From Tremella fuciformis (taxonomy: Eukaryota; Basidiomycota; Tremellomycetes; Tremellales; Tremellaceae): 64,000 bases of DNA. The notes under the pieces are model-generated. The model ran no database searches. It saw nothing but the letters and a program-made list of their open reading frames with translations, and was not told where the DNA came from. This document shows, piece by piece, positions 1 to 64,000 of this stretch. Made by a program: the position numbers and the translations under genes. The DNA lies in contig CP136493.1 in NCBI GenBank assembly GCA_032768795.1, forward strand, positions 806,001 through 870,000, written 5' to 3'. Position 1 is the first letter of the stretch, and every line of letters starts with the position of its first letter.

Positions 1-504
1 CGGGTCGGGGGAGGAGGGAACAGGGTCTCTTGCTGGTCGAGCAGCAGCGCCAGGTGTAGGCTGGAATCAGTACGTGCGTGATCTGTCCTAATGGCGGACA
101 ACTCACGAGGTTGCTCTCGCCTCGAGAATATCGATCTCCGGCTGGGTGTAGCCGCTAGTGACCCATTTGCGCTTCCTCACCAACACAGCCTTGCTCGGGT
201 CGCTCGGGCCTGCTTCGGCCTGCCTCGTCCAGTTCGGAGTCGGAGTGGGGGCCGGCGGCAGCTGTGGCACAGGAGTCGGTGTGGCCGTCGGAGGGCGAGT
301 GGGCGGTACGGGCGTGGAGCCATTGACATGGGCGGGCTTTGCCGGGGAGCCAGCAGGTGGCGTGGCGCTGCCCCCTGGCGGCGCAGGCGAGGGGGAAGGG
401 GAAGGACCGACGGTTGTCTGGGGAAGGAGGGGAGCCGAGCCGGTGTGTCGAGGTGTAGAGTCTACTACATGTTGTGGTGGTGCTTGTGGGGCTGTCGATG
501 TCAT
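1..504 (-). CDS. Unknown proline-rich protein, N-terminal part only
   Basis: This is the 5' end of a minus-strand gene that runs off the left edge. Exon 1 is 504-107. A 46-nt intron (106-61) has a GTGAGT donor and a CTGATTCCAG branch/acceptor. Exon 2 is 60-1 and stays open. The first 90 or so residues are Pro/Ser/Thr-rich low complexity, probably disordered. A conserved-looking segment follows (KRKWVTSGYTQPEIDILEA), then a leucine-rich stretch after the splice (LHLALLLDQQETLF) that could start a helical domain. I do not recognise the family. The splice is well supported because it keeps the frame open; the function is unknown. Confidence 0.6.
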
Positions 505-736
505 CTGAGGCCTGTTGGCCGTCGTGGTGACCGTGTGGTGAGTGGACGACCTCCACCAATCTTTCTGGTCTGGAAATCGTCTTGAATGGCCCTACGATTT
601 AATTCCAACAAACAGCCCCGAGCCACGGAGTTATGCGGAGTTGCCACCCGTTATCAACGTGGCACCTGCCATCAGCTGCTCTCCTCCCCACATCACACAT
701 CACACCATCGTCAACCGTGTCTGCAACCTACTCGAG

Positions 737-1000
737 ATGCCAAAGACGTATCTGCTCTCGCGCGCGCTCGACCCCATCCTCGGCATATTCACCGGGATCC
801 TCGCATATCAGCTGCACGAGAACAACCCCCGGTCGGCACCCGCGCCTGGGCATACGTTGCGAGAGCTGGTGGGGTGGAGATGGAGTGAGCAGTCCAAGGC
901 GAGGCAGGCGCGGGAGAGCGCCGAGGATGCGGCTGCAGGAGAGTGGGAGGCAATGACCAAGGTGCTGCAGGAGCAGGCGACAAGTGGGGCCAAGCAATGA
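737..1000 (+). CDS. NCE101: NCE101-family small membrane protein
   Basis: Single-exon gene of 87 aa. The first 50 or so residues match the fungal NCE101 pattern (non-classical export protein): a short start (MPKTYLLSRALDP), a hydrophobic segment (ILGIFTGILAYQLHE) that can span a membrane once, then a GHTLRELV-R-W motif. In yeast NCE101 is about 53 aa and is linked to export of proteins lacking a signal peptide. Here an extra charged, Ala/Glu-rich helix of about 35 residues follows. The internal ATG at 737 is chosen because it starts the family domain; reading frame continues further upstream but has no family resemblance. The family call is fairly firm. A role in export is only inferred from yeast. 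Confidence 0.75.
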   Translation: MPKTYLLSRALDPILGIFTGILAYQLHENNPRSAPAPGHTLRELVGWRWSEQSKARQARESAEDAAAGEWEAMTKVLQEQATSGAKQ

Positions 1001-1198
1001 TCGACGGTCTATCTGCGAGATTCCCATGCTACCGGCTCGCTTACCGACACCTATGCCTCATGGGCGGGCTGAACGAAGTCACTTCACTCGTGGGTATCCT
1101 CAGTGTCAGCTGCCTCGATAGGCAGCGCCTTATAGCGCCACTCTTCTCGTCTCATGCTGATTCGCAGACTGTGCATCGTCATCTGAGTCCGCCGCAGA

Positions 1199-2111
1199 CT
1201 ACTTGACCCGAACGCCGTGCTGTACACGCGGTCCCCACCTGATCGCCAAACACCACACGATCAACGCGCAGACAAGCAAGTGCGGTACACACATATCGAC
1301 CCATGACAGGGATAGCCGAAAGAATGGATCCGACATGGGTGCCGGAGACAGTTGTCGAGGAAAGGGTGTATCGGCGAGGGGAGAAGCAGAATCGTCAAGG
1401 ACATGTCAGCGCGTGTCATGACCATATAGCTGCTGCGCTCGATCTCCGATATGACACTCACCCTCTGAACTTCTTGGCGGGCTTTGGGGCCTGTACAAAC
1501 TCGCTCGGGAGAGCTCCTTGGGAATACCTCGAAATTGCCCATAGCTACGGGTCAGTCCGCGCCTCTGACCTGAGGCATCCGGCTGGGTGCAGGGAGCGTG
1601 TGCAGCTTTCAAACTGCCGGGTATGTGGGCCGAATGAAAGACTGCTCACAATATATCTGCGGATCAGCGCCCGTACTCTGTGTGCTCATGTTCCACCACA
1701 GCCCTTCATAGCCAAGCAGAGTGTGGCATGCCGCAGCTCAGTGACTCACCGCCTATCTTTCACACTGAGACCCGCACCCGCCATGGCCTTTCCTCCCTTC
1801 TGCCACACCTCGCTCAGACCCTCCCAGCTCTCCGCCTGTGCCGCCAGGCGTTTCTCGGCATTGCGTCCGATCTTGGCCAACAAGTCGGTCGGGTTCGGTG
1901 TCTCGGCTAGATCACTATCAGTCGCTCTTCCTCCACTCAACAAGCACAAGTCGGGTGCGCTTGCCCGTGGACTTGAGTATGGCAGCAGGGGAAAGGAGGG
2001 TGACTTACCGCTCGCTCGAAGTGGAGCTTTTTCCAGAGCTCTGACTGAGGTCACGAAGCTCCTCAGAGGAGGGCAGGCTCGAGACGTCGATGCGCGCAGT
2101 GTGAGGAACAT
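1199..2111 (-). CDS. FYV4: Mitochondrial small-subunit ribosomal protein mS41 (IGR motif)
   Basis: Five exons reassembled on the minus strand: 2111-2009, 1906-1750, 1656-1650, 1544-1462 and 1238-1199. The product has an N-terminal stretch rich in Arg/Ser with few acidic residues, like a mitochondrial presequence. The IGR motif follows (PTDLLAKIGRNAEKRL), then VKDRRYILWAISRYSQG and a C-terminus with KKFRGWGPRVQHG. These are family landmarks of mS41/Fyv4, a mitoribosome small-subunit protein. The third exon is only 7 nt (ATATATT) and supplies the Tyr-Ile of RRYILW. Without it the motif breaks. Intron 3 (1461-1239, 223 nt) is long for this genome, but its far exon restores WGPRVQHG in frame with a stop. 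The first intron is a multiple of three and open, so retention cannot be excluded. Confidence 0.85.
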
Positions 2112-2292
2112 GGCCAGCTATTCGCCAGTAAGAATGGAGTTCGTGCACCGAATGTCTCCAGACATTTGAACGGGAAAGTGAGCTTACGTAAGACAAACTC
2201 TTTTCGGATCCGAGATCACCAGTTGGCCACTCTTCCATGCGCCAGACGTGTCTTGTCTATTACATCAAACTAGACTCCTCCCAGTCCACACC

Positions 2293-3724
2293 ATGTCGAG
2301 GCCGGCCGCGCGGGTGCCGCTGCCCATCCGGGGCGGCAAGCCGATGCGACGGCCAGTCGGCCCCAGCGGATCCAGCACACCCGGCTTGCTTGCCCCGGGA
2401 GTCTCAGGCCGAGCTGGCACGTCTGCCAAGAGCGCCGAGGAGGGGTTCTTATATGTCGCTGGGGTCAAGGACAATTCGAAGCGGGTCTCTGAGTTCAGAG
2501 TGGGTTTTCGTTCTCAAGCCCCTATCCTCGTCGACTGGGCTATCCTTGCGCTTGCAGCATGGATCAGCCGCTGCTTGGTCAGCGACACACTTGGGGTTGA
2601 GGCGTAGTGGGGTGGTGCAGGTGCCACGGGTCGCTGACGCGCAGAGCGAGACGGATATCTGCCCTGTATGCCACACCGACCGTCAATTCAACAAGAACCT
2701 GCGGCTGCTCGTCTCGCCGTGCTACCACAAGATGTGCGAGTCGTGCATCGACCGATTGTTCACCCTCGGTCCGGAGCCGTGTCCGCAGTGCGGTAAGATC
2801 TTGCGCAAGGTCAACTTTGCGCATCAGACATTCGAGGATCTCAAGGTGGAGAAGGAGGTGGCCGTACGTCGGCGCATGGCCGAGTAGTGGGCCATCTGCG
2901 TACCGAAGTGAGGGGTTGTGTGCTGATGATAGCTTCAACAAGCGACAGGAGGACTTTGCCCTGATGCGAGAGTACGATGATTACCTACAAGAGGTAGAGG
3001 ATCTCAGTGAGTCTCGGCAGTCTCGGCAGTCGCCGAGTGTCTCGAGAAGGGGAGGCTGACTCCAGCCTTCAACCTGCTGAACGACATCGACGTCCCTGCG
3101 ACCGAGAAGCGCATCGCGGAGTTCCGAAAACAGAACGCGCAGATAATCACCACCAACGCGCAGCGTGCGGCGCTCGAGCTCCTCTCCCAAGCTGAGAAAG
3201 ACGACATTGAGCGGCGCGCGCGCGAAGAGCGGATGCGCATGGTGGAAGAGGCCGAGCGCACCGAGGCAATGGAAGAGGAGCGATCGCGCGCGGAGATCGT
3301 GCAGGCCCTTGCGAGCGGCTCGCGAGAGACGGCCGAGGCGATCCGTAGCCGAGCGGCCAAGGCCAAAGCTGCCAGGGCAGAAGCGCTCGCCGCGGCGGTC
3401 CCACCATCGCTCGCTGCGCTGTACGCGAGTATGATCCCGGACACGACGGACGACGATGTCTCGCCACTCAGCGCGGCGTACAAGGGCCCGTACGTCCCGA
3501 TGCCGTATAGCGATGTGGACGCCGCTCCGTGGAAGGCGTGGTATGCCCTCGCGGACGACTATGTGGATGGACGGACGGGCGTGGCGCACATCAGGGACGA
3601 CAGGGATGGGAGGGTGCGCGGGGGAGGGTATGATCTGGGGCTGTTCTGGGAGATGGAGATCAGGAGCGCGGTCGAGAGTCTGGGTGTGGAGCCGCTCAGA
3701 GGAGGTGGGGTCTTGGTGGCGTAG
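2293..3724 (+). CDS. TFB3: TFIIH/CAK assembly subunit Tfb3 (MAT1 homologue), RING finger
   Basis: Four exons: 2293-2499, 2645-2886, 2933-3006 and 3066-3724, giving 393 aa. The RING finger opens exon 2 (DICPVCHTDRQ ... LVSPCYHKMCESCIDRLF ... CPQCGKILRK) and is followed by TFEDLKVEKEVAVRRR and YFNKRQEDFALMREYDDYL, the classic MAT1/Tfb3 order. The C-terminal third is a long Arg/Glu/Ala coiled coil, then a short tail. Tfb3 bridges the CDK-activating kinase and the TFIIH core in transcription initiation and repair. The extended N-terminus of about 70 residues before the RING is Pro/Gly-rich and longer than in yeast. The exon 2 donor is the less common GTGGGC; it rebuilds a Tyr codon across the splice. 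Exon 1 may contain or lack small pieces, since the 145-nt first intron is not constrained by conservation. Confidence 0.93.
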
Positions 3725-4065
3725 CAAATCCATTCTAGGCTGTTTGTTGTACTCTAGCTATAGCATGTTCGGAGGACCTCGTGTAAACACACGGCCAGTG
3801 CGTCACTCTGCATCAATCTCATCATCCCATCTCAGCACGTACGGCAGACAATTGATCGCGTCCATCCATCGCAGCGTGCTCATTGATGATGGAGATGCAT
3901 CTCATCTCATTCCATCTCACTCTACCTTGCGTCGTTCCCAGTTGAAAGGCAGGCCTTCAGCACGTCCCTCTCCCTCTCCACCGAAGATCCTTCTCACGCG
4001 TCCAGTATTTGGGAATTTGCCACTCCCTGCTCACACATCTCGTCTTGACAAGGGATGGGTTCGAG
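3725..4065. other. Intergenic, TFB3 terminator side and next promoter
   Basis: A 341-base stretch between two plus-strand genes. It has several CATCTCATC-type repeats around 3825-3920 and no open frame that resembles a protein. I see no clear TATA box. Confidence 0.5.
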
Positions 4066-5145
4066 ATGATGAGCACCAACGCCACCGCTGGGCCATCCCG
4101 AGGGCCCACTCGGCCCCAAACCACCACATCCCGTTCGACTCCCCGCGAGGGGACGGGGTGGGGCTGGCGAGGCGCCATGGACGCCGTCAAGATCGGCGCC
4201 ACCTTCGGGTGGGCCATCTCATTGAGCAGTGACCGGAATCGGAATGCTGACGGGTAGGTTCTGGGGCCCAGCCCACGATTCTACGGTAGCCGGGCCCGCC
4301 GTCGAGACTGCACGCGACAGACGCGCCTTGCGGCCCGTCGGGACCGCGTCACCTGCACCTCCGAGCGTGTGCGATTCCGCCGCGCGAGCGCAGCTGGAGC
4401 TGGCTTTATCGCACGGGCGGCTCATCCGCTCTGTGGCCCCTGTCAGGCCGCCCCATGCCACCACTCCCATTCTCCTACCAGGCCGAGACGGAGCGGCACA
4501 CAATCTACCTGAGGGGCCGCAGGACGAGCCCCCGGCGTATCATACTCTGGCCCGCCGCGCGCCCGAGGAAGAGTGGGAGGAGCTCACAGCCGAAATCGAG
4601 GTGAATGGACCCAGCCGGCATAGCCTTGGCTGACAGACTAGGACGAGGCGCATCTGGTGACACCGTCCACGTCGCGGTACTCGACGTACCGCCACCGCTC
4701 CTCCTCCGCCTCGCGGCGCCCCAGTCCGAAGAAGAGTCGAGCTGCTCGGGGGGTCGTGCAGTTGCCCATGCCCCGCTGGCCGACCGAGGATGACGACTCG
4801 GACGATGAGGAAGATGAGCGAGGCGCCGATGCCGAGTATGAACGGGAAGAACGGACGAATCGACGATTGGACTCGCTGTCAAGGCGCATGCAGCGGCTCA
4901 TTGTTCAGGGACAGCGGGCGCTGGCCTCTCGGATCGACGGTACGGATGAGGTGTGGTCAGTGGGAGATGTCAGCCTAGGGAGTGTAGGGGTGTATGACTC
5001 GGTCTTGCGGAATCAGGGGCACATGGGAAGGAAGCGAATGGTGCGGCCCGCTGTTAGTCATAGTGCTTTGAAGGGTAGTGTGAGGGGTAGACCGCGGGTG
5101 CCCGTGAGAGCCAAGAGCTCGCTCGCCATAGGTTTCGACAGATGA
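4066..5145 (+). CDS. Unknown protein, basic and low-complexity
   Basis: Three exons, 4066-4208, 4258-4600 and 4642-5145, give 329 aa (328 if the second of two adjacent ATGs is used). Both introns (49 and 41 nt) have host-type CTGAC branch sites and keep the frame. The protein begins with a Thr/Ser/Pro/Arg-rich tail, has a helical acidic piece around ARRAPEEEWEELTAEIE, an Asp/Glu run (DDDSDDEEDE), and a coiled-coil-like segment (EREERTNRRLDSLSRRMQ). It ends with a basic tail. I do not recognise the family. It could be a nuclear or membrane-associated protein; nothing in the sequence decides. Confidence 0.7.
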
Positions 5146-5290
5146 TCTAGGCTGTTAGGCTGTAGGCTGAGCTGTCCTGTGCCGTATGAGTAGACAATGT
5201 GAGCGAGGCGGTCGTCGGTGCTCAGCGCCTGCAGCTAGAATGCGGTACATGCGTATTGGCTTGGTGCTACAACATCCGTCAATCGGTATA

Positions 5291-6061
5291 TCACAAGTCT
5301 ACACGTCAGCTTGGCCGCGGTCGTCGAGAAGCTGATCGGAACGCACAGTAGTCTGGCTTCTTGACGTTGACGCCGTGGTCTCCGAGCGCCTGGCTGAGGT
5401 CGTCCATGGTCAACACCACGCGATTCCGGTCCTGCATCTCAGCATCCCGCTTCGCGCCACGCGCCACTGCAGAGAGGACTCACCACGCCCGCCGCTGGGC
5501 GCCCTCTGCCCACGGCCGTCCCGTTCACGCGTAGCTTAGCATAGTGATACGCGTCTTTCGACAGGTCCGAGATGAACTTTTGCGCCGAGAGGGACAAGAG
5601 GCGTTTTCTGGGCGTCAGCTTGCCGTGCCGGCACATACTTGCAGCTAGCTGACAGTCGTGGGTCGGAACACTCGAATCCTGAGCGCTGGAGGTAATACTC
5701 GGTCACCTCTTCCGGTATCTGCCATGAGCTTTCGCCTCCACGACGAGCCCTCGTCACAAACCAAGGGCTTGTACCCGTCAAGCATCGTCAAGAACTCGGC
5801 CAAGCTCCTGTCTCTCCGCGCCGCCTCCTCTTCCCGGCGCTGCGCGTACAGCTGTGCGAGGTGGTCCTGCTCGGCCGTCTGCCCCGACCCGGACGCCCCG
5901 TCCGTCCCGCCCAAGGGGCCGTTCGGCGTGTGTGTCGCTGTCCCGTTGGGCTGGACCATGCTGCTGCTTGCGGAGGCTGGCGGGGCAGCTGCTGCCGTAC
6001 CGTTCGGCTGGGCAGAGCTGGGTGGCGGGGCGCCGTTCGCTGCTGGCGCTGGCTGGCTCAT
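5291..6061 (-). CDS. TAF10: TFIID/SAGA subunit TAF10
   Basis: Five exons on the minus strand: 6061-5762, 5718-5654, 5607-5484, 5431-5347 and 5298-5291 (193 aa). After a Pro/Ala/Asn-rich N-terminus of about 70 residues comes the TAF10 histone fold: LAEFLTMLDGYKPL/IPEEVTEYYLQRSGFE, then KRLLSLSAQKFISDLSKDAYHYAK, then LTMDDLSQALGDHGV and the terminal KKPDYYL. TAF10 pairs with TAF3/TAF8 in TFIID and with SPT7 in SAGA. The last coding exon is 8 nt (ACTTGTGA) and completes Tyr-Tyr-Leu-stop exactly as in the family. For intron 2 I chose the weak donor GTCAGC because it gives the conserved DPRLKRLL and a 46-nt intron. The stronger GTATGT 15 nt downstream would give a 31-nt intron and insert five residues. 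Confidence 0.92.
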
Positions 6062-6366
6062 GCTGCCGCCTGTTGCAGCGTGTCGGCGAGGATGCACAGA
6101 AGCATCGAGCCAAGTGTGCTCTATACTCAAAGAAAGGACAGGGAGGAGTGGATGTACCGTGGGAAAGTGTTAGCCGAGCCATTCAGAGTGACGTCTAGCC
6201 TTGGGTACCAGAAACGGACGGGTGACACTTTGATCGTGTACGAGTACAACAACAAACCAGCACCTCACCGCGCACAATCCTCGATGCTGGCGTCCTGACC
6301 CGCACAAGGTCAGGACGACACTCGACAGCGGCAGAGGCAGAGGCAGCTCACGTCGCGCCCGTCAAG

Positions 6367-9300
6367 ATGGTCACCATCACCACCTCATCCCCCCTCCCAC
6401 CACCGCCAGACTCCGCCGCCACCACAGCAGAGGCCGACGCTGATACTGGCACGAGCAACATGCTCGGCCTGGGCGTTCCAGGCGCCAGCTCGGTACTGTC
6501 GACCTACCCCCACCTGGGGCACTACATCTATGGACTCCTGACGACGGTCCAATCGACCTCGCCGCCAAAGGTATCTGCCCAGCACCCCCTGAGCGTGTCC
6601 TCGTCTGGCGAGTCGGACGATGAGGGCGATATCGACGACGATCGGCCTGGATCGGGACAGCAGACGCCGAAGCGGCGCGCGGCACGCCCGCTCAATGGTA
6701 GTGCCGCCCCTGGCGCAGGCGGTGGAGGCCCCAGCTCCGCCGACAAGGAGGCGCTCGTCAGGACCGTCGTCGGGCTGCTGGATAACGAGGAAGAGGAGCA
6801 GGTCAAGGAGGTCCTCAGGCCGTACCTTGGTGAACTGGGCAAGGTTGGCTGAAGCCGAACACCTATTTGGGCTGCAGCTGATGCGCAGGATGACGTGTTG
6901 CTAGAGCAGGTGTGCTTGGACTGCATGCACCGGCGCAGAGGTGCGTGCGACCAGCCTACGCTGGCCTACGGGCTAATGCACAGACGACGTCGAGCACGTA
7001 CCGTACGCCCCGCACCTTACGCCCACTCGGGCGCGCGCTCCTCCCTCCGTCACCACTGGACCGCTGCGCCCATTCACACCCACGAGGATGCCCTCGTTCC
7101 GCGCCCGAACCCCCCTGGGCCGACCCCAATCGCCCTCACTCTCTGGCGCCACGACACCCACCCTCCCGTACCCAACGTCTTCCCTGGCCAAAGGCGATCT
7201 TCTTGTGTCGTCTGATTCTCCCTTGGGCTCTCCAAAGATCCTTAGCGCCAAGGCTTCCACCTTTAACCCCTCGCCTCGATCGGTGTCAGCTCCGCTTGCA
7301 GCGGGGACCGCGCCCTTCTCGCCAAGCGATCCTTGGCGCGATGTACCGGCAGAGCCGCCACGGTCAGCATCGCCATTCGCCGCGGGACCGGTCGGGATGA
7401 TGCGCACCGGGTCCAATCTCGCCATCGCCACCCCGCTGTTCAGTGACCAGTCGAGCCCGTTCCACTCGCCCATAGGCACGCCCGCCAAATCGTCCATCAA
7501 GATGCCCGACGTTTACATATCTCCAGCTCGCCCTCTGATGCAGCGGACGTCGAGCCGCGGAATCGTCCCTGACGATGATGACGACGATGAGTTTTCCCCA
7601 TTCGGCTCCGGCCTGCCCAAGCTGCACCATCAAGAGCCTACAGGAGGCATGGGCCTGAACCTCGGAGCAAAGCCGTTCGAGCCGGGGTCTGGGCAAAACG
7701 TCATGGAGCAATATGGATCGTCGTCGACTCTTTCGTCCAGCATGCCCCTCTCCGACTCTTCCCACAGCTACGTCTCGGGTGACTCGCTCGGCGTGGGAGG
7801 TGCCGAGGACGATGCGCTCGAGGCCAGCGCCGGCATGACGCCGCTAGATGTCCTCACCCAGGTCTTCACTTCTCTCTCAAAACCGGAGCTGGAGGACGCC
7901 CTTCACAGATCCGGCTACGACTTTGAGGGTGCCATGGCTCTGCTTGTTTCACAGCACACCCTGCCTCGATCGGGCTCGTCTACCCCGCAGCGGGTCTCGT
8001 CTCCTCGCCCGCTGATCGGGGTCGGCTCAAGAGGTGCAGTCCCGACCGGCTACAACGCGCCGCGGGATGGGTACTTTGTGCAGGGCGGTCGAACGTTCAG
8101 CGGCAACATGAGTCCAGGCTACCCGCCTCGCAGTCCCGGTCCAGGTGCCGGAGGTACACGGATGTGTCGCTACTTCCTGAACGGGGAGTGTCGCCGATCT
8201 GATTGCCGCTTCAGGTGCGTTCATCTATCATTCCGCTGAAGCGCTGACCCGCAGTCATGATCTAGACAGAGCCTTATGTCGCTTCTGGCTTCGCGGCGGA
8301 TGTGCCAAAGGGCCGAATTGCGAGTGGGTCTGAACAGAACAAACCGCGAGGCAAAGCTGACACAGAGATTTCTGCACCAGTTGCCGAACAACTTTGATCC
8401 TTCTGTGCTGTCGCATGCCATGTCCCGCGTCGAACTCTCCGCCGACGGCTCCGCCCACCCTCACACTCCTCCATCAGGAACATATGGCGGCGGAGTAGAC
8501 GAGTTTCCCGATCTCCTTGCTGCTCGACTCGGACGCGCCAACTCGGGTCGCTTTGACCCCGCACGTAACCGCTTCGCCAACGCAGTCAAACGTGCCGCTC
8601 CTGGTCCCATCGCCATGCCCACTGTCCAAGTCACCGGCGCGGGCGCGCGATACTCGCCCGTCTCTCATCCCTCTGGTCGAGGCTACGGCGAGCCAGATCC
8701 AGTGGCCGCGCCTGTGCCGGCTGGGCCTCCCATGCCCAAAGCTTCCTCTCGGATCAAACTACGACCGCCGACTCTGCTGCCAACCTTGCAAACGGGTAGC
8801 AGGGCCAACGAGCAGTATCTTTCCACCCGTGCTACCGCAATCCGGCTCGGCCACGCCCGGAATGCCTGCCTTGCGCGTGCGGCCGACGCATTTCGCCGAG
8901 GCGATGGTGGGGCCGCGAAGCGATTCTCCAGAGAGGGTAAAGCGCTCAACGAGCGGATGCTGGCCGAGGCCGCAGAAGCAGCACATGCGCTGGTCAGGGA
9001 GCGTCGGCTCGATGCGCAAAAGGCGGTCCGGGAGAGAGACTCAAATTGGTCGGATGACACCAGCGACAGGGGTGTCCGTGGCAGAGAGTGTGGAGGAGGT
9101 ATGGGCGTCCTGCTGGGTGTGGCTGGAAAGAACAGCGTCGGTGTTGGCGGCAATACCCTCAGCGCCGAGGAACGGACCGAGTGCATGATCGACCTGCACA
9201 CGCTGCACGGGGCGGAAGGCACCGACATTCTCAGCCAGTTCCTGCAGGAGGTGAGTCGGTTGTCAATGCTGTGGAGCACGGTTGATATGGCAGCTCGAGA

Positions 9301-9485
9301 TGGAGAGCTATCGCGGTCTTGCATATGTCGTTGTGGGCGAAGAGAAGCACGTCGGTACGCAGGACCCCGGCAGGGGCGCGAGCAAAGTCCGCCTGGGCGC
9401 GTCTGTCAAGCAGTACCTTGCAGAGTGGGGATACGCGTGGAACGAGACGGCCGGGGTGATTTGTGTGGACCCGTGTCGGTTTTGA
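6367..9485 (+). CDS. CUE, CCCH zinc-finger, DUF1771 and SMR domain protein (Cue2-like no-go-decay nuclease)
   Basis: Six exons: 6367-6843, 6889-6940, 6984-8214, 8255-8323, 8368-9250 and 9294-9485 (967 aa). Domains in order: an N-terminal helical region with DEDE-like acidic tracts, a long Ser/Pro-rich linker, a CUE-like ubiquitin-binding segment (TPLDVLTQVFTSLSKPELED), and tandem CCCH fingers (MCRYFLNGECRRSDCRF/SH, then LCRFWLRGGCAKGPNCEFLH). A DUF1771 helix pair (ARAADAFRRGDGGAAKRFS) and a C-terminal SMR domain follow (IDLHTLHGAEGTD ... YVVVGEEKHVG). Yeast Cue2 cuts mRNA at stalled ribosomes through its SMR domain; the DLH catalytic motif is kept here. The fused CCCH fingers suggest direct RNA contact. 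The exon 5 acceptor uses GAG rather than CAG to restore CEFLHQL. Nuclease activity is inferred. Confidence 0.9.
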
Positions 9486-9822
9486 GCGAAGAGCGTGGTC
9501 GTCGTGGCGAAGCGAAGTAGGTTCTCTGCTGACAATGCACACCCCGACTAATCATAGGTGAAAGAACAGTGCCCGGAATGCCCACTTCACTCTCGAGTCG
9601 AGAGTTTTCAAAATGTGTTTATACGTTTCTTGTATCGTACCTATTACCCTTCCCCGTCCCCTACCCATTCCCAGTCCCCTCCCAGTCATCGTGAGAAGTA
9701 CCGCAAAGCAGGATAGAAGGAGCAAGATGCTAGAACGGCATAGCGAACGGCGCGAGGACGTCCAAACGAACGAGATGCAGATGCAGCAGTCAATGAGCGC
9801 AGATTACAAGTACACAGACTGC
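9486..9822. other. Convergent 3' flanks
   Basis: A 337-base region between the ends of two convergent genes. It contains CCCTTCCCCG-type pyrimidine tracts near 9645-9690, probably UTR sequence of one or both transcripts. No gene is visible. Confidence 0.5.
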
Positions 9823-10724
9823 TCATCTATACCCGTCGTCGTCCCGCACATACTCGTCAAACAGCCTGTCGCCCTCTCCATCCTCCCCCTCCTCGTCCGG
9901 TCCATTCGGCCCCTGCCCATCCACACCGCTCTCGCTCCCCTCTCCTCCGACTCTCGACTCGTCCCCGGCCCCCTCGGCCTCATCCGCGCCGGCCTCGGCG
10001 TCCGCTTCCGCTTCCGCCTCAGCCTCTGCCGGCGCCGCGGCGTCGCCAGACCCGCCGTCGTCCCGCGGCACAATGTCGATGAGAAAGTCGAACATGTCGC
10101 TGTTGCCTATTGCCGAAGCGACGTCTGATTTCTGCAGCGTGCGGCGCTTGTGCGATTCGGCGACGAGCCACGCGCGGCATGTGAGCTCGGAGATGAATAC
10201 TGGGATGAGTCTCTTCGACAAGGCAAGAAACGAAAAGAAAATGTGAGAGAAGATGAGTGAGGGGACTCACTCTCGCACGCTTTGGCAAACATGATCGGCG
10301 CCTCGGCGGAGATCATCTGCGGTCAGCCCCTGCGTATGGCCCAAGGCGCCGAGGAGCGTCGCTTCGCCCCGCCCCGCTCCACCGCACCCACCTTGACCTC
10401 CTCGTCGCTCTTCATGACCTTCTTTATGCGCGCCAGGGGCAAGTTGTACACCTTGAAGTCGGGGTCGCCGCTCTCCATGTCGTCCATCTGGCGCGTCCAG
10501 AATGCCTCCAAGAACGTGTGCAGGTCCTGGTGCGGCTCAAGGACCGACGCGCTCTGCCCGTGCCCCGGTGCGGGTCGGTGCGAGTGCCCGTGGCCGGGGG
10601 CAGGGGGGGAGGGGGACGAGTAGGACGTGGCTGTGGATGTGGACGGTCCGGCCGACGGGATATGGGCGTAGTTGGGTCCGTGTGAGGGGCGCGATGGCCC
10701 GGCGTGTGGCTGGTGCGGGTCCAT
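9823..10724 (-). CDS. HAP5: CCAAT-binding factor subunit Hap5 (NF-YC)
   Basis: Three exons, 10724-10392, 10316-10271 and 10199-9823, encode 251 aa. The histone-fold core is complete: [11 protein letters not shown] ... [47 protein letters not shown] ... [27 protein letters not shown]. This is the NF-YC/Hap5 signature. It dimerises with Hap3 and, with Hap2, binds CCAAT boxes, usually controlling respiration, iron and nitrogen genes in fungi. The N-terminal 75 residues are Pro/His/Ser-rich. The C-terminus carries an unusually long run of Ala-Glu repeats ([19 protein letters not shown]) and ends acidic, which may be an activation or low-complexity region. Both introns (75 and 71 nt) are longer than most here but join conserved residues exactly. 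Confidence 0.95.
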
Positions 10725-10956
10725 GGTGCTCTGTACAATAGTGAGGACAGATTGAACAGTGATGGACGTAGAAGTGACGGTGGTCAGAGTTGCTTGCTTA
10801 AGGTCCTTTCGTTCGGCCTTTTCGGAGCCGAAATTGCCGATCATCACGGTCACCCTCACTTAGGAAAAGTACGGTGCATTAGGATTAGGATTTGGTTCTT
10901 ATTATGATTGTTCTTCGCTAACTACTTTTATTCTTCTGATCTCTCAAGTAACAGTG

Positions 10957-12731
10957 CTACGGCGTCGTGTCGTACGTCGTGGACAGCCCGTGGCAGATGC
11001 CCTCAATGTCATTCCCATCCACCGTCTGCACGGCCTTGCCGCCCGTTCCAAAGCGCACAAAGGTGCCCCCGTTCGCGTCCGAGGGGTCGTACAACGGCCA
11101 GCCCTTGGACGGGAGCGAGTACGGGTCCGCGACAAAGTTGTACAGGTAGTCCTGCATCACGCCGGCCGTCTCCTTCTGCAACTCGGTGATGCCGCCGCCG
11201 AAGGGCGCAGTGAGGGGGTACGAGCCGAACCAGTTGTACAGGTCGCTCGAGTGGAACGCGCCGAGCCACGGCACGCCGCCGGACACGCTCGTAAAGTTGC
11301 CGGCGAACTGGTAGCGATACGTCGGGAGGCCGCCCTCGACGCGCGCGCCCGACTCGTTGTACGAGATGCAGATGATGTTGACCGTGTGCAGGGTGAGCCA
11401 CGCCTCGGAGGGGCCGAGCGAGTAGTTGGCCGGCGAGGTCGGGACGAGGGACGCGCCCTCGCGCGCGTTGGTGCCGATGATCTTGGGCACCTGGGCGATG
11501 CGGCCGTCGCGCGCGCGCTGGTGGTATTCCTGCGCGGGGAAGACCCACCGCGAGTCGGGGCGCCGGAAGAAGGACAGGGCGGGCTTGGTGCCGTTGTCGC
11601 CGTACTGCCCGACGAAATTCATGATGCGCGCGGCGGGGACGTGGCGCATGCAGTCGAGCTCGCGCTGCGCGTCGCAAAAGTCGCACCCGAGGCTCTTGGC
11701 GACAAAGGTAAAGTTGGATCCCGAAAAGTCGGCGTTGTTGGCAAAGTCGATAAAGTCGTACGGGGTGCCGTCGGGGCCGTAGTTGGTCGCGAGGCTCTCG
11801 GCCTGCCCAGAGTCGGAGACGGACGCGCGGATGAGCGGGTCGTCGGGGTGCGCAAAGAGGTAGTTGTCGCCGGCGCCGCCGCCGGCCGACTGGCCCCAGA
11901 GGGTCATGGCGTCCGGGTCGCCGCCAAACGCGGCGATGTTCTCGTGCACCCACTCGACGGCGGCGCGCTGGTCCTGGAACGCAAAGTTGGTCTCAGTGCC
12001 ATTCTTGAGTCCGCGCGCATTCGGGAAGCGTGCGCATCAGCCCGCGGCCGCCGACGTCGTGCAAAGGAAGACTTATCAAAGATGTTCAGACGGTGGTTCA
12101 TGGTGACGACAATGTGCTTCTGCGTGCGGTGGACCCACCCGGCGGGTTTCTGCGCGTCGACGTCGACGCCGCCCGTGTTGTCCCCGCCGCCCGTGATGAA
12201 GATGATGACGGGCAGGCGCGACTGGGGCGTGGCGCCGGCGGGCGTCCAGATGCCGAGCGAGAGGCAGTCTTCCTGGGACGTCTGGAGCATCTCGCCGGCA
12301 AACTTGTTCTGGCCGTACGAGTTGACGCGGAGGCCGGTGAGGTTGAAGGTGTACACGCTGCCCTTGGCCGGGACGTACTGCGGGCACGCGGCGCCGAACG
12401 TCGTCGAGTCGATCTCGTCAGTGCAGTCGTCCAGCCGCTGCGGGGGCGCCCAGCGGTAATTGCCCACGGGAGGCTGGTCTCAGCCGCCTACTCTTGCTTT
12501 TTCTCCGCTGGTCTTGTGGTGGATGGGACATACCTTTGCGTAGGGGACATACTTGAACTGCCGCACGTCGGGATAGGTATCGTTCAGATCACCCAGGAAG
12601 GTGCCGGTGCGCGTGGTCACGGTGAGGTTGGCATACTTTGGCGCATCGCGGCAGTTGTTGCCGCTCACCTGGGCCGGCAACAGCAGCACGGCCACAACGA
12701 CGGCGAGGAGCAGTGCGGCGACAGACCTCAT
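10957..12731 (-). CDS. Secreted type-B carboxylesterase/lipase
   Basis: Three exons, 12731-12534, 12473-12077 and 12029-10957, give 555 aa. A signal peptide is plain ([20 protein letters not shown]). Family landmarks follow: [31 protein letters not shown], a GGG oxyanion segment, NHRLNIFGFPNARGL, and the nucleophile elbow GQSAGG with Ser at about residue 246. [10 protein letters not shown] supplies the likely catalytic His. Several N-x-S/T sites fit a secreted glycoprotein. The enzyme should hydrolyse carboxylic esters outside the cell; the substrate is unknown. The second intron (12076-12030, 47 nt) begins ATAAGT and ends GCAC. No GT-AG alternative restores NIFGFPNARGL, so it appears to be an AT-AC intron (see findings). 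Confidence 0.93.
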
Positions 12732-13298
12732 TGTCAGTCCTGCTAGCAAAGGCTGGGGACCGGACGGCTCACCACACCCAACCCCAGCTCAGCTTTTCAA
12801 GTCGGACCCGGCGCCGGTACGGGTCCCCAGAGGACGGATGAGGAGTCTTGGCGCTGCTCATCTTACAGCCAGTCTTGGGGTTTCGAGACGACGCAAGCGA
12901 CGCCGATCAGCAGGTCTCGGCGTCCGCATCCGACACCGTGAGAGCACGGACAGAGGTGCGGTGCCAAGACACTCGGGAGGGCTAAGTGAGCAGTGAGTCA
13001 TGTCGTCGGTACGACGCGGGTGCCCCGAGATATATGACTACTACGGTCAGGAGGACTTGTACTGTATCTCGGCTTGTACGGTCCGTCAGGACGATGGAGG
13101 GAAACTGCAGAATACGAAAGAGATTATCCATTCGCCGTTCCTGATACATGGGGCTAACGCTACGCTCTACCATCTCACTGAGCTTCATGGTTGCGGTCAA
13201 AGCAAGGTGTGCACTATGTTTGGTGGGCCGTTGGGGCGATAAACTCGACCGCAAGGATCAGGTCGTCGCGATGGACAAGTCTATGTCGCGCTTCCCCA
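12732..13298. other. Intergenic, esterase promoter and flank of next gene
   Basis: A 567-base stretch that must hold the minus-strand esterase promoter (just above 12731) and the 3' flank of the minus-strand gene that ends at 13299. Short frames exist on both strands, but none has recognisable content or a convincing splice pattern. I see no TATA box at the expected distance. Confidence 0.4.
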
Positions 13299-13961
13299 CT
13301 AGAGACTCAACGGGATATGATCGTCGAGCACATACGACCCCACCTGGACGTAATGCTCCACAATGTACTCGGACCGCCCACGCGACTGCTCCGTGTGCGG
13401 TCCAAAGACGGGCTTGTAGCAGACACTCTCCTCCACCACACCTCGCTTCTCGTCCGAGCACGCGTACACAATGCCAGACTTGTCTCTCGACTCGAACATG
13501 TCCTCCAACTCCCAGCGCCCTGCGACCTGATATGAGTTTCCCGTCATCGGGCTTGGACATTTGTCCACAGTCCCACGCGGTCCCGACATCATGTCCAAGA
13601 CTTTAGGCATGTCCAGGGATGCGTTCAAGGAGCGAACGATCCTCAGGAAGCTCTGCTGCCAGAGATCCTCCTCCAGCGCATGCGACCAGGCTTCCCCAGT
13701 TGCACTGCATCGTCTGAACGCCTCCCGGCGGTTGGAGAGGACTTTCAGCGTGATCTCTGCGAGGTTTGCGCTGAAGGTTTGCCATCTGGACCGTGCGACC
13801 TCGGAGTGATGGGCGCATACCGGCGGCCGCAGAGTGTAGGTGAGCTGCAGTTCTTCCCAGGTAGCCGGGCTCTCTGGAACAGCGGTAGCGTCAAAGAGGA
13901 CCGCTTTGCAGAGAGGACTGAACTTGTCGTGAGGGTCGACTGCCACGAGTGTGGTCGCCAT
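13299..13961 (-). CDS. Unknown 220-aa protein
   Basis: Uninterrupted frame read from ATG at 13961 (MATTLVAVDPHDKFSPLCKA). The frame stays open upstream to 14087, so a start there is possible. The protein looks globular and mixed: a helical part (ARSRWQTFSANLAEITLKVL), then a Cys/Met-containing middle and a C-terminus rich in Tyr/Val (SEYIVEHYVQVGSYVLDD). There is no signal peptide or membrane segment. It may belong to the loosely defined set of fungal-specific proteins. I could not match it to a family, and an unnoticed intron near residue 170 is possible. Confidence 0.5.
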   Translation of the reverse strand: MATTLVAVDPHDKFSPLCKAVLFDATAVPESPATWEELQLTYTLRPPVCAHHSEVARSRWQTFSANLAEITLKVLSNRREAFRRCSATGEAWSHALEEDLWQQSFLRIVRSLNASLDMPKVLDMMSGPRGTVDKCPSPMTGNSYQVAGRWELEDMFESRDKSGIVYACSDEKRGVVEESVCYKPVFGPHTEQSRGRSEYIVEHYVQVGSYVLDDHIPLSL

Positions 13962-14248
13962 CCCTGCGGTCTTCGTACAAGAGGTGATGGTGCTTTGTCT
14001 GGCGGTCAGTTTAGATTCGTCGAGACCGTCTCTGGTCTCTGTTGAGTTGTATCCCGCATGTGAAACGCGACTGTGAAGAGCCGACACTAAGGATCGTGGT
14101 CAGTGTGTCAGATTGCTATCACCCCTTTGAGCGCGATCTACATTGATATGCACTCGAAAGGGAGAGCAAGAGCGAGGAGCAGATGAATCTGCACAAGAGG
14201 GAGTGGTGGCAATCCAGATACGAAGATGCAACGAGGGGTCCGACTTTA

Positions 14249-16122
14249 TCATGCCAAGCCCAACTGCTGCCGTCTCTCGCGCACCGCCTCTGCCAAACGA
14301 CTCAACCCCAGCTCTGCCTCGGAGTCAAGGTCGACGATCGAGAACGACAGCCGGACGTGCGGGCTCGTCCGCTTGTTGGGATAGAAGCTGGGCTCAGCTC
14401 GTAATCCTCCTGGACTTAATGACCCACCAGTATCCCGGCACGGCGACAAAGCCCTTCTCGAGCGCCGCGCGACTGATCAGGTCCATCGAGTCGTCGATGC
14501 CCGACGGGCTGAGGTCGAGCCAGAAGAACATGCCGGCGGTGGGCGAGACCCAGGTCGCCAGGCCGTCCAGGTGCTTGTGCAGCAAGGCCTCGAATTTGCC
14601 TCGGCGGTCGGCGTAGAATGCGGCGACCGACTTGCAGTGCCCAATGAAGCCTTCGAGGCCCCCTATATATCATGAGCAATGCCGCTCCTTGGAGGCGGAA
14701 ACAGTATCTTACATGTTTTCATCAGAGCCAGTGCTACGCCCTGCGCGATACCACTTGTGTGCAGGTTGTTGGCCGAGTGGGCGACATCGATGGCGTGACA
14801 CAATGCTTTTGGGCCTGTTGCAAAGCCCAGACGCATCCCGCCCGACAGCACCTTTGAGACCGAGTCGAAGCGGATGACGTGTCCGCCCTTCGGGAAGACC
14901 TGGGTCTCTAGCTCGAAATAGCTGGGCATGAATGGTGTGGAGAGGAAATCTGGCGATCAGTGTCGGTGAACCCGGGGACTGGCGGGCATACAATAAGGGT
15001 CATCTGCACTGTCAGCGCAAGACACGAAGGGCAAAGAGAGGTGACTGACCCTCAATGATCAAGATGTTGTGCTTCTTGCACACGGCGAGGACGTCGAGCT
15101 TGCGTTGCCTCGAGGCTGAGCACCCAGATGGGTTGCAACCAACGGGGTTGGTACTGATCTGAGCTCCAGTCCCTTAGTACAACAAGCCGGCCACGCACTA
15201 CACCGCCTTGGGCTTCCGCTTGCCCGCCGGCCACGACGAGAGGATGCTCTCCATGTTGACCGCCGACAGGCCCTCCGAGTCCACCTCCACCTCTGCCTCT
15301 CAGCCGCGCCCGAGACCCATCTGTCTTGTTCTTGACGCACCGATCATCTCCGCGTCCAGGTTGCGCAGAGAAGGCAAAACCCCAGCATACAGGGGCGCCT
15401 CCAGCAGAATAGGATCTCCATGGTTGATCACAGCATTAAAACACTGCTCTCAGCCTGCGACCCCTCCAACGACAGACCGGCGGGCGCCCACCTTGACCAT
15501 CAAGTCCTGGCTCCCGCTGCCCACGCTGACCTGGAACTCGGCCTGCGGACGCTTATGCACGGTCTCCTGGAAGTTGCCCAGCCACTTCCGGAGGCTGTTC
15601 ATGCCGGGCGAGGGACCGTACTGGAGTGCGTCGTCCAGGTCTTGCCCGTCGATGGTCACGTCGCTCGTTTGGCCAGGGGCGGAGCCGTCCAGCGGCGGCT
15701 TGAGGTGGAGGGTGATGGCTGCAAAGGGGAACGAATCGGGGTTGGGCAGTCCTCCTCTATCCATCAGCCATTGCTGCCTGCCCCCACGTATAGAAGCCAT
15801 TTTGAGAATGCAACGAACCGCTGTCCGTTAGTAGATGGGTGGAGCAGGCCAACGGGCAGACGTACGAAAGAGATGGTGCCCGGTTGCTCAAACTTCATCA
15901 GTCCTCGGACTGGGCCTCAGCAACTCCGCTACGAGTGTCGAGGGCGAGGGCGAACGAAGACTCACTGCCGTCGATCTCGGCCACACGAGCGCGGTCGTTC
16001 AAAAAGTACAGCTCGTCTTCCGGGCGGACATTCTGGGGTGGGGGCAGCGTCTTGTGGGCATTGACCGACTGCTCGCCTGGCGGAGTCGGGCATGCCGATG
16101 CGTCACCATTCACCACTGCCAT
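14249..16122 (-). CDS. PLP-dependent class I aminotransferase (Aro8/2-aminoadipate type)
   Basis: About ten exons on the minus strand: 16122-15966, 15909-~15862, ~15754-15492, 15443-15341, 15292-15199, 15153-15050, 15003-14992, 14949-14713, 14662-14428 and 14387-14249. Landmarks: KFEQPGTISF, GGLPNPDSFPF, LQYGPSPG, the substrate strand EAPLYAG, NPVGCNPSG, IIEDDPYYFLS, and the PLP-lysine segment FDSVSKVLSGGMRLGF. The C-terminal half (PTAGMFFWLDL ... FYPNKRTSPHVRLSFS) is also typical. Such enzymes transaminate aromatic amino acids, kynurenine or 2-aminoadipate; which one cannot be told. The exon holding DDPY is only 12 nt. The exon 2/3 junction is unresolved: the best GTACGT donor (15865) and TAG acceptor (15757) are out of phase. 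The GTCTGC donor (15861) with a GAG acceptor works but changes the motif. Confidence 0.85.
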
Positions 16123-16408
16123 TTCGGATATCTAGTAGCGCGGCTCGGCTGAGCTCTTCAGGCTGTGAGATGGAAAGAAGATGTCGATGCAATTATCAAG
16201 TCCGAGTCGAGTGACTGACCGGACTTTTCCGGCGAATAGGTGACATCCACTCAACGGCTGCTTTGACTGGGATGCTTTTGAGATTACCTTGATCACGGCG
16301 TGCTGTGCCAAGCCGAAAAGCGCATTTGGCGCGCTCGCGAAGAGCCATCACTCAGAATCAGAGAGCAGATACAACTGGAATCCCACACCAGCCTACAAAA
16401 TCACCTAT

Positions 16409-19400
16409 TCACTCGTCCAGCCCCATTCGCTTGCGCATCACGCGGTACTCCTCCAGTAGCTCTGGTCTGGTGTTGGCTTTCAAATGCGGGACACAGTCGT
16501 CATCGTCAAACACCGTATCGCAAACCGGCAAAGCGTGATTGAACCTCACCGCCGCCGCATACTCGTCCAAAGTGCCGATCAACATGCCTTGGCTCACAGT
16601 GACGAGGTATCCATCAGAGATCAAGTCGATCGAGTCGCAAGCGTCCACAGGCGATGTCTGTTGTTGGCCGGCTCTGCGAGCTAATGCCTCGTAGATTGGT
16701 GCACCCGCTTCCAGTCGGCGGTTGAGCTCAAGACCCGCGCCTCGGAACATCTGCCTTTCTTTGAGCAAGCGGACGGCCCGCCGACCTGCCGTGTCGTCTG
16801 TCCCGGATGGTGCGACCAGAGAGGGTAGCGGATTCGATGTGTTGGCGACGGTCATCTCATCCAGTATGGGTCTGAACCCTTTCGAAGCGTCGACCACGGC
16901 ATCACCGACCTCCTTGTAGCTGTCGCTGATGGAGAGAATGGAAAGAGTCTCGTTGGGAACGTCGAACGTGCAATCGACTTTCGGATCGGCAACATCCTCG
17001 ATCGCAGCTGTCCCGTGAGACCCAATGAACGCGATGAGGTCGGAACCGTCGATAGTTGGATCTGGAGAGCTCATCTGACCAAGCATCAGTTGTTCAGCTC
17101 GGGCGAAGATCGGAGCGTGGAGGACGTCTCGAACACTTCGGCGGTAGACTTGCTGACCCAGAGTTGGAATGGCGTAAAACTCCAAGAACGCCTGATTCAA
17201 GCCATGGCCAAGCTCCCATAAAGTTCCACCATGATCTCGAGGCGGTGGATCCGTGCTACTGACTTTTGCGACCAGTTTCGAGTACTCTCCCCTCTCGACG
17301 AGACGATCGATCCTTACGAGGCAGTCGTACCAATCTAAAAAGGGTTTGCTGGCCACTTCGGGGGAGGCCGAGCCATCTGGAGCAGAACCGGCAGATACAG
17401 CATGCTCGTCGTCCCATGCTTGAACCCAAGTCAAGAGCTGCATATCGATTACAGGTTGGCCGTTGACATCGGGTCGTGCCCACAACGCCAGTCGCTTCTG
17501 ATCTGGGGAGGCATTGGGTCGATAGACGTCACCGGGAATGGGCATTCCGACTGCCATGGAAGACAATTCTTTGAAGATATCTTGGAGCTGGTTGGCAGTG
17601 TCATCACTGAGAAGGGGATTGGCGAGCTGGACAGTGTTTGTGCTCTGTCCAGAAGTGAATGTGTAGCTAGTCTTGTTTTTGGGCTGAGCCAAGTCGATCA
17701 ATTGCGCTAAACAGCTGTCGATCGTGTTGAGATCGTTCTCTGACCGGACGTGGAGCAAGTCGATCACCGCATCGATCTCTTTCTCGACCTCATCCATCTC
17801 GAAGAAGCTCTGCACCATCAACTTGAGGACGTCGAGCGCGATGGTAGGCAGGGTGTTGAGGACCTTTTGCATTGCCGACGTGTCTCCCGTCACTGGATTC
17901 GCGACCGGTGCTGGAGCAGGAGTGGCGCTGTTGGCGTCCTTCTTGACATTCAGATCCTTTAGGATGCTTTCGAATGGTCCGACTGCCACATTGATTCGCT
18001 TAGCGACGCCGTTGACGTGGTCGATGGCGATGAGTTTTGCTTCGATGGTTCGACACTGTTCAGTCATTTTGCTGATACCCCCGTAGAAGTCTTGTATGTC
18101 GGCGTAAACGGCTCTGAGAGCCGCGTCAAACTTGGTGGTAATGGGTCGTATCTCCTTGAGTTGGGTAATGTAGTCGGTCAAATGCGGGTCCAGTACCTCA
18201 TAGACTGATCTGAGGCTGGCCTCGAGCTTGACATATCTGGCGCTGTCGATTCGAGGCTGCTCTTTGTCGTCCTGTGGCTCCGAGTAGTGGACGACCACCT
18301 GACCAAGGGCATGAGTGAGTGTGAGGCAATTGAGCTCGGTCTCCAACCTCCTCTTGATCATGACGATGAAGGAATCGAGGTCCTTGACGTCTGGCCCCAG
18401 GGTCTTGGGGAAGCGAGCAGGCGAGTTGATCTTGTCGGCATGGGCGTGCATGGCGGCATAAGCCACCTCTAGACCGGCCAATCCCGTCGTCTCGGTGCCT
18501 GTACGAGGCTTCTCTGCCTCTTCCAACATGGCGGCGGTGCTCTTGATCACCGAGTCGATGGTGCCTTTGACACCGTCAATGGCCCCTTGCACATGGCCGA
18601 TCCCGGTCGCGATGACATCTCCGCCCATGACGTAGTCGAGCATGGGCTTGATACCGGTAGTGAGGGCGGTGCGGTAAGACAGAGGCAGTTGCAGGAGCGC
18701 ATCGACGTCGTCGAGAGCTGGTCTCATCGCCTTGACAAGCGAGTGGACGTGATCAGAGAGGTCCTTCAGATCGTCGTCGTGGTAACCAAACAGCTGGTCG
18801 GCAGCTTTGGCGACGACCTGCGATGAATCGAGGGCGGCGATAGCGTCTTTGATGACGAACGTGATTTTGTCAAACTTGTCGTCAAAGTCGGCAAAGGCGG
18901 CATGAAACTTGGATGGGTCCGCAATTTGAGGCTTCTGAGTGTTGTACGAAGATAGCGGAGGATTAAGGGCAGGTGCATCGGTTGACCTGGCGGAATCTCG
19001 TGCAGCCGTGGCCGGATCGTGAACCACTCGCATGGTGATGGAGACGGGGAGCTCGTTGTGAATAGCGTAGGTGAGCTTTGGTGTTTCTGGCGGGGTCCTC
19101 GCCTCCATATTACCACTAGCAGCAACGAAGAGCCTGGCCCTAACGGCTGGAGCTGGGGTACTATCGGGCTCTTTGACACCAGTCAAGTTGATGAAGTCGC
19201 TCATGGTGGTCTGGACCTTCTTCACCGTTTCTTTGGTGCGCGCAATAGACACGGCATTTTCACCAGGAGTTTCCACGGCTGCCGGGACGAGTTTCAGCTT
19301 GAGAGAGGGTGAGGGAGCGATGGCTGCTTTGACCAGTCCCGGCATCGGAGGCGTTGATGGTGGGCGGACCATGTCGGCCGATCTGGGCACGGCCAGGAGT

Positions 19401-20929
19401 ACGACGGGGGTCTTGTTGGCTTTCAGTTTGTCCAGCTCTTCCTGCCGACGTTCTGCCCAATTGCCAAAGCCGTCCGCATCGACCTTATCCCCTTGCACGA
19501 CTAGAGCTGTTAGAGCATGGCGCCAGAACGGGGGCAAAGGTCCACTCGCCTGTGGAAACCACTGTGAAGAGAGATCCAGCGGGGTCTGCCCGGAATTGCT
19601 GAAGCTCTGACCTCATCTGGGAGGCGGTCAGCGGACAAGAGGTGCACGAGCGTCTCCGAGACCTACCGCGTTTAGACTGTTCATGACTCCCTGTCCGTCG
19701 CTGCCAATCTTGACGTCGGTGAATGCTTCGTACACGCTCTCCAAACTGTGCATCAAGAACTCCTTGATCTCATCCTTGAGGGCAGTGATGCCCAGCTTGT
19801 CTTCGATCGTCTGCACGAAGTCGGCGATCCACTTCTTGATGCCGAGCTCGTTCATGACTTTGTCGATGAGCCACCCTACAGTGTGCTCCCAGAGCCATTG
19901 GACGCAATCCTGCTCGAATGAGCCAGAGTGCTTTCAGAGGCGAGCATGTACCGGACCCACCAGGACCCAAAAGAAGGGTTCAAACCATCCCTTGATTGTG
20001 CCACAGACATTCATGCACTTTTTGACGATGTCCATCACGGGGCGCATCGCTTCAAGCGTAGCACCGATGCCGTGCTCAATCTGTCATATGTATCAGTTTG
20101 ATTATCAATTTGATGAGGGTCAGGGGAGGAGAGACCACGACAGACCGGCTTGATGACCGCATCACGAAAGCTTTCCCATCCGTCTTTGACGGCTGTCTTG
20201 ATGACGTCGATTATGATACTCACCGCACTGAACTTGTCAGCAGACATCGCTTGGATGAGCACAGTGACAGGATGGCTCACTCGAATGCGGTGCCGGCTGC
20301 CCCGGAGACGTCCTTGAGCTTTTTGAGGATGTCCTTGACGATGTCGTCCGAGGTCTCGTGGAAGAACTCGAACAGCAGCCAATCAACCAGTCTGGACACG
20401 GTGAACATGGTGCCCAGCGTGCTGACCCAGGTGGGCAGCTCATCCCGGATAGAGGTGAGGTGGGTCGCAATTGGAGTGACGACTCGCTTCAGGTTGTTGA
20501 GCACCACGTCTTTGGCCTGATCGATCAATTCTAGGCGAGCAGTGTATGATGCAGAACCAGACCGACCTCTTTGACCACTGTTCTAAGCTCATCAACTATC
20601 GCCTTGACTGTCTGCTCGATATGGAGGTTCTCGATGAAGGACGCAGCCTCGGCGAGTATCGGTCCCACCTCGGGTATGAGCTCTCCGAGGTATTGACAGA
20701 ACTTGATGGCATCGTGCAGGATGGCGAGGATGTCGTCTGTTAAGTTGAGAAAGGACAGAGCATCCCCGACATATTGGTCGATCCTGGTAATGACAACGAG
20801 GAGCTCGGAGATTGGGCCGTGTATGACCTCAATGGTCGAGCTGGCAGCTTTGAGTCCTTCGTGGATCTTGTGAAGCTCCACTGTGGCCTCGGATGCCTTG
20901 ATTCCGGGGTCGATCTGTACGTCGGGCAT
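16409..20929 (-). CDS. Giant helical protein of unknown function (1,406 aa)
   Basis: Seven exons on the minus strand: 20929-20563, 20530-20281, 20227-20146, 20080-19961, 19909-19667, 19616-19550 and 19500-16409, together 1,406 codons with an open frame. The protein is almost entirely alpha-helical by composition, with repeated amphipathic stretches (TDDILAILHDAIKFCQYLGE, LVDWLLFEFFHETSDD, LDVLKLMVQSFFEMDEVEKE) separated by a Pro/Lys/Thr linker near residue 380. It has no signal peptide, no clear transmembrane run and no Walker or catalytic motif that I can see. Exons 1-6 are short and exon 7 is 3.1 kb. The intron at 19549-19501 is GC-AG. The intron at 20562-20531 would be only 32 nt. It lies head-to-head with the 243-aa gene at 21587. 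It could be a structural, lipid-binding or pore-like protein; this is open. Confidence 0.75.
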
Positions 20930-21586
20930 CCTGCACTCGATTTGCTGTGTGGGATGTACTGTACACTGGGTGAGTCAAACAGGCCACGGTCCTCGTTATA
21001 CTCGGCTTGACCCCCGGCGTGAGCCATAGCTCGCTGTCACCTTGACCGGCTCACTAAAAATACGTCAGACATGCTTTTGCAAACGGGTAAGGAGGGGATC
21101 TGGTGTGACTGAAGCGACTGCTGAGAGGTGACATGGCGTTGAACCGTGTCAGTCGGGTGCGTGCTGGACATACGTGGAGTGACAGCATATCTGAGCCTGG
21201 GATGCGGGATATGCTGACATCAGGTCGAGATTGATCGTCTGGGACATCAGGTACGATCGGCAGCCAGGTCTCTATCGGCAGCTGTCAGCATCTGCCCCTG
21301 CTTCGAGAGGAGAAGGCAGTCAAAAAAGAAAGAGATGAAAGACAGATCAGAAGGTGAATGGCACCTGACGGCGCTTTCGACATGCCTTGGCGTTGCACGG
21401 GAGCCGTGAAGCCTAAAGTATTGGTCACGCTGTTCACCAGTGGTCAGCCGCTGACAAGGCGGGCCAGAGAGGGGGTCCTCGATGCAACCTACTCTATAAA
21501 TACAGCACAAATACCCTCCCATCCGGCGAGGAAACACAATCATTCATTCCGCCATCCAGACACACGTTCAAGCATCACTCGTCAAG
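20930..21586. other. Shared promoter region between two divergent unknown genes
   Basis: A 657-base region between the starts of the 1,406-aa gene (minus) and the 243-aa gene (plus). It holds a TATA box for the plus-strand gene (listed separately). An in-frame-looking ATG at 21027 on the minus strand (MAHAGGQAEY) exists, but its splice to the main frame does not work in phase, so I treat this as upstream sequence. Confidence 0.5.
21495..21502 (+). promoter_or_regulatory. TATA box of the 243-aa gene
   Basis: TATAAATA stands 85-92 bases before the ATG at 21587, at a spacing normal for a fungal TATA promoter with a 50-60 nt leader. Clear TATA boxes are scarce in this window, so this suggests strong or inducible expression. 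Confidence 0.65.
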
Positions 21587-22375
21587 ATGTCCGCAGGCGC
21601 CGGTGCCACCGTCGAGAAGCCTCCTGTTGGCTTTGAAGGCCTCACGGAGACCGAGCGAAAGGCTTGGATAGCCAAGCACAAGAGGGCAGAGGGCGATACA
21701 TACACCCTCGGCGAGATGGCCGCGAGCGATCGGTCCGCATACGCGTACCTCGGTGGTGTCAATGGCGGTCTGTCGCTAATCATCAACGCGGTCGACGGTC
21801 ATGCCCCAGAGGGTACCGTCAAAGACGTGCTCAAGATGATCTTCACTGCCGTCGCCACAGCTGTGGTTGAAGTTGCGAAATCCGTAAAGGCAGACGCTTT
21901 GGACATTGAGAAGAAAGGTATCCTCCAAGACCACCCGCTCAGCTCTGACATGCCCGACTTGCCAGACCCGGCTGCCAAGCCCACCTATGCCGTGAGTACG
22001 AGTGCTCGCAGTGCCGGAATGGCATTCAATCGCTGACGAGGAATGTAGGGTCTCGCACAAGCCATTGAGGGTGTCATTCAGCCTATCATCAGCTCCTCCG
22101 CGACCCTCAACGTCCTTACTCCGCACATGAGTTTGACCTACGCCAAAGTCATCGAGATCCTTTTCAAGTCGATCTCCGATGCCATCAAGGGACTCGACGA
22201 TGCCGCTCATCCACATCACCCCACTCACGCCCTCTTCGCACTGCGGACCCCCAGGGGCGTCCCGGACCTTCCGGAGCCACCTCATGGGGCGCTGACTACC
22301 GAAGAGGTTACGGCCAAGGGCAAGCAGATCGCTGCGATCCTCGACGGGGCTATTGAAGCAGAAGAGTTGGATTAG
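21587..22375 (+). CDS. Unknown 243-aa protein beside the giant helical gene
   Basis: Two exons, 21587-21991 and 22049-22375, joined by a 57-nt GTGAGT...GTAG intron in phase 0. The N-terminal 60 residues are charged (GLTETERKAWIAKHKRAEGD). Two helical hydrophobic blocks follow: LSLIINAVDGHAPEGTVKDV and MIFTAVATAVVEVAKSVKAD. Later come VIQPIISSSATLNVL and a His/Pro-rich turn (DDAAHPHHPTHALF), then a charged C-terminal helix. No signal peptide is present. The family is not recognised. The style (amphipathic helices, Ala/Val-rich) resembles its divergent neighbour, which suggests a partner or related scaffold. That is inference from composition and position. Confidence 0.8.
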
Positions 22376-22597
22376 AGGAGGGGAGTCTGTCTACTTTATG
22401 GGCCAGGGGAACTTCTTTTTCAGGCTCGAACAAGGTTCACACCGTTGATCAAGATGCGTACATATATACAGTAAGGCGCCGACGGCCCTCCGTTTTGCCC
22501 AGAAAGAGATGGTCGGACCTTGAACGCGCGGTAGACGTGAGAAGAATTCATCTGCTACGAGCGCCAACGAGCACAATCTAGTAACTATGACCCGAAC

Positions 22598-23241
22598 TTA
22601 GTTGTAGCCAGAATTGTTGATTTCCGCAACACGGGCCAGGATCCAACGATAGGCATTCTCATCAGAAGTGCCGTTGTTGTCTCCATCGAATTGTTCGCCC
22701 GGGAAGGTGTTGAGCAGATTCAACAGCCAAGCTCGGAGGTTGGCGATGGTCGATGCACCTGGACGAATAGCGTACCATTCCGTGGCTAAAATTCAATTGT
22801 CAGCGCGCGTCTACAGTATTATATAGAGATCGAGAGCAGGCACTCACTGCCCACTCGAGTCAGGTTGCACGCCCTGAGGAGGTTCTTCTCAAAAAAGTAG
22901 CCAACTCTGGAATTGGCGCCGGCGCCGCCAGGAATGCCATAGGTGCCCGAGCCGGCAGTACGATCGTTCTGTACAAGGCTACAAGTTGGCATCAGCTCAT
23001 ACAGCACGCAGCGAGCAGAGAGCAGCATGCCAAGCAGCCGACACCCACTTGTACGAAGGGTTGTGAGTCGAATACCTCGTCCCGGCGAGCCCATCTCCAA
23101 ACTTGATGTAGAAGTATCGCACGCCCGCGGCATCCTGGGCGAGTCAACACGATTGTCCAAGCATTCAAGACGCACCTCGGCACCGTCTGGGTTCGTCAAG
23201 GGGTCCGGGCTGACGATCAAGTAGAAATCGTTGGGGGCCAT
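22598..23241 (-). CDS. Unknown 156-aa globular protein
   Basis: Four exons on the minus strand: 23241-23176, 23134-23049, 22978-22848 and 22785-22598. All three introns have good donors (GTGCGT, GTGGGT, GTGAGT) and restore one open frame. The start is MAPNDFYLIVSPDPLTNPDG. Aromatic, beta-rich sequence follows (GVRYFYIKFGDG), then Gly-rich loops and a helical C-terminus (TIANLRAWLLNLLNTFPGEQ ... AYRWILARVAEINNSGYN). There is no signal peptide or membrane span. I cannot assign a family. It sits convergent to the 243-aa gene with only 222 bases between stops, inside the block of unknown proteins, and may belong to the same unit. Confidence 0.72.
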
Positions 23242-25449
23242 ATTGCTGTCCGATGATGCTGGCTACAGGGGTAGCTGTCTAATCGCTGGTGATTTCGACA
23301 GTCCAGTGGGCCGCTATAGCAGAGATGGGGGCGCAGAGCTACCAGCCTACAGTCTCGGGAGAATCGCAGTTGCTTACGAGGTTGGAATCTGGGACCTCGC
23401 CCGTGACGCAAAGTAAGGTTGAAGATCGACGGAGACACGAATGCTGCGTAAGCGAACAGCGAAAGACGTGCCTTGATACATACAGTAGTAGCTGATACTA
23501 CAGACATTGGCTGGTAAGTCACGTTTGGTTTAGGTAGCTTTCGGCATACTGAGTCCCGCGTCAAACGCAGAGCCGAGACCTGCTGACACGCTTACTATTG
23601 TTCAGTAACGACTATTTGCGACGACCCCATTTGGTGCAGTACGCCGCAGTGTGCCGTGACTAAGTCTTGAGTGACACGATCTTGGATGGGGGGAACGCGA
23701 AATCTTGCTTTGAACATCTTCTCAAAGCACGGGAGCGGGTGGAACTGGACGGCACGGCGTGGCAGCGATGTTCACCTGGGTAATGCTGAGGGGGCCCGAA
23801 GGCGCTGGGGTAATCGCTGCTCGCCGGCGCCGCAAGAATCATGCTGCGATGGTTTCGGCAATTGTCTACAGCGAGATTTCCAACTCTGCAATTCCGTGTA
23901 CAGGTGATGGGTTTGGAAGCGTGTCGTTGACACTACTACGCGCGAAGAGGTCGGCCATGTCGGCACTATGCTGGGGACATAGGAAATCCGAGCTCCTAGT
24001 AGCAAGACATAGGGACGGAAATGAACCGTTCCAAGCGTTCTGGGCCACCGTATGTAATGGGAACAAGACGGACTTGGGCGACGCGAACAGTACACCCTTG
24101 GTGGCATATTGTATGGGAACGCGAGTTCAGTCGAGAGGTAGGGCGGGATCAGCGGCAGGTTCAAACGTGCATCGCAAGCTAATTGTGGCGGACGCCACGA
24201 TGGACAAGGACGCAGGCGAGTGGTCGAGGCTCGACCGCACGCCCAATCAGCCTCTTCGTCAGACACTCGGCGAGTGTGGAGAGCGTGACTTCTCCTCCTT
24301 ACACTCAAAGCCCTCACCTCGGCTCCAACCACCTCTCTGCATCGTAGCTAAGCGCGAGAGCGACATACAAGGGTCTGCCACACGCCAGAACCGCACGGGT
24401 CTCAATTCGCAGGTGGTGCAGCCGGAGCAGGGACCGGGCCAGGGGTGCTAATGGCGATCCTCAGTTGCGTGCAGCCCTGGCGCAATGGCCGTCGCTGCAG
24501 TCTTGAGGTCGGGATGCAGCAGGTCGATCGTGGAGGTGATGCTGCGGTTTCAAACCTTGCACCAGCGATAGTCGCGGATGCCGTCCCACCTGTCTGACCC
24601 TTGCAGCCTACCGCGGTCAGCCCAGAACCGCACGCAAGGCCCCGGCGACTGAGGGGTTGTCCCCGCCATCGCCGTGGATCGAGACATTCTCGAATATGTC
24701 AACAACCAACAACCGGTATGGACGATCTCGTCACTTCGGAGCCCTTCGTCGACGAGTGGCTGTTCTGCCGCCCTGGTCAGTCCCAGACAAGCGCCTGTGA
24801 CTTTCTGGACCCCGTGAACGGCACTGCACCTTCACGCACCTTCCCTTACCGGATCTTCTACGGCTCAACCGCCTACAGGCTTTTCAGGGTACTGTACTGT
24901 ACACTGACATGCGCAGCTGTGCTGTGAATGTTAGCCAAGATGCATGACCACGGTCAGTCCCGGGCATACTGGCTACTGGCTGAGGCGGTCACTCGATCTC
25001 TCCATCGCTCACTCCCTAGCAGCAGAAACCCTCGGGCCAGAAGCTGAATCGCAAAGGTTTGCGCGGTGAAGCGACCCCTAGACCTCCAAGGGCAGAGTCC
25101 TCCCCAATGGACCAGCGTGCCAGCTACAGCCGGCCGGGACGCAGCCGAACCCCTGTCTGTGCTGAGCAGAGCACAGTGTGCTACAAGTTGCGGGAATGCA
25201 ACCATCGAGTAAGCAGGCCAGCCGGGTGCCTGAACACTGCGAGCATTCCATTCCTGGGCCCGGGAACGCAATTTTAAAGTTAAAGTTTCGCTTTCGCCAG
25301 TCACCTCGTGCCTGCGTGTTCTTCTGGAACGCACGGCGCAGCGGGCAACCTTGTCCCGTGGTTGAAGAAATGTCGCGCGAAAGAGAGAGCGTGTATAAGA
25401 GCGGCATCAGCGCTGGGCCGATACTGTAGCTGTACCCCTCCACCAAAAC
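23242..25449. other. 2.2-kb gap without a recognised gene
   Basis: No reading frame here has convincing codon content or splice logic. The longest (plus, 23759-24451) lacks any recognisable motif. Base composition is less GC-rich than the flanking genes. The right end holds the promoter of the 536-aa gene. I saw no tRNA-like cloverleaf, no terminal repeats and no transposase fragment. It could be decayed sequence or an extended regulatory region. Confidence 0.45.
25394..25400 (+). promoter_or_regulatory. TATA box of the 536-aa gene
   Basis: TATAAGA lies 50-56 bases before the ATG at 25450. The short spacing implies a leader of only about 20-30 nt. It parallels the TATA box in front of the 243-aa gene. 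Confidence 0.55.
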
Positions 25450-27218
25450 ATGTTTGTCTCATTGCTCGCAGATATCGTCAATGTCAATCACGACACGCTC
25501 GAGGGTCGCTTCAAGGACAAGCCCAACTCGCTCCTTGGACACCTTGACCACTCCAAGATCGCGTACAACAACGACCTGCGCAAGCTTGTCGCCGTCCAGG
25601 TCGCCTCCCGAGCGGATATCCAAGGTCTCTCGGCGGAGAGGCTGAAAGTCCCACCTTTGAAGCCTTCCGACTACACCGGGGACGTCAGCCTGCTCCATGC
25701 CTACGCCGCCAAAGTCGCCAAGGAGTCATCCCTGGATGCCGACCAAGTCGCTGCTGCTCTCTCTAAAGAGTTGACGGTGGAGACCTTGAAGGAGATATAC
25801 GAGTCTCTAGGGCAAGATCACATCGAACACACGCTTGAAAAGTCTCGAGCGCGCTTGAGCCAGGCGTTCAACGACCAGCGCACCAAGCAGATGGCCTTCA
25901 TTGTCGTGATCAACGAGACCGACTATGCCTTCCGGCTCACGGATCAACACGATATGCTCGACCTCACAGCTGTCACCTTTGGCCACTTGTACCCTAAAGA
26001 AGTCGGCAAAGACGACACGCTTGTCAGTTGGGGGGTCTGGGCCACTGGAAGTGGCAGCACATCTGGCGCTGCGAGCTCCATCAAAGTCGCGACGACGTAC
26101 TGTCCCCCGGGCGGGTCCGACTTTTACTTCATCGCGTCCGCCAGCTGCCCCGCTTGGACGCCGACAAACACGCTCGCGCTCAAAGTGTACGGCGGAACCG
26201 GCGGCGATCACGACCAAGTCGTTCGAGAGTGCAAGGACAACGAGAGCGTCAGCTCCCAGTCCCGAAGCACGATCGACGCGAAGAGCCCGGACGGACGCTG
26301 TTTCGTCACCGCACATCTAGGCAGCAAAGAAGGGAAGCGCGCGTTTGTGGTGGTCCGCATCACGTATTATCAGGTGTCTGAACGGCAAGTTGTCGCCAGA
26401 AAGAACGTACATTACATAACACCTGACGGTTTGCAGTGACCCGAAAGAGGCTGCCGGTGATGGAAACCTCTTCAATTCGAGCTATGGTCCACCGTCTCTC
26501 CGAACCGTCTTCTCCACGTACTTTGACGTCGGCAAGGCCCCAAATAGCATCCCAGGATCCGACCCCGTAACCAATGGGCCAGAGCGTCCAGTGTGGATTG
26601 TGACGCACGACATCCCAGCGCTGCTCAAGTACTTTGACAGGGACAGCGCCCAGCTCAACGCGCAGATTGAAGAGACATACCGACGCAATCCCTCGCTGGC
26701 AGCATACAAGGACAAGCCCTTCCCCAACCCTGGGTTCCATTGGGTGAGTCACGGTGGCTGGGTGGCTGGACCCGCTGGTCGCTGATGACAGGGTGTGCTC
26801 GTCGGCGAGTTCGTGCACGAGTTGAATGCCGAGGCAAATGGCCTGTCCATCGTCTACCAGAATCGCCACGTCAAATCGCGCAACGGGGACCAGGTCATCA
26901 CCGAGGGTGGTGCCTCCGATGTCACCTGGCAGGCGTTCGAGCTGGGTACCACCACCTGCAATGATGAAGCCATCCGACAGGCCGGTGAGTGAAGATGGCA
27001 AAGTGGCGAGGCTGCATACATTGACGTCTCCAGGGGAGAATGCGATTGCGCAGATGAAGGGCGAGCATGGCGAGCGGTACGACCCCTGGAACAACAACTG
27101 CCAGGTGCAAGTGAAAAAGACCCTGGCTGTGATTTGCAAGCCGGGCTACAAAAGCTTCAATGGCATTGCCGATGCTGCGGCCATTCAGAGTGCCTACAAG
27201 GCCGTCGTGAAGGCCTAG
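25450..27218 (+). CDS. Unknown 536-aa multidomain protein with a papain-like (LRAT/NlpC-type) C-terminus
   Basis: Four exons: 25450-26375, 26437-26743, 26792-26984 and 27034-27218. Residues 1-145 are helical and charged. Residues about 146-308 look like a beta-sandwich (FIVVINETDYAFRLTDQ ... VSWGVWATGSGS ... CFVTAHLGSKEGKRAFVVV). After a linker the C-terminal third has PGFHWGVLVGEFVHEL (His410, also His420) and later YDPWNNNCQVQV (Cys498). The order His-Trp-Gly then Asn-Cys is what circularly permuted papain-like folds (LRAT, PPPDE, some NlpC/P60) show, so a thiol hydrolase or acyltransferase is possible. There is no secretion signal. The overall layout resembles effector or toxin-like proteins, but that is only an architectural impression. 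The first intron's donor is weak (GTCTGA); the other two are standard. Confidence 0.75.
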
Positions 27219-27564
27219 TGTGTGGCCTCTGAGGATCATACGGGTAGTGTTTAGCTAGCGTCATGGCATGCAAGGAGCGTAATATCTGGTCTGGTAGCTA
27301 TGGCCTTTTCGTACTTGGGCACTCTGCTAGCGCAGGGATATACTAGCTGTCTACGGGAGATCAACTGGAAGCACGCGCGGGCGTGTTTCTGGAGGTGACA
27401 GACCATTATTAGTGGGTTGCATGGATCCACGCGATCGCCATTGACACCGCAGGTGCTCTCATGAACCAATACTTTGCAAAGAGATGAGCCCCGCTCTCTG
27501 CCCCTCCTCTCCCCTGTCCGCCCTCTGCCTGCTGTGTCCCATCTGGTCTCCCCCATAGAGCGCC
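27219..27564. other. Convergent 3' flanks
   Basis: A 346-base region between two convergent genes. A CT-rich stretch (CCCCTCCTCTCCCC-like) lies near 27500-27540. Nothing coding is visible. Confidence 0.45.
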
Positions 27565-27955
27565 TCATGCCTTGCCGCCAGGATTTGAAATGATAATCGG
27601 CGCATTTGGGTTGGTCCGGTTCCTCTCCCTCTTATGCCGGCGATGTCTCCAGCAGCCGATACCAATGAGAACGCTGAGTACAAAGCCACCAACAAGACAC
27701 CCTATCAGGACTGAGAGTTAGCATGCGCACGTCAATATGTGAGGACTGTCCCGCAGGCCGACCCGTGACTGGAAGAGGCTCACTGTGCTTGTTCTGAGTC
27801 GAAAGACCGTCGTACTTTTTCGCAACGGTAGACGTAGCGCTCAACCAGTCACCATCGGTCGTTGAGCTGGCGCCGTTGCCGCCACCGTTGGCCGAGGTCG
27901 CCACGGTAGTCGAAGTCGGTTTGGCAGTCGTGGACTCTTCCCCTGCAGACGACAT
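27565..27955 (-). CDS. Small Ser/Thr-rich single-pass membrane protein
   Basis: Two exons, 27955-27784 and 27710-27565, give 105 aa from MSSAGEESTTAKPTSTTV. The N-terminal 55 residues are Ser/Thr/Asn/Gly-rich. One transmembrane helix follows (ILIGCLVGGFVLSVLIGIGC), then a strongly basic stop-transfer (WRHRRHKRERNR) and a short tail. The intron has a GTGAGC donor and a TGCTAACTCTCAG end. This layout, an O-glycosylatable ectodomain with one helix and a basic tail, resembles wall-stress sensors of the Mid2/Wsc kind in miniature. A good acceptor (CTGACGCGTCCGCAG, ending near 27983) just upstream suggests further 5' exons with an ectodomain, but I could not join one in frame. Confidence 0.6.
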
Positions 27956-28247
27956 GCTCGTCAGGTCCGTCCTGCGGACGCGTCAGAGTATCGTGGTGGA
28001 CTCGAATCGCGCTTGAGCCGTCGTGGCAGAAAAATGACTGGCTCGAACTGTGAATACGACTTTCTGACTGGATGTCGAGTCGTGAGCCAGGACGTCCAGC
28101 GACTGAGGCCTTGAGCTCGGAGCGGGCCTCCTTTCATTCCCAGTGATGCGGCGCGTCTCACTGAAAACTAGAGGGGTAGTAGCCAAAGGAGGCCCCACGG
28201 TATCGAGTATGATGTCGACCGTGACGTCGTATGGGTGTTGAATCGTA

Positions 28248-29682
28248 TCACGACCGTTCAGCCCCTCTGGACATGCGCCATCGGACGTAGTCCTCGGGCA
28301 GAACACCACCCCAGCGCCCGTCGACCACGCCTATGGGACCGACGCAGAACAGCTCGCAGCCTCGGCGCGGGATGAAGCTGAAGCGCCAGACCACGGCAGG
28401 TGGCAGGGGAGCACCGTCTGTCAGGGATTGAGAAGGGGCCGGATCTGTCGGCAGGACGTGATGGATGACGAGAGACAGTACAGAGTGCAGGAAGTGCAGG
28501 GACGGGTCGGGATGCCAGACCGGGTTGGGCAGTGACGAGATGCTACGGGGGTAAGCTATGCTATTGATCGTGTACGATCTAGAGACCATGGACGCACAAT
28601 CGCGGTATTCTGCTCGTCTCGAACGTCGTTCTCGACTGCAAGATCCCGGCCTCGTCTCTGAACCCAACCTCGATGGTCGGCACACCCAAGAGCCAGCTCT
28701 GCGCCCAATGCTTGAGCATTTTCCTGCCATGAGCCGGCGTGCCGCACACCGCCAAGGGGCGCACTTGTGGAAGATCATGTCCTGCTTCTCCGTCTCGATG
28801 ACTTTATTCGTCTTGAGCTCCATGCATCCTTCGAGACCAGGGTGCGGCTCGCCCGGCCGGGCCTGGACGCAGTCCACCTCTCCTCCGAGGCAGAACGGTA
28901 TCTCCCCTATCCCACTGCGCACCACGCTGCTCGTCAGCCATGCCGCGGCTGACGGCCCCAAGTGGCCCACTTGCACCACTGCACATTGGTGTTCACGTCG
29001 CCCGACCACCCGTCGGGATCATCGGGGCGCCGTTCCTCGCCCGCCGCGGGCACGGTGGAGAACGACTCGAACGCGTAGCCCATGTACGTCTGCCACGCCC
29101 ACGCCGACTGCTTCGAGCGCCTGCTCTTGCGCAGCTCGGGAGGGTCGTGCAGCTCCACGTAGACGGATCCGTCCACCGCGAGTGCGGTCATCTCCCACCC
29201 TTCCCGGTCTTCGAACGGCGCAGTCATGATCCTCATTCGTCAGCCCCTCTTCGGCCCACATCTCCACTTCGGGCAACATGATTGCTTCGAGCCCCAACGC
29301 TGCGAGGGAGAAGGACTCACCTCGTGATCATGCCTCGCCAAGTGATGATCCCGCCCTTGCGCTCGCCCTTGCCGCCCATCTCCCACACGCGCCTCAGCGC
29401 CTCGCACAGGCCGTCCAGGTGCTCGTCGACGTTCTCGTCCCGCTCGACCTGCCTGTCAAAGGCGTAGTTGAGGTCGGCGCCGATGGGCGCGGGCCGGTAG
29501 TATGCCATGGACGAGTCGTCATGCCTGATTGACCTGTCTGGCTGGTGAGAGTAGGTTGAGATGAGTGTTGGCTGGCGGTAGGCAGGAGCGGGTCCGAGAC
29601 GATGGTATGAGTTGCGGGGTGGGAGGGGGAGAAAGTGGTGTTGCTTGCGTTCAGGCTCGTTGTGATGCGGAGGGCGGTACAT
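28248..29682 (-). CDS. RAI1: Decapping nuclease/pyrophosphohydrolase RAI1 (DXO family)
   Basis: Five exons on the minus strand: 29682-29321, 29231-28971, 28926-28765, 28723-28598 and 28542-28248 (401 aa). RAI1/DXO landmarks appear in order: [10 protein letters not shown], a [16 protein letters not shown] segment, [22 protein letters not shown], the metal-binding strand GGEVDC, the catalytic pair ELKTNK, and the fold-closing [19 protein letters not shown]1 removes aberrant 5' caps and partners the exonuclease Rat1 in quality control and transcription termination. All acidic active-site positions that I can identify are present. The N-terminus of about 55 residues is His/Pro-rich and may be disordered. 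Introns of 89, 44, 41 and 55 nt all rejoin conserved residues. Confidence 0.93.
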
Positions 29683-29921
29683 CTCGAGTCGAGCTGCGCC
29701 TCGAGCTATCCGCGTCGAGCAAGGTGATCTCCTTCACTACTCAGCATGAGAGAAGAAGCACAACTGCAAAGGAGTCGCCGATCAGATATCTAAGATCTCG
29801 TATTCCAGGCGCTCGGATTCGGATTTTCGGCTGCGAGGTTCTCATGTATATACACGATGATGATGATAACTACAGACTGTACACACTCCAAAGCTTTGTT
29901 ACATCGGCCCCGCCAGTACAT

Positions 29922-32525
29922 CTAGTCAACAATCACCACACCGTTGAAAGACTCGTTGCCAATCATCTTCGTCACGATCTGGAGCGGATCCTTCTTGTCT
30001 GCAGCGAGGCAGAGGTTGAGCGCTGGACCGATATTGGCACGCTCCCATTGCTGCTCGTCGGACTCCTCGATGTCATCCTCGGCTTGCTGTCGAAGGAAGA
30101 ACTTCATCAAGGCGCCAGACCAGCCGCTGACGAGACTGACGCCCTTTTCGTCCGCCCGTACAGGCTTGGGTGTCCCAGCAAGTCGACCGGCGAGGTTCCA
30201 GTACACCATTTCGGGCATCGCGTAACCTGCCTCTGCGAACTTGCGCTGGATGGTCTGATGCTCAGTCTCTCCGTACCTCCTGTTCGTCGCGACGTCGAAC
30301 TGCATGTCGCTGAACACGAACAGCCGCTTGACCATGTGCTCGGGTGGAAGCTGGCGGCGTCGAGCCATGTTGAGAATGAGGTCGAAGACCTTGTAGAAGC
30401 TGGTAGAGACCTGCCAGTGCGCCTGGCTCAAAGTTGTAGCTCGTTGGGACAGTGGAAGAGTGATATCGATCGTCTCAAAGGTGGGCTCGGACGAAAAGGT
30501 GAAGAAGCCGCCGGACCAAGGGGGCATGGCGAGCTCTCCCAACAGTAGAGTGAGGGCGATGCACCGAGCAATGGGTGTCGGACGATCCTTGGTACAAGTG
30601 AGCGAGCCCATTGAGCCTGAGACGTCGGCCACTGCGAGCGAATTCTGCAGCTGCGACGCTGAGCTTGATCGCAGCGAGTCGACCAGGGCCCGCCACTGCA
30701 GGTTGGCGAGACGAGACTTGACGCCATTGCCTGCGCCCGTCATGGCATCGATGAGGAGCTCATGAGGAAAAAGCGATGCCCCTGACACGGTCGTGGAGCT
30801 GCGGCATCAGTCACAGTGCAGGCAACTTCTCCAATTTTACTCACCCCTCAAGTACTTTCGTCAGATACCGCTCGAAGCCCACAGGGTCGTGCTCAGCAAA
30901 GTTCTCGGCGTTCCTTGCCATGCACCGAGCGGGAACCCGCCACGTTAGCGAGCTCCACGTCTAGCATCGGAAATACCTTGGTGTAATCGATGGACCATTG
31001 ACCTTCAACCATGTTTCGCTCCGGAACACTCGTCGCCTGGCGCAGAGGTGTTAATACCTCTTGTTGTAGCTTCATCCGTGCAACGTTAAGCTCGAGAGCA
31101 GGATGAAACTTGATGGCCAGTGCCGAGGCGAACATGTACTGGCGGTCTACCGTCTTGCCTGGCGAAGCTGCCCATTTGGCGGCATAAGAGAGCCCGAAAA
31201 GAAAAGGCGAAGAGTTCCCTTTCCACTTCCCTCGCTGGCGGTCCGGCAGCTTCAGGAAGTCCTTGTGTGACTCGAGCCTGTTCAGGTCGGACCTCAGCTG
31301 TTCTTCAAACAGCTCTAGAACGACGAGGTAGAGCGCTTGAAACTTCTTATCCGTCGTGATGGCCTTTTCGAAGCGCTCTCGGAGAAGCGCATCTTTGGCC
31401 TTTCCTGAGAACGTCAGCTACGTCGTGAGCATTGAGCCAGTTCCATACGGTCTTGAGCCAGCCACACGCTCTTGGTGAAGCTTTGATTGGGGGAGACTTT
31501 GCCCGCTCGGAGCTGTATGGACCGCCCCACGTTATGGCCAAGCTTCGCTCGGGCCGAAATGCGGCGGGCCTTACGCAGCTTGACGAATTTGTGTCCGACG
31601 AGGATGTTGGGCGAGATAGCCTCCTTGCATGCGTCGAAGTCTTGGGTGGCGTCTGGATCCAGCTGACCGTTGATGTGCAGCGTGAGGAGATCAAGGAGAC
31701 TGCCTACGTCAGCTCCTATTGCCAAAATGCAGACGAGGAATCCACTCCTTGAAACATCCGTGCGGCCTCGGAGGATACTCTTCTTTCTCCTCTTGAGTTG
31801 CCTCGACATTACCGTCGGCGTCTAGGTCGAGCACGCCGAGATCGCGCTGCACCCGCGTCTCCAGGTCTCGCTGCGCATTTGCTTCATCCCGCGCTTTAGA
31901 ACGGTCGCGCATACAAGTGGGGTCGGTGATGAGGTGCAAGCTGACATCAGCTTCTGTTATAATTGGTATGTTGCTGAGAGCCCCTCTCACTTGGAGAGCA
32001 TCGTGCGCGGGTGATACGCCCACACCCACGCCATGCAGCGATAAAACATTTGCTCCATCCCTTTACCCTCGTGTATGCTTCGCGCGTGGATAATGATCCG
32101 CATGGTACTTCTCGTCAGCCACGCTTCTCGACTCGGTGGCAAAAGGGTGCTGACCTGTTAGGATCAACCGCCCATGCACTGCGCAGCAGCTGATTCAGCC
32201 TTTGCGTCGAGATGCCTTCCACCATGTCGAAGAACAGGTCTACCAGCGGCGACAGCGTTTCGCGGTAGGCATTCGCCCTGTTCTCGGTGAGCGTGTCTGG
32301 GGCGGCGAGCATGGCCTGGATGAACGGATGAGTCGGGGCGTTCTGCGCGGCGGCCCTGGGCGGGCTGATCACCCCCCGTGATTGGGTGGGGAGAGGGAGA
32401 AGTCGGTCCAGAACAGTGTGCAGAGGTTGGGAGAGGAGCGCCAGGAAGGACGGTGGCAACGAGTAATCCACCTGACTGAACTTGGTCGGGGCGGGGGAGG
32501 ACTGGGTTGTGCGTGAGGCCGGCAT
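29922..32525 (-). CDS. DUF2828 protein with von Willebrand A-like domain
   Basis: Seven exons: 32525-32155, 32107-31991, 31940-31746, 31699-31449, 31404-30977, 30936-30845 and 30798-29922 (776 aa). DUF2828 landmarks: SPLVDLFFDMVEGIS, an EGKGMEQMFYRCMAWVWAYHP block, HGCFKDLLDLLTLHINGQL, KWAASPGKTVDRQYMFASAL, and VEGQWSIDYTK/VPARCMARN. The C-terminal half has a MIDAS-like start (AVADVSGSMGS) and LFVFSDMQFD, as in vWA folds. The family is widespread in fungi and plants; its biochemical role is unknown. Six introns have GT-AG ends. The one at 30976-30937 starts GTATTT but its 3' end must be GCGG to give the conserved KVPARCMAR, so it is either a GT-GG intron or a sequence error (see findings). 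Confidence 0.9.
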
Positions 32526-33109
32526 CTTGCCTTGGCACTCTGGAGTGGCTCTCGTTCAGCTCAGTGAGGACGGCGGGTGTCGACCTAGTCAGTACAGGTC
32601 TGAAACGGAGAGAGAAAGACGAAGAGGAGTGAGAAAGAGGTGTGGGGCGAGTGTGAGGAAAGAAGCAAAGATTTGAGTGGCAAATACACTAGCGAGTAGC
32701 GAGTGGGTCCGAGCGTCATCAGTGGCACTCACCTGTGCCACATACATGGCATGCATTTCGAGTCGACGAGGGTGCCTACTTATTGTGCCAGGAGGCACGC
32801 GGTGCTCAAAGGTGGGCTCAAAAGATCTTTTCGAGGTATCAAGGGGTATGTTTACCGCGGTGACTGGTGAAACAGCAAGTCGAAACCCGGTCGCCTGAAT
32901 ATACGCACGCTTCAAATCGGTGGCTTATCCCATTGACCCGGCTGCCCTTAGGCTTATCGAGGCATAACAACTGCATATATTCCCCTCTGCCAGTGACCCA
33001 AGAGTCTAATGACAATTGATCGCTTTCTACAACGGATACCTCCTAAATCTTCCGACGACTCTGCAATGATCCTCTTTACCGCCACATCATCACTCCGCTC
33101 GCTCGCTTC
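32526..33109. other. Intergenic, DUF2828 promoter and permease 3' flank
   Basis: A 584-base region. The right part follows the permease stop codon and should be its 3' UTR. The left part is the promoter of the DUF2828 gene and contains GA-rich tracts at 32600-32670. No further gene is visible. Confidence 0.45.
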
Positions 33110-35153
33110 TCACATGATCCTATCCCAAAGACGCCCGTACCAGGTCGTAGGCTTTGCCTCTCTGCAAAGAGTCAGCTTGACCGCATTCAGCCTGGGAGAC
33201 GACTGACCGGACCGCGTAGAACTCCTCGAGCTCGTCAAACTCTTCGACCCGGCTGACAAAGTCCATCTCCTGGAGGCGGACAAAGCGGGTGCGGTGGTAG
33301 ATCTTCCAGAATGCAGCCACGACAATGACAAAGCCGATACCGAAGTAGCAGGTGAGGAAGTCCTCGACAGACCAGTTGCCCTATACATCAGTATGCTGGC
33401 CTACTTAAGAGTGGGATGGCCCACCTTGGTGAAGACAATCCAGCCCTGGGTGAAGACGATCAAGACGAGCATGACCAGTGTGACCCAGGTGTACGGGACC
33501 GTCTCGCGGCGAGACCAGGGGAGGTGCTGGCGGGTGAAGCCCTGCGCCTTGAGGCCGGCGCGGAAGCGGAGGGTGATGATGCACATCGCGACGTAGTTGA
33601 GCACTGTTCAGTTAGAGATGTTCAGGTCAATGGAGCTATGTGGCTTACGCTGAGCGACGGAGGAGAGGTTGATAAACCAGCCAAAGACGGTGGCCGAGTT
33701 TTCGCCGAGCTCCATGTAAGACAGAGAGTAGATGCAGATGACGACGACAAAGGCGTAGATGGGCACACCGGCCTTGGTGGTGCGCCGGAAGATCTTGGGG
33801 GCCTGACCTTGCATGGCGAGGGCGTACAAGACGCGCGAGGCGATGTAGCCGAACCCGTTCGAGCACGAAAGCGCCGAGGTGATGACAATAGCATTGCTGC
33901 GGGTCAGTCAGGTCTGAGAGGACGATGCAACGATGACTGACAAGAAGTGGGGAAAGATGGTGATGCCGACACGGTGCATGCCGACCACGTAGGCGCTGGC
34001 ATTGGCGCCGATACCGGTGGCGATGGCCTTGGCGAGGGTCTCGTCGTTGTACGGGACCAGAATACCACAAGCGAGAATGCCAAAGAAGAAGAAGAGGGTG
34101 AGGCGGAAGAGGATCGCCTTGATAGCGCGAGGGATGGTGCGACGGGGCCGGACAGCCTCGCCCGCACACTGGCTGACGAACTCGGGGCCACCAACCGAGT
34201 AGGCGGCGATCTTGAACACGTTCCAGAAGCCGAGGAAGCGGCCAAAGGCGCCAGTGGTGTAGTATTCGGCCCACACTCCTGGGTCTTTCCAGTAGCGGAA
34301 ACCGATACGGTCGTGATGCGGGTTCCCACCGAGCATGACGACAAAGGTCATGAGGATGATTGCCAAGATGAGGATGACCTTGATATCAAGACACTGCTTC
34401 AGACGATGTAGTCGGAAGACTCACCTTGAGCGAGGCAAAGTAAAACTCGGACTGTCCGTAGAACCTAACGTGGAAGACATTCAAGGCGGTGATGATGACC
34501 AGCGAGATCGAGATCCAAACCGCAACCGAGATGTTCGGCCACCAGAAACCGAAGCAGCCGGCAGCGGCCACAAGGCTGGCAGATCAGCACCCCGTTGAGA
34601 AACATTGTCAGTGCACTCACTCGGCAGCACCGAACATGGTACCGGCATAGAAGTAGTTCCAGCCAACAGCCGCTCCGACGGCAGGGTCAACATAGAGATT
34701 GGCCCAAGTGATGAAGCCACCGCGGATAGGGAGGAAAGTCGCGATCTCGCCAGCACCGAGGGAAACACCTTACCCATCAGTAAGGAAAAACACCGATGGC
34801 CAGTCAACGCACCCCAGCAGATAGCACAGAAGAGGATGTAAGCAAGCAGGGAGCCCAGTGGGCCAGCCTGGATGAGACTTCGCCCACATGCGAGGAAAAG
34901 ACCAGTGCCGATGGTCGACCCGATACCTGCACACGATCAGCAATCGTGCCAGCTGACACTGGAGGGACGGACCGATGAGCTGGATGTGGTGGGCTTGGAG
35001 ACCTCGAACGGTCCGCGTGCCCTCGGCGACATCCGAGTTGATCACCTCGTGGGCGGACGACTCGAGCACCTTGACCTCGGCAGGGACGTCCTTGTCGTAC
35101 TCGACGCTGCCCGACTCGACAGCGGGATACTCAACTTTGGCCTCGGCGGACAT
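33110..35153 (-). CDS. Amino-acid permease (APC superfamily, fungal YAT type)
   Basis: Nine exons on the minus strand: 35153-34973, 34926-34813, 34768-34621, 34575-34425, 34378-33942, 33896-33649, 33603-33425, 33380-33208 and 33161-33110 (560 aa). A hydrophilic N-terminal tail is followed by RTVRGLQAHHIQLIGIGSTIGTGLF, typed here as two known motifs, AHHIQLIGIG and STIGTGLF. Many hydrophobic helices follow, including VSLGAGEIATFLPIRGGF, the ISISLVIITALNVFHV helix and LFFFFGILACGILVPYNDE. The C-terminus (AVREAKPTTWYGRLWDRIM) is cytoplasmic. About 12 transmembrane segments are expected at the plasma membrane, importing amino acids with protons. Substrate is not predictable. A TATATA (35232-35237) stands about 80 bases upstream. 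It is transcribed away from the Zn2Cys6 regulator at 35514, so both may be controlled from the shared 360-base region. Confidence 0.94.
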
Positions 35154-35513
35154 TATCGAAGAGGGCAAGACGGGTCGTGGATTGCGCTCGGGGGGATTGG
35201 GCTTGTCGAACGCATGCTCTCCCCGCCCATGTATATATGCGAGGGGGAGAGGAGTGCCGATATAGACCAGGGTTGTGCAGTTGGTGAGTTCCCGATAGCG
35301 GTTCGGAGGCGGGGCTTAAAACGGTGTTTAGAATTGCTTGGATCGAGAGTGACGTGCACCCGGCCAATCAGGTGGCCGCTTGATATTCTGCACCGGTTTA
35401 GACTCCGCTCAAGCACGCCCAAGTCCGGCTCCTTATCAAGATTTGACTGTTCATTCAACACTTAAATGCAGTCCGGGTGACCCTGTTGTCCGGCGTCGAG
35501 CGACGCGCCGACT
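35154..35513. promoter_or_regulatory. Bidirectional promoter, permease / Zn2Cys6 regulator
   Basis: A 360-base divergent promoter. For the permease it has TATATA at 35232-35237. Near the regulator it carries GTCCGGCGTC at 35488-35497, the reverse complement of GACGCCGGAC, which also stands before the first SDR gene. A CGGTTCGG pair lies near 35299. These are the kinds of CGG-containing sites Zn2Cys6 proteins bind, so the factor may regulate itself and the permease. This is inference from motif recurrence. Confidence 0.45.
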
Positions 35514-38132
35514 ATGGCTCCGGTCACCGCCTGCCTGCCGTGCAGGCAGCTCAAGGTGGGCCCCCTCGCCGCCCACCATGACCCCGCTGACATCACCCAG
35601 GCCCGGTGCACACACTCGACCGGCGACGCGACATGCGACCGGTGCTTGCGCTTGGGTCTCGAGTGCGAGATCCGAGCCCGGCGTGTGCGTATGCTGAAGA
35701 TGCTGCGAGCAAGCTGACTCTGTGCAGATGGGCAGGAAGCTCGGTTCGAAGAAGTGGGTCCAGATGTATCGTCCGCACCTCGTTACGGAGATTGATGCAC
35801 AGCCGGAAAAGCAGAATCACGTCGACCACTGACCAGTCGGGCGCCTCTACACCGCGAGCGCACAGATCTCCCGTGAATCGCCAGGACGAGGCGAGCAGCA
35901 GTGGAAGCGGTAGCAACTTGATCGCTGGGCCTTCAAATCACGGCCTCATCACTAGCTTGTCGCTGGACGCGGCTCCGGGTACCTCTCCGCTCTCGTCTTA
36001 TACAGCAGCTACCGGCCCTTCGCCACTGTCGTTGCGACCTGCCTCGAGGGCAGGTACATCACAGGGCTTCTCCCGCTCGACTTTCCTCTCGACGTTTCGC
36101 AATGCTTCTCGGACCCTTGATGCCGACCCCTATAAGGGCATGGCCATCCTCGAGCAGGGCCTTGGCGCCCTCATTTCTCCAGAGGATGAGAAAGATGAGG
36201 CGGAAGAGGAGAAGATCATCTATGCAAGAGTCGACCAACCTCGTCGCGATCTCAAGCCGGAATACGATGTCTTGGCCTCAGGAATGATTGATCACCGAGA
36301 CGTGTCTGATCTGTTGGACATGTGAGTTCGGGAGTTACAGCACCGTATGGATATTGGCTGAGAGCGTAGGTATTGGAAGAGATGTCATCCCTTGATACGT
36401 ATCCTCGACCCGGACATATACACACTTCATTACCTCCAAGCAACCTCGTCCCTGCTGCTGACGGCGGTTCTGTGCGCCGCAGCTCAGTCCCTCCCGGTTT
36501 CCCAGCATACCCTCTCGTTGGTCAACACACTCGATCAGCACATGGACCGCTTGCTGTTGGAGCTGCACACGCATGGCTATCAGGTAGGGCCGACGCAGAT
36601 GATAATGCCGAAATAACTGTTCAGTCCATGGAAATCTGTCAAGCACTCGTCATCCACTCCACTTACCTGCGTGGAGCAAAGCAGTACCAGTAAATTATCC
36701 GCCCTGTTGTGCGATGGGGATTGACTCCAAGAACCTGGGACTACACATCGCGAGCGATATGTATGGGTTTAGAGCTTCGCCTGGACACGGGAAACACGCC
36801 CGCCTGGCTCGAGCACGAGGCCATACATCACCACATCGCACCTCGGAAAATGTCGCGCAACATCCAGCGGACATGGATGGTGCTCTTGCATCACGACCGT
36901 GCACTGGCGTTTATCCGGGGACGTCGAAGCATGATTCAGCAACAGCCGTTGCTCAAGCAGAGGACCCTTGACTCTTGGTGGCAAGGCGAAGTGAGCCGCG
37001 ACTACGCAGTCACCCCGACGCAGCTTACGACAGGGTGCCATCGACACTGATGTTATGCTGTGTGCGACCTTGGCCTTACGGATAGCGGTAGTGAGTTGTT
37101 TACCAGTGGAACCAAGCAGCGAAGCTGATACCCGCAGGAGAGCATACAAACCGATGTGCCTCAAGCCGTAGCGAATAATCCGCAAGCGAGCTTCGAACAG
37201 TGTTCGCCTGCTGCCTGTGTTCATAACTACCGCTCACGCCAACAGTCCTGGTTGCAATTGATCATGAACTCGCCGGATGGCAACAACGGTGGCTATCTCG
37301 GATCCCTCAAGGTGAGCAAAGTGTGAGGAGGCCAGTCTCTCACGCCAGGGTTTCTCGACGCATTCGTGCACGATATGAAATGTGCTCGCTTCGTCCTGCT
37401 CATGTCCTTCTTAGAACACAATCTGGCTTCGGGAGGAGTGGAAGGTACCGCTCGAGACGAGTGCCTCGTCGCCAGCATGGAAGTCTGCAAGACGGCTTTG
37501 CCCTTCTTGTCAGCGGGACTGCAGCCACAGTACATGGGCGCCCAGAAGTGAGTTCCTAGGTTCATCGAGGCGACGAAGCAAGGGGCACTCATCATTGCAG
37601 ATTCTACCTCATTGGCTACACAGCATTCTCCGCACTGAGGATCATGGACGCGACCCCCATGTCCGCCGACCCCTACGTCGACCTGTTCCACCTCTCCATC
37701 CTCTCTTCCTTGTCGCTCAGCTTGATTCATTTCAAGGTCCATGCCAACCTCGGCTCTATCGCCTCGGTACTTGGTCGGCGCTTACTCGCCGCCACTCGGA
37801 AACTCGCAACCCGCATTGTCGGCACCGGAGAAGTCAACAGCGCAGATAACAGCAACAGCCTACCTGCAGAGCAGGGCAGCATCACTGTTGCTGAGACAGG
37901 GACGTCGCCCTTCACCTTGATCACAGACCATGCGCCATTAGCGCTCGGCATGCCCGCCACGCAGAATACGCATGACGCGTTTTCCAGCCTGGACCCGCAA
38001 GACTTGGCTTTCAGCTTTGACCTCACACATCTGGGTGATTTTGTCAATCTCTTGGGAGGCGACATGACCATGGGTTTTCAGCAGGCTAGTCAGACAGATA
38101 GCACAGGGTTCGTCTTCCCTCCTCTCTCGTGA
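35514..38132 (+). CDS. Zn2Cys6 fungal transcription factor, likely cluster regulator
   Basis: Eleven exons: 35514-35555, 35601-35684, 35728-35757, 35837-36321, 36370-36583, 36625-36689, 36732-36990, 37034-37087, 37138-37288, 37349-37547 and 37601-38132 (704 aa). The zinc cluster is split by an intron but complete once joined: ACLPCRQLKARC then THSTGDATCDRCLRLGLEC, spacing C-2-C-6-C-8-C-2-C-6-C. RRMGRKLGSKK follows as the basic linker. The middle domain (MYWKRCHPLIRILDPDIYT ... TWMVLLHHDRALAF) is the usual fungal-specific regulatory domain. Two junctions are less certain: the exon 3 donor (GTCCAG) and the exon 9 donor (GTGGCT at 37289 versus GTGAGC at 37312). It sits among a permease, two SDRs and a BVMO and probably controls them. 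Confidence 0.88.
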
Positions 38133-38374
38133 CCAGGGCGACTAGCATGCATCCTATGCGTCACCGACAACCGGCCCGTAGGCTTCAGTGCCGACAAGTT
38201 TGGACGCCGGACGGCGTATAGACTGGAGTCCGGTCCATCAGTCAGACCGTCTGCATCAGGCTGCCGGGCTAGCATGCAATTGCATGCATGGGTCAATGAC
38301 GCTGGCGCGAGTCTTGGATTCCTGATACACGGCAGTCGCTGAACATCGCTATCAGAATCGAGGTTGTGATCAAC

Positions 38375-39418
38375 ATGAACGGTGTCGCATTGGTAACGGG
38401 AGCTGCCTCAGGCGTGAGTCCCCCCACTGGCCTAGCTACGGACACACTGCAGGTATCTTCTGCCTTGGGGATCCGCTGGCACTCTGTCCAGCGAGCTGTA
38501 GCGACCAGCTTGCCTCGTAAGCCGGGCTGACTGCTAGATCGGCGCAGCATGCGTGTACGCCTTCGCCCAACGAGGCGTGACAGACTTCATCCTCGCCGAC
38601 ATACAACAGGCGGCTCTCGAGGCATTCGAGCAGGAGCTGCAGGCCAGCTTCCCGGCCGTCCGGATCCTGAGGGTCGTGTGCAATGTCACGGAGGAGACGT
38701 CGGTGGACGAGCTGGTGCGGCTGGGCGTGGAGCGATTTGGGCGGATCGACTTTGCCGTCAACTCGGCGGGCATCACCAACAAGAGTCTAGTGGGGGAGTA
38801 CGGGACCCAGGACGTGAGTCCTCTTCCCTCTGACGTCGAGGTCGTGCTGAGAGCAGTGGGACCGCGTGATCAATGTCAACCAGCGCGGAGTGTTCTTCTG
38901 CATGCGCGCACAGCTGGCGCAGATGGCGAAACAGGAGCTGCGGTCGTACTCGTTAGTCTCCAATTGCCGCCGCGCCCGACTTGGCTGAAGGGCAGGGGCG
39001 ACGCTCGCCGCGCACAACGGGGCGCCATCGTCAACCTGTGCTCGATCAACTCGTTCGTCGCGGCCAGACGGAATGCCGCTTATGTCACTTCGAAGCACGC
39101 GATCGTCGGTCTGACCAAGACGTGCGGGCTGGACTATGCCGAGCAGCGCATACGGTGCAACGGCGTCGCGCCGGGCTACGTGGCCACGGCGGTGAGTGAC
39201 GAGCGTTGATGGGTTGTGGCGGGGCTGACGGGCAGCTTACCCAGCTGCCGGGCAATATTGACGTGTTGCGCAAGTCGACACAGCCTGAGAAGACGCCGGC
39301 GGGACGACCGGGGCTGCCGGAGGAGATTGCGGATGTGGTGGTTTTTCTGTGTTCGGAGCAGGCGAGTTATGTGACGGGCTCGGTCTGGGAGGTCGACGGT
39401 GGTTTCTTGACGCTATGA
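38375..39418 (+). CDS. SDR-family oxidoreductase
   Basis: Five exons: 38375-38413, 38538-38813, 38857-38945, 38996-39191 and 39236-39418 (260 aa). Classical short-chain dehydrogenase signs: TGAASGIG cofactor loop at the first splice, NSAG, a Ser before YVTSK (the Tyr-x-x-x-Lys catalytic pair), GYVATA and a C-terminal [13 protein letters not shown]. It should oxidise or reduce a hydroxyl/keto group using NAD(P). Only about 240 bases separate it from the regulator upstream, and it converges on the BVMO gene. In such a setting it could feed a ketone to the BVMO. Its promoter contains GACGCCGGAC (38203-38212). Substrate is unknown. Confidence 0.92.
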
Positions 39419-39642
39419 GGCATGTCTTATACACATAGTTGGGTTGGTATGGCATCACTACATCATTTGAGATCCCTCCAAGCCATCAGAGATAGGGTTT
39501 CGATTCGATTGGTCGTTAGGCAATACAGTAGCTCACAGTACGATTATATGCTGATCCTCTCTGAGGGGCCGAACCCTAGCGTGTCTCATCTACGCTGTAC
39601 AGTACACATGCAAAAAGCAAAACCATGTAGTATGTACAAGAT

Positions 39643-42600
39643 CTAGTACTCGAACAGTTTGAGCCCATCTGCGTACTGCAGGTACCAGGTGTCGTTCCGG
39701 CCCTCCTTCTCCAGCAAAGTCAGCCCGTTGCCCCAATACGCGAAACGGTTCTTGTTCCAGTAAGACCATGCGAAGTCTTCCCAGCGCTACGCGTCAGCAT
39801 CTGCCCCACTAGGTAAATCGGCGGTGGCGCGTCGCCGATGGGGCGTAGCTCTGACTCCGGAAAATTTTGGACTTTTCATCTCTCATCTGTACATCTACAT
39901 CAGAATGGCTTTCCAGTCAGCTTTGTTCAAAAAAGCACTCAGGCAGCACCAGAGAGAGCAAAAAAAGCGACATCCCAACCCTCATGATGAGCACAAGCAT
40001 TCCTGCTCTCAACAAAGCCGCCCACAGCCAGTCAGACACTCTCCCTATCACCCACCCCAGCAACAATCCTACCTGCCTCCTGGGTCAGGCAAAGTCAATG
40101 GAGAGAAGAAGCCATGGGTGCCCAAAAGACCTGTTGTGAAGTCCTTGTGAGTCAGGCTCTCTCTTGGCATGACACAAAGCTGACTTGTAGCTTCAATGGT
40201 CCAGTCACCAATCCCCAGACCTTCAGATTGCCCTTGTGGAAAAGTAGGATGCTGGATTGGCTGAGGAAGATGAGAACACTCAGAGGAGGAGAAAGCCCAC
40301 CTGGAACTCCTCTCTTCACTCCTCCCCCCACCCCTGAGCCTCCTACCTGGTCAGATCCCCCAACTCCTGCTGCTGATGATCCTGTGTGGGATGATTACAG
40401 ACAGGAGATGGAGGCAGATAGAGGTAGTGTTAGTAGCTAGAGAGAGCACAATGACATGCATACACCCCATGAACTTGAGATTCAGCTGATGCATCAAACA
40501 CTCAGAGTCATGCTTGATCAACTTTTATTCAGTCTACCTATGCATTGTCATTCATCTTTTTCTCTATACATTTATTCTGTCATCTGAAGCATCTGACGTC
40601 TAGACGCATCCCTTGCTGCCAATACACGTCCTGATACTCCCCCCCTTCTACTCTCTGTGTTCAAGCTGTTCAATCTTGCCCAATCAAAGCCTGGCTTGAA
40701 AGCAAGGCCCTCCAGAGATCTTGCTCTTGAGATTGCCACAAATGTCAATCCCGTTGAGAAGTCGGCTGAACCAAGATCAATCACTGCCTTGTCCAGCGTC
40801 ATACCCTGTGATTTGTGTATGGTGATAGCAAATGCAAGCTGCAGTGGCAGCTGGCGTCGAGAGCACCGCTGCCCGTTTGTTGTCTCCCATCTGGCTGTAT
40901 GGGGCACAATGGGAACCAGTGGTATGTTGTCTGTGGTGTGCCAGGGTGTTGGTCCAGTGTAGGATGGGAAGGCGACCATGACCACAGAAGGAACAGATTG
41001 ATGAGGAGGCTCAGATGGTGAGAGCCCAATCTGATATACTGTGCCCCTGGTGCCATTGACCAATCCCTGCTCGATCCAGAGGTTGCGAGAAAGCATGACT
41101 TGAGCACCAATCATGAGGAAGACAGCAGGAGCAAGCCCCTGTGCCTGTTCCTCTGAAGCCTGGGCTGCTCCTACCCCTGTGTGCTGAGCCAGAGAGCGCA
41201 GTACAGGCTGTCCAGAGCGAGCCAAAGTGTGTAGGTTGATCTCGGAGACACTCTGCTTTGTTGCACAAAGACATACAGCATCTTGAAAGGCCTGCTGAGA
41301 TGCCGGGGAAAGGTTCCCCCAGAAGCGAGAGGACAGAAGGGTGTAGTCCTCCTGTTGAGGTGTCCCGGTGTGCAGGCGAGCAAGGGTTGCTTTGAAGGCA
41401 GTGGTGGTAGGGTCGGAGCCTTCCTGCCTCATAACAGCATCAAGCTGAACGCTCTCAGTGAAAGCAAGGTAGATATCTCGGCCAATGTTGCTGAGCCTGC
41501 CTAGATAGGAGGTTTTTGTCGAGCGTGCAGTGTTGTACAGTGGAGTGTCTCCCACAGGGGGCAGTTGACCAAAGTCGCCAATGAGCAGGACAGACAGACC
41601 GGCAAAGGGCAAGTACGCTGTCGACGGAAAGATTTGACCAAGAGCAAGGTTGATTCTCCCCAAGGCCGCCCTTCCAACCATGCTTTTCTCATCAATGATG
41701 AGGTATCGTGTCCCATGCCACTCTTCCTGGAGGCTGGCAAGCTTTCCCTCTCCAAGCTTGTCATGACTTTCCTCTATTGAGCCTCCAAGACCAAGGGCAG
41801 CATGGTATGTTGAACCAGCAATGTTGAATGCCGCCACACCCGTGGGGGCAAGCCGGCGGACAATGGGATTTGTGCTGAAGTCGAGATTGTTGTGCTGCCC
41901 AGATTGGAGCCCTTGAAGAGCTTGGGATATGGCGTCAATGAGGAAGGATTTGCCTGTTCCTGCTGTCCCATCGATGTTGAGGAGTATTTGAGGGACTGAC
42001 TCTCCAGAGAGCAGACGGTTGGCATGGCGCAAGACCTTGTCAAAGATGAGGCGCTGTGTGGTGTTGAGTAGTTGGGGATCGACAGTGTTGCGAGCTACAG
42101 AAGGCTGAGACTGCTTGGTCAGCTCACAGTATGCAGTGGATTGTAGGCCACTGCTCACCTTCTTGCGTTCGGTTTCTAAGTAGCTTGCCCTCTCTCCTAT
42201 ACCATCTGATCCCCACTCCCTCCCCACTGCTTCCCAATCGTGGGAAGTATCAATATCACGTGCTCCAAGCAGTGGCCCATTCCACCCATCTTCATCAAAC
42301 TGAGGGCCCATTCCAGCCAGAACTTGCCAGTCATCAAGCTCGTGGTCATTGACTTCTTCACCCTCAGAAAACTCTGAGTCACTGTCGTTTTCATTGTCAC
42401 CCTGTTGTTGACGGATGGGTCGCTTGGGCAATGTGTCTTGGTGCCCCTCTGGGTGGTCCTCAGTACAGCGAGAAAAAGCTTCTGTCCAGGATTCGTCATC
42501 AAGCTTGAGCTCTGAAGGGTGTCGATGAGGATGGTGGAGTAGTAACTTTGCCCGGCACCAGTTTTGGTGATCCTCAGACTGAGGGTCTGATGGATAATAC

Positions 42601-45600
42601 AGCGGCCAGAGAATGATGATCTTTGGGTGCTTCCTTCGAGTGGCGTTGTGACCTTGTTTCCGGTAGAATTGAAACCATTCGTACAGGCTGATGCCCTCAT
42701 GCTCTGGCTGGCGTGCCAAGTAGGCATCGTGCCAGTCTTGCTCCTCCACACCTTGGTCCAGTCCCTCATCTTCCTGCCTCTGCCTCAGGCGTCTCTGTCT
42801 CTTTTCCAGTATGCAGAGTGTGCCAAACTCTCGTGATGCAGACATCATATGTCGACCAAAGAGCTGATGACAGACTTCCTGAGCACTGTAATCCCTCTCG
42901 GTGACAATGCGGCTGAGCATCTTCTGGAAGACAATTCGTGAAGATGTTTCTTGCTCCAGGCGGGTTGAGATAGCCTGCATTATCTCGCCAAAGTTGTTGG
43001 ATGGTTTTTCGCATTTTGAAGCATACTTGGAGATGTAGGAGGCAACTGCACGGGGATCTGTGCATGGACTGATGTCGGAGTTGGCTCGCCATCCCAGTGC
43101 AGTGACTGCATTGTAACTGTTGAGGTGGGTGTCGTTGCGTGGTGTGATGAGTTGCTTGTTTCTGTTGGGATTGACAACCAGTCGGAGTTCTGTCTCCAGC
43201 TCCTTGGGGAACTTGAAGCGACAGACAAGCGGACTGTTGGGAGGAGATCCTTTTGGGCGGCGAAGACAATAGGCAGTGCACCTCGTGTGCCTCTGGACAC
43301 GGTTGAGCATCTGTGCCAGATCTTTGAAGCGAAAGATGATTTCGTCGCTACTGTGGGCAGAGGGGTGCTTTGGATGAGGCGGAATGTCCTCTCCAGGATT
43401 GATGGTTGACACTCTGGTGGACCAGAAGTCAAGGAATTCCTGGACACTGTCCGGATTGTTGATATCAAGGGTGTCTGGGGATGGCGCCCCCTTGAGCCAA
43501 ACCAGTCCATGGACATGGCTGGAGCCTCGATTTTGCCATTCAAAGCGATACCACCAGTCCTCTATTCCAAGCAGGGGTTTGAGGACCTTGGCCAAGAACA
43601 GCTCAAATCTTCGATAGAACCAGCAAGCTGCAATTGCTGGGTTCTCATTGACGTTCTTGGCATTGATGCGTTGTCGATCAGGTTCGCTCATAGTTGGTAG
43701 CGCTTGGTCCGGCATGTGGACGTGGAGATCTGGCCACTGAAGATCCGCAGCTGAGAATGTGATGAAAGCATGTGGAGTGCCCAGTTGACGGATCATTGCA
43801 GCAAGATTGCGACTCTGCTGTGCCCAGTAGGGTGGTGTTCCGGTTAAGGTGGCTGCTGATCGTCGCACTCGAGATGCCAGCTGCTTGGCTGGGTCGGACA
43901 CCATGGCAGCAATGTCTGCAGCAGAGAGGGCTCGGTCCTCTTCATTCCGGCTGACATAGAAGCAGGAGAGCCGTTTTGCTCGCCACCTCATGATGCAGTT
44001 GAAGGCATAATAGCTGACTGTCAGCTTGGCTTAATGCTGAGAGATGCACTCACCGGAATCGAGGGTGTTTTGCAAACCTTCCATCCTGATAGTAGAGCAG
44101 GTGACGGAAGTAGTCTGAATCACGTATTGTGGTAGGCCGTTGTTGATGCAGATCCCCCTGGCCGGTGGGGAAGAGGAAGGGGAAGGCCTTGGTGAGGAAT
44201 GGGTTGCTGATGTCGTGCTCATTGATTGGAGTGGAATGCAGCACAGGTCCAGTGAGGAGCAGGGGTGCTGGTGGTCCTCCATCCACCACCTGTTCCAGTG
44301 CTTCCCGGATCTCCTCCACAATATTGTTGCCTTCTCCAAGGTTTGGTATAGCCAGCTCTGGCAAGCTTGTCTCCTCTGCTGACTCCTGCTCAACTGGCCC
44401 AGTGTCAGGCTCAGGTGCGCTGTACTGCACCTCCTCCAAGTTGACAGACCGCAGCTGATGGAAGACAGAACCGTTTTCAGGAAGGGAATTGATTGCTTCC
44501 CAGTTGATCTCGACATTCTGAAAGGCTGGATGGAAGTGTTGTAGTGCTTGCAGGTTTGCGAGAATGCGTGACCGCTGGACTTGGAACTCTGGTCGGCGTG
44601 CAAAATCCTCTGAGGGATTGGCAGCGTTGGCGGGGGCTTGGGCATTTGTCGGCTTGATGATGAGAACATCAAGGTCGGTGACGGTGAGGGGAAGTCGAGA
44701 GAGGAATCTGCCACTGTCATGGGCATAGAGACAGGTGTGGCCTCCGTATTTGGTTTGTCCACCACCAACGCGCCATGTTTGAAGCAGCACATGGTAGGGA
44801 GAGAGGAGCATCTCTTCCACCTGTGAGGGCAAGTCAGGGACTGCTCTGCCAGCTGCACGGCACAGTTCCTGCAGAGAAGGACCTGTGAAGTCAGTCATGA
44901 GAAGCACATACAATCCTGGACACTGACCTGGATCCATACAGTTGGCAGATGTCCATTTCTCCCCATCAATTTGACAACGTGAACATTTACCCTGTTGGAC
45001 CTTGAGTCCAAACCATTTCTCATTGCAGTTCTCGCAAGTCTCCATCGTCTCAGCTGCCATTGCTGAGTGGAAGTCCCCAATACACCCAATGGCAGCTTCA
45101 GAGAGGCAGATGTCGTCAAGATCGTTGGGTGTTGCAGGAATGGGCAGGAAGGCATTGCCCAGCATGTCGACTGAGAGGGATGACTGAGTTGACTGTTGTC
45201 GACGATGATAGGCTGCTCTGGAGGATTCGCGACAGGTGCTGCAAGTCTTGAAGCGGCGAGAGGCTGTCCCTGCTTGGAGAAACTCGGAATGTTCTTTCCA
45301 GGTCTTGCACTTGAAGCAGCGTGACTGTCCAGCATGGCGATCCAGGCGTGGTGGTGGGGCTGGTGGCTGTTCTGTGACTCGGTGTGCAGCACCTTGAGGC
45401 GGGCTGGGCGGAGTGGCGTAGGGCAGTTGAGGTGCACGTCTGGTTCGTGTGGGGCGGCCAAGCTCTACAGGATGTAGATCCTGGTTGCGACGTGGTGTTG
45501 GTGAGGTGACCTCATGGCGCGGGCGTGGAAGACCTCTCTGTGTACCAGGCGTAGGCTGAGAGCCTGGGGTGACTGGTGGCAATGGCCGGGTTGTGCGAGT

Positions 45601-48396
45601 GGGTGTGCCTGGCGCTGATTGGGAGTGATGCTGCTCCAAGCAAGATTGGCATGTGTTGCGTGGGCGACCTCGATTGTCTCGAAATCGAGGAGTGGCAAAG
45701 GTGAAGCCACATTTGATGCACTCAGCATGACCATGCCGTGACCGGGGTGTTGCAAGTGGGACTGGCGGTTGTTTGCGACAGAAGGAGCATGTTTTGAAGA
45801 AGTCGCTGCTGCCCCGCCCTGAAGAAGCCTTCCGAAAGTGATCACCATTGAGAGTTGTGTGCTGACCCAAACAGCGTTGGCCTCGAGAGCAGTGCATTGC
45901 TGCAATATCTGGGACTTTCTGCATCAGTATGTGCATGCATCGCTTGAAGGCAAAGCTCACATTGATGTTATGGACAAGCCAACACTTGATCATGCATCAA
46001 CTTGCAAGAAGTTCAGCTGTACTCATCAGCCCATGCATGCATGACAGAAGAATGGGCGACTTACAGTGGGTCCAAAGTTAGGCATGCAATAGGAAGTGAG
46101 AAGATTAGGTGTGCAAGGCAAGCCAGGCAGCCTGAAATCTCTAAGTGCTCCGGAATTTCTTTATTTGATCCCCCCACATAAACAGTCAAACTGCCAGGGC
46201 TTCGCCAGATTTGAGTAGAGAGGGGGATGAGGATGAAAATTCAAAGTCCCCTCCACCCTTATACCCAGCCTGCCGGAAAATTTTTATTTGGCCCCCCCCA
46301 CTTACCGTTTTCGTTCCAGGGACACCCGCAGAATTCAGCACCGTAAGAGCTACGCTGATCATTGGGGATCGGCAGGACTGACCGGATCCATGAGAAGCGC
46401 GAAAAAGTGTAAGCGTCCACCGGGGTGCAAGGCAAGCACCTGTCCGTCCACCGAGCCATTCTTGAACCAGCTGCTGCAGTTGTCCGTCCACACGGTGATC
46501 TCGAGCTGCTTCTGGGTGTGCTCGGCATATTCGTCCAGCGCCTCCTGGGTGATGGCGACCGTCTTGATCGCCTCTGTCTGCATGCGGCGGAGCATCTTGA
46601 CCACATAGTCGGAGATGCGCTCGATAGAGACGATGATGGAGCCTTGGGCGGAAGGGGCCCCTGGGCCGAGCAGGGTCACGTAGTTCGGGAAGGAGGGGCC
46701 GGCGAACATGGACAGGTAGGCTGTGGGCGACTTGGCCCAGTGGTCTTGCAGGTTGAGACCGTCGGTGCCGATGACGGGGAAGCGGGGTCGGAAGGAGACG
46801 TCAAAGCCGGTCGCGCAGATGATGATGTCGAACTCGTGGTGCTTGCCATCGGCTGTCACGAGGCCAGTGGCATCGGCGTGGTCGATGCTGCTCATCAGTA
46901 AGGTCTCAAGCTTGAGTAGCTGGACTGACCCCTCGAACTCAGCTGTCACGTTCGGCGCCTGAAGCGCCGCGAGGAAGCCTGGTCCGGGTGTTGGCCTAAA
47001 AGTAAAGTAAGCTCCCGGTGATCTTGGACGATGAGAAGACTTGCCTTCTGCAACCTACGCCAAACTCGGGATGCACTCTGTCATAAATGTCCGGACGGTT
47101 GGCCAGCTCTTTTCGCATGCTCTCGCTCCAGGCAGCATAGATGTCCTTCTGCTCGCGCGAGCCTTTGAAGACGTATCCAAACCGCTTGTTCGCCAACGAT
47201 TCCAGCTCGCGGCAATACCTGCCAGATCAGCCCAGCCACCTCGCTGGAGCGCACGGCTCACTCAAGGTGTTCTTCCGGGTGTTTCTTATACCGCTCGATC
47301 GTCTGGGGGCTGAGGAGCTCTCCCTCTCGCGGCGGAGCGACCCAAGTCTTGCTTCGAATGAAGACTGTACAGCTGCCCACGTCCTCCTGGATATTCGGCA
47401 GGACCTGGATGGCGCTACTGCCAATCCCGATCAACCCCACTCGCTTGCCCTTTAGGTCGACACCATCCGGCCAGCTCGCAGTGTGCAGGAGCGTGCCCTT
47501 GAAGTCGTGTAGACCTCTGATGGCCGGCCACCGCCAGTGGTTGAGCAGCCCAGATCCGTTGATGAGCACGTCGCAGGTGTCCTCGAGGGTCCCTTCGTCG
47601 TTCTTGACTGCCACTGTCCACTTGGCCGTCGTTGCGTCAAATCGAGCACCAACAACCTCGTGCGAGAGCCGGAAGTATTGGCGCAAGTTGAAGTGATCTA
47701 CCACATCTTGCATACTGCCAGTCAGCCCCGCTTCTCCTCTCCTGGTCAATCTTGCCCACTATTCCTGGATCTCGCCTCCGGACGAAAAGCTACATCGTCA
47801 GCGCTGTGCTTGTTCCAACTCTGTCATACTGACACCCTTGTCCAGTCGGCCTTTAGCCGGTATGTGAAGGCGTAGCCGTGCGAGTTGGTATCGCACGCGA
47901 CTCCAGGATACCGATTCTCATACCACGTCCCGCCGATCTCGGGGTTCTTCTCGTACGCCTGAATCCGTCAGATACGCGTCTCCCACCTCAGTCGTACAAC
48001 TCACGACAAACTCCATGTCTTTGAGGTGCGACTGCACCTTGTACCTTCACATCAGCCTCAAAACCACTGCACCGTTCGACACGTCGGCCCTGTGGAACCG
48101 GCCACTCACGCCATGTTGATGCCGCTCGGGCCGGCTCCAATGCAGATCACCTTCAGCTTGCGCCTCGTCCCCAGAGGCTGGTTGAGCAGCTTGTACGACC
48201 CATCATCCGCGCGAGATGAGAATGGCTCATCAGTTGTTGGTGAGAACAGGTCGTCGAGCGCCGCCGCCGGTGCCGCTACCGGCGGTGACGAGACGATTTT
48301 GGCTTTTAGAGAAGGCGAGATGTCGCTCGGCGGGGAAGAGACAGCCACTGCTATAGGCGCCATCGTGCTGAGATCTTTACTGAACGTTGCCATCAA
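39643..48396 (-). CDS. Flavin monooxygenase, Baeyer-Villiger type, last intron carrying a Helitron
   Basis: Nine exons on the minus strand: 48396-48110, 48044-48005, 47958-47834, 47789-47760, 47714-47262, 47218-47045, 46995-46930, 46887-46383 and 39786-39643 (607 aa). Motifs: FAD site [20 protein letters not shown], the BVMO fingerprint [14 protein letters not shown] (F-x-G-x3-H-x3-W-P), the NADPH site [22 protein letters not shown], and ATGFD. The final exon supplies [20 protein letters not shown], which completes the BVMO C-terminus exactly after ...FFALLMDP. Intron 8 (46382-39787) is 6,596 nt because a 6,550-bp Helitron lies within it. Intron 6 is GC-AG. Expected reaction: ketone to ester or lactone with O2 and NADPH. 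Whether the giant intron is still spliced is unknown. MetMet at the start leaves two possible initiators. Confidence 0.9.
39817..39839. repeat. Helitron 3' terminal hairpin
   Basis: Seven-bp perfect stem ATCGGCG/CGCCGAT with a 9-nt loop, followed on the element strand by TTACCTAG. Such a hairpin close to a CTRR end signals termination of rolling-circle transfer in Helitrons. Confidence 0.8.
39843..39855 (+). repeat. Helitron inverted repeat, 3' side copy
   Basis: GCGTAGCTCTGAC read on the plus strand. It matches the 5' copy at 46355-46343 (minus, GCGTAGCTCTTAC) at 12 of 13 positions. On this side it lies internal to the hairpin, so the pair is asymmetric. Confidence 0.7.
39905..40440 (+). 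CDS. Helitron accessory or captured gene, unknown
   Basis: Two exons, 39905-40146 and 40191-40440, joined by a 44-nt intron (GTGAGT donor, CTGACTTGTAG end) into 163 codons in frame. It lies inside the transposon, antisense and convergent to the Rep/helicase gene. The protein starts [20 protein letters not shown], is rich in Gln, His and Pro, then has a basic helix ([18 protein letters not shown]). It ends in a Pro-Thr-rich acidic tail ([19 protein letters not shown]). No known domain is seen. The intact spliced frame suggests it is expressed. It could be a transposon accessory protein or captured cargo. Confidence 0.65.
40572..45993 (-). CDS. Helitron Rep/helicase transposase
   Basis: Three exons on the minus strand: 45993-44928, 44882-44054 and 44013-40572 (1,778 aa from the first [11 protein letters not shown] at about 45899 is an alternative start). 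The N-terminus has several Cys-x2-Cys pairs (CSFCRKQ, CIKCGF ... CQSC, CFKCKTW ... CSTC, CENC ... CSRC), probably zinc fingers. A DUF6570-like part around MDPGPSLQEL follows. The Rep domain carries the HUH motif ([12 protein letters not shown]) and the two-tyrosine helix ([11 protein letters not shown]). The C-terminal third is a PIF1-type helicase: Walker A GTAGTGKS, Walker [33 protein letters not shown] and VAISRARS. The frame is open throughout and all catalytic motifs are present, so the element may be autonomous. Confidence 0.93.
46148..46335. repeat. Imperfect direct repeats near the Helitron 5' end
   Basis: Two blocks, about 46148-46215 and 46272-46335, share the order CCGGAA, T-rich, TATTTG, C-run, CAC, then CCAGGG and a CGC-AGA-TT end. 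A CCGGAAAATTTT match also occurs at the opposite end near 39857. They are probably subterminal protein-binding or structural repeats of the element. Confidence 0.45.
46343..46355 (-). repeat. Helitron inverted repeat, 5' side copy
   Basis: GCGTAGCTCTTAC on the minus strand, beginning 3 nt from the 5' terminus TCA. It pairs with 39843-39855. Confidence 0.7.
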
Positions 48397-48975
48397 TCGC
48401 AGTCGAGTCAGTCATGCATCTCCTATGTACTTTGCCATCAAGCTCGAGTCAGGCGTGCATGCATCACCCGGCCTCTCAGCCCAAGACGGCGAATAGGATC
48501 GATCGACTACAAGATTTAGACGCCGGCCGCTGCTAGGATCACCCGGCGTCATTTTCTTACAACTGAGCAGATGGAACGCAGCCGCTTATTCTGGGGTAAG
48601 ACGATCCAGCAGAACCACCAGCAGCGGGCCAGCATTGCTGTGAGCTATGCTGTCTCTGGCAACGCCCTCGGCGGTGCCCGACGCCCCGCCCTTGCACCCC
48701 AAACGATCTGGACGCCGGTCCGGTTCGACGCCGCTAGGCTAGTCGTTCCTATGACTGCGCAGGGAGAGATCGTTCAAGACTGGCGCACGCGGATCAGGGG
48801 GCCGGCGCAGCGTTCATGATAAGGTCTGCGGGCCTACCCGACGCTTCTGAAGTCCGTGTCGACCGCACAGACAGCGTCCGTGGAGGTGTGTGTCGTCACG
48901 GCCGCCTCATCAGCTACTGTACCACTGCTGCCTGCGCCCCCAGCATCGCCAGCTCAGCAAAAGCACATCGGCAGC
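48397..48975. promoter_or_regulatory. Bidirectional promoter, BVMO / second SDR
   Basis: A 579-base divergent region. It holds the octamer GACGCCGG three times: 48519-48526 (plus), 48543-48550 (complement) and 48711-48718 (plus, within GACGCCGGTC). A near copy, GACGCCGC, starts at about 48727. The same core stands before the regulator and the first SDR. A frame on the plus strand from 48856 reaches the SDR start, but the extra residues look like non-coding sequence. Confidence 0.5.
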
Positions 48976-50033
48976 ATGGCGCTCACCAACGGCACCCCTC
49001 GACCCAAAGTCGCGATCGTCACGGGCGCCGCGCAAGGTATAGGCGCGGCCATCTCGGCTCGGCTCGCCAAGGAGGGCTACGACATTGCACTGGTCGACCT
49101 GCCCACTTCGCAAGCGGCGCTGGCAAATGTGGCCAGGGAGGTCGAGACGCATGGCGTGAAGACAGTGTGCTTGGCGGCCGATGTGAGCCAGGAGGCAGAT
49201 GTGGTGGCCATGGTGCAGGGCGCGGTTGACCACCTGGGGAGGCTGGACGGTCAGTCCGGCGCTTTGCGTGCCAAGGGGGCGCTGAGGAGACAGTCATGGT
49301 GGCCAACGCGGGCATCGCGCCGGTCTGCCCGTTCCTCGAGATGACCCCCGGGTTGCTGGACAAGGTGTACTCGGTCAATGTAAGAGGCGTATTCTTGTGT
49401 TATCGCGAAGCGGCAAAGGTGCTCGTTGCGCAAGGCCAGGGAGGCCGCTTGATCGGTGCGTTCGACTGGGTATTTATGAAGCTTGGCTGACGAGGCAGCC
49501 GCTTGCTCCACCTCTGGTGTCAGTTGTACGGCATCTCAAAGACGCAGCTCATGTCCAGCTCCGAACAGGTCCAAACGTCTCGGGCTACTGCGCGTCCAAG
49601 TTTGCTGTTCGGGCGCTCAATCAGGGCGCAGCGGTCGAGTTGGGTCAGTACAAGATCACGGCGAACGTCTACTGTCCCACGGTTGTGGAGACGGAGATGT
49701 GGGAGAAGATTGACGCTACTATCACCTCCATGCAAGGACGAGAGAAGGGGTCGTACACGGTCGAGGTGGGTGCGACACACTCTGATGACAGCGCTTACAA
49801 GTGCAGCGTGCCAATAGGGTCCCGCTTGGTCGCAATGCTACTCCTCAGGACATCGCCTCCATGGTAGCGTGCGTATCGGGCACAGTTTGGACATGTAGCT
49901 TTAGCTCATCTTAGCTTCCTGGCGAGCGAGGATGCTTCTTTTGTCACTGGGCAAGCCATGCAAGTGACAGTACGTGACACCGTATCTGAGAGGGGGTCCA
50001 ACTGACATGCAGGGTGGAGACTGGCTTTCCTAG
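48976..50033 (+). CDS. SDR-family oxidoreductase (diacetyl/acetoin reductase-like)
   Basis: Seven exons: 48976-49249, 49294-49455, 49499-49518, 49559-49765, 49792-49868, 49915-49969 and 50013-50033 (271 aa). Signs: TGAAQGIG cofactor loop, NAGIAP, a Ser-rich strand (AACSTSG) with the catalytic Ser, and YCASK with Tyr/Lys. NVYCPTVVETEMWEKID, as in acetoin/diacetyl and sorbitol reductases, and a terminal QVTGGDWLS follow. The start at 48976 fits the family; the frame is open to an ATG at 48856. Two exons are very small (20 and 21 nt). It is transcribed away from the BVMO and shares its promoter, so both probably act on the same carbonyl substrate. Confidence 0.92.
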
Positions 50034-50728
50034 GGGGTGGATCCGGGATGTGTTGGGCCAAATCTTACTCCATGTATACAGGATTCAAGCGAGTGCATGC
50101 GGACGTACATGAGCACAAGCATGCAGTACGGATCAACTCCAGTTCCAACTCACACATTATGCAGACTTCATGCCCATGTAATCCAGTCGTTCATAGCTGT
50201 GCTTGGGCCTGGTCGGACACCACCAGTGTCTCGCGCTTGACCAAAGGAGGGGTTCATCTCCTCGGCCAGACGAGCAGGTGTCTCTGCCGACGTCCTGATG
50301 TGAGCGGACATGCCCTCCCCGCATACCGGCTGCCTAAAAGCCACACTTGGTTTATAAGGCCTCTAGTGATCGATACCACCAGCAAAAGTCAAACCCTTGC
50401 TGGGATGGTTTGCATTGTACACACGGCCGAGATCGCATGTTCCTACCCCATGGCGGCCCCTGCACTGTCTAGAATGCAGGTCGTAAGTTGCTGAGTACGC
50501 AGGTACTCCGGTCAATCCTTTTAGAGGGCGAGCCGCGGTCGCTTTTCGACACCGCGTGCCGTGCACGTCGCCGGAACGTGCGCCCTCGCCGCCCAGAGCT
50601 CGCTCGTTGACGTGCCACACTCTTCGACCGCCACGTGCAGGAAACTTTGCGGTGGAGGTGGACCATCACCCTCTGTCCATACTTTACCTCTCCTTGCTAC
50701 CATTTGCATAGCCATATACAGAGGCACA
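50034..50728. other. Intergenic, SDR 3' flank and WD40 promoter
   Basis: A 695-base region. GCATG/CATGCATG-type words occur at 50090-50180. No gene or repeat is supported. Confidence 0.45.
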
Positions 50729-52252
50729 ATGGCGCCTTTCTCGGCGTATGCGACGCTGTCGACGCCCCTGCCGACCGGCCCGACGGGCCACAGGCCATAT
50801 ATTGTCGCGATCCACCCGTCGCCGACGACCCCGCACCTCCTGCTCCGCCATCCCGAGACCGACATCTCGATATGCGACAATCAGTCTCTCGAGTCGGTCG
50901 GCTCCTTTTCTGGAGCACACAGTGCGGCCGTGACGGACATCGCCATAGGCGAAGAAGGCGGCGTGTGGAGCAGCTCGAAAGACGCGTCAGTGGTCAGGTG
51001 GGACGAGCGCTCGCGGCGCGCCGCCATGAACATCAAAGGTACATTAACCTCGCCCCTCTCCGCGTCCGAGCCAAGGACTGACTGGCCAGCATTCATCCGG
51101 AAACCCCTGCCCGTCCTGGCGCTCGCGGTGGCCGAGCGCGACAACCTCGTCGTGGGCGGCACGGAGCTGCTGTCGTCCGAAGCGCACATCATCTTCTGGG
51201 ACGTGCGCAACCCCTCTTCGCCCGCCTATGTCCACTCGTCCACCCACTCAGACGACATCACCCACCTGTCCCTCTTACCAGCCAGCACGTCCTTCCTGCG
51301 TGGCTCGGCCGTCCAGCCCCTGCCGGAGCGCCTCCTGCTCTCCACCTCGACCGACGGCCTCGTCGCTCTGAGCAATTACAAGGAGACCGACGAGGACGAG
51401 GCCGTCGTCGCTGCTGAGAACTGGGGCCAGAGTGTCGCCGCAGCGGGGAGCTACATGCACAAGGGGAAGATGCGCGTGTGGGCGCGGAGCGATATGGACG
51501 CGGTGGCGCTGTGGGATATCCAGCGAGGGGAGGACGAGGAGATACAGCTGGGCGGGTTCGAAGAGCACGGCACGGACCTATTCAAGTTCCGCGAGTTCGC
51601 CTTGGCGGACGAGGGACCGAGGACGACAATGACCGCGCAGGAAGAGAGGGAGGGCAAGCAGAACAGGCTGAGCTCGGATTACCTCGCGGACGTGTGTCCC
51701 AGTCTCGGTGTCTCACGGGGCGGACAGCCGATATGCGCCGTGGGATCAAACGAGTGCGTCCTGCAGTGATCATGATCAGGGTGGGCTGGAGCTGATGCCA
51801 GGGGCGACCTCGTCTTGCTGCACCACGAAGCGTCCTCGTCGAAGACGCCATATCAGCCATCTGCGTACTTCCGGACAGGTCCGACTGAGCATCGAGGACA
51901 CAAAGACGTCATTCGCGCTATCTACCACGATACCGCCAACGAGGCGCTGTATACCGGCTCGGAAGACGGCGTGCTATCTGGGTGGTCTCTCTGTTCTTTA
52001 CCCAGATTGCGCACTGGCGATCCCGACGTTGACGATGTGGACGAAGAGGACGAGCGGAAAGAGCTGGAGGAGGCAGAGAGCGAGGAGTCAGAGATCGAAT
52101 CTTCAGAAGAGGACGAAGAGGATGACGAGATGGACGTGGACGAGGACGATGAAGAAGACGAAGGTCCGCGGCATGAACCGGTGCTTGGGCTCGGCAGACG
52201 CGACGACGAGCGCAAAGAGAAGAGGAGGGCGAAGAGGCAAAACCCCTACTGA
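50729..52252 (+). CDS. WD40-repeat protein, WDR89-like
   Basis: Three exons, 50729-51038, 51090-51753 and 51802-52252 (474 aa). WD-type repeats are readable: GSFSGAHSAAVTDIAIGEEG ... SSKDASVVRWD, IIFWDVRNPSSPAYVHSSTH, HSDDITHLSLLP, ALWDIQRGE, and HRGHKDVIRAIYHD ... YTGSEDGVLSGWSL. The repeat layout and length match WDR89-type proteins, whose role is unclear (nuclear or nucleolar in some fungi). The C-terminus is a long acidic tail (EEDEEDDEMDVDEDDEEDE) ending in basic RKEKRRAKRQN, typical of nucleolar proteins. Both introns have a host-type CTGA branch region. Confidence 0.85.
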
Positions 52253-52381
52253 TGCCCTCAAACGACCATGAGTGAGACGATGATGAGATGCATATAATGC
52301 AGTGCAACAGATGAGCCGGCGAGGCGATATGCTTGATGCGATGGGTGGATGCTGATGGTGCGTGACGGGCGTCCTCGTGTT

Positions 52382-55300
52382 CTAGCAAGTGTCCACGAGG
52401 CGGTTCTTGGGTTTGACCATATTGGGAACTTGGTCGAATGTCGTCTGTCCTCGTCAGCTGGTCCTCCGTCCGCTCAGTGACCGGGCAACTGACAATGTTG
52501 GGGTCGCTATAAGCGTCTGAATACCTGCTTCGTCAGTCGAGTCGGACGGGAGATAAAACGAGACGCACAAAGATATGTACGAGGCCGTCGGGTGATCCGA
52601 CGGGTCGCACCCTATATTGCGAGAATTTGGATCTTCTGCTCTATCAGCACCTTCGGCTAGGCAGAACGGTAAGACGCACGATACACTCTGATATAGTCTA
52701 CAGCCATGCTGTGGGGTGAGTCACGCTTCTCGCCGGGTCCAAGCTACTCACTGGACCGGCCACAGGCTCTCGAGGCCGTCATAGCTGACCCGTCAGCTCA
52801 TGCCGGTGTCGTGGTCGGAGAGTAGATGCTCACTCTATGGCACCGAAGTTCTCCGACAGCCCCAGGTTGAGAATCAAATACATTGGCTCTTCCGAGACGA
52901 GGCGCTGACCGACGCCGGCGTCGCTATTGGGAGCCATGGCTGCCGCTCGCACGGTCCAGACCTTTTTGGCATTGCTGACCCATGTAATGTAACCGGATCT
53001 GACATCAACCACGAGCAAAACTCAGAAGCGGTGCGGGGAACTCACGCTCCTGGGCTGTATTCGAACCCGTACACGCTGTAGCATCCCGTTGCAGCGGTAC
53101 TGATCGTCAGCTGGGTCCCTGAAGCAGCCACGGGGCATACTAGCAGTCCTGCGGGATCAGCATGAATATCATGGTGGAATATGAAGTACCCACAGTGTCG
53201 GTCAACGACAGACCTGATGTCGCCTGCTGATACACGCCGCCCAAGTAAGTGTTGATATGTGTCGTGTCGTCATCATAAACCTCGTAATCCGAATTGGACG
53301 TGTTCAGGAACTGGGGCATGAGCTGATATTTCGTCTCGTCATGGAAGCTCACATAGTAATTTGGGTTGAACGGAGCCCACTGGCCCGACTGCGAGACGTA
53401 TCCTGTCAGCGTGGTTGAGTCGACCTGCAGCTTGAGCATCCCACGTCGTCAATTGTTGGCGAAGAAGACTCGCTGTGGCTTCGAGCATGTCGATTTCAGG
53501 GGCGGCTCTCCCAACAAAACTACCGTTCTCCCTCTTTGGCCCAGGGTGGTTGGCGTCATCCGGGCAGGTGCACGATGACAGTCGCTGGCCAGGCAGATAA
53601 GACAAAGCATAGTCGTGGTCTGGATCCCCTTCTGTAGCTGTAAGAGCCGGCTCCCCGTTCAGCGTCTGGTTTGGCAGAGTCCCGACATCACACGAGTCGT
53701 ACGTGTACGGCCACAGGCCGTCCAGGGTACCTCCATAGCCCGCACGCCCCAGGTTGCCCATCGTCCAGATGGCAGGCCAAAGACTACCATATCAGCGCTT
53801 CTCTTGAGCTGATTAAGGTGGATGGCAAACCCGTAGACATTGCTGGTTCCCGGCAAGGAGACGGCTGCTTCAAAGTAGCCTCCGGTGAAGCAAAACCGGT
53901 TCCAGGTTGACAGCATGGCCCCTTCGTAGTCCAGTCCGTGCGACGGGAATTTGTCCAGAGTAATGATGAGAGATCCGTTCTTCGTAGTTACCCTGTCTGG
54001 GTTGTACCACTCCAAGTTGTTCGTCTCCCAGTAGTGCAAATCGACCGCCTCCCAATATGGGTCGTCCCCTGCTGCATCAGCAAGTCGGCACGTGAGTGAT
54101 CTGCTTGTCCTACCATCATAGAAGGTCCGGCCATCCCTGTTGAACTCGTCCGAGAACACCAAATCCCACTGATCGCCCGTCTCCAAGCTCGTCCAGGTGT
54201 ACGCAGAGGACGGTGTGTCTTTGTCGATCAATTGGAATGGACCGATGTTTGGCAGCTGTCCCGTGGCGCTACAGCGTGTGAGCAACACCACAGAGAATGT
54301 GAGACGACTGCGCACTTGACTCCGCCTAGGTTGTAGGCTCCTGAGGTGCCTCCCACCTTCTCAAGGTAATGTGATAGTACAGGGTATACGGCACTCGTGA
54401 TCAGCACGGGCGCCAAGGATACTGCCACACCCACAAGATGCCGATCACGAGGATCAACAGAAACAGCAGACATCCCAGATTTGACACCCCACGCCAGGTC
54501 ATCATCGCCCTCATGAACCTCTTCTGGCGGGTATACCGCACGTCGGGATCGTGGAAATCGTCATCGGGCTCAGGGCCGAGGTAAGACCAAGTTGCGGGAT
54601 CCGCAGGCAGCGAGAACTGCGGCAGTCAGCTGCGCAGCTTGCCATGCCAGGGAGATGACTTGCCATATCCACAATGTGCTTCTTCCCACCTTTGCTCGTT
54701 ATGCTGAACGCCGAACTGCCCTCCAAAGCATCGTACTTGCGAAAATGCGTCATGCTGCCTTCGCTCTTCGTACTGCCGAGCGACACCATGCTGCCTCCGT
54801 ACAGGCTCGGCAAGGGACTCTTGCCCTTCTCTCGCGGATAGCCGTTCTCGTACGTGTACCCATTGTCGTAACCGTGCCCATCGCTGCTCTCCCCGTTCTG
54901 CGGGTAGGGATCGTACGGCGAGTAGCTGGGCGCGGCGAGACTGTAGCTCATCGGCGGGTAGTGAGTGCTTCCGCTGCCGCTTGCGCTGCCGTGCCCGTCG
55001 CTGCTCGACGGAGCGTAGTAGCTCATGGGCCGCTCGGGCGATAAGAACCGATTCTGCTCCTCGTTGACGCCCGCCCCCGTACTCGACACGTCCGAAGCGA
55101 GACTGTCGCGGCTGGTCGAGTGCGCCATGCCCAGCCGGACGGTCTTGGTGCTCTCCGGGGAGGCGGGCGAGCGCTCCCCATTCTCCTTGATAGGGTACCC
55201 GCGCGCATCGTAGCGCGGAACCGTGACCTGTAGATTGCCTCTTCCTGGCGAGGACGTCGCGAGCGGCTGCCATGGGTGGTGTATGGAGGATTTGTCCTTT

Positions 55301-55596
55301 TGCCGCCGCGTCTTGCCCTTGGAGAGCTGGTCGGCCGGGGAGGGATAGGAGGACCGCGAGTCGGACGTGAAGGCATTGATGATGTTTCTGGGGGAGGGTA
55401 TGCGGGAGCGGAGAGTGGAGGGTGATGATTCGGCGGCCAGGTTGTTGACGGCTGGGGAGGTGGGAGCGCGACCGGAGGCCGAGACGACGATGGGCCGCTC
55501 GTCATCTTGGCCTCTGGATGGCGTGGAGCTGGACTGCCCGGCAGAGGAAGACGACTGGCCCGGACGACTTCGCGAGAAGGGGTATTTGGGCGGCAT
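52382..55596 (-). CDS. KRE6: KRE6/SKN1-type beta-glucan synthesis protein (GH16)
   Basis: Fifteen exons on the minus strand reassemble to 861 aa: 55596-54664, 54616-54429, 54393-54316, 54268-54114, 54068-53831, 53783-53474, 53424-53194, 53148-53141, 53099-53046, 52998-52834, 52784-52752, 52708-52680, 52638-52569, 52524-52494 and 52444-52382. A 310-residue Ser-rich cytoplasmic tail leads to one transmembrane helix (LLFLLILVIGILWVAVYPVL). The lumenal GH16 domain contains WDLVFSDEFN, GGYFEAAVSLPG, LWPAIWTMGNLGRAGYGG, the active-site strand PEIDMLEAT, and FEYSPGASGYITWV. The end is GCDPSDHPTA ... NRLVDTC. It is a type II Golgi/ER protein needed for beta-1,6-glucan in the wall. Two introns are GC-AG and one internal exon is only 8 nt. 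Confidence 0.93.
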
Positions 55597-56272
55597 CGTC
55601 GGTCCTCAGACTCGCACACCCGAGTAGGTGTAGCTGCGGATCGCAATCCACTCGGACGATACCGCGGTCGCCAGCCGAACCACACTGAAGTCGTATGCAG
55701 CAAGCAAGCAGACAATGAAGAGTGACCAACGAGCGACGACGAGTGCGGGAGTCGGTGACGGACTGAAGACGGCTATCTTTTTCTACTATTCTTTAGAGCG
55801 AGCTTGAACGGGCACATGCATCCATTGTACCGTCATCTGCCAAACTATTCCCGCCTCTCAGGGCTATTTCCTGCTCATCAAGTCCGCTTCCAGATCTCAT
55901 CTCCTCATATGACCCAGGGTTACTACCGAGTATCGTCAACAGAGCAAGGGAAAAAGTCACGCGCGCGCGGATCTACAACGCACAGACGCGTCGCTGATCG
56001 GCGATCACCGCTTGAGACTGAGATTATTTTGCCACTTGACCCTGACTGAGAATCGCCGCGGAGTTTCGTCGTCTGGCACCTGCTCTTTGTTGCGAAATTC
56101 ATAGCGAAAGAGCCTTCAACCTTCTTCTGCTTTGCATAGGAAGACACGTCAGTCGTCAGCTAGTGGGCAGCGGTGCGAAGCTGACAGGATAGGCCGAAGT
56201 CAGCGGCATTTCAAGCAAACACCTCGACCAGACCATCTCTTTTCGGCACTTTACCGTCAAAGACCAATCAAG
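55597..56272. other. Divergent promoters of KRE6 and RPS10
   Basis: A 676-base region between two divergent starts. CT/GA-rich sequence stands before each gene. No TATA box is obvious, as usual for ribosomal-protein promoters in fungi. Confidence 0.45.
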
Positions 56273-56973
56273 ATGATCATCTCCAAGCAGAACCGCCGCA
56301 CCGTGAGTGGACCAATCGACAGGCCGCAGGGAGGGCGCAAGGTTGCGCGAGAAGGTGGAACAGCTTGGACGCGTGGACATGACGGAGACAGGGGAAAGCA
56401 TGGACACCGCTGGAAGACTGGGAGGCAGCATCAACGGGGAAGAAGGGTGAAGGGCGAGACCATCGCTCATGGCAGATTTACGAGAACCTCTTCAAGGAGG
56501 GTGTGCTCGTCGCCCCCAAGGACTTCAACAAGCCCGCGCACCCCGACATGCCCACCGTCCGCAACCTCGAGGTCATCAAGGCGATGCAGTCCCTCACCTC
56601 CAAGGGCTTCGTCAAGACCCAGTTCTCGTGGCAGTGGTACTACTACACCCTCACCGACGAGGGTCTCGCCTACCTCCGCGAGTGGCTCCACCTCCCCTCG
56701 GAAATCGTCCCCCAGACCCACATGAAGCCCGCCCGCCCCGCCGGCAGGCCCGCTGGGTTCGGCGGCGACCGCCCCGGCGGCCGTGACGGCGCTTACCGCG
56801 CTCCTCGTGGCGACCGCGAGTACCGCCGCCGTGACGACGCTGGCGAGAAGGAGGGTGCCGGTGGCGAGTACAGGCCCGTGAGTTGCCCATCTTTTCTTCT
56901 GGTCTGCACGACTAGGACTGACGATTAGCGCTTCGGCGGTGTCGGCCGTGGTGCCGGTGCTCCTCCCTCGTAG
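56273..56973 (+). CDS. RPS10: 40S ribosomal protein eS10
   Basis: Three exons, 56273-56302, 56476-56877 and 56929-56973 (158 aa). Exon 1 codes only [10 protein letters not shown]. Exon 2 carries the conserved winged-helix core [37 protein letters not shown] and [20 protein letters not shown] with [10 protein letters not shown]. The C-terminal tail is Arg/Gly-rich ([16 protein letters not shown]). eS10 sits on the 40S head near the mRNA entry. A short first exon followed by a longer first intron (173 nt here) is common in fungal ribosomal-protein genes and often carries regulatory signals. Codons are strongly biased to C-ending forms (AAC, TAC, CTC, GAG), fitting very high expression. Confidence 0.97.
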
Positions 56974-57260
56974 ATGTGGCGAGCGCATGGAGACTCACTC
57001 TGGGATGACAGGTGCATGGATACATAGGCTAGGTTGTTGTACAGCGCTGCCCTATGAACATCCCGTGCTTGAACCAAGTTACCAGCTTGTCTGTGGCAAG
57101 ACGGACGGGATCAGATTTGCCGAGGTCCAGTCACCTGACCTGCAACGATGACGTCCAGTCTGTCTCCACGTTACTGACTTTGACTCTCGACATACGTTCA
57201 GCCTTGTGTACTACTTAGACTCTAGCAACTGGAGATGAGTGCTAGTGTAGACCAGTCGAG

Positions 57261-58722
57261 ATGACAGACGCTGCGCCCGACGGCTCTCGGCCAGAAGTGC
57301 CGGGCTTCGTGCCAGCTTCATCCCTGCCCCGCCCCCCGACCAGCAGCACCACCACCCCGAATAGCGGTTCCCATCGCAACGCGTCTGGCGGACTTCCTCC
57401 CATACCCAAGCCAGTCAACGGTACGGAGAAGCCTTCTGTAGAGAACGAAGAGGGCGAGAACGGCACGAGTGCAGTGAGGACTGGGCCGGCCAAGCCGATC
57501 AATCGACCGATCTCGAGTAAGAACGCGATCGTGTATAATGCTGTCCAGGTGCGTCTCCTTCTCCTAGTCCTCAACCTCCATGCGGCGACAGATGGCTCCT
57601 GAGGCGAAAGTGCACTTTCAAGCTGTGATCCGGAACTCACACGCAGCGGCGCAACCCCGTCCTGCAGAATATCAAGAATGTCGGTATCGAGATTGGAGAT
57701 ATCGTTGCAGACTACCAAGTTGGCACACACAACGGCGTCCTGTTCTTGTCGTGCGTACTGCCCCTCTCTGCTATGATCCGCTACTGATCAGTCAGACTCA
57801 AGTACCATCGCCTTCATCCCGAATACATTCACCAACGTATCGAGAAGATGAAGAACATGTACCACCTACGTGTACTGCTTGTCCTGTGTGACATTGTGAG
57901 CTGTGTCGTGTGTAGGACCGAATAAAGCTCACGCGATAGAACGAGCATCAGCAGAGTATACGAGAATTGACCAAGATTGCTATCATCAACGAGTTCAGCA
58001 TGTTCGTTGCCTGGAAGTAAGCACCCTCCGGAATGCGAGTCATAGGGGACAGACTGACAGGCAGCAACGAGGAGGTCGCCCAGTATCTCACAACGTTCAA
58101 GGCATACGAGCACAAGTCCGCCGATACCTTAAAAGAGCGGATTCACCAGAGCTACCACGACCAGCTGCAGCACGTCCTCACAAGTGGCAAGAAAGTCAAC
58201 AAGACAGACGCAGACAACCTGGCTTCTCAGTTCGGCGTGAGTCGTCGCCTCCTGGGATGAAATCAGCTCACGTATCAGTCTTTCGCCAACATCACCAAGC
58301 AGCCGGCAAAGGTGCTGGCCAACGTCAAGGGGCTTGGTGCGACCAAGGTCGCTTCTTTGGTCGATGCGTTCAGCAAGCCTTTCGTCGTGGGAGGCCTCAA
58401 GAGGGACAAGACAGAATCGGCCGCACCTCAGGTCATCGTAGCAGCTGTGCCCGAGCAAGGGGCAAGCACCGGTTCAAACCTCGACACCGAGGTCGGTGGA
58501 GATGAGCCGATCCCTGGCAGTCCAGATTGGCCTGAAGACGAGCAAGAAGTGGAGCAAACCGAGGTCAGCGACTCGGTCGACCCTAATTCTGGAAGAAGGA
58601 AGATAGGACCGAGTCGCTCGCCCGGCCTCAGTCCAGAGCCTCGCGCTATAGACGCCTGGCACGACCCGCTCGAGGACGACGATGAAGACGAGGCGCCCGT
58701 CTCAAAACGCGCCAAGACTTGA
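57261..58722 (+). CDS. RAD10: DNA excision-repair protein Rad10/ERCC1
   Basis: Six exons: 57261-57548, 57647-57750, 57796-57895, 57940-58016, 58065-58236 and 58279-58722 (394 aa). The ERCC1 core is complete: RRNPVLQNIKNVGIEIGDIV, ADYQVGTHNGVLFLSLKYHR, LHPEYIHQRIEKM and YHLRVLLVLCDI. ELTKIAIINEFSMFVAW and EEVAQYLTTFKAYEHKSAD follow, then a helix-hairpin-helix (LANVKGLGATKVASLVDAF). It lacks nuclease residues, as expected, and should bind Rad1/XPF to form the 5' flap endonuclease for nucleotide excision repair and crosslink repair. The N-terminus (85 residues) is Pro/Ser/Asn-rich. The tail of about 100 residues is acidic and ends in a possible basic signal (PVSKRAKT). Confidence 0.95.
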
Positions 58723-61041
58723 GGTTCCCGTGCCCGCTCGACAGTATCTCACGGGTCATGCTCGACTCCGGAACGGATCATGGACGATCCTCTACCCGGC
58801 TGATCGGTTGCGACGCGCGCCAGCTGCGCCTCGGTCTCTCCACATGGTCTATCGGGCATACCCGTCATACGCAGTCACTGCCCTGCCGCCGCACGAGCGT
58901 TGGTGACATCCAACAACGCACAGAGCGACGTTCTTGGCTGCGCCTCGGTTGCCAATATCGGTTAGCCGGTCAGACGGCCCCCTGGTTTGACTGCTCTGTG
59001 CTATGCATGTGCGACCCATGAAGTAACCATGCTGACGTCCTTTGACTCTTTTCACCGGTGGCCGATCGACGGCGTTCGGCGCTGAAATTACCCGAAAGGA
59101 ATCGCACGGATCGCCTGGCACGGGTTGTACCTGTTTCATTGACAACCATCGCTCACTCGCTGCGTCATCGAGATATCGAGAAGCATTGTGCGCGCGTGAA
59201 CAGACAATGTCGAGCAAGCCGGGAGGTCGGCAGATCGTCTCATCGCCAGTGCCGAGACAAGGAGGCGCATAAGCGATCAAACTGCACGGTTCGCTCTCCT
59301 CGGTGCCTCTATGATCACATCAGTGGCACCCCGCTGCGCTCGGGACCAGCCGCAAGGTCGTTGCGCTTCGGCCTGACGGGCATGATGATATGTAAGCCAG
59401 CCCATTCACCATTGAGTTCAGCTGATGGTTCCAGGATGACTCATGACCGCGATGGGCAGCGATCGACATCTCCGGGTCGATCATCTGCACACACACTTCT
59501 CCGTGCTCTGATCACACGCGGACGCACACAGACGTCCGCCCATGCACACAACGACACGGACAACACGGACAGACAGATCATCCCTCGAAGCCGGTGACGC
59601 GATATCCGTCATGCTGACAGAGGCTAACCGCGAGTGGCTGAGAGCGCTAAAAAACCGGTGCGCGTTTGCAAGCTATGCCGAAGGCGGACCTGATCCAGTC
59701 GGATATGCGATGGCAGCTCCCCGGCATTGGAGACAAATCAGCTCTGGACATCTGGTCGTCTTTTCCACCCCACTTAAAAGACATGCTTCAACTCTGGGGC
59801 CAACCTGCTACCTCCACGGCGGCGAGGGACAATTCGGTTTTGACGATCAGCGCCGACCTGAACTACGGTAGGACCCCGGTTCTGAGTCTTTTTGACCCTG
59901 ATTGTACTCACCCCCTTGGGTACCTCGGAACGTGTTTGAACCAAGGCGATCAACGATCAGCCATCAATCACCATCAACCATCACACATCAGCCATCAGCC
60001 ATCAGCCATCAGCCATCACCATCATCATCCCCGGGATCACCGCCTCTTTCGGCGAGTCTACGTCTGCTCTGTGCCCCTATTGTCCGAGCACGCTATACGT
60101 CGCTCTCGCGGGCTTTGAGCACGGCCTCCGAGGGTCGCCCGCACGAGCAGCATGCGATCAGCGGTCATCACATCGCATCAAACGGGGCAAGCCAATCCCC
60201 CTTTTTGGGTACTGGGGGATCATCGCGATAATGGTTGCTCGAACTCTCGAGCGTTGGCGCATCTGCTCGTCCGGTCCGGCGAATTCAAAGCATAATAGCA
60301 TCGACCCCATCAACTCGCTCCCCCATCGACCCCTTTCCCACCACACAGCCTGTTGTCAGCCGTGTATTCCTGTTGTCTGTCTATCGCTGTCGTCTGTCTG
60401 TCGAGGCCACGGCTGTTGTTGTTTCTGTGTACCGTTCCTGTCCCTCGTCCTCCCCTCTCGTCTCGGTCGCATCGGTGTCGGTCTTTCGGGCAGATCGACC
60501 GCAGATCAAAGAAACAACCGAGACGGCTGCCGGCCCCTGGTGTAGATCATCACCGCCGCGCTGCTCTGCACCCCAACTCGAGCGCTGCTGTCCAGCCTCG
60601 TGTTGCCCCCGCCTGCCCGCGCTAGTCGCCCAAGCCGGCATCGCCGCCTGACCCGCGCCATCACCAACACAAGCACGTCCACGTCCACACCCACATCCCC
60701 GGTCCCGGGGACACGCCATTTGTGTCATCAGGGGAACAAGAAGCTTGACCATCCATCATCCCCACCACACTCCATCACCATCGCCTCTGGGCCCACTCTC
60801 GCCAGCCGACCGCACGGCATATATCCATCGCGGCCAGACATACACTCGATCTCTCCCCGCACACACTCGACCACTCCCACTCCCACTTGCCCCTCTACGC
60901 TACTCGAGTAGCTTTGACACGCGTTTATCTCACACCCACACATCTCATCTACACCACACTTCCTCCTCCTCTGTCTCCTTGCGCCAGCTCTACCGCTCTC
61001 CTCAGCCGCCTCCGCGCTCGCTCCACGAGCGACCAGTCGCG
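58723..61041. other. 2.3-kb gap, probably long regulatory/leader region of the forkhead gene
   Basis: I see no protein with convincing content. The right half (about 60250-61040) is very pyrimidine-rich and free of purine runs, like a long transcribed leader or promoter. A short tandem repeat lies at 59987-60014. CCCCTTTTT near 60200 resembles a stress-type element in reverse, but this is weak. Long leaders are common for fungal regulatory genes. Confidence 0.45.
59987..60014 (+). repeat. ATCAGCC tandem repeat
   Basis: Four perfect copies of the heptamer ATCAGCC, flanked by degenerate CATCA/CCATCA units from about 59950 to 60030. No function is evident. Confidence 0.8.
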
Positions 61042-63863
61042 ATGTTTATCCCGTCGACTCCGCGCAGCCAGACGCGACCGGGCACTTGGCCAAGGTATAT
61101 GGGGACCGCGGCCGACCCGTCGATGTCTTTTCCCCCATCCACATCCACAGCCTCGGATACCTTCACACACCCATTCCCGGGTCACTCGTCGAACAACAAC
61201 ACCACGCCTTCGCCAAACCTCTCATCGTCGCCCGTCACCATCACGGATCTGCCGCAGACCCCGGTCACCCACTTTGGCTTCCCTGCGCCCGTAGCCTTTG
61301 GCTCGTCGCCCTCGTCTTACCCCCTGCCGTCGCTGCTCAGTCGTCTCCACGTGCCGTCGTCCCCTACGTGCTGTGACCACCACTCTGGCAGTACAGCCAC
61401 CATGCCGTCTTACCCCGACACGCCGTCCCCTCCTGCGCGATACGGTCTCTCTGGCGGGCTTATCGTGGCCAACGATTCGATGTGAGTCTTTTTGCTTCAG
61501 AGTCTGCTTCTTTGGTACCTCGTCCTTGACCCTCGCCCTTGACCCTCTTGACCGTTAACCGGCGACGACTCGTGCCTCGCTTGCCATATGACATGGCTTA
61601 TCGCGTATGGATCACCGGGTATCGGCCGTAGACGGGGTTGTCAAGAGACAAGAGAGGGGACAATGGGTCACCTGGTGACATGGGGGGCGGGGTCCACGCG
61701 AGGACAAAGGAGAGAGAGAGACAAAAAGGGACACTTTGCTGATGCCGATCAGGTCCGGGTCCGGGACCGACATGCTTCCCGCCGACACCATCACCAACTC
61801 TGGCGTCGCCGCCCCGCTCTGCGCCCCGCACGACGTCTATTTCGCCAAGCCTCACCTCGCCCATTCTCACTCTTCTCACCCTCATCCGCCTTCCCATCAT
61901 CACCGCCCCGCACTTCGGGCCACCCTGTCTCACAATGCCGTCTCTGATCTCGGTTCGCATTCGCAGCATGGACAGCAGGCGTGGGCGAGAGGGTTTGCCA
62001 CTCAGTTATCTGGAACCGAAACTGGATCTGGATCTGGAACTGGAACTGGAGGGCGCTTGACGACGGGGGCGGGCGTCGCTACCGAGCAAGGGCAAGGGCG
62101 ACAGATCACCACTGTCACCACCACTGCAGCTCAAGGGCGCAACGTCTCGGTGACGACTCCTGTCCTCCACACTGCCTCGTCGTCGGCACAAGCGACCTTG
62201 TCGTCATCAACATCACAATCACAATCAGCATCATCGAACCATCACCACCATGCCGCTCGTCCTGACGACAACCACGAGGCAGCTTCAGCGGCGGCGGCGG
62301 CGGCAGCAGCAGCGGTGGTGACCACGACTACCACGACAGGGACGGAAGCTGCTTCGTCAGCTTCACAGCCTCCTCCCCGTTCCATCACTTTGTCTGCCCA
62401 TCCAGGAATCCAAGCCGCACAGACCTTCCCCATAGACAGCGACGACCACGACCACCACCATTCTTCTACCCGTACTCATACTCATCCTCATCACAACTAT
62501 CCTCCTCCCCTCCCTCCTCTTGTGGTTGGTGGACACCACCCGTCCATGCCATCGGCCTCGGACGTGACACCCCCAGTATCAGCAGCGTCTCTCTCCATCG
62601 CCCCGACGACCATCAGCTACGGAGCGCCCTCGTTCAGTGACGACCTGTCCTTGCACACATCCCACCCTCATCATCACCACCATCCACACCATCCTCATCA
62701 CCACCATTACTCCGGTGGCGAATTCCAAGGTCCTGCTTCTTACGACAGTTCCTTCTCCTCGGCATCCTCTTGGTCAACCATCGATCCCTACTACGGCTGG
62801 GGCATGTCGTCGCCACCCAAACTCCAGGAGCCCATCCTCGCTCCGGGCGAGCTGCCCGCACCGAGACCACCCATGTCCTACGCTGCCTTGATCGGCGAGG
62901 CCCTGCTCATGGCTCCTCCCCCTCATCAGCTCTACGTCTCGGAGATTTCGGACAGTATCAAGAAGCGCTATGCCTGTGAGTTTACCCTTCTAGATCATCC
63001 CTGGACGGACACCGTCTGTGCTCGTGGCTGACGAGATAGACTACCGCCAGAACCCCACCAAGATCTACAATGGCGTCCGGCACCAGACATCCATGTGCAA
63101 GGCCTTTGTCAAGCTCCCCCGCCCGTTCGGCGACCAGTCGGGCGGCGCACGCAAGTGGGCCATCCGCGCCGGCTGCGAGACGTGGTTCTCCAACGGCGGC
63201 TACAACCCCCCGGGCTACCACGGCGCGGCCAAGCGTCCCATCTCGTCATCCGGCCCCGGCGGCTCCATGGGCGGCGCAGGCTCCGCCATGGGCGGCAAGG
63301 CCAAGTCGACCGCAAGGTCAAAGCAGCTCGCCATCGGTACAGGTATCGGTCTCACCTCGCCCCGTTCCTCGCCCTACGGCTCGCCCGGCAACGCGGGCCC
63401 GTCCGTCGGTCCAGCCTACGATGGCACATCCAAGCCGTACTACCCTCCCCAGTACCCCTTGAGCGGCTACGCCGCCCCGCCGCCCCCGCCGAGCCAGTAC
63501 TTGCCCCCGGGGTACCACTACGTCCCCGTCCCCGCCGCCCAGGGCCACCCGAACGGCAGCCAGGCCATGTACGTCCCCGTGTGGAACCCCTACTCGTCCA
63601 CCTCGTCATCCTCCACTACCGGCGGTAACGGCGGTAATGGTAACGGTAACGGCAACAACGGCGGCGCCACGCCGTCGCAGTCCCAGATGTCACAGGGCCA
63701 CCTGCAACAGCCGCCCACGCCCGCGTCGTCGTACCACACCATGGGCATCCAGGGCAGCTGGGGCCCGCGATACGGCGTCGACGAGAAGGGCAGTCCGGAG
63801 AGCTACGACGAGCACATCCAAGGTCGCATGTCGCCCACTTCGGCACATGGTAGCGACCAGTAG
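61042..63863 (+). CDS. Forkhead-domain transcription factor, His-rich
   Basis: Three exons, 61042-61481, 61753-62975 and 63040-63863 (828 aa). The forkhead domain spans the second splice: PRPPMSYAALIGEALL, YVSEISDSIKKRYA/YYRQNP, GVRHQTSMCKAFVKLPRP and GARKWAIRAGCE. The recognition helix reads GVRHQTSM where classic factors have S-I-R-H-N-L-S, so it is a divergent fork. Before it lies a long Ser/Thr/Pro-rich region with Ala9 and several His clusters (HHHHHPHHPHHHHY near residues 540-555). After it comes a Gly/Asn/Gln/Pro-rich tail. The first ATG in frame, in a long pyrimidine-rich leader, is used as start. Intron 1 is 271 nt. Targets are unknown. Forkheads in fungi often act in cell cycle or morphogenesis. 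Confidence 0.88.
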
Positions 63864-64000
63864 GCCCCTTTTTCTGCTTGTGATACACGACCGACATGAC
63901 CGCCACGACCGCTCCGACTTTGACGATGTGCAGCCAACTCATCTCGCCCATACGCGGCCAAGCGCAACATCACCCCCAGCCGGCCTGGGCGTTGTCTAGA

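Follow-up and report, generated by a model that had tools for sequence, protein, structure and literature searches.

Introduction

Known Helitrons insert by rolling-circle strand transfer. In the maize sh2-7527 allele, such an element reportedly lies within an intron and has a null effect.

The published systems closest to the one described here are cited from excerpts of the respective papers. For sh2-7527 these cover the termini of the element and the causative mutation (PMC2267711, PMC1657028). The maize case resembles ours in that a whole Helitron with canonical ends is found inside a gene, but it concerns a plant gene and a stable mutation, whereas here the host intron measured 46 nt and any effect on the gene is a prediction from sequence. 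HELPO1 and HELPO2 of Pleurotus ostreatus likewise reside in a basidiomycete and have in common with our element an autonomous RepHel with introns, a hairpin and a CTRR-type end. AT specificity is reported for them, whereas our family accepts A, G or T at −1 and has an invariant T at −3; no HELPO copy inside a host intron is mentioned in the excerpts (PMC4289320). FoHeli1 and FoHeli2 of Fusarium oxysporum reportedly prefer to insert between TNAT and A; shifting the ambiguous terminal T, a step of our own, turns this into TNA|T, close to the TND|T found here. The FoHeli report also describes nesting, as in our genome, along with multiple 5′ ends, but the termini of these elements are non-canonical, in contrast to the canonical 3′ CTAG of our family (PMC5148889). 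Bat Helraiser also has TC...CTAG ends and forms circles with head-to-tail junctions; it differs in its AT target, with T at −3 unmentioned in the excerpts, and in being a reconstructed element rather than a natural, current burst (PMC4778049). The wheat Xuan-Feng Helitrons, an active family, are canonical like ours, and many new insertions have been described for them together with site logos, but they show a marked AT preference, and T at −3 goes unmentioned in the excerpted text, logos aside (PMC13286980). A literature search by titles and abstract openings found no published Helitron in a fungal host intron, which is weak evidence.

Here, we analyse a 64,000-nt stretch of the Tremella fuciformis genome (the window; contig C4, 806001-870000, in a genome of 28.14 Mb in 11 contigs). 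Positions refer to the window unless a contig is named. The initial annotation had placed a whole Helitron within one intron of an otherwise intact Baeyer-Villiger monooxygenase (BVMO) gene. Insertion of a transposon into an intron is a known kind of event, and the setting here is unusually clean.

Results

A predicted monooxygenase gene with a 6.6-kb last intron

The corrected model of the BVMO-type gene comprises nine exons encoding 606 amino acids from ATG 48393 (Table 1). We aligned the product with 11 relatives (P0001-P0010 and P0014), taken from the best 120 of 836 matches. Nine of the 11 start at the residue matching the next ATG, 48363, so the protein may begin there and have 596 residues. 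Among the matches listed, the closest full-length relatives come from Kwoniella and Cryptococcus sp. DSM 104549 (63-66% identity). A Pfam profile search with the exon-5 frame matched PF00743 (E 5.7e-09), while searches with the exon-8 frame and with exon 9 alone gave no match; the cyclohexanone monooxygenase 3ucl in the PDB matched the protein with E 1.1e-60. The BVMO/FMO-like signature consists of two GxGxx[G/A] motifs and an FxGxxxHxxxW fingerprint, and the corrected protein has both motifs and the fingerprint. We assign the gene product as a predicted Baeyer-Villiger-type, FMO-like monooxygenase.

Introns 1-7 measure 65, 46, 44, 45, 43, 49 and 42 nt. Three of the gene's eight introns have GTCAGT as donor, and in this respect the one starting at 46382 is typical. 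One intron, 47044-46996, has a GC donor (GCAAGT). A 620-residue model with 14 extra residues before IDHAD was rejected: these residues are missing from all 11 relatives and are explained by the 42-nt intron 7, which the initial annotation had missed. The longest match elsewhere in the genome, a paralogue at C1:5837965-5839617 with a 580-residue open frame and 31-36% identity, was too distant to inform intron position.

Table 1 Features of the monooxygenase gene and the Helitron within it, in order along the gene.
Feature	Position in window	Strand	Remarks
BVMO-type gene	39643..48393	-	corrected model; ATG 48393 to TAG ending 39643
BVMO exon 1	48110..48393	-	ATG 48393; relatives suggest ATG 48363
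BVMO exons 2-6 and introns 1-6	46996..48109	-	corrected gene model
BVMO introns 1-6	48109-48045, 48004-47959, 47833-47790, 47759-47715, 47261-47219, 47044-46996	-	
BVMO exon 7	46930..46995	-	corrected gene model
BVMO intron 7, 42 nt, GTCAGT..CTGATGAGCAG	46888..46929	-	alignment with 11 relatives
BVMO exon 8, C-terminal letters ...FFALLMDP, last exon ahead of the Helitron	46383..46887	-	
BVMO intron 8, 6,596 nt, phase 0, Helitron inside	39787..46382	-	
5′ part of the original intron, 24 nt	46359..46382	-	GTCAGT donor; in-frame TGA at end
Helitron, 6,550 bp, gene-sense orientation	39809..46358	-	5′ TC, 3′ CTAG
RepHel, N-terminal part of frame with DUF6570 (PF20209)	44054..45996	-	start codon left unassigned
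RepHel predicted intron, 40 nt, GTGAGT..CTGACAGTCAG	44014..44053	-	
RepHel: Helitron_like_N, HVH and YISKYASK motifs, PIF1 helicase	40572..44013	-	stop 40574-40572
3′ subterminal hairpin, 7-bp stem, 9-nt loop	39817..39839	-	8 nt from end
3′ part of the original intron, 22 nt	39787..39808	-	branch site CTGAC (39797-39793); TAG acceptor
BVMO exon 9, ...LFEY*, 47 aa	39643..39786	-	alignment with relatives

The initial annotation held that the reading frame stops at ...FFALLMDP with a GTCAGT donor and that the missing C-terminus lies 6.6 kb away behind an acceptor, with both intron ends in phase 0. The corrected model agrees on phase and, to the base, on the donor (46382) and the acceptor (39787). 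All 11 relatives align without a gap across the MDP|RWED junction and onwards through exon 9, the alignment that had been proposed as a check, and ten exon-9 residues are invariant in the 12 sequences (R574, E576, D577, Y582, N586, R587, G592, N593, G594 and E599 in the numbering of the 620-residue query). The C-terminal PR[WY]ED, common to the 11 relatives, is encoded by the exon behind the Helitron. A chance open frame was rejected on this alignment, which identifies the exon as the true C-terminus of the protein.

Subtracting the 6,550-nt Helitron from the 6,596-nt intron leaves 46 nt (24 + 22). The exact junctions bear out this earlier calculation, as well as the remark that 46 nt is a usual intron size, the seven other introns of the gene measuring 42-65 nt. 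The remnant runs from the GTCAGT donor at 46382 to a CTGAC branch site 7 nt ahead of its end, then TAG (acceptor ...GCTGACGCGTAG, ending at 39787). The Helitron, starting with TCAGCG (46358) and ending with ...CTAG (39809), is flanked by A and T, and its site reads TGA|T. As annotated, it sits between donor and branch site; donor, branch site and acceptor are all untouched and no duplication is present at the junction. The remnant cannot be an exon, as its length is not divisible by three and a TGA lies in frame seven codons past MDP. An unspliced transcript would stop there and forfeit the last 47 residues, the cost foreseen in the annotation. Because the remnant has splice signals and cannot be coding, and because exon 9 is conserved, the Helitron appears to have gone into an already existing 46-nt, phase-0 intron. 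Of 1,784 TND|T positions in the window, 1.57% fall within a strict donor/branch/acceptor arrangement, and at the BVMO site this arrangement in addition links two conserved coding parts in phase. The stretch 39655-39808, covering most of exon 9 and the preceding 22 nt, matches a single place in the genome, which excludes a second copy or empty allele of exon 9 in the assembly.

The inserted element

The whole Helitron of the annotation was recovered as an element with the predicted features of a canonical autonomous Helitron. RepHel matches the Pfam profiles Helitron_like_N (E 8.5e-32) and PIF1 (E 1.2e-19), and contains HVH and YISKYASK, which we take to be its Rep motifs (HUH Rep). Its closest named relatives are Tremella mesenterica proteins (50-53% identity), and another relative is 90% identical over 55% of the query. 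The folding energy of the 3′ hairpin is unexceptional (z −0.93; matched by 29 of 200 shuffles), and energy alone does not support the hairpin. A target site duplication is absent: the 46-nt intron is exactly restored, and no constant-length duplication was found in 38 sites compared by eye.

Copy number and an apparently recent burst

The whole genome was searched with two end patterns, up to two mismatches being allowed. This yielded 47 5′ ends (TCAGCG...) and 48 3′ ends (...CTAG), all with zero mismatches. Judged by end spacing, 47 copies are full-length, at 6,549 nt except for the window copy (6,550) and L038 (6,933). A solitary 3′ end, C9:723721-723750, has no matching 5′ end. With a 1-kb inner probe, each of the 40 places scored (of 53 candidates) gave a match, three with full score and 37 one mismatch lower. 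Eighteen of the 21 fully read copies (20 fetched, plus the window's) are letter-identical. The window copy has one additional G in a G run. L038 (C2:739848-746780) has a 384-nt insert in all after position 271, with positions 267-271 on both sides, as with a 5-bp target duplication; the remainder is identical.

Of the 40 places scored, three have an A at the position equivalent to 42649, namely the window copy, L034 and C4:1121561-1122561 (L017, C4:1120061-1124061); the base is G in five other copies compared letter by letter. The BVMO copy thus belongs to a small sublineage within the burst. Taken at face value, the identity of 18 of 21 copies suggests that the burst is very recent; assembly polishing could make copies seem more alike than they are. 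Copies at C7:1086593, 1110261 and 1133929 are spaced exactly 23,668 bp apart. This spacing suggests a segmental repeat in tandem, containing two Helitrons, or else a repeat created in assembly; the 5′ flanks of the first two copies (L004 and L002) differ.

A strict insertion rule

The genome-wide patterns have T at −3 in 47 of 47 5′ ends and T at +1 after 48 of 48 3′ ends, the solitary end C9:723721 counting only in the latter tally. Of the 47 copies, 27 have A at −1, 12 have G and 8 have T, while C does not occur there; the BVMO copy sits at A|T. Both sides were read for 38 of the 47 copies. The other nine were used only for the pattern bases (C5:1750844-1757392; C6:1165912-1172460, whose 3′ side in L016 is unused; C7:1123182-1129730; C7:1133929-1140477; C7:1345125-1351673; C7:1410738-1417286; C7:1619011-1625559; C8:609712-616260; C8:641096-647644). 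L002 and L004 have a common 3′ flank, from the 23,668-bp repeat, and are not fully independent. T is found at −3 and at +1 in all 38 sites. The 24 sites outside Helitrons have T at −3 in every case, in flanks with a T content of 21.7%. The insertion rule of the family is TND|T, and it is strict. With 47 nearly identical Helitrons at mapped sites and an invariant T at −3, the family is a clean natural data set on canonical Helitron targeting.

The Helitron's own end, CTAG|T, fits the rule. We tentatively suggest, at somewhat less than even confidence, that the transposase may pick targets as likenesses of its own 3′ terminus, TND|T being CTAG|T reduced to T(−3) and T(+1). If true, this would explain resident Helitron 3′ ends as insertion points, and would put the BVMO intron copy at a plain TGA|T.

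Sites were also scored for coding character with a codon model from 15 ORFs (17,457 nt), which is small and serves group comparison only. Scores above 6 were rarer at the 38 sites (5%) than at control positions (35% of 3,000 TND|T positions drawn from the window, 25% of 3,602 from distal flanks), and insertions into coding sequence are thus fewer than expected, through selection or preference. The figure for the 24 sites outside Helitrons was 8%, a weaker difference from the two controls (P 0.003 and 0.04).

Helitrons within Helitrons

Another Helitron is involved at 14 of the 38 sites. Five (L031, L036, L044, L049 and L005) directly follow the last base of a 683-bp non-autonomous Helitron at its 3′ end, and L034 and L035 lie 3 and 10 nt past such an end. 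Position 114 of the 683-bp family is hit by L025, L029, L041 and L042, and position 94 by L063 and L006. The 5′ end of this smaller element is 85% identical over 87 nt, and its 3′ end has 210 genome matches at up to two mismatches. One site lies behind the 3′ end of our own family: at C1:3754297-3767394 (L028, L029), two full copies are joined head to tail with zero bases between them, behind 114 nt of the 5′ end of the 683-bp family. The identical copies together with this pair are consistent with rolling-circle transposition. The junctions at positions 114 and 94 recur with different surroundings. Such repeated identical junctions could mark a hot spot or, alternatively, composite units moving together, as excerpts of the FoHeli report propose for those elements (PMC5148889); adjacent Helitrons are known in maize, according to excerpts of another (PMC2267711).

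Effect on the gene and alternative explanations

The BVMO exons are intact in sequence, yet the enzyme keeps its C-terminus only if the cell splices out the 6.6-kb intron. The explanation that we consider probable as a whole is that, in a very recent burst, a canonical autonomous Helitron entered the TGA|T site in the 46-nt, phase-0 last intron, presumably by the rolling-circle strand transfer of known Helitrons. The spliceosome would then have to bridge 6,596 nt of same-sense element with poly(A)-signal-like hexamers. Most transcripts would end in the Helitron or keep it, giving a protein that stops seven residues past MDP and lacks the conserved last 47 residues; a correctly spliced minority is possible, and the intron location would reflect chance TND|T insertion outside coding sequence. 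Fungal poly(A) signals are degenerate; AATAAA occurs four times in sense orientation in the Helitron, at 46288, 46165, 40576 and 40529, and never in antisense, a small count. Mainly truncated or chimeric transcripts are to be expected because in Cryptococcus neoformans, another species than the Helitron host, splicing is best for introns of 40-60 nt and poor, even in wild type, for introns of more than 500 nt, according to excerpts of that study (PMC11913375). Reduced or lost full-length enzyme appears more likely than normal splicing.

The initial annotation had raised the prospect of a natural intron enlargement, in which the 6.6-kb intron is spliced normally, tolerated, and the enzyme is fully functional. 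The anatomy behind this idea stood: the Helitron, the 46-nt intron, the splice signals and exon 9 are all as proposed. Every splice signal is undamaged and in phase, and within the Helitron the nearest strict branch-plus-acceptor site (46029) lies about 350 nt away from the donor, so correct splicing is possible. The step to function fared less well, because in so young a family intact exons are no evidence of function; the C. neoformans data argue against it too, as do five donor-like and ten branch-plus-acceptor-like sites on the sense strand of the element, although antisense counts of 2 and 12 reveal no clear sense-strand enrichment of splice-like sites. We regard fully normal splicing as unlikely. 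Since the insertion altered nothing but the length and content of the intron, leaving splice signals, exons and frame as they were, the locus would show whether a spliceosome accustomed to the 42-65 nt introns of this gene can remove one of 6.6 kb. That the insertion is an artefact of assembly is scarcely credible. Nearly identical repeats misassemble easily, and there are 47 copies, but both junctions coincide exactly with the ends of the Helitron, at a TND|T site, the flanks are two halves of one gene with a last exon matched nowhere else, and the A at 42649 is found at only two other places of the 40 scored.

The remaining alternative concerns the location: the family might prefer introns or use splice-site-like sequence as its target. 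The BVMO copy itself is inside an intron, some targets (L063 and L006) read CTGA|T and so resemble a branch site, and a loose intron rule held for 11 sites out of 38, where its rate among 1,784 controls, 17.2%, would give 6.5. However, the strict rule picked out one site of 38, that in the BVMO gene, against 1.57% of the same controls (0.6 expected), and we rejected clear intron targeting by the family. Five of the ten other loose matches (L025, L029, L042, L049 and L005) are at Helitron-associated sites, the other five being L027, L037, L039, L040 and L055, and L063 and L006 are inside a second Helitron. We therefore hold such targeting to be very improbable; the loose rule is compatible with a mild intron preference. 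TND|T and the scarcity of coding insertions would suffice for occasional insertion into introns without any preference, and the location of the BVMO copy looks like a chance draw among TND|T sites outside coding sequence.

Short-chain dehydrogenase reading frames lie on either side of the BVMO gene (38538-39209 and 48823-49344, both on the plus strand), and the three together are perhaps a small catabolic cluster.
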